The position numbers and the translations under genes are program-made. Source: Megamerina dolium (lineage: Eukaryota > Arthropoda > Insecta > Diptera > Megamerinidae). From it: a stretch of DNA of 64,000 bases. Shown here in pieces: positions 1 through 64,000 of this stretch (its first letter is position 1; each line of letters opens with the position of its first letter). Under the pieces are notes generated by a model, which searched no databases, was not told where the DNA came from, and saw only the letters and a list, made by a program, of their open reading frames with translations. The stretch is taken from positions 37,201,540 through 37,265,539 of the forward strand of contig OY978527.1 of NCBI GenBank assembly GCA_963854835.1, read 5' to 3'.

Positions 1-383
1 AGGCTTAAAGTGACCATCTGTACATACAAATGATGATTTTATATCTATTGTATCTATGTTTTGCATACAATTATTGTGCTCGTTGCAATTAAATATGTAC
101 ATTTGAATGAATTCTTCATGGGTAATTCTTGTTGTTCTTTTTTTTTTTATGATACAATTAGTTAATGTTGTGGTTCATTGTACCTTTGCATGTATTGTAT
201 ATAATAAATTAAATAAAAATTATTATTATTAAATAAAATTATTATTATTAGTAAATGTTAGATGTCGCAGTTAGTAGGTTTTCTATGCATTATATTCTAA
301 AAATCAAATCAAATAAATGTAAATTTATTCTTTCAAATGATACCGACCACTCAAAATTTATCATAAAATAGCTCAGAAAATAG

Positions 384-730
384 TGGGTGCCATAGCTCAG
401 TGGTTAGCGCGTTGACCTTCTGATCTGTAGGTCGTGGGTTCAATCCCCGGCTGAAGCATAACAAAATTTGAAATCGAAAAGATTTTTCTTTCGAACGGTA
501 CCCACCTGCCGACAAGATTTGGCAAATTTTCCGGCAGTAACAATTTGCCACAAATGCTTCTTCAAAGAGCTCTGTGACTAAACTAAGTTAAAGTGATGTC
601 ACAAGGGTTCTGCCGTTCGGAACCAGCTAATATAAGTAGGTGCCTTCTAATGCTGTCCAAATTTAATACGCACAACAGTATTGGAAGAAAAAGCTCGGTA
701 GTATCACAATGGACCTTTCTGACCTAAGTG
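384..730 (+). mobile_element. tRNA-related SINE, subfamily A copy 1 (no terminal tail)
   Basis: Begins with a tRNA-like head, GGGTGCCATAGCTCAGTGG (A box) followed about 30 nt later by GGGTTCAATCCCC (B box). The body contains TTTCTTTCGAACGGTACCCA, GGTTCTGCCGTTCGGAACC and CACAACAGTATTGGAAG. It stops at GACCTAAGTG, before the hairpin and tail seen in longer copies. A 5-bp AATAG on both sides may be a short target duplication. The pol III boxes mark it as a SINE; it is too degenerate and long to be a tRNA gene. Confidence 0.85.
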
Positions 731-924
731 AATAGAATCCTTTCAAAACTGTTCACACTTTTTGAAAAAAATCTCCTTCATTATAATTTTCTATAATTTT
801 ATTTATTTAATTGTTAGATGGTGATCAATCTAGAGATTTCCTTTTAAGACGCAGCTTATTTTGACACTAACAACTCGAAATATTGACTGTCAGTCAGTAG
901 AGTATCTTCGCGAAACCAAATAAA

Positions 925-1170
925 TCGTTAGTAATTTTTTCTTCTGATTCGTAGGTCGTTAGTTTGATCACCATTTTTTCTTTCGACCGATGACCAACCG
1001 TTCGCAACCAATTCGCAATTTTTTCGGCAGAAAGAGCTCTGCGAGAAAGCTCTGAAAAGTGCTTGTGCAAAAGTTTCCCGTTCGGAACCAGATTATCAGT
1101 TGATCCTTTCGAATATTGTCCAAAATCTAACACGCACAACAATATTGTAAGAGAAGCTCGGCTCGCATCC
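925..1170 (+). mobile_element. Old, degenerate copy of the same SINE
   Basis: Follows the SINE order with many substitutions: CTTCTGATTCGTAGGTCGTT, TTTTTTCTTTCGACCGATG, AGAGCTCTGCGAG, CCGTTCGGAACCAG, AACACGCACAACAATATTG and GAGAAGCTCGG. The tRNA A box is lost. Confidence 0.7.
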
Positions 1171-1179
1171 GGGGATAGA

Positions 1180-2290
1180 AAAATGTGCACATGAATGCCG
1201 AATAGCCAATGTATCTACTGAGTTTAATGCGGATTTTGAAATAGTGGCATTATTGATTTTTTTTTTTTTCGAAAATACTGCTGGAAATGTCAACCAGTCA
1301 CAGAATGGTTAAGAGTTTGATGTTTGATTTTTCAATAGGGTGCTGTAAAAGATCGATGTTATACGAACATTCCAGAAACGTACGAACTATTTATGATATA
1401 GAGCCAGAAACCGAAAACAAGGTCTTGTACAATTGGGTTGACATTGACAAGATATTCCAAAATTGCATTGACATCAATGAAATAATCAGAATGATTGCTC
1501 TTTCTTATAAAATCTTGATATAACGAAAAACCATTGGAGTTTTCTTCATATATCTTCTTTTTTAACTTGTGATCACATCGATCGATGCCTTTCTTTGTAA
1601 TTCGTTACACTATCTTCCTCTGTTTGTTTTTTCTCTGCTGAAGCAATATACACTTGAACAAATTTTGACAATACTTGCACTTTGGACTGAAAAATTTGCA
1701 ACGAAAAAATTCAATGCAAATCAAATTATGAATATATTTAAAACTAGGTACATACATATAATGTGATTTATTTTGTCGTCGATTTTAAACATGTCGTGGA
1801 AGTGTTTTACTTAAAATTTTAATATTGATTTATTATTTCGATGCGCATACAAACTACTTAACATACATACTACCATAAATAGCCGTAAGTACGCTGAGGC
1901 AATATTAACTATATTGCATTTAAAAAAAAAAAGAAATAAACAAACAACAACAACAAAATATATATAATATAAGATATCTATATATATATATAAATAATAT
2001 ATGTTTCTTTTTCAATGTCCGCGTTCATACATACATACATACATAAGTGCATAAACTATTTAAATTATATTTATTTATTTATTCATAAAGAAATATAATA
2101 TTAAATACTTTGTAGGTATGAGTATATATGTATACGTAGTAAGTATATATTATGTATTTTTCTCGTTGACCAACAACAAAATTTTTAAAAATAAATAAAA
2201 TTAAAAATTAATAAAATTAATTCCATTAATTATGCACTTTGTGTACTAATTTTATTAGATAACTAGTTTTTACACATTCGTAAGTATGAG
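1180..2290. other. AT-rich spacer
   Basis: I see only short frames without recognisable residues, poly-A and TA runs and a CATA microsatellite at 2027-2044. No gene supported. Confidence 0.6.
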
Positions 2291-2296
2291 TATAAA

Positions 2297-3648
2297 ATGC
2301 TGAAAATGCGACTAGGCCGGAATGAGTCCGGGATCAGTCCTTAAGGAATATGGGGAATTTTTTAGTGCTAAAAAATCATTTATTTTTAAGAATTCCGTAA
2401 AAAAACATGCCATTCAAAATATTGTCCATCAGAAACTATGACATTTCCCTTTCTTTCTGGCAATTTTTGGATTCCATCCCAAACGAACTTCACCGACTTG
2501 GCGGCCAAAAACGAATGGAGCCAATTGCTGATTTCGGTGACTGAAGTGAAGAGTATTCCATTAAAGGGCGTTGTGCATGGACCGCGACAAGTGGTAATCT
2601 GAAGCCGGCAGCTCTGGGCTATAAGGCGGGTGGAGTAAAACTTCCCATCCGCTATTAGCAAGATAGTTTTTGACCGGAACAATAATGTGTGGCCATGCGT
2701 TGTCATGTTGAAAAATTACCAACTCTTGTCTGGTCGCATATTCAGACCATTTATAGATCGTTACTCTCTTCAACCGCATCAACAGTTGTCGGTACAGCTC
2801 CTCCGTAATGGTTCGACCAGATCTTGGTCCAGTAATGTCTTCAAATCCTCGTCTTCAAACTTTTTCCAGAGTGTTAATTATCTTTGATATCAAAATCACC
2901 GTTTTTGAAACACATAAACTACTCCTTGCACTGTGTATTGGATAGAGAATTGTCGCCACACATTTCCACAAGTGAACGATGACTTTCAGACGAACTTTTC
3001 TTTGCAAAAAAGTAACCTAACAAAACTTCCCGCAAATGCTGTTTTTCTTGCTGATTCTCAAAATTTTCCATCTTAAAGAAAAATATGATGCGCATAACCA
3101 AATTGAAAACTGGTTGACTGATTTTGACAGCAAGTGAATAGACATTTAAAATGACATTTCGGACAAGGCCGGCTACTAATTCACGCACCTAATATTTGAC
3201 AATTCATCAATTTTTGCTCTTCGCCGCAATTCCAACCTACCGGTACCGAGCAAAAGTAATTTATTTTCATTAATTACATTATAATTCACATGTAAAAATT
3301 ATAAAAACAATTTTTTTTTTATTTGCTGTGATTCGAACCTGGGTAGAGATCAAGCAATTTCTTTTTATTCATTGCATTATAATTCCGATTCATACATATA
3401 TTTCATATTTCAATGTATTTCTCAATTTACATATTGATTACATTACGGCTACTCGCCGCGAATTCGAATTCTAATCACTTAAAAGCTTACAAAATCTCTA
3501 AAAACAATATACATATTAATTGAAAAATTAAACCCCAACGCATCTCTAAAGAGACCGATCGAAGACTAATTACTCTCCGATTGATGTCTAAAGAGATTAA
3601 TCCTGGACTAGTCTCTTTAGTGATTAGTCGCACTTTTTTTTTGCAGGG
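2297..3648. mobile_element. TIR element (CCCTGCAAAAA type), copy interrupted by a mariner
   Basis: Right end GTCGCACTTTTTTTTTGCAGG matches the right end of the element at 26356-27519. Both also share ATGAGTCCGGGATCAGTC-like left sequence, a TTCGCCGC block, GTGATTCGAACCTGG and TTCATTGCATTATAATTCC in the same order. The left terminus is eroded (GCTGAAAATGCGAC). A mariner fragment occupies about 2335-3195. No coding frame of its own. Confidence 0.6.
2335..3195 (-). pseudogene. Decayed mariner transposase (internal deletion)
   Basis: Minus-strand translation starts MENFENQQEKQHLREVLLG, a mariner N-terminal helix-turn-helix region, runs through stops to a FEDEDLKTLLDQD-like segment, then jumps by deletion to ITEELYRQLLMRLKR, FQHDNAWPH (catalytic D region), PPYSPEL-SDYHL-RSM and the C-terminal DGIQKLPERKG...SDGQYFE. 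Frameshifts and stops make it inactive. It lies inside the 2297-3648 TIR element. Confidence 0.85.
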
Positions 3649-3649
3649 T

Positions 3650-5510
3650 ATGATACATAACATGCATACGTAGTACATAAGTAGTAGTAGTAAGTATTTT
3701 ACTTGAATATTATTTCCGCTGAATTCGTCGCTGGAATATTGTACGAATTAATTTGAAATTAATTTCGTTGCTAATATGGTACTTAGCTTTACATAACTTA
3801 TTTTATTGTTGTTTCTTTCAAAATTTTATTGTATTTTTTGGTAATAAATGTTTGAATTTAATTTTTTTCTGCAAATATTGTGGAAAAAGCGGATATACAA
3901 ATTAAAATTTTCTACAAAATCACCAGCGACTAATTCAAAATTCGGAACAACATTTATCGAAGGAAGATAGAAAAAAGCTCACCACAAGTGACAAAGTTAG
4001 TTTCTATTTGCATTAGACACTTGGTAAAAATCCATTGAATAATTTTAAATAAGAACAACGAAATATCCATGAATAAATAATATGAAATCATGTAATATGA
4101 GAATAATAATAACAATGGGAAATTTTTTTCAAATATAAAATCGCATCATCATCATTAGAAATGTGTGATCATACAAATTCCATACATATATGTATGGACT
4201 TGTGCAATATAAGATACTTAAAATCACGATAATAAGCTCGTATTTGTATTTACCTCATAACTTTACAGATATAAGCATCTTATGCATCTGCAATTACCTA
4301 CGTAAGTACATATAAGTACGAGTAGTTATTTACATTCAATACCTTCATTATACATTCTACTTACTACGCTTACGACATAGAGACAAAAAAAAACCAATCA
4401 CATTCTCTGAGTAATATCAATAAATAAATGTAGTCAATATTTAATTACAAAGCTTGTCAATTTTTTTAATTCAATATAAAACAAAAACAGAAATATGTAT
4501 TATCATTCTTTGAAATGTCACATCTTCAAGTTGGAAGACATAAATATATATTAAATAAAATTACAAAACTATACATATAGTAAATTTTACATTTAAATGA
4601 AAATGGTAAAAAACACAAATAAATTTATTCATCACGTTAGCATACTTCTACACTCACAAAGTCGGGGTTATATTGAATTTGTACTTCCGTGTGTAGCTCC
4701 CAAAAGGAAAGATGACGGGTATGGAAAAATCGATATGCCTTATTCTCGTACAAAACTACAGTTTGAACACAAATAGTTTTCATACGTTGTGGACATATAT
4801 TTAAAACTATTGAATTAAAACCGTAAAAACGAAGAAAATCAGTGAAATCGGATAAAAACCACGCCTAACTCCTGGAATGAATGCTCAGCTACGGTTATTT
4901 CGAGTTATTGCTAGTGAATATGTATTAGAGGTGATCGTTAAAAAATCTCGAAAATATTTATTCAAGTAAAAATATGGGCCGAACATTTAGGACAGAAATT
5001 AAAAGAAACGTGGGACATTACTTTTCTAAATAAAACCTCTGTATTCTCCAAGAAGCCTTATTATAGCAAACTTTTACTGGCGGAACAATTATCGATTGAT
5101 TCCCAACATTTTATAGGCCACAATGACCTATGTATGTATAGAAAATCGATACCGTTCACAATTAAGGGAATTACAGCAATATATCGACTAGAAGTAGACT
5201 AAAATTGCGGATAACAGAAAGTATTTTTTTTTTATCAAGACTACGTGTCCAAAATTTTTTTTGTCCAAAAATAAATTTTTTTATTAAAAATATATTCAAG
5301 TAGATTTGCAACGAAGTAAAAAAAATCATATCACAAAAGCTAAACTGTTAGAATTCGTCTAATAGAAATAGACAACTCTTAGTTCTGTCCGATTTGACAA
5401 AAAAAAAAAAGAAATCCACCTTTGGATTTCTGACCAATTGAGAGTCGATTAAATAAAATTATTACGTGGAATTTCGCCGCTAGCTAGTAATAAAAGGACT
5501 ACCAAGGACG
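3650..5510. other. AT-rich spacer with no recognised element
   Basis: No coding frame of note. The part 4660-5200 has more mixed composition and could be an old transposon relic, but I cannot name it. Confidence 0.5.
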
Positions 5511-5511
5511 T

Positions 5512-5748
5512 GGGTGCTGTAGTTCAGCGGTTAGTGCGTTGGCCTTCTGATCTGTAGATCATGGGTTCAATTCCCGGCTAAAGCGCATCTTCAATATCGA
5601 AAGAGTTTTCTTTCAAGCGTTACCCAGCTGTCCGCAAGCAATTCTCAATATTTCTGGTGGGTTCTGCCGTTCAGGACCGATTAATATATGTAGGTCTAAT
5701 ACCATCCAAAATTTAACAGGCACAACAGTACTGGAAGAGAAGCTCGGA
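5512..5748 (+). mobile_element. tRNA-related SINE, diverged copy
   Basis: GGGTGCTGTAGTTCAGCGG head, B box GGGTTCAATTCCC, then a shortened body with GGGTTCTGCCGTTCAGGACC and CACAACAGTACTGGAAGAG. An internal segment (the AACTAAGTTAAAGTGATGTC region) is missing. It directly abuts a decayed mariner. Confidence 0.8.
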
Positions 5749-5754
5749 CAAAGA

Positions 5755-6500
5755 GCTCTTCGGAGACATTATCGTAAAAATGGGAAAATGTGAATTTCGT
5801 GTTCTCTTTAAATACCATTCTTCATACAAGAAAACTAAACGAAGCAAACGAAAGTATTGTGGGAAGTGGAACCATCCACCACTGAACGTTCTGATCGCCC
5901 AATTGAAGTCCCAGCTTCCGAATAGGTCAATAAAATTCATGGTATGATATTAAACGATCGGTGAGTGAAGGTGCATGAGCTTAAAGAGGCTTCAAGCTAA
6001 TTACATGAATTAGTGATTTTAGATCACATAAATATTTGCGATAAAAAAAAACTGTCAGGAAGATGTGAGACACTCGCTTGACAACTTCAACGAGATTTTT
6101 GGAACGTTTCGTAATAATGAACGTAACATGAATTCATCACATCATAGACCAGAGAGCGAAAAACATTTGAGACAATGAAATTCCCATTGTAAAACGAAGC
6201 CGAAAGAGGACAATATGGGTCTGTTGTTTAATAAGACGATGCCAACAATTCTTTTTGGGTTGCGTTCGGTGCCATTCACATATACATATGACCTTGAAAA
6301 GCGTAAATCGATCACCGGCATATATTTCCAATTAAAGCAAAAACCGTATTATTTAGAGGGGCTAAAAAACTGAAGAAACCTTGGACGAAGTGTATCAAGC
6401 TAAAAGGAGACAATATTGAAAATAAAACGTTCTTTCTCGAATAGGCTGTTCCTTTTTTCAATTTTCGGGAACTTATTGACCAACTCTTGTACACTAAATC
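5755..6500 (+). pseudogene. Heavily decayed irritans-like mariner
   Basis: Pieces in order: EFRVLFKYH...KTKRSKRKYCGKW (N-terminus), MPTILFGLRS...TYDLEKRKSITGIYFQ (matching the F-D-x-L-E-K-G-K-T-I-x-x-x-Y block around the first catalytic aspartates), and WTKCIKLKGDNIE near the C-terminus. Frameshifted and deleted throughout; starts where the 5512 SINE ends. Confidence 0.6.
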
Positions 6501-6504
6501 AACT

Positions 6505-7384
6505 AGTTAATTTAAATTTCATAGCAAACGTCTTTAGTCATACAATACTTACTTACTTACTTACTCACTTGCTATTAGTTATACATTCCCAACAATACTG
6601 AAGTTGGTATTATAATACTTACATTGAAATAGGTTTTTGAACTTATTGTAATAAAATTTCATATTACACACTTTGAAAGTGCTACCATTCAGTCATGCAA
6701 TAATAACTAGCCCATCTATGTATACACCATCGCATAAACTTACCAATGCAGTCAATGATTAAATATCTTTTGTGTTGTTGTGATTTTCCTATAATTATTT
6801 AAGTACCTACGAATTTTAATAAACAATACAAACACATTTTTTTTATTGAAATATTTTATTTATTTTATTGCATTATTATAATTTTTGTTGTTGTTTTGCT
6901 TTGCAAACACAAAAACATGCACACAACATACTCATCGTTGTGGTTATAAGCGCTATGAGCAAGTTATTGTCTTTAACTCAATATGATAATTATGTGGCAC
7001 AAAACACAAGTAAATATATGCTTTCGTATAGTAAAATGAAAAGAACAGAAAACGATTATGTTGTTGAATGTTCAATTGTTCAATGAAATCGAATATATGT
7101 ACTTGAACGTATAGAAGAATACTATGGCGTATGGAAATGTTTTTCATCAAATATTTACTGTAGGTAACCAACTGCAATAATAAATAAGTTGACCAAGTAT
7201 AAAAAAAAAAATAAAAAAGCATATTTTAAAATGAACCGCCTTCAAAAAAACACGTGAGCGTGTTTTTTTCGCTCGATTTACTTCTCAAAAAAATCATCTT
7301 CACACAGTGCTCAGACAAACTATTTATTACTAATAGTTGTTATAAGCACAAACTCTAGCTTTTCATGGGAGTAGGAGTTAAAGA
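6505..7384. other. AT-rich spacer
   Basis: A (TTAC)n run at about 6548-6564 and otherwise unremarkable sequence. Confidence 0.6.
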
Positions 7385-7849
7385 TATGAGGACGGTCCCA
7401 AAACTACCCTACCAGACATATAGATGGCGGCAGTCGTTTGAAAAAAATTACTTTGGTGAAAAGTGGCAACGTATAAAACATATGTTTCAAGTTTCAAGGC
7501 GCCACTTTTTTTAGTATTTTTTTTTTTGGAGTCATCGAAAGTTAAAGACCAGTGAATTTGTAAACATAGAAAAAATTGGTCACCGTTATGTATTTCAATA
7601 CTTTCATTTGAAAGATCTCAGTCCAACGAATATTAAAGCCGAACTAGATTCTACTCTGGGGGAATCTGCTCCTTCGTTTACGGCCCTTAAATGTTGGGTG
7701 CCAAAGTTTAAACGAGGTCGTAAGAGCTGCCAAGACGAACACCGTAGTGGTCGACCAATTGAGGTGGCCACGCCAGAAACGGTTAAGAAAATCCACAAAA
7801 TAGTATTGGATGATCGCCGGCTGAAGGTGCGTGAGCTATGTGAAATTAC

Positions 7850-10800
7850 TTACATATTTACTTATGTGGCCATAACAACCGAATATCGATTTAGGTCGAA
7901 AATAACATGCTTCGCCAGCCATCTCTGTTCTTCGCTAGCTGGCGCCAGTTAGAAATTCCAAGCGCCGTCAGGTTCTCCAGTACTTGGTCCTCCAGCGTGT
8001 TCCGAATATAACACCTTCTTAGCTGGAGCGTGTTCTTCCATTCGCTCGACATGACCTAGCCAGCGCAGCCGCTGGATTTTGATGCGCTTTACTATGTCAA
8101 TATCGGCATACAGCTCGTACAGCTCATGGTTGTACCTTATTCGGTACTCGCCATCAACGCAAATAGGTCCAAAGATCTTGCGTAGGACTTTTCTCTCGAA
8201 AACCCCATGCATTCGCTCATCCGAGGTGGAAATTGTCCAGGCTTCAGCGCCATATGTTAGGACAGGCATGATGAGAGACTTGTAGAGTGTAGTTTTCGTT
8301 CTTCGAGAGAGGGCTCGACTTCTCAATTGCTTACTCAGCCCAAAGTAAAACCTGTTAGCAAGAGTTATCCTACGCATGATCTCCAAGCTAACGTCATTAC
8401 TGCTGTTAATGCTGGTTCCAAGATAGACAAAGTCCCTTACTACTTCAAAAGCGTAGTTGTCAACAGTGACGTGCTGCCCAAGACGCCGGGACTCTTTGTT
8501 TGTTGACACTAGATACTTCGTCTTGCCCTCGTTCACCGTGAGACCCATCCGACGCGACTCTCTTTCCAACTCTGAGAATGCTGCACTGACTGCTCGCGTG
8601 TTCATGCCGATTACGTCAATATCATCGGCATACGCTAACAGCATGACACTTTTGTTGAAGATAGTGCCATTATGTCGTAGATCAGCAGCTCGTATTATTT
8701 TCTCCATAATAAGATTGAAGAAGTCGCACGATAACGAATCACCTTGTCTGAAACCCCGTTCGGTATTAAACGGTGCGGAGAGGTCCTTCCCAATTTTCAC
8801 TGCACAACGGGAGTTATGCAGTGTCATTCTACAAAGTCGAATGAGCTTTGCAGGAATACCGAACTCAGACATTGTTGCATAGAGGTAATCCCTTACCGGA
8901 CTGTCGAAAGCGGCTTTATAATCAACAAATAGGTGGTGTGTTTCGATCTGATTTTCTTGGGTCTTCTCCAGGATTTGGCGCAGTGTGAAAATCTGGTCGA
9001 TGGTGGATTTACCAGGTCTGAAGCCACACTGATACGGTCCAATCAGGTTGCTGAGCATAGGCTTCAACCTTTCACACAGTACGCTCGATAAAACCTTGTA
9101 TGCGATACTCAGGAGACTTATTCCACGGTAGTTGGCGCAAATTGTGGGGTCTCCTTTTTTATGTACAGGACAGAGAACACTGAGCCTCCAATCATCAGGC
9201 ATGCTTTCATCCGACCATATTCTGCTTATGAGCTGGTGAATGCGGGTGAGCAGCTCATCGCCTCCGGTCTTAAACAACTCGGCAGGCAGGCCATCAGTAC
9301 CTGCAGCTTTGTTGTTCTTCAGCCTTAAAATGGCCGTTTCAACCTCGTCGTAGTCGGGTGGTGGAATATCAACACCATCATCTGTAATTGGGGTTATCGG
9401 GCAAACTCCTCCACTGGCGGAATTGTTCGTAGCATCGCCATTCAGTAACGTGGAGAAGTGTTCCCTCCATAGGCTCAGTACACTCTGGTATCCGTAACCA
9501 GATTCCCATTTCCATCACGACAAGAAGAGGCTCCGGGGTTTAAACCTCCACTCAGGCGCTTGATCTTTTCAAAGAATTTTCGAGTCTCATTCTTGTCGGT
9601 ACACATCTCTATCTCCTCACACTCGCGTCTTCCAACTCCCTCTTCTTGCGCCTGAAAAGACGTCTCTCTGCACTCCTTTTCTCTCTATACCGATCCTTAA
9701 CAGCTCGCGTTGCGCCTGCACGCAGGGTTTTTCTGTAGGCGGCGTCTTTCTCTGCGGTAGCGTCGCGACACTCCTGATCATACAACTCATTCCTCAGAGG
9801 CCGGTAGTAACCGATTACCTCCTCGGCAGCAGTAGTCATGGAGTGGGATATATGTGTCCACCGTGCGCATGTATCATCAAGTGGGGGAGTGTTCTGCATA
9901 AGCAGATCCGATAGTCGAGTGGAAAATGCATCTGCTGTCTCTGGTGATCGCAGCTTACTGACGTCGAGCTTTCTCTGTGTGGGGCTTCTCTTGTTATTTG
10001 CGACACATAGGCGTGTGCGCACCTTAGCTGCAACAAGGTAGTGATCCGAGTCGATGTTGGCACCACGGATCGATTTCACGTCCATCACACTGGAAGCATG
10101 CCTTCCGTCAATCACCACATGATCAATTTGGTTTCTTGTACGTTGATCTGGAGACAGCCATGTCGCTTTGTGGATGTCGAGATGCTGGAATCTGGTACCA
10201 CCAATTACCATGTTTCGTGCTGCGGCGAAGTCGATCAGCCTCATTCCGTTATCGGAGGTGTTCTGGTGGAGGCTGAATTTTCCGACAGTTGGACCAAAGG
10301 TACATTCCTTGCCCACCCTGGCATTAAAGTCGCCAAGCACGATTTTGATATCGTGGCGGGGGCAGCGGTCATAAGCTTCTTCGAGGCGCTGAAAGAAGCT
10401 CTCCTTGGTCACATTGTCCTTCTCATCCGTCGGAGCGTGGGCACATATAAGGCTGATGTTGAAAAATTTTGCCTTGATGCGGATTGTGGCCAGCCGTTCG
10501 TTCACAGGCGTGAACTGTGAGACAAGATATCCATCGCATTTCCTGGAGAGCGGTGATGTCAGCTCTGTATTTTTCGAGGACATCAACCAGCTGGATAGAG
10601 GCACCCTCCCTATAAAGGGACCGGACATTCCAGGTGCATATCCGTAAATCATTGTCCTTTTTTCGTTTGCGGGGGTCATCAACAAAAGCGGTAGTCCTTA
10701 TCCGAGGCATATTTGTTTTTTTTCATTGGGGGGGGTTTTTATGTGTCGGGTCCCAAACCCAACGCACAACCTCTAACCGAGGAGATTTTCGCCACTCACT

Positions 10801-11074
10801 TCAGCCGCCTCCCAGCCGGTGCCAGGAAGACGTTGCCCGATGGTCGCCACATGGAGGGCCCCCATTAATAATAATGAAAGCACCGTCACATAGTAAGCAG
10901 AGCAAGCTATATGACTACCCCTCATTAACAATAAAGGTATCATCACATAGCGCTCAGATCAAACTACATGACAGCCAGTGAGTTGACTTGCGATGAGTTC
11001 AACAAGGATTGCGCTAGCCCCACCCGGTTGAGGCAGTTAGACACGTTACCTTGCGAAAACACCACCAGACCACC
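7850..11074 (-). mobile_element. Near full-length RTE-like LINE, 3.2 kb, with 12-bp target duplication
   Basis: Reading from 11074 down: a 5' untranslated part, then an APE-type endonuclease (starts near 10710: DLRICTWNVRSLYREG...ALQEMRW, then GDFNARVG, NQIDHVVIDGRH and SDHYLVAAKVR), a linker, then reverse transcriptase to about 7950 (FRPGKSTIDQIFTLRQI, FVDYKAAFDS, RQGDSLS, LLAYADDIDVIG) and the C-terminal [20 protein letters not shown]. One frameshift lies near 10520 in the endonuclease and another near 9450-9490; the RT frame is open for over 430 codons. The 3' end is GGCCACATAAGTAAATATG, a short-repeat tail as in RTE elements. ATGTGAAATTAC flanks it at 7838-7849 and 11075-11086. The clade call rests on general layout, not on a tree. 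Confidence 0.92.
10862..10975 (-). repeat. Two-unit direct repeat in the RTE LINE 5' end
   Basis: Two units of about 57 bp (10862-10917 and 10918-10975) share ATTAAYAATAA, the CRTCACATAG core and a CTAYATGAC end. They lie upstream of the endonuclease frame, where LINE promoters sit. Confidence 0.7.
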
Positions 11075-11505
11075 ATGTGAAATTACAGGCATTTCAAAAA
11101 GTACATCGTATATTGACCGAAAATTTGGAGATGAAAAAGCTATGTGCCACCAGTTCACACATCCGCTATTGCGATGGTCAAAATTAATGAGTTAAAGCTC
11201 GAATTGCTTCAGCACGCACCTTATGCGCCAGATTTAGCTCCTTCGGATTATTTTCTATTTCACAAATTTGAAAAAATGTCTTGGTGGTAGAATATTTGCA
11301 AACAATGAAGAGGTGGAGTCTGTGCTAGATGGCTATTTTAATGAGCTAGACAGTTCTTACTATATACAGGGTATCGAAGCTATAGAATATCGCTGGGGAA
11401 AGTGTATAGAGCTAAAAGGAGATTATGTTGAGAAATAAAGAAAAATTTTCCCAAATTTGTTGTGTTTTATTTTATAGGTCGGGTAGTTCTGGGACTGTCC
11501 TCGTA

Positions 11506-12620
11506 GTTTCAGGGTGATTGGCAATCAAACACCTCGATAATACTAGCGCTGCTAAACGGACACTTTATAGGTAAATTATTAAGCCATTCATCGTTATGCA
11601 TTGACATTAAAAAATCATTCATTATTTTTTTATCATTTTCTGGAAGACGGTTGAATTATTTCTATATTTTTATATTTTTTGCGTACACCTATGTAACAGC
11701 ATGCACTGTAGGTAAGTAATCACATCAATTTTGTCAAAGTACCTTTTTATATTGGACTGCTACTATGAGGCTCAACTATATATACAGATATTAGTAAAAT
11801 TGAATAAACTATTAAAAAGTTATTGAGAAAGAAGCGCACAAAAAAATCAAGATGAATGGATACCGTTCACATTTTTCGATGTCGGTTTAAAAATGTATAC
11901 TTGTATAATTAATTAAGATTAATAAATTATAATAAATATGTATGTACAACTAAATAGCTGAATACAATTAAACAATAAATTCGTAGTATAAAAACTAAGG
12001 TTGTTTAAGAACAAAAAAAAAAGAAATAACAATTATATGTACGCAAAGAAATGTTATTATAATGAGCTCAATGAAGGCATATTTAAGCAATTAAATTACA
12101 ATCATTTTAATGCATAAGTATGTAGTAACTATTGGTTTTGGCCATGACGTTAGGTAATGCCTTCGTATACGATAACTTCATATGAAATTCAATTCATCGA
12201 ATGTTGGATAGGGAAAAAGCTTCCATGTCCTGAAACAATATCAATTTCTGACGATCCTAATTGAAACTAACATTTGTAGCTATACTATCCTCACCTAGTA
12301 GGACAGCGAAACTACCATATCATTGGTAAAATCACAAAAAAAGACTTAAATGTGTACTTTCTTCTGAAACCCGCTTCAAACAAATGCACCACATGAAGCA
12401 TTGGGATTCTGTCCCTTGCTCTCTTCCATATAAATTACCTTAAACGATTCATGTGCAAAAGGAAAAAGTTATTTATACGAGAGATGTCATTTGAAGTTTA
12501 AAAAATGACGCTATATTTTTATGAAAAAAGCTGAAGATTTGATTTAAGCCCAAAGTACAAACTCTGAGGCCAAATGTCGACTTTTTATATATGGCCATTC
12601 TTTTGATGAAATTGTTCATC
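11506..12620. other. AT-rich spacer
   Basis: No gene or recognisable repeat seen between the mariner end and the RTE fragment. Confidence 0.55.
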
Positions 12621-12624
12621 TTAC

Positions 12625-13046
12625 TTACTTAGCCAGCTCTGTTCTTCGCTAGCTTGCGCCAGTTAGAAATTTCAAGCGCCTTCAAGTTCTCCAATACTTA
12701 GTCTTTCCACCGGAGGTTAGGTCTTCCTCCTCTGCGTCGTCCTCTATCGGTTCCGAATATAACACCTTCTTTGCTCAAGCGTGTTCTTCCATTTGCTCAA
12801 CATTACCTAGCCAGCGCAGTTATTGGATTTTGATGCGCTTTACTATGTCAATATCGTCATACAGCTCATACAGCTCATGGTTGTACCTTATTCGGTACTC
12901 GCCACCAACGCAAATAGGTTCAAATATCTTGCGTAGGACTTTTCTCTCGAAAACCTCAAGCATTCGCTCATCCGAGGTGGAAATTGTCCAGGCTTCAGCG
13001 CCATATGTAAGGACAGGCATGATGAGAGACTTGTAGAGCGTAGTTT
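12625..13046 (-). mobile_element. RTE-like LINE 3' fragment
   Basis: Minus-strand frame 12820-13020 ([20 protein letters not shown] to YELYDDIDIVKRIKIQ) closely matches the 7850-11074 copy. The 3' end keeps the (ACTT)n-like tail and CTTCGCTAGCTTGCGCC but lacks the GGCCACATAAG block. Confidence 0.85.
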
Positions 13047-13054
13047 CACATCAC

Positions 13055-13340
13055 ATTTCATCACATTTTCTCATAATTGCGGCTGTATCTCGCGAATAAC
13101 AACTGTTCCAATATTTGCTGGAGTGTAAACTTTACCTTTAACGTAGCGCCAAAGAAAAAATTCTATTGGTATTAAGTCGCACGATCTCGGCGGCCACACA
13201 AAGTCTTCATTCGAAAAATCACACATCTAGGAAATTTTTCACACAATAGCGCCATTGTTTCACCAGCTGTATGAAATGTGTCGCCGTACTGTTGAAATCA
13301 AACGTCTTCCACCCCCATAACATCAATTTGAGGGGAAGTC
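13055..13340 (-). pseudogene. DD41D-like mariner fragment
   Basis: Minus-strand translation: a QQYGDTFHTAGETMALLCEKF-like piece (catalytic D replaced by Y), then FVWPPRSCDLIPIEFFLW and RYVKGKVYTPANIGTVVIREI. It matches the 44576 element. It abuts the RTE fragment at 13046. Confidence 0.7.
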
Positions 13341-13344
13341 AAAA

Positions 13345-14325
13345 TCGTTTGGTAGCATTATATATATGAAAGTATATCAATAAGTATATCAAAAACAAAT
13401 ACTTATCAAATCGATATAAATACACATGTATTTACATGACATAAATACTCTGGCAAGTGGAATAGTACAAGTATACACATTCTTTTTGTTTTTGTTTTTT
13501 GTGCTGATGATATCACTTTGCAGCATCTATCATTTTATTTATGTGTGTGTGTGCGTATAGGTATGTATGTATGTACTCTATATTGTACCATATGTCTCAT
13601 TTAATACTGATATTGTTACAATTCAGTGTTTACTATTTACACAGTGCATCATCGATTACTGTTCATCGATTGTTACATATCTGTTTTGTACGCATGCATA
13701 CATACGCATATGATTACAATTTGATTTTATTTTATTTTATTCACATATGTACCTACATATATATATGTATTTATTTATAAAATGATAGCTATATAAATTG
13801 ATACATCCATAGATTGTATTTAATCTTTATACTGGTTACATTTTATCATATAGAAATACAAACACATACACGAGTACATCTGGATATAATACGTACGTAT
13901 ATGCATTTTATTTTATTTTTATTTTTTTAATACTATATTGTACTACTCAAGCCGGCTAAAATACAGTTGCATTACTGTACATATACCTATATTCATATAT
14001 ATAAATAAATCGAATAGAATTACCAGATCAACGTTTTCAACGCTATCAGCATGAGTAAATGAATGAATGAGTGAGTGAGAGGAAATATGGAACAATTCAT
14101 ATGGATGAAAGTACAAATTAAGTCGATATGGCTTTTAATTTGATTTTTATTTTACTCTTTTACTATACTATTTATTTATACACTATAGTATATTCTGTGG
14201 CAATTGCTCTAAAGTACTACTCTACAGTTTATGCTATTTAGACTATTATACTTATAAAATTATTTTATACAACATTCCGATATCTTTGTGCCAATATTTT
14301 TCAATTCTTCTGGTGGGAATCCTTA
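13345..14325. other. AT-rich spacer with TATG/CATA-like simple runs
   Basis: Short frames such as 13541-13780 are products of TATGTA and TGTGTG runs. No gene supported. Confidence 0.6.
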
Positions 14326-14329
14326 AATA

Positions 14330-14800
14330 CGGAGGTACACAGGCGGCTAATAGACAAGGTTCAAAGGACGTATGCGGTGTTGACAACAGGTGCTCTAAAA
14401 ATCACCCCGTCAAAAGCACTCTACTCGCTATTGCATCTACTACCCGTAGATTTATTTGGCAAGCAGAGAGCGCTTATATCAGCAATTAGTCAAAATATAG
14501 CTTCACGCTGGCCTTAACCAGGATACGGGCATTCAAGGATCCTGGGGGAGTGCACTACAATTCCGAATGCCATCAACCCTACCATGCTTTGACAAATAGA
14601 CTCTCAACCCATATACCCTCAATGGAAGAATGGAATAGGGGTATTGTCAACGAAGCTAGAGTTCAATCGGTACAATTGTACACAGATGGCTCCAAATTGA
14701 TGGAAAGTGTAGGAGCTTAAGTTCCAATTACCCGACTTTTGCAGTGTTTTTCAAGCTGAGATTATGGCAATAAAGGAAAAGGCAATGTCTTGATATTTTT
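14330..14800 (+). pseudogene. LINE fragment: RT end to RNase H
   Basis: Plus-strand pieces: VQRTYAVLTTGALKITPSKA, LYSLLHLLPVDLFGKQRALI (end of RT/thumb), then LYTDGSKLMESVGA (RNase H first aspartate motif) and FQAEIMAIKEKAM-like. Frameshifts and stops. Same RNase H-bearing LINE group as at 21241 and 34775. Confidence 0.8.
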
Positions 14801-15194
14801 GGTTCTTTTTATTCAACAGTTGGTTGCTTAAATTATATCCATAAAGTCAAGTGTGAAGTAAATTAACTATTTGTCGACTACTTAAGGGGGGAATAGGGCT
14901 TTTTAATTTTTTTTCGAATTTTTTTTTTTAATGAATGCATAATATCTCAACAATGTTGTGTCTAAATTTCAAGTCAATAAGAGGTAACGCTATAGAGATT
15001 TTTCAAATTTATTAATATTTTTCATTTACACAATAACAAATTAACAGATTTGCTCGCAAAAAAAATCGCCTTTTTCCTTCAAAGTGTTCCGAAAAAGTTA
15101 AAATTTGAAACTTCGATCTGATGATGATAATCTAAGTTCAATATTAAAATTTTAATAAAAAATTCCATTCCTAAAATATCTTCGACAATTAATA

Positions 15195-16392
15195 CGAGGT
15201 CGGTCCCAGAACTTCCCGACCTAATAAAGAAAACACAATAAATTTGGGGAAATTTTTCTTTATTTCTCAACATAAACTACTTTTAGCTCTTTACACTTTT
15301 CCTAGCGATATTCTATGGCATCAATACCATGTTTATAGTATGATCTGTCTAGCTCATTAAAATAGCCATCTACCGCAGACTCCAACTCTTCATTGTTTGC
15401 AAATCTTCTACCACCAAATTTAGAAATAGAAAATAACCCGAAGGAGCTAAATCTGGCGAATAAGGTACGTGCTGAAGCAATTCGAGCTTTAACTCATTGA
15501 TTTTGGCCATTGCAATAGCGGATGTGTGAACTGGTGCATTGTGTTGATGAAACAAAACTTTCTTTTTCGCCAAATGCGGCCTTTTTTCTTTAATTTCATC
15601 ACTTTCATTACGTTCCTCTTTGAAGATAATCAATAAAAATTATCCCACGTGCCACATAACGTTACCTGCAGAAGGAACTGTCTTCGCCTTCTTTGGACAC
15701 GATTCTCCTCTTTTAGTCCACTGTTTTGACTGCTCCTTTGTCTCAGGTGTGAAGTGGTGGACCCACGTCTCAGCCATGGTTACAAATCTACGCAAAAACT
15801 CGGCTTTATTACTGTGAAACATCGCCAAACACTCTATATAAACATCTTCACGACGTTGTTATGTGTTCTATTGTGAGCAAACGCGGCACCCACCAAATAC
15901 GATGTATAGCACTTTTTGAAATGCCTGTAATTTCATCTAGCTCACGCACCTTCAGCCGGCGATCATCCAATACCATTTTGTGGATTTTCTTAACCGTTTC
16001 TGGCGTGGCCACCTCAATTGGTCGACCCCTGTGGTGTTCGTCTTGGCAGCTTGTACGACCTCGTTTAAACTCGCCACCCAATATTTTATGATCGTGAATG
16101 AAGGAGCAGACTCCCCCAGAGTAGAATCTAGTTGGGATTAAATATTCGTTGGACTGACACCTTTCAAATGAAAGTATTGAATAACATAACGGTGACCAAT
16201 TTTTTCCATGTTTACAAATTCACTGAAGTCGTTAATTATCGATGGCTCAAAAGAAAATACTAAACAACGTGGCGCCTTGAAACTTAAACCATATGTTTTA
16301 TAAGGTTGATACTTTTCACCAAAGTAATTTTTTTCAAACTACTGCCGCCATCTACATATATGTCAGGTCGGGTAGTTCTGGGACCGCCCTCG
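15195..16392 (-). mobile_element. Second copy of the TGAGGAC-type mariner, minus strand
   Basis: TIRs match the 7387 element (CGAGGTCGGTCCCAGAAC at left, inverse CGAGGGCGGTCCCAGAAC at right), TA at 15193-15194 and 16393-16394. Frames give DEHHRGRPIEVATPETVKK, ETWVHHFTPETKEQSKQWT, HQHNAPVHTS and YSPDLAPSGYFLF. The aspartate of HQDNAPxH is H and that of PSDYF is G, and frameshifts break the ORF, so it is dead. The middle part with the FIDYLxKG block is deleted. Confidence 0.92.
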
Positions 16393-16394
16393 TA

Positions 16395-17985
16395 TATATA
16401 CAGTGTAAACAAAAATTATTTTAATATTTAAATTTTAATAAAAAATTCCATACCTAAAATGTCTTCGACAACTAATAACAAAACTGTACATTATAAAGCA
16501 CTTATAAATATGGAGTCTCAATAAAAATCTGTATATCCAAAAAAAAATTTACATTGAAGTAGTACATGAATAATTACAATAAATAAGTAGTTATCATACG
16601 ATATCATTGATAGATAAGGAACAAAAAACAAAACAAAAATGTTTATAATAAATCATTAAGATGAACAAAAATGAATTTTAAAGTAATATAAATTCACATA
16701 AATAAATGAAGGCACTATAATGGCACACCTGCTTAATTTAATGAAAATTACCTAAATACAAGTAGATTCTTCAAGGTTTCATACCACATAATATATGTAC
16801 ATATATACAACTATTTATAAAAATAAATCACAATAATGCACTTCCGTATGCGAAGGCGGAACACACAAAAAATTATTCAATAAGCATTTCATACTCGTAG
16901 TTCTTGAATACATAAATATCAGCTTCATGTAAGAAGAGTAGGTAAAACTATGGCCATGAATCGATTGCTTCTCTTATCACTAAATATGTCAATGCGTTAA
17001 TTTATATGTAATGTCTTATTGTTGTTGTTTATTCATAGTAGATATATATAATATATACTAAAGGATTCCTAACGAAAAGTTGCATTTATTGGTATCTAAA
17101 ACATTAAGCTTGATATTACTTTATTATGGAGTTTCTAAAAGAACTCTTATTATTATGGTACATGTATACGTGTACATATATGTAGAATGCTAACCTTCAA
17201 TATAAAATTGAGGTTAATTTATGATTTATTTGTATACATTTGTATTAATGTGCTTTCACTCGGTTTCGTTTGAATTTTAACATATTTGAGATGTCTTTTA
17301 GCTATTTAACACGCTTGGATGATAGCCAAAATTTTATTGATTTTTATAATTCATTTTGTATTTACCTATTTTCGTTCTGTTTTTTTTTTTTGTCTTATAT
17401 GTTTCTCTTCTTAAATTTTATTATGTAGTGCTAATTATCCAAAAAAGTGTTTATTATTGAGTAGAGTAGGCTAGAGTGTAATATAGTGTGCCTGGATGTA
17501 CCAGATAAACAAAAAGTATTGACGTCATTCGCAAAATTGTTTAACACACCGTTTTTAGCAAAAAAAAAATTATTATTTATTTGTGTATTGTATACAAACA
17601 ATATCTATAAGTTCATAAGTACATACAGCTCTATTCACACATTTCATGCATTGATTTCGAAAAGTTCCTCATATTTAATTAGATAAAAATTATTTGATTA
17701 AATATTTACAAATATCTTCATTGTCATAGAGTTAGATGAGAGTTGCTCGCTATGAATTGCGATGATATAATAACAAGAACAAGTTCATCTTTGGATGCTG
17801 CCACATGATCCCTACGATTTTTTTTATATTTTGGAATTAACGTTCATAACACTGAAGGCCACATTGACTGAGGTATTCATAAAATCCATCAATCGTCAGT
17901 AAATGTACTACGATATACTTTACTGCTCTTTTAAATGCCCGCGAAAAATGCAGCTCCAATAAGCCTATTTTAAGCCTTACGTCAA
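16395..17985. other. AT-rich spacer
   Basis: Nothing recognised. 16425-16465 partly repeats 15140-15185 (AATTTTAATAAAAAATTCCAT then AAATRTCTTCGACAA), a local direct repeat on both sides of the 15195 mariner. Confidence 0.5.
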
Positions 17986-17989
17986 CTGA

Positions 17990-18115
17990 TACGGAACGGC
18001 AGAACTCTTTAAAAGCTATATGAAATCTTTGTCACAGAACAGCTTCAGAAGCTTTTACATCGCAGATTTTTACAGTCAAAAATATTGGCAATTACTTGCC
18101 GACAGATGTAAAAAA
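17990..18115 (-). mobile_element. Partial degenerate SINE
   Basis: Minus-strand match to the SINE body only: GGAACGGCAGAAC, CTTTGTCACAGA and GGCAATTACTTGCCGACAG in order. No tRNA-like head remains. Confidence 0.5.
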
Positions 18116-18174
18116 TGCCTTTCAGTTATTTGTGCCAAAATTAGAAACGGGTCTATTATGCTAAGGCACACTAC

Positions 18175-18650
18175 TTACTTATCGAAAAGTGATTTTGGCC
18201 GAATATAGCATGCTTCGCAAGACATCTCTGTCCTTCGCTAGCTGGCGCTAGTTAGAAATTCCCCACCAAGTTCTCCAGTACCTGGTCTTTAAACCGAAGG
18301 TTTGATCCGCCAACTCAACTTCTCAAATTTTTACTTAGGCCAAAGTAGCATCTGTTAGTAAGAATGGCCCTTCGCAATATCTCCAGGCTGACGTCGTTAC
18401 TGGGGTTAATACTAGTTCCAAAATAGACAAAGTACCTCACTATTTCCACAATGTAGTTATCAACAGTGACGTGCTGTCTAAGATTCCGGGACCCTTTGTT
18501 TGCTGAAACGAGAGCAGTCAGTGCAGCATTCTCAGAGTTGGAAAAAGAGTCGCATCGAATGTGTCTTACGGTGAACGAAGGCAAGACAAAGTACCTAGCG
18601 TCAACAAACACAAATAGTCCCGTTGTCTTGGACAGCACGTCATAGCGAAC
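18175..18650. mobile_element. RTE-like LINE 3' fragment with inverted 5' part
   Basis: 18175-18510 is minus strand (3' end, then SINPSNDVSLEILRRAILTN and LRQHVTVDNYIVEIVRYFVY). From about 18511 the sequence flips: the plus strand reads RAVSAAFSELEKESHRMCL and then TVNEGKTKYLASTN, the segment lying just 5' in the intact LINE, and continues to about 18645 with about 40 bp overlapping the first part. Confidence 0.8.
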
Positions 18651-19015
18651 TCTACCAAAACCCAAATCAGTCCGTATATAAATAATATCAAATACCGATT
18701 TGTCTAACTTAATGATGACGGTTTCAGATCGCATATATTAATACTAGAGTTTCCATACCTCAATACATACCAAACAATCTATATTTATTTGTAGTCATGG
18801 TATGAACTTCAATTTAAGTATCAAAACAATAATAGAGGTGTGTATTAAAAACAACACAAAATTAGCAATTCATTTGAATATTGTATATCATTTTTACCAC
18901 TCAATTGTAGTAAGAAAATAAAGAGTGTGTGAGAGAAGAGAGCACACTAGAAAAGGATAAAAGAACAGAATCTGAAATCGATTTCGTTCTGAATTCAACT
19001 TTAATTCTAAATATA

Positions 19016-20130
19016 TTGGGTGTTCGAAAAAGTTCAGTAGGAAATTGTCGGTAGATGGCTCTAAAATGTAACATCTCTGGTAACGTTAATTGTACCTAGC
19101 TATACTATAGCTAAGGTGATATTTTACTCTTCATTTTGTTGGAAGACATTATTAAAATCGCATGATTCTGTGGAGAGTTATCTACGTTTAAAAATGAGTG
19201 AAAATTCGGAACATTATCGTCATATTTTGCTTTTCTTATAGAAGAGGTAAGAATGCATCGCAGGCTGCTGAAAATATTTGTTAAGTTTACGGAGACGATG
19301 CTGTAACTAGAAAAACAGCAGCGAGGTGGTTTGCTCGTTTTCGATCTGATAATTTTGATCTCAAAGTCTGAATAGTCTGAAAGAGTCGATGAAATATGGA
19401 AATAATTGAGCAAGACCGGCACATCAGCATCGTGGACGTTGCTAGGGGATTAGGCATTCATCACCAAACAGTTATCAATCATTTGAAGAAAGCTGGATAC
19501 ACAAAGAATCTCGATATTTGGGTGCCACATGAATTAACAATGAAAAATTTAATGGACCGAATTTCCATTTGCGATTCACTACTAAATCGAACCGAAATCG
19601 AACCATTTCTGAAGCGAATGATTACGGGCGATGAAAAGTGGATCACGTACGACAATAACATGCGAAAAAGATCATAATCAAAGTGAATTGAAGCTTCGCC
19701 AACGGTGGCAAAGCCAGGATTGACCCCAAGAAAGGTTGTGCTATGTGTCTGGTGGGTTTGGAAGGGAATTGTTCCTTATGAGCTTCTACAACCTGATCAA
19801 ACGATTGATTCTGATCTCTACTGTTAACAATTAATGAGATTGAAGCAAGCAATTCAATTAAAACGGCCATAATTGATCAACAGAAAAGGTGTTGTGTTCA
19901 ATGCGAGATCACGCACATTTTTGATGACCCGCCAGAAACTGAGAGAGCTTGGCTGTGAGGTTTTGATACATTCACCATATAGCTCCGACCTTGCCTTTAG
20001 ATTATCATTTGTTTCGATCTCTGTAGAACTCTCTTAATGGTATAAATTTAAATTCGCTCAGATGAAATCGGTACATATTGGATTTAATAAAGCTCATTTC
20101 AAATATGAGAAAAATTATTGATTTTCCATA
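19016..20130 (+). pseudogene. Decayed mariner
   Basis: HTH and linker pieces (ENSEHYRHILLF, AARWFARFRSDNFDL), then an open stretch at 19396-19677: EIIEQDRHISIVDVARGLGI, KNLDIWVPHEL and FLKRMITGDEKWITYDNN (first catalytic aspartate). Later VVLCVWWVWKGIVPYELLQP, LINRKGVVFNARSRTF (the H-D-N-A-R-P-H motif is lost) and a broken IHSPYSSDLA. Many frameshifts. Confidence 0.85.
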
Positions 20131-21240
20131 TAGGCAAAATTTCGACATTATTGCACTCAATTGAACCTAAATTCATTCGACTTTAATATACTCCATCATT
20201 GAAAGTAATACGTATGTTCAATTTTTGAAAAACAAATTTTTAAAATTGAATCCTAAAAAAACACAAATTTAATTTTATAAAACATTGAAACTTCTTCTTT
20301 ATTTGCTTTTTAACATAAAGAGCATATACGCAAGAAAAAACGCTACTGCAAACTTATTGCATTTAAGCACATGTGCACACATAACGTACGGCTTCTGTGC
20401 ATCATCAACGCAAGCAACATCATATGCCCTTGGGGTATCAATTCATAGATGGTTGTTGTTTGATACGCGGCAAACATGACAGTTTGCCAATAACAGTTAA
20501 TTGAGAATCAAGTAAACAAAACAAATAAAATAAACAGACAGACAGACAAGCAGACAGATAAATAGACAGAGTGAGAGACAAAAATTTTTCAATATCATCA
20601 TTGCCCGTGGGTGGAATATAAGTTACATATAATATATGTATCGTACAAGCAGTAACACAAGTAAGAACAAATGATATAAAAAACGCAAGCTAAGAAAATG
20701 AAAAATGTAGTAAGACATCAGAATACACAGAGGTGGCCGTATAACTCGGAACATCACTTTTGATTTATAAATGATTTGCTTACTTTTCTGTTTAAATAGC
20801 ACAATATTTGTTCCAGTTATTGTCCGAATCAGCCAAGTAACAGACAAATGGACGGATGGACGGACGTCGTTAAATCGACTGATAAGGCTGGGCATGAATA
20901 TATATAACTCTCTATATCGACGGAACTTCCTTCGACTAGGTACAAACATCTGACCGAAATGAGTCGATTTTCAATCGAGCGCAACAATTGGAGCTGTGTA
21001 CTTCCACTTTATCGAAAGGTAAAGGTAAAGATTTCGAACTAAGACCTTTTAAGGTCTAGTTGCTGAAGGAATTAAAGCCCTATATTGGGTCGGTGGGCAC
21101 AAAATCAACTGAAAGTTAACCCACTGTTTTATCGCAATATTCTGTTCATTGATAAGGCTCATTTTGAGATTAATCAGGATTTCAATAAACAAAATTGCCG
21201 CATTTGGAGTGAAAAGAATCCACGAGAGATTCACGAGACA

Positions 21241-21838
21241 TCGTTAGGTTAGGTTAGATTAGCACGACAGCAGTCAATTTGGCCTTGGTGGGCTCTCTCA
21301 ATGAGAGAGCCCACCAAGGCCAAAAGAGGCCCGGTATGATATCGCGCGGATAGCCTCCAATCTGAGCTGTTTATGAACCTTAGATGCATCCCTACTGGAA
21401 TTTCTGAGAGTGATGCCAGGTTATTTAAGACATTTTACCTAGACTTTTTTCCTTTTAATACAATGTCAAGGGCAGTTCCATAGCAGGTGCGTGACTGTCT
21501 CTTGTTCATATTCATCTTTGCAATGCCTGCAGAAATCATTTGCCAGATGGCTTAACCCAACCATAACAGCATGACTTCCTATGAGGCAGTGGCCCTTGAT
21601 CACTCCTATAGTGGTACTTATGTCTCGTTTTTTATATCAATGAGTGTCTCAGCAGGATTTTTGCTCTTTTGAGGATTGTATCAATTTTCTTTGGACAGTG
21701 TTGGAAACAGGAATTCCTAAAAGTTTATTTTCATCTTTAAGTGCTTCAGTCGTTCCCTGTCTTGCGAGCTCGTCCACTCTACAGTTCCCTCTTATTCCCC
21801 TATATTCACTGTTTGGTGTGCGTTACCGTCAACGGAGA
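21241..21838 (-). mobile_element. LINE 3' end with RNase H and CCHC-like motif
   Basis: Minus-strand pieces: GNCRVDELARQGTTEALKDE (RNase H C-terminus), GHCLIGSHAVMVGLSHLAND, then FCRHCKDEYEQETVTHLLWN and C (C-x2-C...H...C motif found at the end of RNase H LINEs). The 3' untranslated end contains a perfect 22-bp inverted repeat and finishes in CTAACCTAACCTAAC at 21241. Inserted in a DD41D-like mariner; CGTTA at both edges may be a short target duplication. Confidence 0.85.
21278..21324. repeat. Perfect inverted repeat, 22-bp arms, 3-nt loop
   Basis: Arms 21278-21299 and 21303-21324 are exact reverse complements (the inner part reads GGGCTCTCTC then GAGAGAGCCC) around AAT. It lies in the 3' untranslated end of the LINE at 21241-21838. 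Confidence 0.95.
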
Positions 21839-22889
21839 GCACTATAGAGTCACGTACCCCAATTGAATGAGATGTTGACTAAAGACAAGTTTTTTAAACA
21901 GATCTGCGCCACATGCCATACACCACGTCAAACAATCGATTTATTGAAGGAAACAATTGATGAAATGGACCAGCTGATTGGCCACCTTAATCATACGATG
22001 TAACGCATCTAGATTATTTTCTCTGCGGTTACATGAAGTCATTGGTTCATGCGAACAAACCGGAAGCTTTGGACGTCTTGGAAAAGAACATTATGAGAAC
22101 CACTCCAACATACGACACCAGTTGCGTGAAAAACTGAAAACCATGGTGTTTAGGATGGAAACAATTAATGTAAAGTTTCCTACATGGTTTTGTGACATCT
22201 CTGCAAATAATGTAATGAAAAACGCATTGTACTCCAATAATACTACAATATATGGTGAGCTAATATGTTTTACTTACAGTAGTCATTGAAAATATTTGTT
22301 ATTGTTGTTTCTGCTTAGATACATTCCAAAATTAAACCTCGCAGCTATTAGAATTTCATATATTAATACCCGCCGAACATGGAAACAACGTCACAAGAAG
22401 AAAATGTTTCAATAAAAACAAAAAAAAGAGTCTATGTATTACAGCCGTCCTCGGCACGTCCTCTCACACTAACTTTTAAAGGGTATGTTATATTGCGATA
22501 TTTAAGCGGTTCGTAGCAGTGACTGCACCAAATATTATTGTGTAGATGGTAGAGTTAGTTAAAATTCCGTGAATTTGTTGAGAAAGTAGATAAAATAGTG
22601 GACGTAGCTTACTTGCAAAATAGTAGTAGCAAAACAGATACCATAGTAATCTACGTACCTAATATGATTGTCCTAGGTGGAAAATCCAGTAAGTTGTGGC
22701 TGTTTCAAATTTATATAATTTTGGAACTTTGTGTGAGAACTAAATTAAATATTGGGCCTGGCCTGACTCTCCCATTTCTGGTGAAATTATTTCTTTCTAC
22801 AATATTATCTTACGTGTCAGATATTAGTCTTGTAGACTAAATATTAAAATAAAAAAAATATATATGTGATGCTTATAGACCTCGAAGAA

Positions 22890-23116
22890 CGTGCGTGTTA
22901 AATTTTGGACAGTATTACAAGGGGCCCACTTTTATTAGCGGGTTCCTTTTACATGGCAAATTCTTACTGTCGGACAAATTGACAAATGCTTGCCGACAGG
23001 TGGGTACCGTTCTAAAGAAAGATCTTTTCGATACCAAAGTTGCGCTTCAGCGTGGGGATTGAACTCACGATCTACAGATCAGAAGACTAACGCACTAACC
23101 GCTGAGTTGCGGCACA
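22890..23116 (-). mobile_element. tRNA-related SINE, minus strand
   Basis: Right end is the tRNA-like head (GCTGAGTTGCGGCAC, then GGATTGAACTC inverted B box). The body retains GCCGACAGGTGGGTACCG and CGTGCGTGTTAAATTTTGG. The 3' third is shortened. No clear target duplication seen. Confidence 0.8.
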
Positions 23117-23392
23117 TAATGAGTATATAAAATTGCGTATAAGCAAACTTTACGAATTTATTAAATCATTGAATGATTCCATTATTATTGTAGGTTTCCC
23201 CAACTGAACTCTGTAGTATTAAAATACTGTGAATATAGTCGAAGAAGAGGTAATGTGGGCTATACGTAATACAATGTGTATAAATATTCCTAGTCAAGTT
23301 ATAAATATTGATACACAACTAAATACATTCTTTACGAATGCAATATTGGGCGCATTCATTTTACGCTTCATTTGCATCAATTGTTTACAATC

Positions 23393-24652
23393 ATGGAATG
23401 GGGCAACATCGAAAATCGTATTGTTCTAGTTGGCCTACTAAAATGCAACATGGGAAAAGGCTATATCTTTCGGACGTTGCGACCGCTTGGAATCACTTGC
23501 AATTTTGTGTTTCGTGCTGTGAAGTTGTTTGAGGATACTGCAAATTTCGCAAAAATCCATATCCATGAATATTTGGGACTCAGCGTGTACGAGCGACACA
23601 CTGGACACCTGCTCCCGGCCACATTGGAGGGGAAAACGCAAGCGAAAATCGAAAGCGTTACGCAGCCAGTACGCTCACAGACAAATTCTGTTTACTGACG
23701 AGAAAATCTTCAACGTACCAGGTGTACAAGCTTAAATCCAGTGTTTGCTCGTAGATGGCGTTAGTGAGCATATTGAGCTATTATCGACTGTGCATCCATT
23801 TTTTATGAGTTCGACACCTGTTTCCATCAATTAGTAAATATCATCAGTGATTTCATACAACAACATACATTTTTCCTCGTATAATCATGTCTAGTTTCGT
23901 GCCAGAAAAAGAGCATATGCGGGAAGCTCAACGTTTTTGCTTCAATTTGAAGAAATTTGCTGCTGAGTCGCATCGAATGCTTGTGGAGGCCTATAGTGAC
24001 AGTGCGCTATCGGAAACGGTCCAAAGAAGGTCATTTTGACTTAAGTGACAAGAAGCTTGAAAATAGACCCAGAAAAGTTGAGGACCATGATTTGCAGGCT
24101 CTTCTAGATGAGGACGACACCCAATCGCAAAAAATGCTTGCCGAACAGATAGGGTTTACTCAACAAGCCATTTCCATACGTTTACGAGCCATGGGGAAGG
24201 TTCTATGAAAAAAAAAGTGTTTTTTTTACAGAAAAACAGCGGATTTAAGCTTGCACACCTGGTAGAAGAATCGTTCAATAAACAGAACGATCGCATGTAT
24301 GCTCGGTCATTCAGAGAAGCTTCCCAACTCATTCCGAGGATCGAAAGAGGCCTCTGCTCTAGCTCATAAGGTAAAAAGAACTCAACTGTGGCTAAAAAAC
24401 AACATTCCGGACTTCATATCAACGGATGATTGGTCAGCTGGTAGTCCAGACCTCAACCCATTGGATTACAAATTGTGGTCCGTATTGGAGGGCATGGCTT
24501 GCTCTACTCGATACTCAAATATTGACTCCATGAAGCGAACCCTTGTCCGTGCAGTGGATAATTTTCCCATGCATGAAGTACGTCTCGCGATCTATGAGTG
24601 GCCAAATCGTCTCAAGTCATGCTGGAAGGCAAATGGAAGTCATTTCGAATAA
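23393..24652 (+). pseudogene. D37D-like (maT-type) mariner relative, split by another mariner
   Basis: The left part starts ATG at 23393: MEWGNIENRIVLVGLLKCNM, then FRTLRPLGI and VFRAVKLFEDT, and by frameshift STGHLLPATL- and ILFTDEKIFNV-like. After the inserted mariner it resumes as EESFNKQNDRMYARSFREAS, then VKRTQLWLKNNIPDFISTDD, SPDLNPLDYKLWSVLEG and ends KANGSHFE-stop. The resumed reading across the insertion proves the nesting. Internal deletions and frame changes make it inactive. Confidence 0.85.
23718..24262 (+). mobile_element. Deletion-derived mariner (545 bp) inside the D37D-like element
   Basis: 22-bp TIRs with one mismatch (CCAGGTGTACAAGCTTAAAT at left, CCAGGTGTGCAAGCTTAAAT inverse at right) and TA at 23716-23717 and 24263-24264. 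Encodes only the N-terminal part: SSFVPEKEHMREAQ, KKFAAESHRMLVEAYSDSAL, then LQALLDEDDTQSQKMLAEQI and GFTQQAISIRLRAMGKV. The catalytic domain is gone. Confidence 0.92.
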
Positions 24653-24659
24653 GTTGTTC

Positions 24660-25295
24660 TAAGATTTGTAGCTATTGAAAAAAAATAATAAAATAAATTA
24701 AAAAGAAAAAAAAAAGTTTTGAAAAATATTAATTCGTTTTCATTTGGATTGGTAATATTGGCAGTTACAATTGAAAATAAAATTACCTTCTAGGAAAAAA
24801 AACCAAAATTTATGTCAAAACTCATATTGCCACATAGCTACCACTCAATCACATATTGGAGGAGACATCCATGTTAGGCTACCAATCCATATTTGGTTAG
24901 AGCTTGTGTTACATAGAACAGAACATAATTATCGTTTTTCAAATACTTATGCTGTTTTTCTCTATAAAACAAACTTGCAATGTTTTTTTTTTTTTTTAAT
25001 TCGCCACTGTTCTAGCTGCTACATTTATGCAGCAGAATGCGCGTGTGTGGTCACAAGTAGTATCCAGATCTCGTTGCTTTATAGTTTTTCTTTTGCGCTT
25101 ATTAAGCCAAGAACAAAATTAGAACATTAATTTCCAAATGTATTATTTTTTCTATTTTACTCAAAGCCAATCAAAATTTATTGAAGCATAACTAAATGTG
25201 GCATGCCACATAGTATAAATATATTTTAAATACGCTCTAAGAGAATAGTCGAAAATAACAACAAAAATAACAGCGACTACATATGCTAGATATAT

Positions 25296-25330
<35 letters not shown>

Positions 25331-26030
25331 CCACTATCATTATTATCGTCGTCATCGCCATTACCATCACTGCCACCATCACCATTGTCAACATAGACGG
25401 CAACAGCAGCAGCAGCAACAACATGTGTCAATGCACTTGTTATATTGTATTTATATACATACAATTATGTGTATCAGTTGTTTATTTATATACAACAACA
25501 AGACAACAACGACGACGACAACAAGATGAATCAAAATTTGGCAACTGCCAACACTAGCACATCACTGACACATCATATGTACTGACACAGTGTATACATA
25601 TGTACATTTTACATACGATTTCATGCAAATTTGACAATCCAAAAGCAATTGTCTGCGATAATTTGCACATATGTGGGTCGTATGATATGTACCTAGCCTC
25701 GGTAAGGCATTATGAATGCTATTTTTCATTTCTTTAACTTAAATTAGTGGCATTGTCAAATATGTTCAACCAACTGTGTCATATCTGTTTTTGCAAATTT
25801 GTTAAATTTAATACTGAAATGCTGAAATAAAAGCGATAATAATTGCAGTTTATTATAGGTCCCTAAACTTTTGCATTCTACAACCCTTTGTGATGAAGAA
25901 CGTCTGGGCTGTTCAAACTAGGTTAGCCGCCATGACGTCATGCAGAAAGAAGGATATATCATAATAACAAGAGAAGAGAGAGAACACAACAAATAATGTC
26001 AATCATAGCGACCATAAAGGTGATGGTCAC
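24660..26030. other. AT-rich spacer with the ATC microsatellite
   Basis: No gene seen. CAG/CAA/CGA runs occur at 25400-25425 and 25490-25525. Confidence 0.55.
25297..25331. repeat. (ATC)n microsatellite
   Basis: Eleven or so uninterrupted trinucleotide units followed by a degenerate CAT/CAC stretch to about 25390. Open frames across it are repeat artefacts. Confidence 0.95.
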
Positions 26031-26034
26031 ACGG

Positions 26035-26245
26035 TAAAAGTCATTTACATCGAATGGTTGCCGATTAACTAACCGATTAACACTTGTTTCGTCTGCATTG
26101 CAAAAGTGCAATCCCATAAGTTATGACACGAATTGAAAAAAACTTTTTTTTGTGCTATTAACATTGTCACGGCCGTAATTCGAACTCATAGACTCATCTA
26201 TAGAAGTACAAGGCACAAATCAACTGAGCTACGGGTTTTCTGCCC
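26035..26245 (-). mobile_element. Possible second tRNA-related SINE family
   Basis: Read on the minus strand, 26168-26241 has an A-box-like CCGTAGCTCAGTTG and a good B box GAGTTCGAATTACGG about 35 nt later, followed by about 130 bp of unrelated body. The body differs from the main SINE, so this is either a different SINE or a tRNA pseudogene. One copy only here. Confidence 0.4.
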
Positions 26246-26355
26246 TAGGCTTTGTATATATTCTACAAACAGCCACCTCATGCACATATAGTACATATAT
26301 GGTTAGAAATATGTACTAACAAGTGAGAACATAAATTAATGAGATGAAGAAAGAA

Positions 26356-27519
26356 CCCTGCAAAAAATGTGACTTGTCCGGAATGTGTCCCGGATCAGTC
26401 GCAAATCGCTGTATATGAAATGAAATGTTCACTTTTGTTCGAGTATGACCTATGAGGATACCAATTGTACCCTTTTATACCCGAACGGGTATAAATGTAG
26501 ATTAGTCGCACCGTTAGAAATTTTCACTCAATGAATTATAATTCGCATGTACATTTTCGTTTCAATTTTTTTGGCAATTAGTCGCACGGTTAGAAATTTT
26601 CATCCAATGTATTATAATTCTCAAGTACATTTTCATTTCAATTATTTGACAATTTACCCATTTTTGCACTTCGCCGCTATTCAAAATCAAAAAAATTTAT
26701 TTTCATTAATTGCATTATAATTCTCGTATAAATAACAATTTTTTTATTTTAATTTGTCGTGATTCGAACCTGGCTACAAAGTACTGGTCAAAGAATTTAT
26801 TTTCATTCATTGCATTATAAGGTGGGTGCTGTAACTCAGTGGTTAGTGCGTTGGCCTTTTGATCTGTAGGTCGTGGGTTCAATCCCCGACTGAAGCATAA
26901 GAAAATTTAATATCGAAAAGATTTTTCTTTCGAACGGTACCCACTTGCCGGCAAGAATTGGCAGTTTTTCCGGCAGTAACAATTTGCAAAAAATGCTTCT
27001 TAAAAGAGCTTTGGGACAAAACTAAGTTAAAGTGATGTCACAAGGGTTCTGCCATTCGGAACCGGCGAATATCAGTAGGTCCCTTCTAATGCTATCCAAA
27101 TTTAACACGCACAACAGTATTGGAAGAGAAGCTCGGTGGTATCACAATGGACATTTCTGGCCTAAGTGTGTCCTCTCAGAGAGAGGGCAGCCACATAACC
27201 TAACCTAACTAACCGATTGCATTATAAATTCCGATTCATATATTTCAAATTTAAATGTACAAATAAAATTTACGTATTTTCTGGTATTCTCCTCGGATTG
27301 GGACCTGAATACCCAACATCGTGCGTTTTGCTATCGTATGTTCTATCACCGTCGCTCTACCACCGACCCTAACCTGTGACATGTTAATTCAGACTTAAAA
27401 GGAAATCACTTGAAAGTATAGAAAATCTCCAAATATATTAATTAATTTAAAAATTGATCTGTAAAAGATGAATCCGGGACTACTCTCTTTAGAGATTAGT
27501 CGCACAATTTTTTGCAGGG
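26356..27519. mobile_element. TIR element (CCCTGCAAAAA type), copy interrupted by a SINE
   Basis: Left end CCCTGCAAAAAATGTGAC and right end GTCGCACAATTTTTTGCAGGG are terminal inverted repeats. Without the SINE (388 bp plus duplication) it is about 760 bp and non-coding. It holds an imperfect tandem duplication of about 75 bp (26503-26577 and 26578-26653) and GTGATTCGAACCTGG, an inverted pol III B-box-like site. Superfamily not identified; no target duplication recognised. Confidence 0.65.
26821..27208 (+). mobile_element. Full-length SINE subfamily A with 12-bp target duplication
   Basis: Complete element: head GGTGGGTGCTGTAACTCAG, B box GGGTTCAATCCCC, body, then CACAATGG...GGCCTAAGTG, a hairpin at 27172-27186 (CCTCTC, loop AGA, GAGAGG), GGCAGCCACAT and a tail of AACCT units. 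Flanked by ATTGCATTATAA at 26809-26820 and 27209-27220. It interrupts a TIR element that continues on both sides. Confidence 0.92.
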
Positions 27520-28565
27520 AATAACAGCTACGCTCACAGCAACAATAACAACACAATGTACTAAATACAACATCTTCATTGGCTTTTGGCCAATTAGTGT
27601 GCTACTATACCGCGCACAAATGTTGCAAATGCTATAGTGGAAGCTGTATATGCATACAAACATGCAGCAACATATCTAAAAAAAAAAGAAATATACATAT
27701 TAGTCAATGCACAAACCCAACAACAACATTTCTTCTTGTTTTGATGTTTCCTCTTCGACTAATTTAATTATTTTCATTTAACAAATAAACAATACATAAT
27801 ACAATACAATCGAGTAGGAGTCGAGTACCAACAACCACAACTTTAAAGTATTCGCTTTTTGCAACATGAAGAAATATATATATATTCCAGAACATACCAC
27901 GAGGAATATGGAGTAAAAGAATAAACTTGAGAAATGACAGCTGCTGCAGTTTACACAGAAAATGCAGATATACAAATAGTATGCACATACACACACACAT
28001 ATACGAAAACACATACATGTATGTATGCTTACATACATAAATTATATATGCATAGAGAGTTATTCATTGAATATTTGATCAACTGATGGCTTGATTTATT
28101 GACATATTACATTAGCTTGATTGATTGATTGATTTGCTTAAATACTCGTGAGAGTATTGTGTGAATTGTAGATTCACATATTCTATCATTTTGCATATAT
28201 ACATACCGGTTGCACCGCATTCGAACTACACATATTTATATACATTTGTATCTAAATATACATATGTATGTAGGAAGTCTATACATTTGATCGTAAGTGC
28301 GAACTTCGGCAGGTAGCAATTGTTTCTCAAGAAGCTAAAGAATTTACTCTTTAAAAATGGTGCCCACTTATCAGTTAGCAATTTGCAATTCTACCGACTG
28401 CAACAATTTGCAATTAAAACGCTTTTGAAGAAACTCTATATCTTCTCTAGCTGAAAGTACGTCCAAACTAATGACACCTAACCGCATCAAAGCATGACCG
28501 ACGTCATTTATATCCTTTATATCCATATTCGTATTCATTTCATATCACGACTCTAGGTCCCCAGT
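27520..28565. other. AT-rich spacer
   Basis: Only a faint SINE relic near 28360. Frames at 27764-28038 are low-complexity. Confidence 0.55.
28360..28450 (+). mobile_element. Short, very degenerate SINE body fragment
   Basis: GTGCCCACTTATCAG, GCAATTTGCAATTCTACCG and AAGAAACTCT follow the SINE body order. Very diverged; only the central part is left. Confidence 0.4.
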
Positions 28566-28569
28566 CATT

Positions 28570-29390
28570 GAGGCAACAAAAAGGTCTATGAATATGCAAG
28601 ACATGGATCGGAACAACCAAAAAAAGGATCAGGTGAAAAGGTAACAACTACAGAATTTAGCGACTGGGTGTCGAACATCTCAGAGAATGTACGAGTATAC
28701 CAAACTTAATCAATGGGGAACTAACACTCTCCTCAGGCTTAGTAAAGTGAAACTCCTTACCATTGCACGTGTGCTTATATGACATTGTTGCATGGGCCTA
28801 ATGGCCGCCAACTACTGGCTTCTATTGGAACTTCAGCAGGCGGTATATACCGAAAAAGAGGAAGAATCAATAAATCACCCTTTTTTTGCAACTGCCAGAG
28901 TCTTTCTAGAATATAAATATGATAAAATTTGTGATCTTGGTACTAGGCTAGGTTAGGTTATGTGGCTGACCTCTCACACTTAGGCCAGAAAGGCCCATTG
29001 TGATATCACTGAGCTTCTCTTCCAATACTCTTGTGCGTGTTAAATTTGGACAGCATTAAAAGGGATCTATTTATATTAGCGAACGGCAGAACCCCTGTGA
29101 CATCACTTTAACTTAGTTTTGTCATAGAGCTCTTTTAAGAAGCATTTTTGGCAAATTGTTACTGCCGGAAAAATTGCCAATTCTTGCCGGCAGGTGAGTA
29201 CCGTTCGAAAGAAAAATCTTTTCGATATCAAATTTTGTTATGCTTCAGCCGGGGATTGAACCCACGATCTACAGATCAGAAAGCCAACGCACTAACCACT
29301 GAGCTATGGCACCCACGATCTTGGTACTATCTAATATACTAAACGGCTCCCAAGGTTCAGGTTAGTACACAAAAACCTGTTAAAATTACA
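28570..29390 (+). pseudogene. LINE 3' fragment interrupted by a SINE
   Basis: Plus-strand remnants: GHCCMGLMAANYWLLLEL and YTEKEEESINHPFFATARVF, the C-terminal region of RNase H LINEs (G-H-x4-Y/L-M then the Cys/His finger, here degenerate). It continues past the SINE at 29317 with DLGTI and a 3' untranslated-like CCCAAGGTTCAGGTTAGTAC. Confidence 0.55.
28946..29316 (-). mobile_element. Full-length SINE subfamily A with 13-bp target duplication
   Basis: Minus-strand copy. Left end is the tail read in reverse (GGCTAGGTTAGGTTATGTGG); right end is the head, GAGCTATGGCACCCAC. Flanked by GATCTTGGTACTA at 28933-28945 and 29317-29329. It sits in a decayed LINE 3' region. Confidence 0.93.
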
Positions 29391-29404
29391 ATATTAGATA
29401 GGCT

Positions 29405-29700
29405 AGGTTGTGCGAACTCCAAAGGATTCGCAAAAAATTCCTGCACCAACACGTCCATCATATTTTGAGCCGTCGGTGTATGTACCATCTGAATCTTATT
29501 CCCAATTTTTTGTTAACTGCTTGTATAAATACAATGCAAGTGAGACTATGCTAATGCGTTTCTTAATTTTATGCTTCTAATTGAGATTTTTGTCTGATAT
29601 CTGGCTTCGTCTAACAACCTCAAAGCAAAAATTTTTTAGGGTGGTGTAATGTGTATTGATTTATGCTTCCATGTAAATAGGACTAGATTTGTTTTCTGCC
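29405..29700 (-). pseudogene. LINE RNase H start, minus strand
   Basis: Minus-strand reading SDGTYTDGSKYDGRVGAGIF then CESFGVRTT is the first RNase H motif; upstream residues resemble a degraded RT C-terminus. It abuts the plus-strand fragment at about 29400. Confidence 0.65.
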
Positions 29701-29782
29701 CCCAAGACCACGGTCTGTGATCCAGTTGCTTAAAATATGTAACAAAGGCACGGTACATGACTTCACTTAGGGCGCTCTCATA

Positions 29783-30329
29783 CACGGTAAGACTCGAGCC
29801 ATATCTCAGCAACCAAGCGCGCCATCTATGTATGAAGCTTGTTTTGAAGCTTCAACCTTCCTCTACTAACTGTCAAAATTTCATGGCATTTGGTTGACAT
29901 TTAATGTTTATTGACATTCATTTTACAAAACACGTGTTCGTTTGATGTTGAAATTTTAACATGAAATTTAACACACAACACTCATTGTTCGGCAATTTTT
30001 GGCTCGGAATCAGGTCTGTGTGTTGAATCACCCGCCGTATTCACCTGATTTGGCACCGTGTTACTTCTTTTTGTTCCCAAAACTGAAATGGAAGTTGAAA
30101 GGATGCCTTTTTGATGACATTCAGACCATACAACGGGATTCGACGAGGGCACTGAAGGCAATTCCGAAAAATGAGATGGAACACGCGTTTGAATCACTAT
30201 TAAATCGATGTAACAAGTGTATTGAATCAGGAGGAGAATATTTCAAATAAAGATACCGAAAAATTAGCAGATATCGTGTTTTAATTGTGTTTTCTAGAGG
30301 CAGTCTTAATACATAATTGTCGTACCGTG
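29783..30329 (+). mobile_element. Deletion-derived mariner (about 547 bp)
   Basis: Short TIRs CACGGTAAGAC and inverse CACGGTACGAC, with TA at 29781-29782 and 30330-30331. An open frame at 29999-30250 encodes only the transposase C-terminus: VLNHPPYSPDLAPCYFFLFP, KLKWKLKGCLFDDIQTIQRD to CNKCIESGGEYFK. The catalytic aspartate of APCDF is Y. Confidence 0.85.
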
Positions 30330-30334
30330 TATAT

Positions 30335-31285
30335 ACCGGACACAACTAATGTGAGGTCGTTTGCATTTACTATTGTTTTTCAATTTAAGGTTTTGACGGA
30401 TGACAGTGATTCGGTAACTATGATTACGTAGAGTCTGAGTGAGAGGACGGAATTGATGTTACAAATCCCCAGCTTTTTCCAAAGCTTTGCTCGCGTAGTT
30501 CATAATATAGCATCGTGGAGTTTTATCGATTTAAAGTGCTGAGCAAAGTATTTTTATGCTTTTTCTTAAAGTAGAAAATATGTTTTCCATCACTTAAACC
30601 ATATACAATATTTGTTCTTCATATGTAGGCCTTAATTTTTATTGTTTTCATACATACTCTACAAATTGTATCAAATTACATTCTCCAGCACACAATGCAT
30701 GTTGTACAGTAGCCTCTTTCGGATGGATTTTGTATACATGTAATTTGCCTAGTAAGATTTATAGCCCTCTTGCTACACCCACATATGTAGATATTTGAGA
30801 GTTGTATCCTTTATTGTATCTCGAGGCTGTCATAAAGTATCATTACATTGCAGTCCATCTCTAATCGCTTAAATATTCCCTTACTGCATTCGTTACTCTG
30901 CCATCTACTCAATCAGCCACTCAGCCACATTCTTAAAAAGGTTAGATACCATCCTTGGCAGGGATATATGTATTTTCGTAAGCTTTTTTACGATTTTCGT
31001 TTTTCTTCTTTCTTATTGTGGTTGTGCGTATTCGTGACCCTACCCGTTTGTTAGTAGTATACATATACAGTTAATAGATACATTCATAAATAGCTACGAG
31101 TATGTGTTGAAAGTGTCAAAGTGTCATACGATATCATGAGCCATCTACAGGAAAAATGTGACCAGAGGCAATCAATAAGAACCCAGTAAAAATATACATT
31201 TATTATTGAAATGTTGAAATTGGAATTCTATAGCGATAATATTAAATACATCACTTACAACAATTGTACTTACACAAATATAAGG
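30335..31285. other. AT-rich spacer
   Basis: No gene or clear repeat seen between two mariner derivatives. Confidence 0.5.
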
Positions 31286-31289
31286 TGTA

Positions 31290-31915
31290 GTAAAAAGCAA
31301 TCCATTATTTTTCCAATAGATGGCTTTAGTAATATGTATCTCGCGTTGCTTAAGTGTGATGGGGTTACGCTAGATGGCGTTAGAAAGATAGAATTTCTTA
31401 CTAAATAAACTTTTCAGGCAGTTTTGTGATTGCTTGACTCAGTATTATTTGAGGACGCGTCAAAGATGGACACCAGTAAAGAGAAAATACGCTATATTTT
31501 ACAGTTTTTCTTCGATAAGGGCGAAAACGTAAGCCAGACGGCTGAAAATGTGAATAGTGGTTATAGTCCTAATACTGTAACAGCCAATCATGTGCAATTT
31601 TGGTTACGTCCATTCCGTTCCAGTAATTTTGATGTCAAAGATGCACCACGATAGGTTCTTATACATCCACATTATAGTCCGGACCTGACACCAAGTGATT
31701 ACCACCTGTTCCTGTCTATCGCGAATGATTTTGCTGGTTGAAAAGAGAAGATTGTGTAAATCGACTGTCCCAGTTTTTTGCCAACAGGGACGAGGGTTTC
31801 TATAGGAGTGGCATTATGAAATTACCTTCGGAATGGCAACAAGTTATCGAGCAAAACGGTGCAAATTTTACCTATATCGGATCATTCCAACTATGCTAAA
31901 TAAACACTTTTATTT
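31290..31915 (+). pseudogene. Deletion-derived mariner
   Basis: MDTSKEKIRYILQFFFDKGE and SQTAENVNSGYSPNTVTANH...WLRPFRSSNFDVKDAPR (N-terminal HTH) run to a stop, then VLIHPHYSPDLTPSDYHLFL and SIANDF (C-terminal catalytic motif) directly after. The middle is deleted. The end is near 31915 (LINGANFTYIG-like residues). Confidence 0.8.
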
Positions 31916-32447
31916 ATTGGATTTCTTTTTACTAGACCTTATATTTTCAATTTTGAACAGAGCCTATAAGTTTCTCTTTTTTTTTATATTGACCAATGAT
32001 GTCTATTCGACCTTCTGAGAACAGATGGTTATAATTGTAATCATATAACTATTGCTAATGACAAAAGATTACATCAGCAGATTGCACTAATTAATACAAG
32101 TTTACTCACTTTGGAATAGTCTAACCTGTTATACTTTCAATCGTTCGAACAGCTGATCAATCCAGGCTTTTATGGCATTTTGGTTGTCCATATCAAAGGT
32201 AACACTTAAATTTGAATAGGGCATCACCATCATCATCATCAAAAAAAAAATATTCATATTATTATTATATATACTTGAATGAGTATTATTAACTTAACCT
32301 TAAATCTTCTAGTTACACATTTCTCTCGTTTTTATTTCCGGTTTTGTTATTATGATTTGCTTGCTGGTTTGTTTTTGGTGATTTGATTGTTAGATGAATA
32401 AATTGTAATAATATTGTTGCAGTAAATTCACATATTCACATTCTAAT

Positions 32448-32476
32448 AATAACAATAATAATAATAATAATAATAA
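32448..32476. repeat. (AAT)n microsatellite
   Basis: Near-perfect AAT units. Confidence 0.9.
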
Positions 32477-32637
32477 AACAGTAGTCAGTCAGTGTCCCTT
32501 TTAGCAATCAGTCGATAGTATATACGATATAGAGTACATATATACGATGACAATAGCCATTACGAAGGTATAGGAATATGTAAAGAAAAGAAAAGAAAGA
32601 GGCATAAAAATGGCAAAAAAAAGGTTAATAAAACAAA

Positions 32638-32659
32638 CTACATACATACATACATACAT
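32638..32659. repeat. (CATA)n microsatellite
   Basis: About five CATA units. Similar short runs occur at 2027-2044, 33306-33316 and 39554-39567. Confidence 0.85.
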
Positions 32660-33694
32660 CCATTCTTCATCCTGTAATCTACAAGCATGTTTCACAGTGA
32701 TTATGGCTATGATGCAATGGCAATCATAATGATGATACGCCGAAGAGGTGATGTTAAAATGGCTGATTGACACAAGTTCTCTGCTGTTATAGTCAATTGT
32801 CTCTTGTAGCTAGTTATAAGGTGGACTACAATGGCAAAATTGAAGTTTGACCTAGAAAATATAGATACACTTGAAAGTGATCTGACCGTAGGACTATTCC
32901 AAAGTTATGTGAGCCAAACGAACTCGAAATTCTCATTCTTTCTGTGATTATTACACAAATACAATATGTATTAATTAATAAATATGTAGGTGCCAGAAAA
33001 TAATGATTATTGTACAGACTAAACAGAATATAGGTAGACCGTTAAAATCACCCAATATATAAGGAAAAGGATTTCACATATTATGAGGCTCATATATGAA
33101 TTAGTTGTTGTATAACAATTGAAGTCACATATATCAAGAAAAACAATAAAATATATAAATAAAAAATATTCAATACTTTGCTGAAAAAAAAAAGACATGC
33201 ACAATCACCGATACATTCAAGTATGTTATTATTATGCGAAAGATAAGAATGAAATGTTTTTATGACCACACTGCGATAAGGTACACAATATTTGTACATA
33301 AATATACATACATACATATACGATTAACTTATGCGATCATCTAAAAGTGCTTCCACTCACGCAAACTAAAGTTGAAATATCATAAAATACCATAAGGTAT
33401 CGTATGGCATTCTTGGACTCTAGGGAGCAGTTACACAAGTAATAGTAGGTGTGTAGTATCGAAGTAATATCCTTTTGGAATATTGTACATGTAAAATATG
33501 AGGTTTTATGCAAGTAAACGTTTCATCTTTAAAACAGACTTATATACTCATACATAGTTAGATACTTAACTCGGAGTGAGAGGAATGACAAACTTATTCA
33601 CTATACATACTTTAAAAAAAATTGTTAAATCACTTCAAACACAGTTCGATATGGTGCGCTTGAAGACGATTCTATATCCATTTTTTTTTTTTTT

Positions 33695-34372
33695 TTGGTA
33701 CAAAACGACTAGTTAGGTAGGGTGTTTGCCTGACAATTCACCAAGTAGTGTCAGAGACCCATTGTGATACGACTGAAACTAGGCCTTACCAAACCGGGTC
33801 TTCTATGAGCCAACCTGTGGATTTAATCTGTGATACTATTTTAATTACTTTTATATGAGCAACCTCCTATATGTCACCAAGGGAGACAGTTCCAAATGTT
33901 ATGCTTAGAGCCCGACATCCACACAGGAGATGTTCTACTGTTTCTTCTTTCTCCATATTTTGGCAGCTACTGCAGTAGTCATGAAAAGGTCTATTCGCTT
34001 GTCTACCAAGGAGGCAGTTACATGTTAGAACCCAAGTCGTCTACATTCTGGCCATGTTAATCTATTGTTTAAGCAGTTACCATTTCGTCTCCAGATCGTG
34101 TTAGCACTATCGATAGTGCACCTATCTATCAGTAATTTACAAGTTGCTTGTGGCATTGGCACTGAAACTTTATCCGAGTGGCATGTTGACGTTGTGCTAT
34201 GGCTGGCTAGCACATCCGCCATACCGTTGCCTTTAAAGTCTCTGCGGCCTGGTACTCAAAGTCGGTGGATTTTTAAGTAATTAGCTATTTCAATTAGTAG
34301 TACGTGGCAGTCTATAACTGTCTTTGATGAATGCCTACTCGATTGTAATAAATTTAGGGCTACATGTCTATA
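33695..34372 (-). pseudogene. LINE 3' end (RNase H and CCHC-like motif), minus strand
   Basis: Minus-strand: SSKTVIDCHVLLIEIANYLK, then GNGMADVLASHSTT (RNase H C-terminal motif), CLNNRLTWPECRRLGF, and CSSCQNMEKEETVEHLLCGC (Cys/His motif). Its 3' untranslated end contains TATCACAATGGGTCTCTGA, a CTGACA/TGTCAG stem at 33730-33754 and a CCCTACCTAAC terminus. Confidence 0.85.
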
Positions 34373-34761
34373 GTGTGGGTGCCGTAGCTCAGTGGTTACT
34401 GCGTTGGCCTTCTGATCTGTAGGTCGTGGGCTCAATCCCCGGCTGAAACATAACAAAATTTTATATCGAAAGATTTTTCTTTCGAACGGTACCTACCTGC
34501 CGGCAAGAATTGGCAATTTTTCCGGCAGTAACAATTTTCCAATAATGCTTCTTAAAAGAGCTCTGTTACAAAACTAAATCAAAGTGATGTCACAAGCGTT
34601 CTGCCGTTCGAAACCGGCTAATATAAGTAGGTCCCTTCTAATGCTGTCCAAATTTAACACGCACAACAGAATTGGAAGATAAGCTCGGTGGTATCACAAT
34701 GGGCCTTTCTGGCCTAAGTGAGTCCTCTCAGAGAAAGGGCAGCCCCATAACCTATCCTAAC
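34373..34761 (+). mobile_element. Full-length SINE subfamily A with 13-bp target duplication
   Basis: Head GGGTGCCGTAGCTCAGTGG, intact B box, full body, CACAATGGGCC then GGCCTAAGTG (34711-34720), hairpin, GGGCAGCCCCATAACC tail. Flanked by CTACATGTCTATA at 34360-34372 and 34762-34774. It lies between two LINE fragments of opposite orientation. Confidence 0.93.
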
Positions 34762-34774
34762 CTACATGTCTATA

Positions 34775-35650
34775 TGAATAATGGTAAATTTCCTACGAAT
34801 CAACCACTATTTCAGTGTCTTCCAAGCAGACATTAAGGCAATAGACGTAGCCATATCAATAGTCAGAGAATACAAAATCTGCATGAGAGATATTCGAATT
34901 ATCTCTGCAAGCCAAGCTGCTATCAAAGCACTTGGATCACACATCTTAATATCTAAGACCACGATTCACTGCCGCGGATCTCTCGTTGAGATGGCTGAGC
35001 AGTGTAATCTGCACCTAATGTGGTTGCCGGGTCATAGTGACATTCCAGGCAATTGCAGGGTGGACGAACCAACCAGAAATGGCACTACACTAGAACTCTC
35101 CCCTGATTTTGCAAGCATGGACACTCCATTGAGCCACCTGTAAACTAACAATAAAAGGGAGAATGACAGACAAGACAAAAGACCTCTAGACAAGCTCTAT
35201 CACGGGTAAGAGCACGTAACAGATCTGCCCACGACTAGACTGGAACCGCACAAAAAGTCTGCTCAATCTAGGTAGAAGCGTGTTGACGGTCACGACTGGA
35301 GTAATAACAGGCCACAGGGTTCTTGGCATATATGCTAGAAGGATAGGATTGGGCCACCTAACACACGGCTTTTGCAGAAGCTGCAGATATGAGGAAGAAG
35401 AGGAGTCAATCCTACACTTAATGTGTTCATGCCCAGCACTTTGCCGCAGGCGCATGTCACATGTAGGTTTCCACAATTCAGCCAGCCTCACTAGTCTTTC
35501 AACAGCAAAAATGAGGAATCTCACACGCTTCATTTTAAGCTCAAAATGGTTGGAGTTAGCGAGTTAGGGTTAGAGACCATGTGGTAACACAATGAGCCTA
35601 TGATGGCCTAAGTGTGCCCCTTGGGGGCAGCCACCCCGCACCTATCCATG
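34775..35650 (+). pseudogene. LINE 3' region (RNase H to 3' end), plus strand
   Basis: Open at 34781-35143: FQADIKAIDVAISIVREYKI, ISASQAAIKALGSHI, LMWLPGHSDIPGNCRVDEPT (RNase H). Then 35280-35567: VLTVTTGVITGHRVLGIYAR, FCRSCRYEEEEESILHLMCS (Cys/His motif) to the stop at 35565-35567. The 3' untranslated part has CACAATGAGCC, GGCCTAAGTG (35605-35614), a hairpin at 35615-35629 and GCACCTATCC at the end. It is 5'-truncated, and one break lies between the two frames. This is the best LINE 3' end in the window for comparison with the SINEs. Confidence 0.88.
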
Positions 35651-35664
35651 CGTTTGACTGCATA

Positions 35665-35860
35665 GCTTTTACTAAGAACCGGCAACCGGAATAGAATATC
35701 ATAAGTCAAAATTGGCTGGATTCATCCAGTGTACGATCTGATGTCCCACTACCCATTTACACGAGTTGAGCGCTGTTCCTGCTTTCCTTACTCTATCTTC
35801 TACAATATAACTCCAAAGCAACTTTCTATCTAAAATAAGTCCTAGTAGTACCGTTTAAAG
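35665..35860 (-). pseudogene. Short LINE RT C-terminal fragment
   Basis: Minus-strand LLWSYIVEDRVRKAGTALNS, CKWVVGHQIVHWMN resembles the RT thumb region (E-D-R-x-x-K-x-x-x-A-L-x-x-C) of RNase H LINEs. No intact frame. Confidence 0.5.
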
Positions 35861-35864
35861 TCGG

Positions 35865-37130
35865 AGAAATTACTCAAAACGACTATATGAAATTTGTATA
35901 TCACGGCCTATTTTGCAGACGTTTTTGTCACCAATACACCAACAAACTAGAACAATACACATACGAAATTTCCCAGAATATTACTATGCATATTTATGAA
36001 TAACTGTTGGTAGGATGGCGTTGAGAGATAGAGAGTGGGAGAAAGAAAGAAAGATGGCGCCATACAAATGCGAGGTACCAGCAAGATTATGTAGTTATCC
36101 AAAAAGAGGAATAACGAAAAATTAATGAATGAAAAAAAAAATAAAATAACGCCTCAATAAAGAGAAGAAGAAAGCAGAAATATTTACCAAAAGAAACAGC
36201 TCCAAGCTAAACCAAATTCATCAATATTCGGAACATGTTTCATTCATTGTACAGCTAACAGCAAAGTCAAGTTTTTTTCACATAAGTCACATGAATTCAT
36301 ATACATTCGTCTATGGTGAAGAAGTGATGAAAGAATGAGAGATTTCTAACGGGAAGAGAAAAATAAATACCGTAGATACACATGTAAACATATACAGCAA
36401 AAAACTGAAAAAACTAAACGGCTACGCGAAAAATAAAATATAAAAGAATTCCTTTCTCTTTTTCTTTTTCTTTATAGAACCAACGTAGTGCATCATTCTA
36501 TAGATGCTATAGATTGAGAGAAGCCATGTCGAACGTGTCCTATCGTGACGCGAGGTCTTTTTGATTATCTTGAATCAAAATATCCTGTTCTAAGTCTATG
36601 GGCTTTGGTTCGGAACAACTAGTTTTGGAACGTCTGATCACCGTAAGTATAGAAATGTGTTTAGAAAGATATTTCCCAGCAACATTTAATGTACAACAAA
36701 TTTAACATTCAATTTGCTATTCATTTGGTTCCTACATGCTATCATTCATAAAATCAACGACAACATCAATATGAGCATCAACAATAATAATATATTATGC
36801 CCTTAGGACTTCAGAAAATTCCGGATTCTGTAAATGTTTGAGTTCATATGCAATTTCTCGTTTAAACATATAATATACATATGTATACAAGGACATATAC
36901 ATTTGTATACATACAAGTCGTACTAGAAGAACATGTTGTCTCAACTCATTGTCAATGTGAACATGGATTCGTATTAGGAGAACGTCTTGCCTCAAACTCA
37001 TCGCCATTATTACTATTGGTGTTGAGAGTTTCATTCGTTTTAAGTCAATCAAAAGCACTGAGACGACAGAAAATAACTAAGAATGGAATGCTTTAAAATT
37101 AAGCAAAATGCGTTGTGAATTTTAAACCAA
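35865..37130. other. Spacer without recognised gene
   Basis: Mixed AT-rich sequence with GAGAGAAAGAAAGA-like purine runs near 36025-36050 and A-rich runs near 36130. No gene supported. Confidence 0.5.
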
Positions 37131-37140
37131 TATATGATAT

Positions 37141-37513
37141 GGGTGCCGTAGCTCAGTGGTTAGTGTGTTCGCCTTCTGATCTGTAGGTCGTGGTTCAATC
37201 CCCGGCTGATGCATAACAAATTTAATATCGATAAGATATTAAATTTGTAATTAGATAAGTACCCACCTGTCGGCAAGCAATTGGCAATTCTTCCGACAGC
37301 AACAACTTGCCATGAAAAAGTTTCTTAAAGAACTCTGTGACAAAGCTCAGAAAAAGTGATGTCACAAGTGTTCTGCCGTTCGGAACCGGCTAAAATAAGT
37401 AGGTCCCTTCTAACACTGTCCAACTTTAAGACGCACAACAGTAATGGAAGAGAAGCTCTGCCAATGAGCCCTTTGGGGCTTTAAGTGCCACATATTTATT
37501 TTTATTTTTTATT
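37141..37513 (+). mobile_element. SINE subfamily B with 10-bp target duplication
   Basis: Same head (GGGTGCCGTAGCTCAGTGG) and body, but the 3' end differs: CCAATGAGCCCTTTGGGGC, then TTTAAGTGCCACAT, and a T-rich stretch instead of the AACCT tail. Flanked by TATATGATAT at 37131-37140 and 37514-37523. Confidence 0.88.
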
Positions 37514-38086
37514 TATATGATATCGTATAACGAGAAAAATGCACAAATTCTGCTTGGAAAAAAAATATTTATTATTAGAAGATATCGTATCGTATATATG
37601 GGGCTATAGGCGCTCCGGCATGAAAGACGAGTTCGTGCAATTGTATGGAAGCTGCTCCACAATTGAAGTCTGAAAATAGTGAAAAGCCTGAAATATGCCA
37701 TATTTCGAACTTATTTCAGGCTTTTCAGCCATCGTCTGACAGTTGACTCATTCGAACATTAGTGCTGGTGAATATGATTATGGTAATGATGTAATCGATA
37801 TAACTTACCATATTTTAAGAGAATGTTACACAATGCAAATTAATATGAAGATGGTGAACAAAAGTATTGAAACCATTAAAATTAAATGATTAAATATCAC
37901 TTTTATCGAACTAGCATTTTTTAATCGATATCTCTGTTGTTCACAAATATTGACTGCGAAATATCAAAACTTCGACGAAACGTCAAACACGAAAAGATTG
38001 ATATGGAGTTTATCACCTGAAAAGCCTGTAAAGCCTGAAAAACCTGAAGGACTTCGAAAGCCACAACGTCTTAAAAACCTGCTGTT

Positions 38087-38335
38087 GAGCTTCAGTTTTA
38101 GCGTGTTGGTCCACTGATCGGTAAGTTGTGAGCTCAATCCCCGGCTGTAGCTCAACTTTAATATCGAAAAGACGAAAAGCAATTGGGAATTCTTCCAATG
38201 AACATACTTCTAAAGAGCTCTGTGGCCTAGCTCAGAAAAAGTAATGTCATAGGGGTTCTGCCGTTCGGAACCGATTAATATAAGTAGATCATTCCAATAC
38301 AATCCAAAAATTTAACAAACACAGCGGTAATTCAA
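38087..38335 (+). mobile_element. SINE copy with damaged head
   Basis: The tRNA-like head is cut at the A box; GAGCTCAATCCCCGGCTG keeps the B box. The body has GGGTTCTGCCGTTCGGAACC and AATATAAGTAGATC and ends near AACACAGCGG without tail. Confidence 0.75.
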
Positions 38336-38339
38336 TTTT

Positions 38340-40030
38340 AATCTCTTTTTCTGGTAGCCATCGTCAAATTACGTCCTGACTTCATACACACATACACACG
38401 TGAATAATCAAAAAATTAAGTGCGTCAAATACTGATTTAATATTAAATTATAATTTTTTACTAAAGTCTTAAATTGACACGATTTACACTTATTCTTTAA
38501 TATGTAGAAGTTTTTCACCGTAGATAACTGATAATAAAATTTTCTGCTTAAAATTTCTGTAGAACATTTTAACCCTCTAACTACCTTTTTAAATCAAATT
38601 TTATGAAACTTATTTTAAAGAGGGTCAAAAAGACCCATTCATATGGGAGCTAAAGGGTTAAAATTATATATAAAATTCGTTTCTCTTTAAATTGTATTAT
38701 AGGTCTCTGAAGATAGAAATAATGCTTGGTTCGATTTATATAATATATAATATTTCAACTAAAATAATTAAGGTTTTGGCCAAAATATTGACACATTAAA
38801 CCACTGTAAAAAAATCATCTTGGAGGTTTGACTACCACGCATGAATACTAATGTTTGAAGTTGGTTTGTTTGAGGTCGTAAGCAACAACCTTCGAATTGT
38901 TCCACTGTGTTATCATTTGACTCAGTCTACAAGTAAGATTCCATTTATTCTTACATTTTATGCTCTTTTACTAAATATAACAACCACCTAATTTATTTAC
39001 TGTTATGCTTAGTTGCATATGGGTTAATACGTGTTCTATTTAAAGTCAAACTTTCTATAAAATATGTAGTATGTACCTACCTACTGTCATCAATTTGTTA
39101 TGCCAACAATACATGCGATGGTGGCATCAAACATTCCGTTATGGTGTAATAAAATTCAAAACCAGACTAAAATAATATTTTTCTATTATCGCATAATATC
39201 ATACATTGTACATCTGATTGTGTGTGTATGTGTGTATTTGTGTATTTGTGTATGTATATGTCTTTTACCTCTATTGGCTTTAGTATTATGTACATCCCTT
39301 TTCAATCAACCTGAAAAATTATAGCATACTCTGAAGCACACCACAAATGAAAATCATATAGTGGATTTCTTTTTTTTTTTATTGATTTGCAATTTCTATG
39401 TGTTGAATGCAAATGTGTTGTATCGAAAGTGCGCACTCAAATATTGTCATATACTATGCGACTATATTGGCTTATGTTTTCCTGTGATTATATATATAAA
39501 TAAATATATAAGATATATCTAAATATATATGTATTGTATTTATGAGAGTCTATACATACATACATACATGTAAAAGCGAATTGCTTCCATTTGACTTCAT
39601 AGCGTCTTCATTCATATGATTTTTACTAATAAATGACATTTATATATTTACATATACGCATACGTTCACACTCATATCATCATAGTTACCTCTAGCAAAT
39701 ATGAACTTCCCACAGGGCATGGTGAAAACATTCCATGGAATGTAGGAAACGTTCTTGTCCCAGATGGAAGTTTTTCGTGTTTTCCTGACGCTATTTTATA
39801 TGGCTGTATTCCTTGTATTTATAAGCCAAATTTTTTACTTTGTGCAACTTTGAAATAATCCGAAGAAGGATAAATGAGCGTGAAAACAGTATGATGATAT
39901 AGACGTACAGTAGCAGAAACTGTAGCTCATTCATATTTTGTCGATATTACCAACAAAATTTGTGCGTGCACTAATATACATAGCTGTATGATATATACCT
40001 TGCCCTGGTGTAGTACTACTAGGGGTAAAA
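38340..40030. other. AT-rich spacer
   Basis: TGTGTATG-type runs near 39220-39260 and TATA-type runs near 39490-39535. No gene or named repeat. Confidence 0.55.
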
Positions 40031-40034
40031 AAAA

Positions 40035-40940
40035 AGAGAAATTGTTTATAAAATAAAAAACTTTATTTATTCTTCTAAATCAATTTCATCCCCTTCAAAG
40101 TACCCAACATTTTTACCAATCATCAAATTGTTAAATTGGATTTCCCGGATACCTTCAATACCTTCTTCGTTTCAGATTGTATGTCATCTATCGACTCAAA
40201 CCGATGTCTACGGAGCGGTCTGAGCGGTGAGTTTAACAAATAATCAAAAATCACACGGAGCTAAATCAGGCGAATATGGTGGTTGTGTAACGATTTATTT
40301 CAAGGTTTTGGCGAAATGGTCACGAAGAACGAGTAAAAGAATTGTCTTTCCACAAACCTGGCTTTTGAGTCGAATATCTTTACACAAACAATGCATAACA
40401 CTCAAATAATGTTCCTTATGGAGAGTTTGGTAGGGCGAAAGGAATCCATCAACTGTCAATATTACCTTGATTGTCGTTTGACTAATCGGTAGGTTTCTGA
40501 ATTCTAAGCATAAATCTAGGTCTCACCACCCGTAATAATGCTTTTCCAAACAAACAAAAAATGAACGTTTTTGGAACCAATCGGGATTTGACTTTTCTCT
40601 TTCTGTCAATCTACTAATTTTGAGCACCAATTCTTTGATTTGATTGATATGTTGTTCATCAGTTGACGTTATTTAACGGTCGTCCGGGACATTCTGTATC
40701 TTCAACGCTTTCTCGACCCTCTTTGAACAATTTATACCACTCATATACTCGTGTTTTCGATAAAGCCTGTTCACTGAGAGCCTTTTGCAACATTCTAAAC
40801 GTTTTGGCTGCAGAAATCTCATTTCGCGCACAAATTTTTGTGAAACTTCTTTGTTGAATAATTTGGAGATAATATAAAAGTCGAAAAATTCACGTATGAT
40901 TGTTCAGAAAACACAAGCATAAACTATTTACGAAATGGAG
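40035..40940 (-). pseudogene. Decayed mariner, minus strand
   Basis: Minus-strand: ARNEISAAKTFRMLQKALSE and VYEWYKLFKEGREDVEDTEC (HTH region near 40680-40850), degraded middle, then VTQPPYSPDLAPCDF, HRFESIDDIQSETKKVLKV and a C-terminal GYFEGDEIDLEE-stop at about 40060. Frameshifts and stops. Confidence 0.75.
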
Positions 40941-40944
40941 CTAA

Positions 40945-41787
40945 TATCATAAAATTTAACACGGATGACAGAAACAGTACTATCAACTTAAAAATTAAAG
41001 CATATGCCCCTATCAAAATACCAGCGCCATTCAAATTCAAATTATCCAAATTTGCTCATAGTCAGCCTTTGGCTGTCATTAGACATCGAGCACAATTAAG
41101 TTGTGGTGTGTGACAACCTTTTCCAACATCAAGATATTGGCCACAATTGTTGCTCCATAATTTATATAGATTATTATCATGTGACCGGAATAACTAAGGA
41201 TTACCAACGACACAAAAACTAACCCACTAGACTGTCTTAATACTGTTTAAAAGTAAAAATTTGAGAATAGAAACTAGAAACTAGAGCTTAAATGAAAAAC
41301 AAAAGCACTTTTGCCATCAGTAAAATGGTTTTCTGCTTATGGCTAGGTATATATCATACAACACTGGTATATTTTCTACAATTTTTTATGTGTTTATCGA
41401 AATTATCATTTATAAATCAAGCATGCCACACTTCTTGCACACACGCCTTCAAACGTTTTAAGAAATAAATTTCATAACTGATTTCCGTTTTCGTTTTATT
41501 TCCTTTTTTTTTTGTTTTGTTTTCGTTTTCAGTTCATAATGTCGTGTTGTGTAGATTATCCTCATTTTGTCATGATTGCTATACATACTTTTGCGAGTAT
41601 ATATATGTACATATGTACATATATGTACCCACATATATGTTTACAAATTGCTTAATATTTTCCTTTCGAGTGCCGTATAGCATTTTAACTTTTGCACCTT
41701 TCGATAACCTGCTAGTTCATTTCTTCTTTTTCTTCTTCTCCTGCTACTTCCACTTTAGCTTTTCTTTTGGGTTTCCTTTGACTCTTA

Positions 41788-41824
<37 letters not shown>

Positions 41825-42185
41825 GTTTTCGTAATTTTACCTTGCGTTCCTCCTTTCCACACAAAAAGTCACCTTTTGCATTTTTTTTTTCTTGTCTGTC
41901 AATTTTTTTCCACAACTCCAATATATGTACCTTACATTTGTACGTATTATTTATGGAACCCCATTAAAATTCATTGGAATTTTCTGTTTTTTCTCTTCTC
42001 CTTTACATTATGGCTTATAATCATTGATACCAAAGTTGATAGCTTTTGAATATGCCAAAACCGGAAAGGTTCTTCTATTACAATCAAAAAGGGCTTACAT
42101 AAAATATTGAAAATTTTATTAATCATTTCCAAAGGGTGTAACAAAACCGTTTTTCATTCACAGGTGGTAAGTTTTCTCTAAAATA
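40945..42185. other. AT-rich spacer with TTA microsatellite
   Basis: Pyrimidine-rich runs (CTTCTT, TTTTCC) and the TTA repeat explain the long low-complexity frames. No gene supported. Confidence 0.55.
41790..41823. repeat. (TTA)n microsatellite
   Basis: Uninterrupted ATT/TTA units over about 34 bp. Confidence 0.95.
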
Positions 42186-42189
42186 TTTT

Positions 42190-43036
42190 CTTCGTCTTCT
42201 TCTTATGTGGCCATAACAACCGATGATCGATTTAGGCCGAACATATAATGCGACGCCAGTCATCTCTGTTCTTCGCTTGCTGGTGCCAATTGGATATTCC
42301 AAGCGCAGCCAGGTTACCCAACACTTTGTCCTTCCAACGAGGGTTTGGTCTTCCTCTTCTTCTGCGTCCTCCAGCGGGTGTCGAATTAAATATCCTCTTC
42401 GCTGGAGCATCTTCTTCCATTCGCTCGACATGACCCAGACAGCGCAGCCGCTGAATTTTGATTCGCCTGACTATGTCAATGTTAGCGTACAGCTCATACA
42501 GCTTATAGTTGTACCCCATTCGGTACTCAAAATCAATGCAAATAGGTTCCGAAGATCTTGCGCAGAATTTTTCTCTCGGAAACTCCAAGCATCCTCTCAT
42601 CCGTGGTGGAAATTTTCCAGGCTTCTGCGTCATATGTTAGGACAGAAATAATGAGGGACTTGTAGAGTGTGATTTTCGATCTTCGAGTGAGGGCTCGACT
42701 ACTCAATTGTTTACTCAGCCCAAAGTAGCACCTGTTAGCAAGAGCTATCCTGCGCATGATATCCAGGCTGATGTCATTACAGTTGTTGATGCTGGTTCCA
42801 AGATAGACGAAGTCCATCACCATCTCTAAAGTGTAATTGTGTAACAGTGACGTATTGTCCAAGACCCCGGGACTCTTTGCTTGTAGACACTACGTACTTC
42901 GTCTTGCCCTCGTTCACCGTAAGACCCATTCGACGTGAGTCTCATTCTAATTCGAAAAATGCTGCACAGACTGCTCGCGAGTTGATACCGATTATATCAA
43001 TATCGTCGGCATACGCCAGCAGCATGACACTTTCTA
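42190..43036 (-). mobile_element. RTE-like LINE 3' fragment (0.85 kb)
   Basis: Two minus-strand frames, 42533-42862 ([54 protein letters not shown]) and 42232-42633 (YKLYELYANIDIVRRIKIQR, LGHVERMEEDAPAKR, RGRPNPRWKDKVLGNLAALG), cover the RT C-terminal part. The frame shift lies near 42550. It keeps the GGRRRRGRPNPRW stretch that is missing from the 7850 copy. The 3' end is TATGTGGCCATAACAACCG inverted with an AAG-rich tail. The 5' end is truncated just upstream of the AYADDI motif. Confidence 0.9.
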
Positions 43037-43039
43037 GGA

Positions 43040-44570
43040 TTTGATAAAAAGAAACACCTATTTATTAATTTACAAATTGAACAAAAATTCCAGTTAAACG
43101 GAATTTTGATAATTATATTAGTACCTAACTGTAAATATCTGTGAATAGCTCATAAAATATATTTGTTTCTTCCCTTCACTCTTTGTAGAGGTTAGAGCTG
43201 GAACAAAGCACCTCCAATAATTTCAATGTTCTGGCAAAGTTATCGGAGATCTTCAGGGTGATACCTCCACAACTCCATTTGCATTTACAGAATCCCTCGA
43301 TCATGTATAATTGTTTGCATTTTAAGTAAAACTCCAAAAAGGATTTATTACAGATTTTTGTATCTGTGGAGATGGACGATTATATCCAAATTTTGTTGTA
43401 TTGGTTTTACCTTACTTGGTAATCGACATCAAAGTAAGCAGTTCCAAAATGCTTCCAATAAGATCTTATGATGTAAAACTTTAAATTTCATATTCACTTT
43501 AACAAATTGATTGAATTATTGCCTTCGATAAATTAATCTGTTTCGATCACTTTTTTTCCCATTTTTTCTACTTGTCCGTTACTTAAATTGAGTATAATAA
43601 TTCCAATGTGATTTTTCTTCCTATTCCGTTTATATGTATTTCTACACCTATTTATGTGTAGATATGCAACCGTTAGAGCAATTTAGAATTGTGCATAGTG
43701 CTCAAGGAATGAAATAAAATTACAAAGAATGTTAGCGAGCTATTGAAGGAAAAGTAGAGAGAGTATGAGTAAAATACGAGTGAGTCAATACGACAGGAAT
43801 CATAAAATGTAATTGAAATGTGGTGGTACTCTAGGAATTTGTATTATTAAATGAATATTCCAATGGAATTTGAAATTGGCGCGTTTATCATGGTTTTGAT
43901 TTTCTTTTTGCATTTTGCACTTGTCAATAGTAGTTAAATATATATGACTGTGATTCAATTCGATACGAATGCGAAAGACTTTTCATTCATACTTATCATA
44001 ATTTTTTATTTTATACAATGCATTGTATTAAATTGATATCATTTAATAAATACATTCATAGTTCTAATGTTCTTCAATTTCTTTTATTTATTTTTTTTTA
44101 GATTTATAAACACTTTAAACTGAACAAACATAAACACATTAATTTTGATAGTACTACTTGGATAGAAATTCATTTACGAATAAAATAATAATAATAAATA
44201 AATAATAATAATAATAATAAAATAATAATTAATTCAAAATAATAATGAAGACTGCTGCATTTTTTTCGATTACACATTGGTCACACTTCTGTATCCAGTC
44301 AGTGTCATTGTCATTACATCCAACACAATAAAACTGAATCTATATTTTCTTTGCAATTTTTGTAATACCCAAGTATCCTCCATTACGATTGTGTCCTCCC
44401 TATGATAACCACACTTAAGACATAATTCAGCAGATATTCTTAGCACTGAACGGTCAGTTCGTAAATGGAGTGGCAGACCATGAAAGTTCTTATGAAGCCA
44501 GTGAACAAATAGCGTTCTTCATGAAACACAATAGTCACTTTAAATAGGCTACAGAATTTTTATATAAAAC
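43040..44570. other. AT-rich spacer
   Basis: No coding or repeat feature recognised beyond the AAT microsatellite. Confidence 0.55.
44185..44228. repeat. (AAT)n microsatellite
   Basis: AAT units with a few AAAT interruptions. Confidence 0.9.
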
Positions 44571-44575
44571 ATATA

Positions 44576-45426
44576 CAGGGTGATTTTTTAGCAACTTACT
44601 CTTTGGCAACACTGTTTCTGGCATCTCAGCTGTTTCCATGTAACATGTTAATGTCAAACATGTTCAGTTTGGTCTATAATTTAATCATGAATCGACTTAC
44701 AAACGAACAACGATTGCAGATTAGTGAATTATTAAAATTAATGCTCGATTAAGAAAATTGTGTTCAGCAACGAAGGTGGTTGAATGGATACGTGAACAAT
44801 CAATTTGGTGTGAAGAGCAGCCAGAAGCATTGCAAGAACTGTCAATGCATTGCGAAAAAAGCACTGTTTGGTTTGGATTATGGGTTGGTGGCATCATCGG
44901 ACCGTACTTTTTCAAAGACGACCAACGTAGGAAGGTTACTGTGAATGGCAAGCGCTACTGTGCGATGATTACAAACCTTTTTTTTGCCCAAAATGGAAGA
45001 GCTGGACTTGGCTGACATGTGGTTTCAACAAGACGGTGCCATATCCCACACAGCACGCGAAACCATGACCGAATTGACAGGAGAGTTCGGTGAACAGTTT
45101 ATTTCACGTTTGGGACCGGTCAATTGGCCGCCTAGATCGTGCGATTTAACGCCTTTAGACTATTTTTTTGTGGGGCTATGTTAAGGCTCATATCTATACC
45201 GACAAGCCCGCAACGATTGACGCACTGGAAGCCAATATTGAAGAATTTATTCGTGAGATACCGGCCGATATGTTGGAGAGTATGCCACATTTGGATCCAG
45301 CGTAAAATCATTTTTAAACATTGAATTATATAGATCGTTTTATCGACTCAAATACAGATTTCATAAATTTCTCTAAATTTTGTTTTTTTTTTAATCAAAT
45401 CAGAAGGCTTTTAAAACATTACCCTG
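44576..45426 (+). mobile_element. DD41D-like mariner with TIR ends, deletion-derived (851 bp)
   Basis: Ends CAGGGT...ACCCTG with TA on both sides (44574-44575, 45427-45428). NRLTNEQRLQISELLK is followed by deletion and frameshift, then WVGGIIGPYFFKDDQRRKV, VNGKRYCAMITN, DMWFQQDGAISHTARETMTE, FISRLGPVNWPPRSCDLTPL and DYFFVGLC. Between D of QQDGA and D of LTPLD there are 41 residues, the 'rosa' spacing known from tephritids. The N-terminal domain and most of the SDEAHF block are gone. Confidence 0.88.
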
Positions 45427-45429
45427 TAT

Positions 45430-47052
45430 GTATAAAAAGTATACTCACATATACATCTTCTTCTTTTATTTCTACTTTATATAGGAGCTACATTAAGAAG
45501 TAGGCGTGGCTCACCAATGTTTGAGGTATAATGCCTGTAATACTAAACTACACCTCAATGAAAGTTGACCTAGGCGAATTATTTTGTAAGTTATGGGTGT
45601 TTTAAAGTTCAACATAATTCCGAGGAGCTGAATGGGAGTTATATAAAAAGTGGTTGTGGTGTGCCTCTTTCCGTTAAATTTAATTATCTTCGCAATATTA
45701 ATCCACACCTTAAATTTTGTTGTCCTACGCCTATAGATGGTAAGTTATGGCGGTTTTTTTTTTTCCGCCAACTTTTTATGATACCTCCTTTAAAAAGTGG
45801 GCATGGCATGCTGCTTTCAAGCCACATTATTTCCGTACACGATATTAATCCTAATGTTAATTATGATTGTTCTAGGCAAAAAATTACCAAGGTTACAACG
45901 GTTTAAATTTAAATTAATTCGATAATTTTATATGGGGCCACTATGGCGTGGCTGAGCCATTTTCGGCAAGATTATATAACCAAAGTGAAACTACGTTGCA
46001 TACACTTATGCAGGGTATAAAAATCATATCATTGACAAAAAGCTTCAGAAATATGTGTATAGTCAGAAACATCCATTTAGTTTTAAGGTTACCTTCACAC
46101 TCTGAAAGGGAAAGTTTTATGTTTTTTAAACACCTTTAATTTCATGTTGAAAAAAATTTTGACTAGTTGGTAGAATCAGGGGAACTGAATATAATTTTTT
46201 AATGGCTCGTTCAATTTCAAAGTGCTGTATACAGAATTGTAGCCCTCCCTGAGACCTTTTCAACCAGTTATTTTTAAATCTGGCAATTAACAAATTAAGT
46301 TATAATAAAAAATCTATTATGGAATAATTTTTGTCGTGAAGTGACACATTGCCGGAATTGGCAAAACCATCGATATAGATTAAAACCATCGCGGTCTTGC
46401 GGTGTTGGTATTTGGAGGAGTGGAGAGAAAAGGGAGCCTCTTTTTCCATGTCTCAGTTTCCACTGACCAAGCGACCAGGAAACCCTGATTAATACTGTTT
46501 ATCGCAAGACGTTTATCAACCACTCATTAGATTTTAAGGACTCAGAAACACAACCACACAAAAACACTTATTGAGTGTGATTGATTTAAAGCCCTTAATT
46601 AATTCTTCAAATTGTAAATTTCAACTGAAATTGAGCAAACTTTCGAAATTGAGTAATTTCGCTGTCGTCTGAACATAGTATAACTCTCAACAAATTTTGT
46701 TATTGTACATCTGTACTATTCTACGATAATAAAGTGATAGAAAATTTTAAAATGCTATTCATCGATATTTATAAATTATCATACTTTTCTGCCATTCATT
46801 TTTATTTCAAATTGTTAGAAAAACATTTTACCGACATGTTTGCACAAACAATACTAATTTTTTGCAATATTGAACGGCAACACTGAAAATTGTAGAGTTG
46901 ATTTTCCATAGACAATTGATTCCATTACATTTTTAAGAAATGTCAAAAATCAACAATTAATATGTATACGGCCATCCATAGCAATTCATAGTTCCATAAT
47001 AACGACCGGTAGTAAATTCTAAAATAGTGATTCAAAACACTAAATTACGGAA
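45430..47052. other. Spacer and OTUD6B upstream region
   Basis: 45500-46020 has GTGGGCATGGC/GGCGTGGC-like motifs and a TGCAGGGTATAAAAA end, suggesting an old unclassified repeat. CATCGATA, one base from a DRE, occurs at about 46372 and 46760, upstream of the OTUD6B start. Promoter use is inferred only. Confidence 0.4.
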
Positions 47053-48018
47053 ATGAGTGCTACAAATATTGATGTTATTAGCGAAGCGCTGAACGAAACC
47101 ACTTTAGATGATTTGAGTGCGCGACATCGTAAGGAACGCAAAGACTTGCAAGCGAAAATTCAAGCACTGAAGAAAAATGCACCCAAATCGGATAAGAAAA
47201 AACGTAAAGAAGCAATGGAGGAGGTGACACGCCTAGAACATGATATGGAGACGCGACAAGCAAATGAACTTCAGACAATGCAACAACAATTAAGTGAAAT
47301 TAATCACCATCTAGAGGATGGTGTAAACAGTATCAAGGAAGATGACACCAACATATCCACCAATATCAAGGATGATACAGTAGTTTCAACGCCACGCATT
47401 ACAAAAGCACAAAAGCGACGTGACAAGAAGGAACGTGAAGCACGACAACGCGATGAGGACATACGTGCCGCCGCTGAGGATGTAGAATTATTGCCAAAAG
47501 CTGTCGAATTGCGTAGCATACATACCAAATTAAAGGAACGTCAATTGGCACTGTATCAAATATCATCTGATGGCGATTGTCTGTACAATGCTATACGTCA
47601 TCAATTGGAACAGTACGGGTTGAATGTACCCACATTAAAGGAGCTGCGCAACGAAACAGCCAATTATATTAAAGCACACAAGGAAGCACTCATACATTAT
47701 ATGACAAATCCGAAAACTGATGAACCGCTCACCGATGATGAATTTGATAACTATTGTGAAGCTGTACGTTCAACTCCTGCTTGGGGTGGACACATCGAAT
47801 TGAAAGCACTTTCATCCATATTGGAAGTACCAATTGAAGTGATTCAGGCTGAAGGACCTCCAACTGTTCAGGGTGGCACTGAATTTGCTGGACCCAATCT
47901 TATTGTAACTTATCATCGGCATATGTATAGTCTTGGCGAGCATTACAATTCAACCCAACCACTCTCTGATGTACCAAATGCGACAACAAATGACGATCGC
48001 GATGACTCAAATTGTTGA
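47053..48018 (+). CDS. OTUD6B: OTU-domain deubiquitinase, OTUD6B orthologue (single exon, 321 aa)
   Basis: Predicted cysteine protease that removes ubiquitin; family members act in the cytosol and are linked to translation and proteasome assembly. The uninterrupted 321-codon frame matches the usual length of OTUD6B (about 320 aa). Residues 20-140 are highly charged and predicted coiled coil (many K/E/R/Q). The OTU domain covers about residues 160-300. The catalytic motif SSDGDCLYNAIRHQL gives D173 and C176, and the closing motif SLGEHYNS gives H297 with N299, so the catalytic set looks intact. The start ATG follows an A-rich context and precedes the charged region, as in the family. No intron is visible. 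The gene converges on the SWEET gene (stop to stop about 790 bp). An ATTAAA at 48096-48101 could be the polyadenylation signal. The Drosophila counterpart is probably CG7857 (from memory). Confidence 0.95.
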   Translation: MSATNIDVISEALNETTLDDLSARHRKERKDLQAKIQALKKNAPKSDKKKRKEAMEEVTRLEHDMETRQANELQTMQQQLSEINHHLEDGVNSIKEDDTNISTNIKDDTVVSTPRITKAQKRRDKKEREARQRDEDIRAAAEDVELLPKAVELRSIHTKLKERQLALYQISSDGDCLYNAIRHQLEQYGLNVPTLKELRNETANYIKAHKEALIHYMTNPKTDEPLTDDEFDNYCEAVRSTPAWGGHIELKALSSILEVPIEVIQAEGPPTVQGGTEFAGPNLIVTYHRHMYSLGEHYNSTQPLSDVPNATTNDDRDDSNC

Positions 48019-48811
48019 AGCAAATGACGGACACAAGTGATATATATGTAAATTATTGTGTTCAACAATATGTATTTATAATTATAATGAAACTCATTAA
48101 ATCATTATACGTATGTAAACATATTATTTAAATTTCTATACTCAATGAATTATATTGGTATTTTACAATTAAATTGTTACTTATTCATGTGTTAATTTTA
48201 ATTTTTTAATGTTACTTTTTTATGATGAATTATAATTATAGTAACGCGATGGCAACATTTTAGCTAATTTCCGATAGCTAATCATACGATTTCGATCAAG
48301 CTTATATAGATAAGTATATTGAAAAAAGTAGAATAAAGGCTAGGCTATCGCTAGGGGAAAAATTCACTAGAAATCGAAATCCGTTGCGAAAAAAACCATT
48401 TAATATTTTGGTCTTGATATGTGATGCATCATAGATATAAATAGAAGTGTTTTATGAACTTATTCTTTAAATTTTTGCGTGTTAATTCTACCATTTATCT
48501 TACCAATACGGTGCACATATACTTTTGTTTGTCCGCTTCTTAATATAAAAAGAAAAATGTAACATGTAATTTTGAAGATGAATTGTATTTTTAATTTCCC
48601 TATAGTAACAATCAGACATAATTTGCATTAACAATTTTACTATCGTAATGTATCGCATATGTATGTGGAAGATTTGTGTTATTGTCAAAAATTACAATTA
48701 CAATTTGATTAAGACAAATAATAGACTAAGCAAAGTGTGGAATTATTGGAAGATTTGTGTGTGTATGTATATCTAAATATAAGAATAAAGCAATAATGCC
48801 AAGCAATCTGT

Positions 48812-51800
48812 TTAATCTTTCTTCTTATCACTAAGTGCTGGTTTGACCTTCTTGCCGTCATCATCCACAGTGGCACTAATTTTTTCCGGTGGCGTATTTG
48901 GATAAATGGCAAACAGCGATAATTGTATGGAGCTCATGCAAAACAATAAAAGATTTTGGTACTATATGTAAATAGAAGTAAGACGATTAATACATTTTAA
49001 TATGCAACGGCACAAATTAATATCCTTAACTTACAGCCAGAACTGAATTATATATTGAGATACCATATAGTGTCCAAGAGGCAGCAACAATGGTACCCGA
49101 TAAAATTATTGGAAATGGCATACCGGCGGTACTCTTCTTTTCGATTATATCACCCAAGCTTAAAAGGGGTGATCCAACAAGAAATATCAAAATACCCGTA
49201 ATTATCATACCAAGACGGAATTCAATATTTTTCGTGTCCTCGAAAGTTGCATATGCAAGGCAGACCATTATGAACATACCGCAAATTCCAATTTTTGACC
49301 AAATTTTATTCTTTTTCCCATTCGATGCATACCAATAGAAAACGGTCATAAAGACCACATTGATGGCGAAACCAATGATATTCACTTTTATCATATGTTC
49401 ATCACCCATTAGGGTGGCCAATTTCAAAGTGAGTACTGTCCTAGAAAAGAAAAGAAAATAAATTAATGGATGAATAAAATGCTCAACTCATTTATGTGCC
49501 GAATAATCAATTATCAATTTTTGTCGTCATTTATAGAATTAAAAGCTTCAAGTAGAAAGTCGCTTTTTGTAGAACCTATCTTAAGAACCCTCATATGTAT
49601 AAATGGCTCCAATTCAGCATCTCGAAACATAATGGTATCAGCCAAATCAACATGGCATGAAATAATGCCCATCGCGGCATACATGTTGCAGAATTGTAAA
49701 TCAAATACAAGTCTGTTCCCATTTTGCAAATGTACACTTTCGTCGTGCTGTTAGTCAGACCATACAAAGAACTCAAAAGTCTAGATGAAATAAAATTTAA
49801 ATTGAGTTTTATTTTTTTTTTTAATTCTAACAAACATTTATTTATTAGGTTTTAACAGCTTTGTATTGCTCTACATTGATACAAAAATATCTTTATATAC
49901 ATACATATACAAGCTTAGAATGTATATTATCTTAACTATAAGGTCTAAATGATAAAGTATGAAATGAATGATCATTAGGTAAAAATGACAATATGGAGAT
50001 AAGGTAGCATTAGTAGTGATGCATAACTACCACCGTCCTCTTCCACCGCCACCGCCACCACCACCACCTCGTGATCTATTAAAACCACCACCGCCGCCTC
50101 CACCACCTCCACCTCCACCACGACCACGACCAAAGCCTCCACCGCCCCCGCCACCACGACCGCGACCAAAGCCTCCACCGCCTCCACCACGACCACCTCC
50201 TCCTCCTCGGCCACCACGTCCAAAACCTCCTCCACGTCCTCCTCCAACACCACCAGATGGTCCACCTTTTCTTTTGGCACCTTTTGGTTGTGGCGCTTTG
50301 GGAAGAAATCTTATAATTGGCAACAACTTGCCAGGATCAATAAATAATTGCTGATTTTCTTTAAAACTATGCGCTTTCATGTTCTCTCCCAATTTCACCG
50401 TCACCGAGTAATCACGTACTGTTCCGAAAATTTCATCAATTTTACCAATTTGTTCTTTGTTCTCCAGAAAGATTGGTGCATTAAAATATGGCACATCCTC
50501 AATATCGACTTTACAAACAAGATCATCTTCGCAAGTGTATGTATAATGGCCCAATGGTATGACACGTTCTGGTGGTCCTTGATCAAAATTGCCACGTCCG
50601 CCACCTCCACCACCTCCTCTTCTGAAACCACCTCCGCCGCCGCCACCGCCACCGCGTCCAAATCCTCCACCACGACCACCGCCGCCGCCACCACCACCAC
50701 CTCCGCCTCGACGAAATCCTGTAATTAATAAATCTTGCGGTTTTACATATTCTATATTAAAACAAGCATTAACTTACCGCCACCACCACCACCTCCGCCG
50801 CGACCACGATTAAATGACATTTCTGTATGTGTCTTGTGTGATTTAATATTAATCCTTTAATAAAAATATTTTCCTCCTCTTTGAAAGAAAATAAATCTTT
50901 GTTCTATCAGACGTATTGATCAATATTAACGAATATAGAACAACCACGCGGTTTCAGATAACTATCGGCACGGCGACTGCTACCTGCTTTGACTGCTGTT
51001 ACGAATTGACAATATATCGGTTATCGATAGTTGAACTATCATTAGCTATGTACATTCCGCAAATTTTGTACAGATTGTTACATTACTAGTTTTTACTTGT
51101 GTGTTGTATAAATTACTAAAATTGACTGCGGCTACAACACTGCAACACCTGTCAACACTTGATAGCATGGCTTTCTTATGCAACCCTGAGATAATTCCAT
51201 TTATCTTTTGTTTCTTTTTTGCTCGAATTACTACAAATTAATTAACTTGTCTGAAATGTATAATGAAAATTGTTGTTTTATTTTCGAAAAATGTATTTTA
51301 ATAAAGTGTAAATATCGTCCACGTATCCACTACGTTAAAGTTACACTCATCATCACAACTTTTGATGCAAACGCCATCTTGTCGCCACGTTGCAGTGTAG
51401 CAGCCGCAATGAATCTGTTTACAACATAAATATAGAAGTGTCTATAAGCATATTCTCATGTGTTTATTTCTCAACACAGCAACAATTTCATTGACAGCAT
51501 AGCATTGATAGTGTAATTATATTTCTTGATTTTTTAAGAGAAATTGAAAAAATGGAAATGAGTAATATTATGAAATATACATAAAAGAACTTGTGAATGT
51601 GGGTCTCTATAAGAATTGATTTCAGCAAATTATTCATGTTGTATTTATATTTGTATTGGTATAAAAAAATTTCAACTTGATAGCTATATTGTTTTTTGCT
51701 GATTTTAACTGAAAAGGGAACATAGCTAATATCAATAAATATTTGTTGGTATTTTAAAATGCCAAATGTATGCAAGATAAAGTTTCAGAACGCTTCCTAA

Positions 51801-54800
51801 CAGCTCAACCTAAATGGCCGCGCAATGTGTGATCTTAAATAACGCTTCAAAACAGAGCGCAATTATAGGTCGTTCAATAAAAGAAATATTAAATGAATTA
51901 AGATTAAATAATTCCAAATGATTTTGAGATGTAATTTGTGTCCAAGCCAAACATAATACTTTATGTTTATACGCCATTGAGTCATAAATAGCTAACAGCT
52001 AAGTTGAAATACATGAATTTGTATGAATTGATGCCCAATGTAAAATTTTCCCAGATCTGCTATTTAAATCGGGTAACAAATTCGTTGAGGTATTTCGTGT
52101 TCAATCGTTTAATCAAACCACTTGATTAACAATTGGAAGATTTGAATTTAATTTTTGTGAAAATTAATGGACATTCTTTAATAACATACCCGGTGTTCAA
52201 TTGTAAATTTAGAGATTTAAATTATTTTATTCATTCTACAATAAATTTTATAAGGAAATGCACGATGTTATAGGCACAGATACATGGGCAAAAACAATTG
52301 GAGAAATAAAATATAACCTCTGGTAATTGATTAAGCAACGTGCAATTCGTAAAATGTTGAAAATTTGAATTCGACATCCAACGAAATTGAAGTTCATAAA
52401 CGTGAAATTACGACTATTAGTGCGATCACCTTCTCACCTAAAAATATATAAACACAGAGTATGCAGCGCTGCTAACTAAAACTGATCTTTGGGAGTATGT
52501 GAATGGCAGATTTCCAAATTTTAGAAGAGGAAAACAAAAATTAATAAATTTTTAAAATTTTATATTATTAAAAATGGTTTAATGCATTTTCATTTCATTG
52601 TAACATCGTTATTTTTCAATATATAACTGTGAAATCTTATATAGGGTTGCATTTGAGAGTATTCTAATAAAAAATGCAAAAAACACAATTTCGAAAAATT
52701 ATGAATTACGTCCTTAAGAGTCACGCGCGAGATACGTAAGTATGCGGACGTGTGGCTCCGACGTCAAGTCGTAAAAATAAATCAGAGGACAGTTTGAGAA
52801 GTTAAAAGCAAAGAGAAATGAGGGAAAAAACAACAGTACAATTTAAAGTATAGTTGCTACAAAGTTTCAAGTACAGTTTTTACAAAATTCACAATAAAAT
52901 ACTAGAAGTATACGTTTTTAACGTCCAAAGTGAAAAACCCTGACGCTTTGTGGATTTGAATTCCCTCCAAATTAAACTACAATTCTAAAAAAAAAGAATA
53001 TCCTTTTTCAGTGAGCAATATGATGAAACCGAAGAATATTTGGAGAATTATTTAGAATTATTGGAACGGCATGCAACTTTTTTAATTTTGTAATAATACT
53101 GTATTTGAATATATTTTATTCTTTATTATTACTTTTAGACTAGATAGAAATGTTCAACGACCAAATATGGAATTGGTCGAATGGTAATCCGGAGAGCCGT
53201 TACTATAATTAGTACACAAACCGAGTAAATTTGCGGGATGGACTATTGTGATTTTTAATAATATGATTTTTTTTTTTCAGTGACAGCTCTTCGCACTGCA
53301 AACATTGCCAGAAAGTCATCGGAACTCGAAACGAAATGAATCGCTTTACGCCTGAACAACGTTCGGTAATAATGTGAATTTATTACCAATGTTGTGTAGC
53401 CCAAAAAGAGTGTGTTTATTGAAAATAAGTTTTGGCCGAAATGAGTCACCCGCAGCTCCTGCTGTATGCAAGTTTGTGCAGAAGATTCGTGAGACTGGCA
53501 TCGTAGTGGACAACACACACGATCCCCGTCGTAGTACGGTGCACACTGACTACAATATGGATGCCGTAGCCGAGAACGTGCGACCCAATCCTGGCACATC
53601 GACTCGCCATCGACCTTAACAACACATGGACTTGGACGGTCTTTGGTTTCAACATGATGGTGCGGCATGCCAGTCAGCCCATGCCATAATTGAACTTTTG
53701 CGTGCCAAATTTAATAATAAACAATAAACTGGTAAAAACTGACTAATTTTTCAATCAAATCATACCAATTGAACTGAACCAAATATTTTTATTTGTGCGA
53801 AAATAAAAGGCTTGGCCAAATAACAAATAAACCGACGACCCAATTAAATTTTTTTTTTTTGTTTTTCCCGCACGCAAGAAGTGAGTACGGACGTAATGGC
53901 GAAATCTTTACCGAGAGCAAGTCACAAAAAATGTTTAATAGGGCTTTCTGCTTATGAGAGGCCATATGAGAATAGCAATAATCACGTTAAGCCCAAATGC
54001 ATATGTTTATTTACAATAAAAAATAAAGGGTCTTCAAATTTGACTTAACTTTTTAATTTTCCCCCATTTATGTTTTTGGACTAGAATGGTTTCAGTTTAT
54101 TGGCAGCTGTCAAGTATGCTGTTAGCATATGCCCATGATATTGACATAATCGGCATGAACACGCGAGCAGTCATTGGCAGCATCCTCAGAGTTGGAAAGA
54201 GAGTCGCGTCGAATAGTCTCACGGTGAACGAGAGCAAGACGAAGTATCTGGTATCAACAAACAAAGATTTCCGGCGTCTTGGACAGTAAGTCACTGTGGA
54301 TAACTACGCTTTTGAAATAGTGAAAAACTTTCTCTATCCTGGAACCAGCTTCAACACTAATAATGGCGTCAGCCTGGATCACTCTTGCTAACAGGTGCTA
54401 CTTTGGACTAAGTAAGCAATTGAAAAGTCGAGTCCTCTCTCGAGAAACGAAAACCACACTCTACAAATCCCTCAACATGCCTGTCCTTGCATATGGTGCC
54501 GAAGCTTGGACAATTTTTACTTTGTTTGCGTTGGTTCCGAATGTCGATTAAGGAGCTGTATGCCGACACCGACATATTAAAGCGCATTAAAATTGAGCGG
54601 CTGCGCTGGCTAGGTCATGTCAAGCGAATGGAAGAACACGTTCCAGCTAAGGTGTTATAGTCGGAACCGGCTGGTGGACGACACAGAAGAGGAAGATCTA
54701 ACCTCCGGTGAAAAGATCAAATACGGAAGAACTTGTCAGCGCTTGGAATTTCTAACTTGCTCCAACTAGCGAAGGAAAGAGCTAGCTGGCGAAACATGCT

Positions 54801-57260
54801 ATATTCGGCCTAAGTTGATTTTCGGTTGTAATGGCCACATAAGTAAGTAAATAAGTCAAGTACAATAAACATGGCGGTTAGAAAATAGGGAGCGTCTTCA
54901 TTTTGTCTTCATTGTTTAGTGAAAATTTACATATTTGACAAAAAGTCAGTGTTTGGTGTGGTTTGTTGTGGATTTATTGATCCCCATTTCCTCAAAAATA
55001 AATCTGAACACGTTGTTACTGTGAATGGTGCTCGTTATCGATCGATGATTACGAACTTTTTGTTTGACAAATTGAAACATATTGATGTGGAGAATATCTG
55101 ATTTCAACGGGACGGTTCAACATGTGATACAGCGACAGAAACAATCGCTCTTTTGAAAGAGAAATTTAGTGAACGAATAATTTCTCGAAGAAGAAATGTT
55201 AATTGGCCATCCAGATCTTGTGATTAACACCATTAGACTTCTTTTTATGGGGTTTTTTAAAGAGCAAAGTTTATGCTGATAATCCTAAAACCATTCAACA
55301 TCTAAAAGAAAAAATTACGCTAATTACTCAAATTGAACAACAATTATGTCAACATATGTTCAAAATTTTAGTAAAAGATTGAAAGCCTGTTGAGCTGCAA
55401 AAGCTGGTCACTTATCAGACATTATTTTCCATAATTAACCGCAACGTGTCTAGTTTGTTATTCAATAAATATATCTGCTTCTTTCGAAAAAAATTATGTG
55501 TTTTATTGAAATATTAAAGAATTTACTAAAATTTGAACACCCTTTATGTGTATTTGTGATAAACCAACACTTGGTACAGATGGTACAGCACCCTAAACGA
55601 ATACAAGGAAGTAGAGAAACATTTGTACGTTATATAAAAATAATGGCCCATAATTATAGTCAAAGTTAGAATCGACTTATTTGACATATTTCCCTAATAA
55701 AAAATCTGTCAAAAGCCTATTCTAACTATGAGTATAACTGAAATACACCCACTAAGCCTTGTTCCTAAATTCTCAATATCCAATATCCCTAACAATGTAC
55801 ACAACTCCCAGATATTTTACCATAGTTTTCGCAATTTTAGCACTTTAAAGGAGCACAAAGGCAGCACTTCCCAAGAATAGACGGGTCTACGTCCCGGAAG
55901 CACTCGACCACGGGGTCGGTCAAGGTCCTTTCAACTCATCAGAATACGGAAATGCTTTGAACGGGAACAAAACAATGCATTTCCGTATTTTTGCTGCTAC
56001 AACAACAACTTCCATCCAATTGAAATACAAACTTGAAATACCACGAAGCTTACAATGAAGAAGGAAAGGCCTAAGAGCGCACTGACTTTCCAATTGGGTA
56101 CATTAAAGAGATTATAAAACAATATTTCAAAATGTTCCAAAAGCCTATTTATCGATGGATTCATGTTGACATTACGTATAAATACAATATTTGTGAAGCA
56201 ATCTAGCAAAATGAGCTTAATCTATTTATTCTATTTGAATTTTTTGTTTTTTTTTTTTTGTATTTGTTGCACTCGAAATCTATCATGTACACTATGTACA
56301 CTGTCAACATAGACAAATATTTTCCTTTCGTTATAAAATCAAACATAAACTTATAAAAGCATAAAATAATGATTTTAATAAAACAATAGAGTATCAATTG
56401 GTTTGAGAACAAGAGCTGTGCGATTAATCAAATTTAAAAATTCAAAATTTTGAAAATATTTATATTTTTTTCTCAATACAAAGTACCTAGACAAGTTTGA
56501 CAAATAGATTCATCTCGTTTTGTAAAGTTACTCCGTTTCGTTTAGTTAAACAATTTGATTAATCAATTATGCGATTAATCAATAATTGAAAATTTCGAAA
56601 ATATTTATATTTCTCCCAATACAAAGTAAACAAGTTTGACAAATAGATTTATCTCCTTTTGTAAGTTACTTCCATTTATCTTATCATCTTAGGCTCCAAC
56701 ATACGATATTTATCAAAAAAATTATTTAGTAATCACTTTGTATTAAAATTCTAATCAAAGTGAATTAATTGTTCGAAGATAAGTTATTATTGAAAAATTA
56801 CCATTTTTATATAAAATTAAATTGAATTGGCAACAATGACTTGCATATTCACGTGTTCTAATAACAACAGTAACCTCGCAAAAGCGCATGCAGAAGAAGA
56901 AGAAGGAGAACAGCAATAACAATAACAAAGCAATGCAATTTAAGGTGCAATTTAAAGTAATATTCAATAATATGGCGAATTTATAATGCAACGATTTTTC
57001 AATTACACTGAAAAATCTTTGATTAACTTAATTTTGATTAACTAACTTAGAAAATAGTAATATTAATAACGAAAAAATTTGAATACTTACAATACAATTC
57101 CGCCCAAAAATGGCTCAGCTGGATAAGCATCGCTGCATCCCTTTTTGCGAATATCATTGAGTAGCACAATACCAGATAAAAATTGCAGACAAGTAACTGT
57201 GCCGGCAAATTTAGCAATTTCGTTGCTATAAGGCGCCAACAAATCTCCTAGTGCTTCCAT
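48812..57260 (-). CDS. SWEET1: SWEET/MtN3 sugar transporter, three exons (57091-57260, 49035-49440, 48812-48961), 241 aa
   Basis: Predicted bidirectional sugar uniporter of the plasma or Golgi membrane. I assembled it from three exons. Exon 1 starts with ATG at 57260 and ends before a GTAAGT donor at 57090. Exon 2 begins after the TTTTCTAG acceptor at 49441 and ends before GTAAGT at 49034. Exon 3 begins after an ATATAG acceptor at 48962 and stops with TAA at 48812-48814. The junctions keep frame (phase 2, then phase 0) and give 241 aa, near the 220-240 aa usual for animal SWEETs. The protein is strongly hydrophobic, with MtN3 landmarks: [35 protein letters not shown] and ASWTLYG. It ends in a lysine-rich tail. 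Of the two Drosophila SWEETs it looks closer to CG7272 than to saliva (slv); that choice is from memory. Intron 1 is 7,650 bp and holds GAR1 and several dead transposons. Confidence 0.93.
49514..49747 (-). other. Unrecognised exon-like open frame (77 codons) in the SWEET intron
   Basis: Downstream of GAR1 and upstream of SWEET exon 2 there is a 77-codon minus-strand frame with ordinary, non-repetitive composition, containing [19 protein letters not shown] and then [18 protein letters not shown], and ending in a stop. It is directly preceded by a good splice acceptor with a branch-point-like CTAAC (CTGACTAACAG, AG at 49748-49749), so it resembles a last coding exon. It has no in-frame ATG before residue 20 or so. 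I do not recognise the protein. It could be the terminal exon of an unseen gene, an alternative exon of GAR1 or SWEET, or a relic. Confidence 0.35.
49837..49846 (-). terminator. Tandem AATAAA polyadenylation signals, probably GAR1
   Basis: Two overlapping AATAAA hexamers read on the minus strand about 180 bp past the GAR1 stop codon. They would end the nested GAR1 transcript before SWEET exon 2. An unused copy within the SWEET intron is also possible. Confidence 0.5.
50027..50820 (-). CDS. GAR1: GAR1, H/ACA ribonucleoprotein subunit 1 (exons 50778-50820 and 50027-50718), 244 aa
   Basis: Core protein of H/ACA snoRNPs, which pseudouridylate rRNA and snRNA in the nucleolus and Cajal bodies and bind with dyskerin. 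Exon 1 (43 nt) begins [10 protein letters not shown] and ends at a GTAAGTT donor. Exon 2 follows a TTAATTACAG acceptor; the joined frame continues GFRRGGG. Order: N-terminal GGR/GGF-rich domain (about residues 1-55), conserved central domain (about 65-160, with [23 protein letters not shown] and [16 protein letters not shown]), then a second Gly/Arg-rich domain (about 165-244) ending GRGRW and TAG at 50027-50029. Length is close to the 217-240 aa of animal GAR1. The gene lies wholly inside intron 1 of the SWEET gene on the same strand. A perfect DRE site lies about 200 bp upstream and two overlapping AATAAA signals about 180 bp downstream, so it probably has its own promoter and 3' end. The Gly codons make an opposite-strand proline-rich shadow frame. 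Confidence 0.95.
51022..51029. promoter_or_regulatory. DRE promoter motif (TATCGATA) upstream of GAR1
   Basis: The palindrome TATCGATA is the exact DNA replication-related element bound by DREF, typical of fly housekeeping promoters. It sits about 200 bp upstream of the GAR1 ATG, inside the SWEET intron, within a run containing other GATA/TATC half-repeats. The motif is seen; its use is inferred. Confidence 0.6.
51040..53270. other. SWEET intron 1, central part
   Basis: AT-rich. The only coding hint is [18 protein letters not shown] near 52460-52520, which resembles the start of a copia-type gag but is too short to call. No gene supported. Confidence 0.45.
53340..53735 (+). pseudogene. DD41D-like mariner fragment
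   Basis: [50 protein letters not shown] and [20 protein letters not shown] are the N-terminal HTH pair; then by deletion [20 protein letters not shown] and LRAKF (second catalytic aspartate). Lies in SWEET intron 1. Confidence 0.75.
54085..54855 (+). mobile_element. RTE-like LINE 3' fragment, plus strand, in SWEET intron 1
   Basis: [20 protein letters not shown] (YADD changed to YAHD), [57 protein letters not shown], a deletion, then [20 protein letters not shown]. Ends GGCCACATAAGTAAGTAAAT. Frameshifted. In antisense orientation to the host gene. Confidence 0.9.
54905..55560 (+). pseudogene. DD41D-like mariner fragment in SWEET intron 1
   Basis: [75 protein letters not shown], then a frameshift where LTPLDF should be. 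Same layout as the 44576 element; the N-terminus is missing. Adjacent to the RTE fragment. Confidence 0.8.
55565..57085. other. SWEET intron 1, exon-1 proximal part
   Basis: No gene. A local imperfect duplication: ATTTATATTT...CAATACAAAGTA, then AAGTTTGACAAATAGATT occurs twice (about 56456-56512 and 56600-56652). Confidence 0.5.
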
Positions 57261-58320
57261 TATTTACAAATATATTGATTTAACAGAAATTGAAGTTATT
57301 GCAGATGTTTTGGTTTTCTCTTGAAATGCGTATGTACAATGCTATAAATATGTAAGTAATGTACTACATATGTAATCCAAGTTCAAGAACACAACCGCGC
57401 TATGTCGCAGACACCACCTCCACAACCAATGTCACTCACTTAGTAACTGGATCAAATTTTGTTTACTTTCAACCAGACCACCACCACCTTACTGTTCTAC
57501 TGCAATGCCAATCGTTACTTATTTAGGTTGTTAATTTCTAATTTATTTGCCACCTGCACCAGTACTAGTATTGCCGTCGTTATTATTGCATTCGTCTCAA
57601 TTGCAGCAATCGTTAAATCTCATACGCTCTCAATTTTGTATTAAATTGATTTGTTGTTGTTGATAATTTTACTCTCTTTCTTTTTCGATTCGTTGGATTT
57701 TTTTTTGTTATTTATCGCGATTTTTTTTCTACTTAAATTTATCAACAAATTTTGTAACATTAATTTGATTCAAAGTCGCTATATCTATACGACCAGTACA
57801 TATGCTAAATAGTACTTTATAATTATTTAAATGACGTAATTTATTTATATATATTTTTTTTCTATTTACGACAACTAAATCACAGTAATATGTTTGTTTG
57901 CTCTGGAAAACTTGTATTGCCTCCGATTCTCGTCAAGTACCAAAACAAGAATGTGTGCTGCGAGCAATATTTCTATTAAGCGTCAACTAATGTAAGCACT
58001 CACATTATTTTATTGAATCTTATCTGTTATGAAAATAATATGATGAGAGAGTGAGAGAAACCTCTCTCTACCACATGGTAAATTTTTATATGCATATTTG
58101 AGCTCTGCACGAATTACTACAGTATTGAGAGATTAGCGGTACAATATCTAATTTTTACGAGACCACGATACTCGTTTATTCATCAACTAATTTTTGAGTA
58201 ATTATCATTGAATCGGGAACTACTCATTTCGTCGTGACCAAATATTTGGAAAAAATGATATTTGTTCATCAAAATTATTTCCAAAATTTTACTAAAAAAT
58301 ATGCTGTAGATATGATATTG
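57261..58320. other. SWEET 5' flank
   Basis: The region up to about 57700 should include the 5' untranslated region and promoter of the SWEET gene; no specific core element identified. The rest is AT-rich spacer. Confidence 0.45.
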
Positions 58321-58324
58321 TGAA

Positions 58325-58505
58325 GCATTACTCTTACTAACAGGTGCTGCTTTGGGCTAAGTAAGCAATTGAGACGTCGAGCCCTCTATCAAGAAACGAC
58401 GACCTAGTACTGAAGAACTTGACAGCACTTGAAATTTCTAGCTAGCCAAGTGTTGGTTGACGAAGCATGCTGGTTTCGGCCTAAATCAATTTTCGGTTGT
58501 AATGT
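58325..58505 (+). mobile_element. RTE-like LINE 3' remnant
   Basis: CTTACTAACAGGTGCTGCTT, GGGCTAAGTAAGCAATTGAG and the 3' end TCAATTTTCGGTTGTAATG match the RTE-like LINE, with most of the interval deleted. Confidence 0.75.
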
Positions 58506-58657
58506 AGTATGAAGATTTTAATAAAAACAAATATTTGGTAATACAGTTTTACCAACAAAAAATTTTCAGCACAGTTCGTTTTTATTTCAGGAGTTATACT
58601 CGTATATACTGAAACTTTTCACAAAATTGAGCTATATGAAAAAAAAAAATTAATAAA

Positions 58658-59006
58658 TATGTGGCACTTAAAGCCCCAAAGGGCTCATTGGCCGAGCTTC
58701 TCTTCCATTACTGTTGTGCCTCTTAAATTTTTGGACAGTATTAGAATGGACCTACTTATTTTAGCAGGTTCCGAACGGCAGAACCCTTGTGACATCACTT
58801 TTTCTGAGCTTTGTCACAGAGTTCTTTTAGAAGCTTTTTCATGGCAAGTTGTTACTGTCGGAAGAATTGCCAATTGCTTGCCGACAGGTGGGTACCGTTC
58901 GAAAGAAAAATCTTTTCGATATTAAATTTGTTATGCATCAGCCGGGTATTGAACCACGACCTACAGATCAGAAGGCGAACACACTAACCACTGAGCTACG
59001 GCACCC
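58658..59006 (-). mobile_element. SINE subfamily B, minus strand
   Basis: Same 3' end type as the 37141 copy (ATGTGGCACTTAAAGCCCC at the left, inverted). Right end is the head, GAGCTACGGCACCC. Body with CCGAACGGCAGAACCC and GCCGACAGGTGGGTACCG. Target duplication not clear. Confidence 0.85.
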
Positions 59007-59276
59007 GGCTATATAATATATTGACAATACTATGGGAATACGGCAATGTTTAGTCTCCGTTTATACGCGAAAACATTTGCATGAAGATCATTTTGTTTGT
59101 TAGCGAGTGGGTGTTTTGTTTCCCGTACACCGCGACACATTTTGTGCTTCTCATTCGTAATGGAATACATTAAGAAAACATACAAATGAGTTCACATGTC
59201 GGAGAGAAACATTTTTGCCTATGTAAACGCGAACGGTACTTGCTTGTTTACTTTATTTCTTACTCGCGCATAGCTC

Positions 59277-59683
59277 TAAGGCTGATGACAGAGTGAGCGC
59301 TACAAGCGTTGCTATGATATGTCGCTACAACTTGCTACAAAACTCTGCTTGTGTTGTCAGAGTGAGAGCAGAGCTACAAAATAGTTTCAGTGCTTGGCCG
59401 CTATAAAGCTAGTAGTGAAGTGATTTATAGCAGCGACATATTGAAGTGAGAGAGTAAAAACAGAGAAAGAGAGAGTTCAAATAAAAAATTTGATATGGAC
59501 AATGTGTGGGGGCATGCGTGCGTTGTTTTTTAAACAGTTTTTCGCATTGCTTTTTATTTCTCTCTCTCTCTCAAAAACCACACAATATAGCGCTTACTCT
59601 GACACGTCAAAGATTGATATAGCAATAGCGGCTGTAGCTTCAAGCATAGCAACGCCTGTAGCGCTCACTCTGTCATCAGCCTA
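59277..59683. mobile_element. Foldback/MITE-like element with long TIRs
   Basis: Left end TAAGGCTGATGACAGAGTGA, continuing GCGCTACAAGCGTTGCTATG. The right end is its reverse complement over about 38 bp with one or two mismatches. About 400 bp, non-coding, with further internal complementarity (CTACAA, TTGTAG, GAGAG and CTCTC runs). Host target unclear. Confidence 0.8.
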
Positions 59684-59857
59684 ATGCTGCAACTAGCCAC
59701 CGACGTAGCGTACGTACGTACCGCCCGTACGTAAGAACATACAAAATTGCATTGATTTTCTCCGCTCCGAGCAACGTCTACGTCACGGTGGCTAGTTGCA
59801 GCATAATGCTGCATAATGCTTACGTACGTACGCTACGTCAGTGGCTAGTTGCAGCAT
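59684..59857. mobile_element. Short foldback element with about 37-bp TIRs
   Basis: Left end ATGCTGCAACTAGCCACCGA then CGTAGCGTACGTACGTA; the right end is the reverse complement with one mismatch. An extra copy of the end (GGTGGCTAGTTGCAGCAT) lies inside at about 59796-59814, so the unit may be duplicated or nested. Starts at the base where the previous foldback ends. Rich in TACG repeats and unusually CpG-rich for this region. Confidence 0.8.
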
Positions 59858-60179
59858 AATACATATTCCCGCTATAATTAGTAGTAATGTTAAAAATTCT
59901 GACTTATAAAACGAGGTCAATATAATATACATATACTTATCTAGTTATTGTGAGATATGACATAGAAGTCACATTGTGCAAGATTTGGCAAATATAGAGA
60001 GTGGTTGATGGTTAAAATGCGATTTTTTGTTAAAAATCAGCCACAGGTCTCGATCGATGTGAGAGTGTATTATCGTGCAACAGATGCCGCTTGTTCCTCT
60101 TCATGACCTCAATGACGACAGGATGTAAAGGAAAGATGTAGCTTTCACACACAATTACCCATCAATAGGTGGCGCCACT

Positions 60180-60928
60180 AAAAAAGAAATGCCCACTGTG
60201 CAAGGAGTTCTCTCATCCTTATTGTATGTACTTGTAGTTGACAAATTACTGCTATACTTAGAAAACTCAGGCTACGAAACAGTAGCATAAGCTGACGATC
60301 TCGCATTAGTAGTGTCCGGTAAATACGATAGCATCTTAATGAAGTCATACGATATGTCCTTAACATTTTAAGCAACTGGACCACAGGCTGTGGCCTTGGG
60401 GTCAATCCACAGAAATCAGATCAAGTCCCATTTACACAGAAGTATAAACCAATAAACAACACACCACCCTCTATTAGGGGAATTCGTTTGAGTTTTGCTG
60501 ACAAAACCAAATATCTAGGTCTCGTCCTTAACAATAAACTTAATTGGAAGCGTAATATTGCGTTCCAAAATTTCGATTGCATTTTATTCAGGCAACCGAG
60601 AAATGGGACAAAAATGGAAAACGAGACCCAGTGCTGTGAGACTGGTAATACGATATGAAGTCGCCGCCTGATGGACGGCGCTCGATAAAGCCATATACAG
60701 TAATCACGTGAAGAAAATTCAAAGATTGACATCTTTGTGCATTATAGAGGCACTTTTGCACAATAATTCTGATTTGGTAGCCGTGCATCTCAGCCTTGAC
60801 AGTCGGAACAGGGAGTTTGCGTAGCCTACTGGTTGCCGGACCTCTACAAGATAGTGCTCTCGATAGATATGAAACTTGGTTTATAATCTTGATCGTCATT
60901 TCATCCTCTTCCTCATCTTGGTCTTCGT
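60180..60928 (+). pseudogene. LINE reverse transcriptase remnant
   Basis: Plus-strand frames give VLSSLLYVLVVDKLLLYLEN, SGYETVA-ADDLALVVSGKY (YADD motif with the Y lost to a stop), KTKYLGLVLNNKLNWKRNI-like, then WTALDKAIYSNHVKKIQRLT and SLCIIEALLHN. Many frame changes. The SINE at 60942 is inserted at its end. Confidence 0.7.
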
Positions 60929-60941
60929 TATCACTTTCATC

Positions 60942-61269
60942 TGGGTGCCGTAGCTCAGTAGTTAGTGCTTTGGCCTTCTGATCTGTAAGTCGTGGGTTCA
61001 ATTCCCTGCTGAAGCATAACAAAATTTGATATCGAAAAGATTTTTCTTTCGAACGGTACCCGCCTGCTTCTTAAAAGAGGTCTGTGACAAAACTAAGTTA
61101 AAGTGATGTCACAAGGGTTCTGCCGTTCGGAACCGGATAATATAAGTAGGGACCTTCTAATGCTGTCCACATTTAACACACAACAGTATTGGAAGAGAAG
61201 CTAGGTGGTATCGCAATGGCCTAAGTGTTTCCTCTCAGAGAGAGGGCAGCCAAATAACCTAACCTAACC
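60942..61269 (+). mobile_element. SINE subfamily A with 13-bp target duplication and internal deletion
   Basis: Head TGGGTGCCGTAGCTCAGTAG, B box, body lacking the TGCCGGCAAGAATTGGC part, then GGCCTAAGTG, the CCTCTC/GAGAGG hairpin and an AACCT tail. Flanked by TATCACTTTCATC at 60929-60941 and 61270-61282. Confidence 0.9.
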
Positions 61270-61284
61270 TATCACTTTCATCCA

Positions 61285-61960
61285 TTTAAGTGTATGTTTG
61301 AAAGTAAATTTTGAATTCAAACGCACACGTTCATGTATTAATGCTCATGAATGAACTATGCTTTGCGAACTATGGTATTTATAATTCTCATTCTCAGTAT
61401 ATAAATAAAATGTTGACACCAATTAACATACACACGAGCATTAGCTATTGGATAGTGTAAGATTTTACGATTTCGATATGCAAATTTGTGAAATTCCGCA
61501 AAAAAAAAAAGGTGGGGGTTGTATCGGGGTAAATAGCGATATCGAACTTGGCTGCAGATAACTTGACTAGCCTTTTTCATTTTTTACGTTCGTTTGCCTT
61601 GGAATTCATTTCTTCTTCTATATCTATTGTATTGATTGACCAAACGATGTCATTTGATTTTCGATTCTAAATACTATTTAAATTTAATTAACCGCAAATA
61701 TTTATTTTGTTTTTGTTATTAAAATTTATAAATTTGGAAAAAAACCAAACAAAATCGACTATGTACACACACATATTTTTCCCCACTATTAAGACATTCA
61801 GAATAGGACAAAATTATAGCAAAATTAAATCCCCTTGATCGTTAAACCATTCTTTTGAATTGTGCCTACCTATCGTTAAGCATTTGGAAACTCTTCCGGC
61901 TTCTAAACAGTATTATAAAACAAAATTTAAAAATAATATTTTGAAAAAAATATTGTTCAT
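61285..61960. other. Spacer downstream of DCAF13
   Basis: No gene seen; AT-rich with poly-A runs. Confidence 0.55.
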
Positions 61961-61973
61961 ATTTTTATTCGGA

Positions 61974-61979
61974 TTTATT
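61974..61979 (-). terminator. AATAAA polyadenylation signal of DCAF13
   Basis: An AATAAA on the minus strand about 40 bp after the DCAF13 stop, with another at 61964-61969. Position and orientation fit cleavage just downstream. Confidence 0.55.
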
Positions 61980-62016
61980 AACGCAACACAAAATAGGAAA
62001 AGAGAAAATATGCTTA

Positions 62017-63506
62017 TTAAACATCTTCGCGCAAAACGACTTTCTTTTTTTCTGACACAAAAGGCACTGTGTTCGGTTTGGAGTGTTTTCGGACGTTTGC
62101 CTCTTTCTGTGTCTCTTTCGTTTTCACAGCGCGCATCTTGCGTTGTGCATTGAGTACATGTCGTGGTACTTGTCGATGACGTGCAATACGTTTGATTTGT
62201 GGATGTGCGGCGTATTTTTGTTTCAGCGCCTCCTGATAATTGAAGGTAGTACGTTCTCTGGGACGAATAACTCCTAGTTTCTCTGAAGCGTTGGCCTTCC
62301 ACATACGTATGTTCATCTCATCGGAACCAGAGAATATATACCGATTATCCAATGACCATACAACACACAATACATGTTGCATCCGTTTGGTATGATAAAT
62401 TTCACGGGAGTGACTCTGATTCGCGTTGTATATGCGTATGGTTTTGTCATAGCTGCTCGATACAAATTCTCTCCCAGTTGGCGCATAATCGACATCTGTC
62501 ACGGCAGAAACATGATCAAAATGTATTTTCAATGGATTCTTCAATTGACGTGTATCGAAGGTGTATAGACTATATTGCAAAGAAAAAAGAAAATATTTCA
62601 TTTTAATTTTAAAATTCTATGTGATCATTTATCACAGCACTGAACTCACTTGCAATCTTCATTGGCTACTGTAAAGTTAAATGCTTCCATTGGATTCCAA
62701 GATAATTTGTTACTTTTCATTGTCAACACAACCTTACGCAGAGGATGTGCTTCACGTTGATCGTACAGTATGATGCTGCGGTCACTGGCACAACACGACA
62801 GTAATGAAGTCTCAACTGGATTGAAAGCGATTGCATGCAATGTGTCAACACCCCAGCGTAGTGTTTTTATTGGATCATTACGATTCTCATCCCATATGGA
62901 GCAAACTTCACCACACGTAGCGTATTTTGCTTCCTTCTGATGATGTGCAATACCTATCACAATGGTCCGACTTAATATTGTATTAACTGGTTCTTCTTCT
63001 TCGCCAATATCAGGAGCACAAGATCGCCACAATTTAATATTTTTATCGTCGCCAACTGTGTAAAAGTGATCCCCATTTGTGGTGTATACGATGCCACGCA
63101 CAAAGCCATCATGTGCCACAAAACTACGAACACTTTCACGTTGAGCTAAATCCCAAACACGTACCTCACCATCATAGGCACCCGTTGTCAATGTCGAAAG
63201 TGATGTGGGATGTTTACCAAAGCAAGCTACACCATCACGATGGCCACTAAGATTGCCGACAAATGGTTTCGCAAATACGCGCTCTAATTTTGTAGCGTTC
63301 AATGCCCGCACGTATTCGCGCGCTGTTTCCAGAGGATGCAACGAGGGATCATAATTGCGTGGCACTGTTATTATTTGTTGAAGGAAAAAAATTCATTAAT
63401 TTTAGTAAATTCGCTCTTCTACATGTTCGTACTTACTTCTGTGATTTTCATGTTTGGTCTCACGGACATAATTATCCGGATTACGACTTATCATTTTAAC
63501 CTTCAT
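62017..63506 (-). CDS. DCAF13: DCAF13 / Sof1 WD40 protein, three exons (63437-63506, 62650-63364, 62017-62569), 445 aa
   Basis: Nucleolar WD40 protein of the small-subunit processome (Sof1 in yeast) and, in animals, a CUL4-DDB1 substrate receptor. Exon 1 encodes MKVKMISRNPDNYVRETKHE and ends at a GTAAGT donor. Exon 2 follows a TAACAG acceptor, restores the ATG codon split between exons and reads PRNYDPSLHPLETAREYVR. Its donor is GTGAGT, and exon 3 follows ATATAG and ends REDV-stop. The exons sum to 446 codons (445 aa), the length I recall for human DCAF13. WD repeats run from about residue 60 to 330 (for example GAYDGEVRVWDLAQ, TVGDDKNIKLWR, SSSYDKTIRIY, SGSDEMNIRMWKA). The C-terminal 90 residues are the basic Sof1 domain (HPQIKRIARHRQVPRHVLNA). 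No frame damage is seen. Probably Drosophila CG7275, numbered close to CG7272, which fits conserved linkage with the SWEET gene. Confidence 0.96.
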
Positions 63507-64000
63507 TTTGCTAGCATTCGCAGTAAACAACGCAAATATATAATTTCTGCTATTCGTTAATGCTCAGATAAAAACAATAAATACTGGACTGCACGTGTGT
63601 CAATTTGACAAACTGCATTTCGCCAACCGGTGTTGCCAACTAATCATAATGATGTGTACGCATGAAATTTTATAAAGCAATTTATACATTACCATATTTC
63701 TATAAATATTGAAGTAATTTATTAAATAAAATTGATAATTCATATTTTTCAAAAGTTAGTTCATTTTATTAATTCGCAAAATTCAAATTTAATTGTGAAA
63801 ATGCATTGCTGTAACTCAATAGAGACATTTCATAACAACAACTTTACAAATAAGTAAATAACAACAACAAATTTCACCTCAAAAAGGTAAACAAAAAGAG
63901 GATTTTTGCGATTTTCTTTCGTTATGCGATTTGCAAATAGCCACCAACAACAACAACGACACACACACATTCACACATGATAAAATCCTGAACACGAAGA
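63507..64000. other. DCAF13 upstream region
   Basis: Contains the DCAF13 promoter side; no DRE or TATA box seen close to the start. CAA/ACA simple runs at 63925-63975. Confidence 0.5.

Follow-up and report, generated by a model that had tools for sequence, protein, structure and literature searches.

A probably tRNA-derived SINE and six LINE families share a 3′ end with a common predicted three-helix fold in a higher fly, Megamerina dolium

In a 64,000-nucleotide stretch of the Megamerina dolium genome (GenBank assembly GCA_963854835.1, contig OY978527.1; hereafter the window), a SINE lies between the remnants of two RNase H-type LINEs, LINE-C on the minus strand and LINE-A on the plus strand (Table 1). 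The SINE and LINE-A, which ends at about 35650, share their last ~75 nt: CACAATG is found at 34695 in the SINE and at 35588 in LINE-A, and it is followed by GGCCTAAGTG 16 nt later in the former and 17 nt later in the latter. Is this common end due to homology, and would the enzyme of such a LINE have copied the SINE? The original prediction took both to be likely, and suggested that the hairpins within the two ends had kept their fold by compensatory change. Both hairpins that it named (CCTCTC/AGA/GAGAGG at 27172-27186 and TGCCCC/TTG/GGGGCA at 35615-35629) are found at those positions, and it was right to take the first from the SINE copy at 27 kb, because the copy at 34373 carries substitutions in the stem.

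Table 1. Features of the SINE and LINE copies in the window, and tail hairpins of the SINE and of the LINE families
Feature	Position	Strand	Remarks
SINE copy	34373-34761	+	~389 bp; tRNA-like head, body, LINE-type tail
5′ target-site duplication of SINE, CTACATGTCTATA	34360-34372	+	exact 13-bp repeat of 34762-34774
3′ target-site duplication of SINE, CTACATGTCTATA	34762-34774	+	
A-box-like motif in SINE head, TAGCTCAGTGG	34385-34395	+	
B-box-like motif in SINE head, GGCTCAATCCC	34429-34439	+	GGTTCAATCCC in other copies
SINE tail module	34688-34746	+	outer helix, helix 1, hairpin arms
SINE tail, outer helix	GTGG 34688-34691 with CCCC 34743-34746	+	CCAC in other copies
SINE tail, helix 1	CAC 34695-34697/GTG 34718-34720; GGCC 34702-34705/GGCC 34711-34714	+	
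SINE tail, hairpin arms	34721-34729/34733-34741	+	this copy carries substitutions
SINE terminal repeat, (CCTAA)n type	34750-34761	+	
Second SINE copy	26822-27209	+	hairpin intact at 27172-27186; blastn within window
Further SINE copy	29316-28949	-	blastn within window
Further SINE copy	60942-61268		76% identical, with gap
SINE copy, 3′-truncated	383-731		
Same SINE body, type 2 tail	37140-37505	+	ends (ATTT)n
Same SINE body, type 2 tail	58640-59006	-	
LINE-A	34775-35650	+	broken 3′ part of RNase H LINE; protein similarity
LINE-A, RNase H stretch	~34796-35140	+	
LINE-A, C-terminal Cys-rich stretch	35220-35567	+	
LINE-A tail	35581-35634	+	GTGG 35581-35584/CCAC 35631-35634; CAC 35588-35590/GTG 35612-35614; hairpin 35615-35629
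LINE-C	33714-34359 (remnant about 33700-34372)	-	3′ part of apparent second RNase H-type LINE, separated by the SINE from LINE-A downstream; by eye from translation
LINE-C, degenerate version of tail	33775-33714	-	blastn within window
Hairpin, SINE			TGTCCTCTC-AGA-GAGAGGGCA; 9 bp
Hairpin, family E			CGCCCTCTC...GAGAGGGCG; nearly the same 9-bp hairpin as SINE, with a C-G instead of a T-A pair at its base
Hairpin, family D			TGCCCTCC...GGGGGCA
Hairpin, family A			TGCCCC-TTC-GGGGCA; 6 bp
Hairpin, family F			CGTC-GCAG-GACA
Hairpin, family G			CGTC-GACA-GACA
Hairpin, family H			CGTC-ATAT-GACA

The SINE is short, non-coding, dispersed and present in high copy number. Two motifs of its head, TAGCTCAGTGG and GGCTCAATCCC, are A-box-like and B-box-like sequences of Pol III promoters. 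The head of one copy (L003) aligns with the whole Rfam tRNA model (positions 1-71 of 71), its 19.9 bits (E 1) falling short of the gathering score, which is 29, and ARAGORN called no tRNA in the window. In the genome searched (500.5 Mb, 8 contigs), the best 40 of 5013 candidates include 39 other copies on contigs C1-C6, nearly full length and 93-94% identical to the window copy. SINE-derived matches occur in 12 of 20 random 10-kb stretches of the genome, and a 29-nt string of the tail, with up to two mismatches, occurs 3281 times (reversed control, 0). In one array (G000:C4:43031219-43063935) each unit holds a SINE that is 93-94% identical to the one in the window, at a spacing of ~2.75-2.9 kb and mostly in one orientation; there the element was apparently spread by segmental or satellite amplification.

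Target-site duplications of at least 6 nt (range 6-16 nt) were found for 18 of the 22 SINE copies tried; the remaining four, one of them (L014) without upstream flank, gave none. Ten of the 18 duplications begin with TA, four with CTA, CCTA or ACCTA, and four with other letters, part of each being ambiguous because the tail can pair with the TA site. The element has both the target-site duplications and the repeat tail of a tRNA-derived SINE, and the duplications are as expected for target-primed reverse transcription.

Regarding the shared 3′ end, blastn within the window pairs the SINE tail with the LINE-A tail at E 5e-4. A covariance model made from 16 LINE-A tails and no SINE was run on 279,148 bases, including six loci added as SINE holders. 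Its E-values, which are rough according to the tool itself, were 4.6e-9 to 2.6e-6 for seven SINE tails, 1.2e-5 for the window copy, 2.3e-5 to 0.98 for five more degenerate SINE tails and 6.8e-7 for one further LINE (L031); two LINE-A tails among the matches were training sequences. When the SINE was aligned with the consensus of each LINE family, scores of 34.5-47.5 were obtained; none of the 2000 shuffles made for each family exceeded 21.5. The covariance-model E-values and the shuffle scores together rule out chance similarity.

A SINE inserted next to the LINE-A stop codon is likewise ruled out as the origin of the LINE-A tail, since the tail follows the end of the open reading frame in other LINE-A copies too. 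The shared blocks belong to the LINE-A consensus: the tail is present in all 20 other copies, which were picked because their alignment reached it, at least four of them (L049, L052, L057, L058) having deletions or strong divergence. On these comparisons the SINE 3′ end is homologous to that of LINEs of the same genome, the LINE consensus included, much as had been predicted.

LINE-A is an old, degenerate family, and its reading frame in the window is broken. The RNase H part matches a Rhagoletis pomonella protein (P0123; 47% over 114 aa) and the C-terminal part another protein (P0122; 59% over 111 aa), both of which have RVT_1 and RNase_H matches; the Pfam RNase_H match of the window copy itself is weak (E 0.009). 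Among the best 40 of 573 candidates, the top-ranking copy other than that of the window reaches 85% identity across positions 34-869 of 880, and shorter matches go up to 90%. The LINE-A consensus ends in GTGGTAACACAATGGGCCTATGATGGCCTAAGTGTGCCCCTTCGGGGCAGCCACCCCATACCTACC.

The same tail is also carried by other LINE families. A LINE-type tail pattern, the spacing of which excludes the standard SINE, has 246 exact matches in the genome (reversed control, 0), some of them SINE variants. The 40 matches fetched, all on C1 and C2, include at least five SINE variants (L116, L119, L121, L127, L129) and several degenerate ones. An earlier exclusion pattern had given six matches: two SINEs, three degenerate or unclear sequences and L073, which led to LINE-D. 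Consensuses were made from 19 copies of family A (L057 was left out), 20 of D, seven of F and four each of E, G and H. Families E to H are known from their 3′ ends alone, LINE-E from the C-terminus onward, and in their copies with a readable end of the reading frame a GWF- or GWL-like end, judged by eye, precedes the tail. A LINE-D fragment, translated with stops read as X, has 19 protein matches, the second and third best of which are P0122 and P0123, at 36-38% over 98-99% of the fragment and carrying RVT_1 and RNase_H; further RNase H proteins matching it are from Episyrphus, Drosophila takahashii and Zeugodacus. The fragment, which is without the RT domain proper, matches RNase_H at E 1.8e-5 with 25.4 bits, just below the Pfam cut-off of 25.8. 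The full-length LINE with such a 3′ end that the original prediction had suggested looking for was not found among the longer stretches (window, L031, L073, L095-L099), all broken or 5′-truncated, nor in four stretches upstream of LINE-D tails.

In alignments with the SINE, the highest-scoring consensuses are those of D and E (47.5 each), ahead of A (37.0), G (36.5), F (35.0) and H (34.5). The terminal repeat is (CCTAA)n in the SINE, D and E, and (CCTA)n in A, F, G and H. By sequence, the families closest to the SINE tail are D and E, not the LINE-A of the window.

A three-helix junction is predicted alike in all seven consensuses (SINE, A, D, E, F, G and H), with an outer GTGG/CCAC helix, a CAC-GGCC/GGCC-GTG arm and a second, variable hairpin; the hairpin layout common to SINE and LINE, as originally noticed, is one arm of this junction. 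About half of the SINE copies have GTGG/CCCC as the outer stem, in which one pair is broken unless it slips to CCAT. For the shuffle test the SINE was folded in the CCAC version, the CCCC version pairing GTGG with the slipped CCAT. With the hairpin alone, mononucleotide shuffles folded as well in 0/1000 cases each for the SINE, E, D and A, and in 28/1000, 8/1000 and 3/1000 for F, G and H, respectively; for whole tails, 0-19 of 500 did so. Among dinucleotide-preserving shuffles, the stability of the 84-nt window LINE-A tail is ordinary (z -0.96; 35/200 fold as well). The fold predicted in seven of seven consensuses indicates that an RNA structure is conserved in the shared SINE/LINE end; the ordinary stability of the window LINE-A tail speaks against it.

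The last hairpin is the most variable part of the tail (Table 1; L049, L052 and L057, in which the automated hairpin search located no tail, are left out of the hairpin comparison). Counted from the base, the SINE and A have T-A at pair 1, D copies have either T-A or T.G, and E has C-G; in F, G and H, the hairpin of which has just 3 bp, this position is an unpaired C.A. Pair 3 is C-G in A, D and E, T-A in F, G and H, and T.G in the SINE. At pair 6, the SINE and E share T-A, A has C-G and D has T.G. These two-sided changes point to covariation between families, in few independent events because F, G and H are likely sisters. Inside LINE-A no covariation above shuffles was found: the proportion of paired cells is 82.7% both observed and shuffled, and one pair has changed on both sides versus 2.2 in shuffles, as is to be expected of decaying copies. 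Compensatory change, as predicted, is thus supported between families and not among the copies of the window family. In two SINE copies (L119 and L121), the tail hairpin has grown into long stretches of (GA)n, apparently by slippage within it.

How, then, would the SINE have been copied? We favor, with a probability of about 0.8 and on the strength of sequence comparison, the view that a D/E-group RNase H LINE recognizes the tail of this tRNA-derived SINE and mobilizes it in trans. The SINE, presumably transcribed by Pol III, would have taken its 3′ end from a D/E-group LINE of the same genome, so that its RNA would end in the three predicted helices followed by (CCTAA)n. The LINE enzyme may bind this fold both in its own RNA and in that of the SINE; priming would occur on the nicked target, often at a TA able to pair with the ...CCTA end, and copying by target-primed reverse transcription would leave the duplications of 6-16 bp. 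By analogy with known systems, a D/E-type enzyme should recognize the tail fold in SINE RNA, and its family may be the partner now or may have been so formerly. Against this reading stand the broken or truncated state of the longer LINE stretches, the GTGG/CCCC outer stems, the reduced hairpin of F, G and H, the ordinary stability of the window LINE-A tail, the small number of covariation events, and loops that differ between the SINE and D and E. Thus, of the mobilization originally proposed, the homologous end and the target-site duplications hold, copying in trans by an RNase H LINE remains the probable course, and the particular LINE of the window drops out.

LINE-A, the neighbor of the SINE and the window's own family, has the blocks and the fold in common with it, but was rejected as the nearest partner on the consensus alignment scores. 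Its terminal repeat is (CCTA)n instead of (CCTAA)n and its hairpin has 6 bp, not 9; moreover, the best other LINE-A copy is 85% identical whereas the best SINE copies reach 93-94%, a rough sign of age only, as both figures come from similarity-ranked lists. That LINE-A is the partner of the SINE is therefore very unlikely. The junctions themselves suggest a different possibility, since CCTA is the end of many copies of the SINE and of LINE-D there, by plain count often at a TA site, and many young SINE copies have a damaged outer stem. Recognition might then be relaxed, with terminal CCTAA repeats or microhomology to the target being sufficient and the upstream fold being a passive relic of the origin of the SINE. 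However, all seven consensuses retain the three helices despite changed stem letters, and a relic leaves the LINEs unexplained, so we consider this unlikely, though less so than a LINE-A partner. It is scarcely credible that the SINE was the source of the LINE tails, or that both obtained theirs from a third element: nothing speaks directly for it, in the LINEs the tail stands after the end of the reading frame in diverged families with different stems and termini, and the SINE body is also known with a different tail.

This other tail (type 2) distinguishes many SINE copies, whose likeness to the window SINE stops at about position 316, the start of the LINE-type tail (type 1). Type 2 copies continue as CCAATGAGCCCTTTGGGGCTTTAAGTGCCACATATTTATTT to an (ATTT)n-like end, unrelated to the type 1 tail. 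The window and the 20 random stretches contain eleven type 2 tails, and one more was found in L002; the type 1 tail continues nine matches in the same window and stretches. For the nine type 2 copies whose head was found, duplications are of 10-15 nt in six and 6-7 nt in two, with none in one. Loci with the type 2 subfamily include L030, L032, L034, L039, L042, L043 and L046. No LINE with a type 2 tail was recognized among 12 of 93 exclusion-pattern matches, of which eight have the SINE body and four the tail without it. One SINE body carries two unrelated tails, and the tails therefore seem to behave as exchangeable modules. We would put at a little below even odds the wider proposal that the three-helix tail is a common template-recognition signal of the whole RNase H LINE group in higher flies, with a hairpin that drifts between families through compensatory change, and that one SINE body switched partners by swapping this module for the unrelated (ATTT)n tail recognized by a different LINE.

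The window holds other elements as well. A large remnant of another LINE (7949-10697, minus strand) has an RVT_1 match (E 3.3e-33) in one reading frame and a weak match to an endonuclease in another, and segments related to it recur at ~12.6, 18.3, 42.3 and 54.5 kb. The remnants at 7515-7952 and 15848-16219 we presume, from their look, to be mariner transposase. The OTUD6B gene of the window shares 61-65% identity, along most of the gene, with its counterparts in Tephritidae (Zeugodacus, Ceratitis, Bactrocera, Anastrepha, Rhagoletis, Eurosta), compared with 56-60% for calyptrate flies, among them Calliphora, Lucilia and Musca; this places the host near Tephritidae among the higher flies.

LINEs of the I clade carry RNase H. 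The Gecko SINE of Aedes aegypti, with its I-clade LINEs (MosquI, I-74_AAe), is, as here, a dipteran tRNA-derived SINE sharing a LINE 3′ end, and it is the sole protostome pair in the table of a survey that counted 58 SINEs with LINE tails (PMC3747384). The host here is instead a higher fly, and the likeness is one of description rather than of Gecko sequence or LINE clade placement. The principle that a SINE and a LINE share a tail is already known: a shared tail is regarded as the means by which SINEs recruit the LINE machinery, and experiments in eel support this (PMC3747384). In the stringent-type systems UnaSINE/UnaL2 of eel and ZfL2 of zebrafish, a 3′ stem-loop is likewise recognized by the enzyme, and the end of UnaL2 in short (TGTAA) repeats resembles the repeat end seen here (PMC3747384, PMC4176376, from excerpts). 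These systems have a single stem-loop and L2-type LINEs, in contrast to the three-helix junction predicted here, and are set beside it by description, not by sequence. The zebrafish LINE ORF2 protein binds the stem of its cognate tail stem-loop generally and the loop specifically (PMC4176376, excerpt). The loops of the SINE and of D and E differ, which is not predicted by the zebrafish model, where the loop gives specificity.

Two further pairs are similar in part. HaSE1 of Helicoverpa armigera is likewise an insect tRNA-derived SINE with a LINE-type tail, but its partner HaRTE1.1 is an RTE LINE that ends in TGA repeats, unlike the LINEs described here (PMC3272025, excerpt). The plant L1-clade pair ZmSINE2 and LINE1-1_ZM likewise has a hairpin that compensatory changes preserve while its stem letters vary (PMC3747384), but belongs to another clade and has one hairpin. 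Further SINEs with LINE tails have been described in Lepidoptera (PMC3272025, PMC8010984), and the exchange of SINE tails as such has been mentioned (PMC8010984), in the portions of these papers at hand. A literature search, at the level of titles and of incomplete coverage, recognized no SINE in tephritoid or other brachyceran flies. As far as the literature searched goes, the higher-fly pair, the three-helix tail common to several such LINE families and this particular tail exchange look new.

Reportedly, no SINE has been found in Drosophila (PMC7334843), and SINEs make up <1% of transposable-element content in most dipterans (PMC6327564). Against this scarcity, M. dolium is a higher fly with thousands of SINE tails of one type, as counted by the tail string. 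LINE families with the same predicted fold and different stems, together with a SINE that appears to track one group of them, would amount to a natural mutagenesis of template choice by RNase H LINEs, and the two tails on one SINE body may provide a direct test of partner switching.
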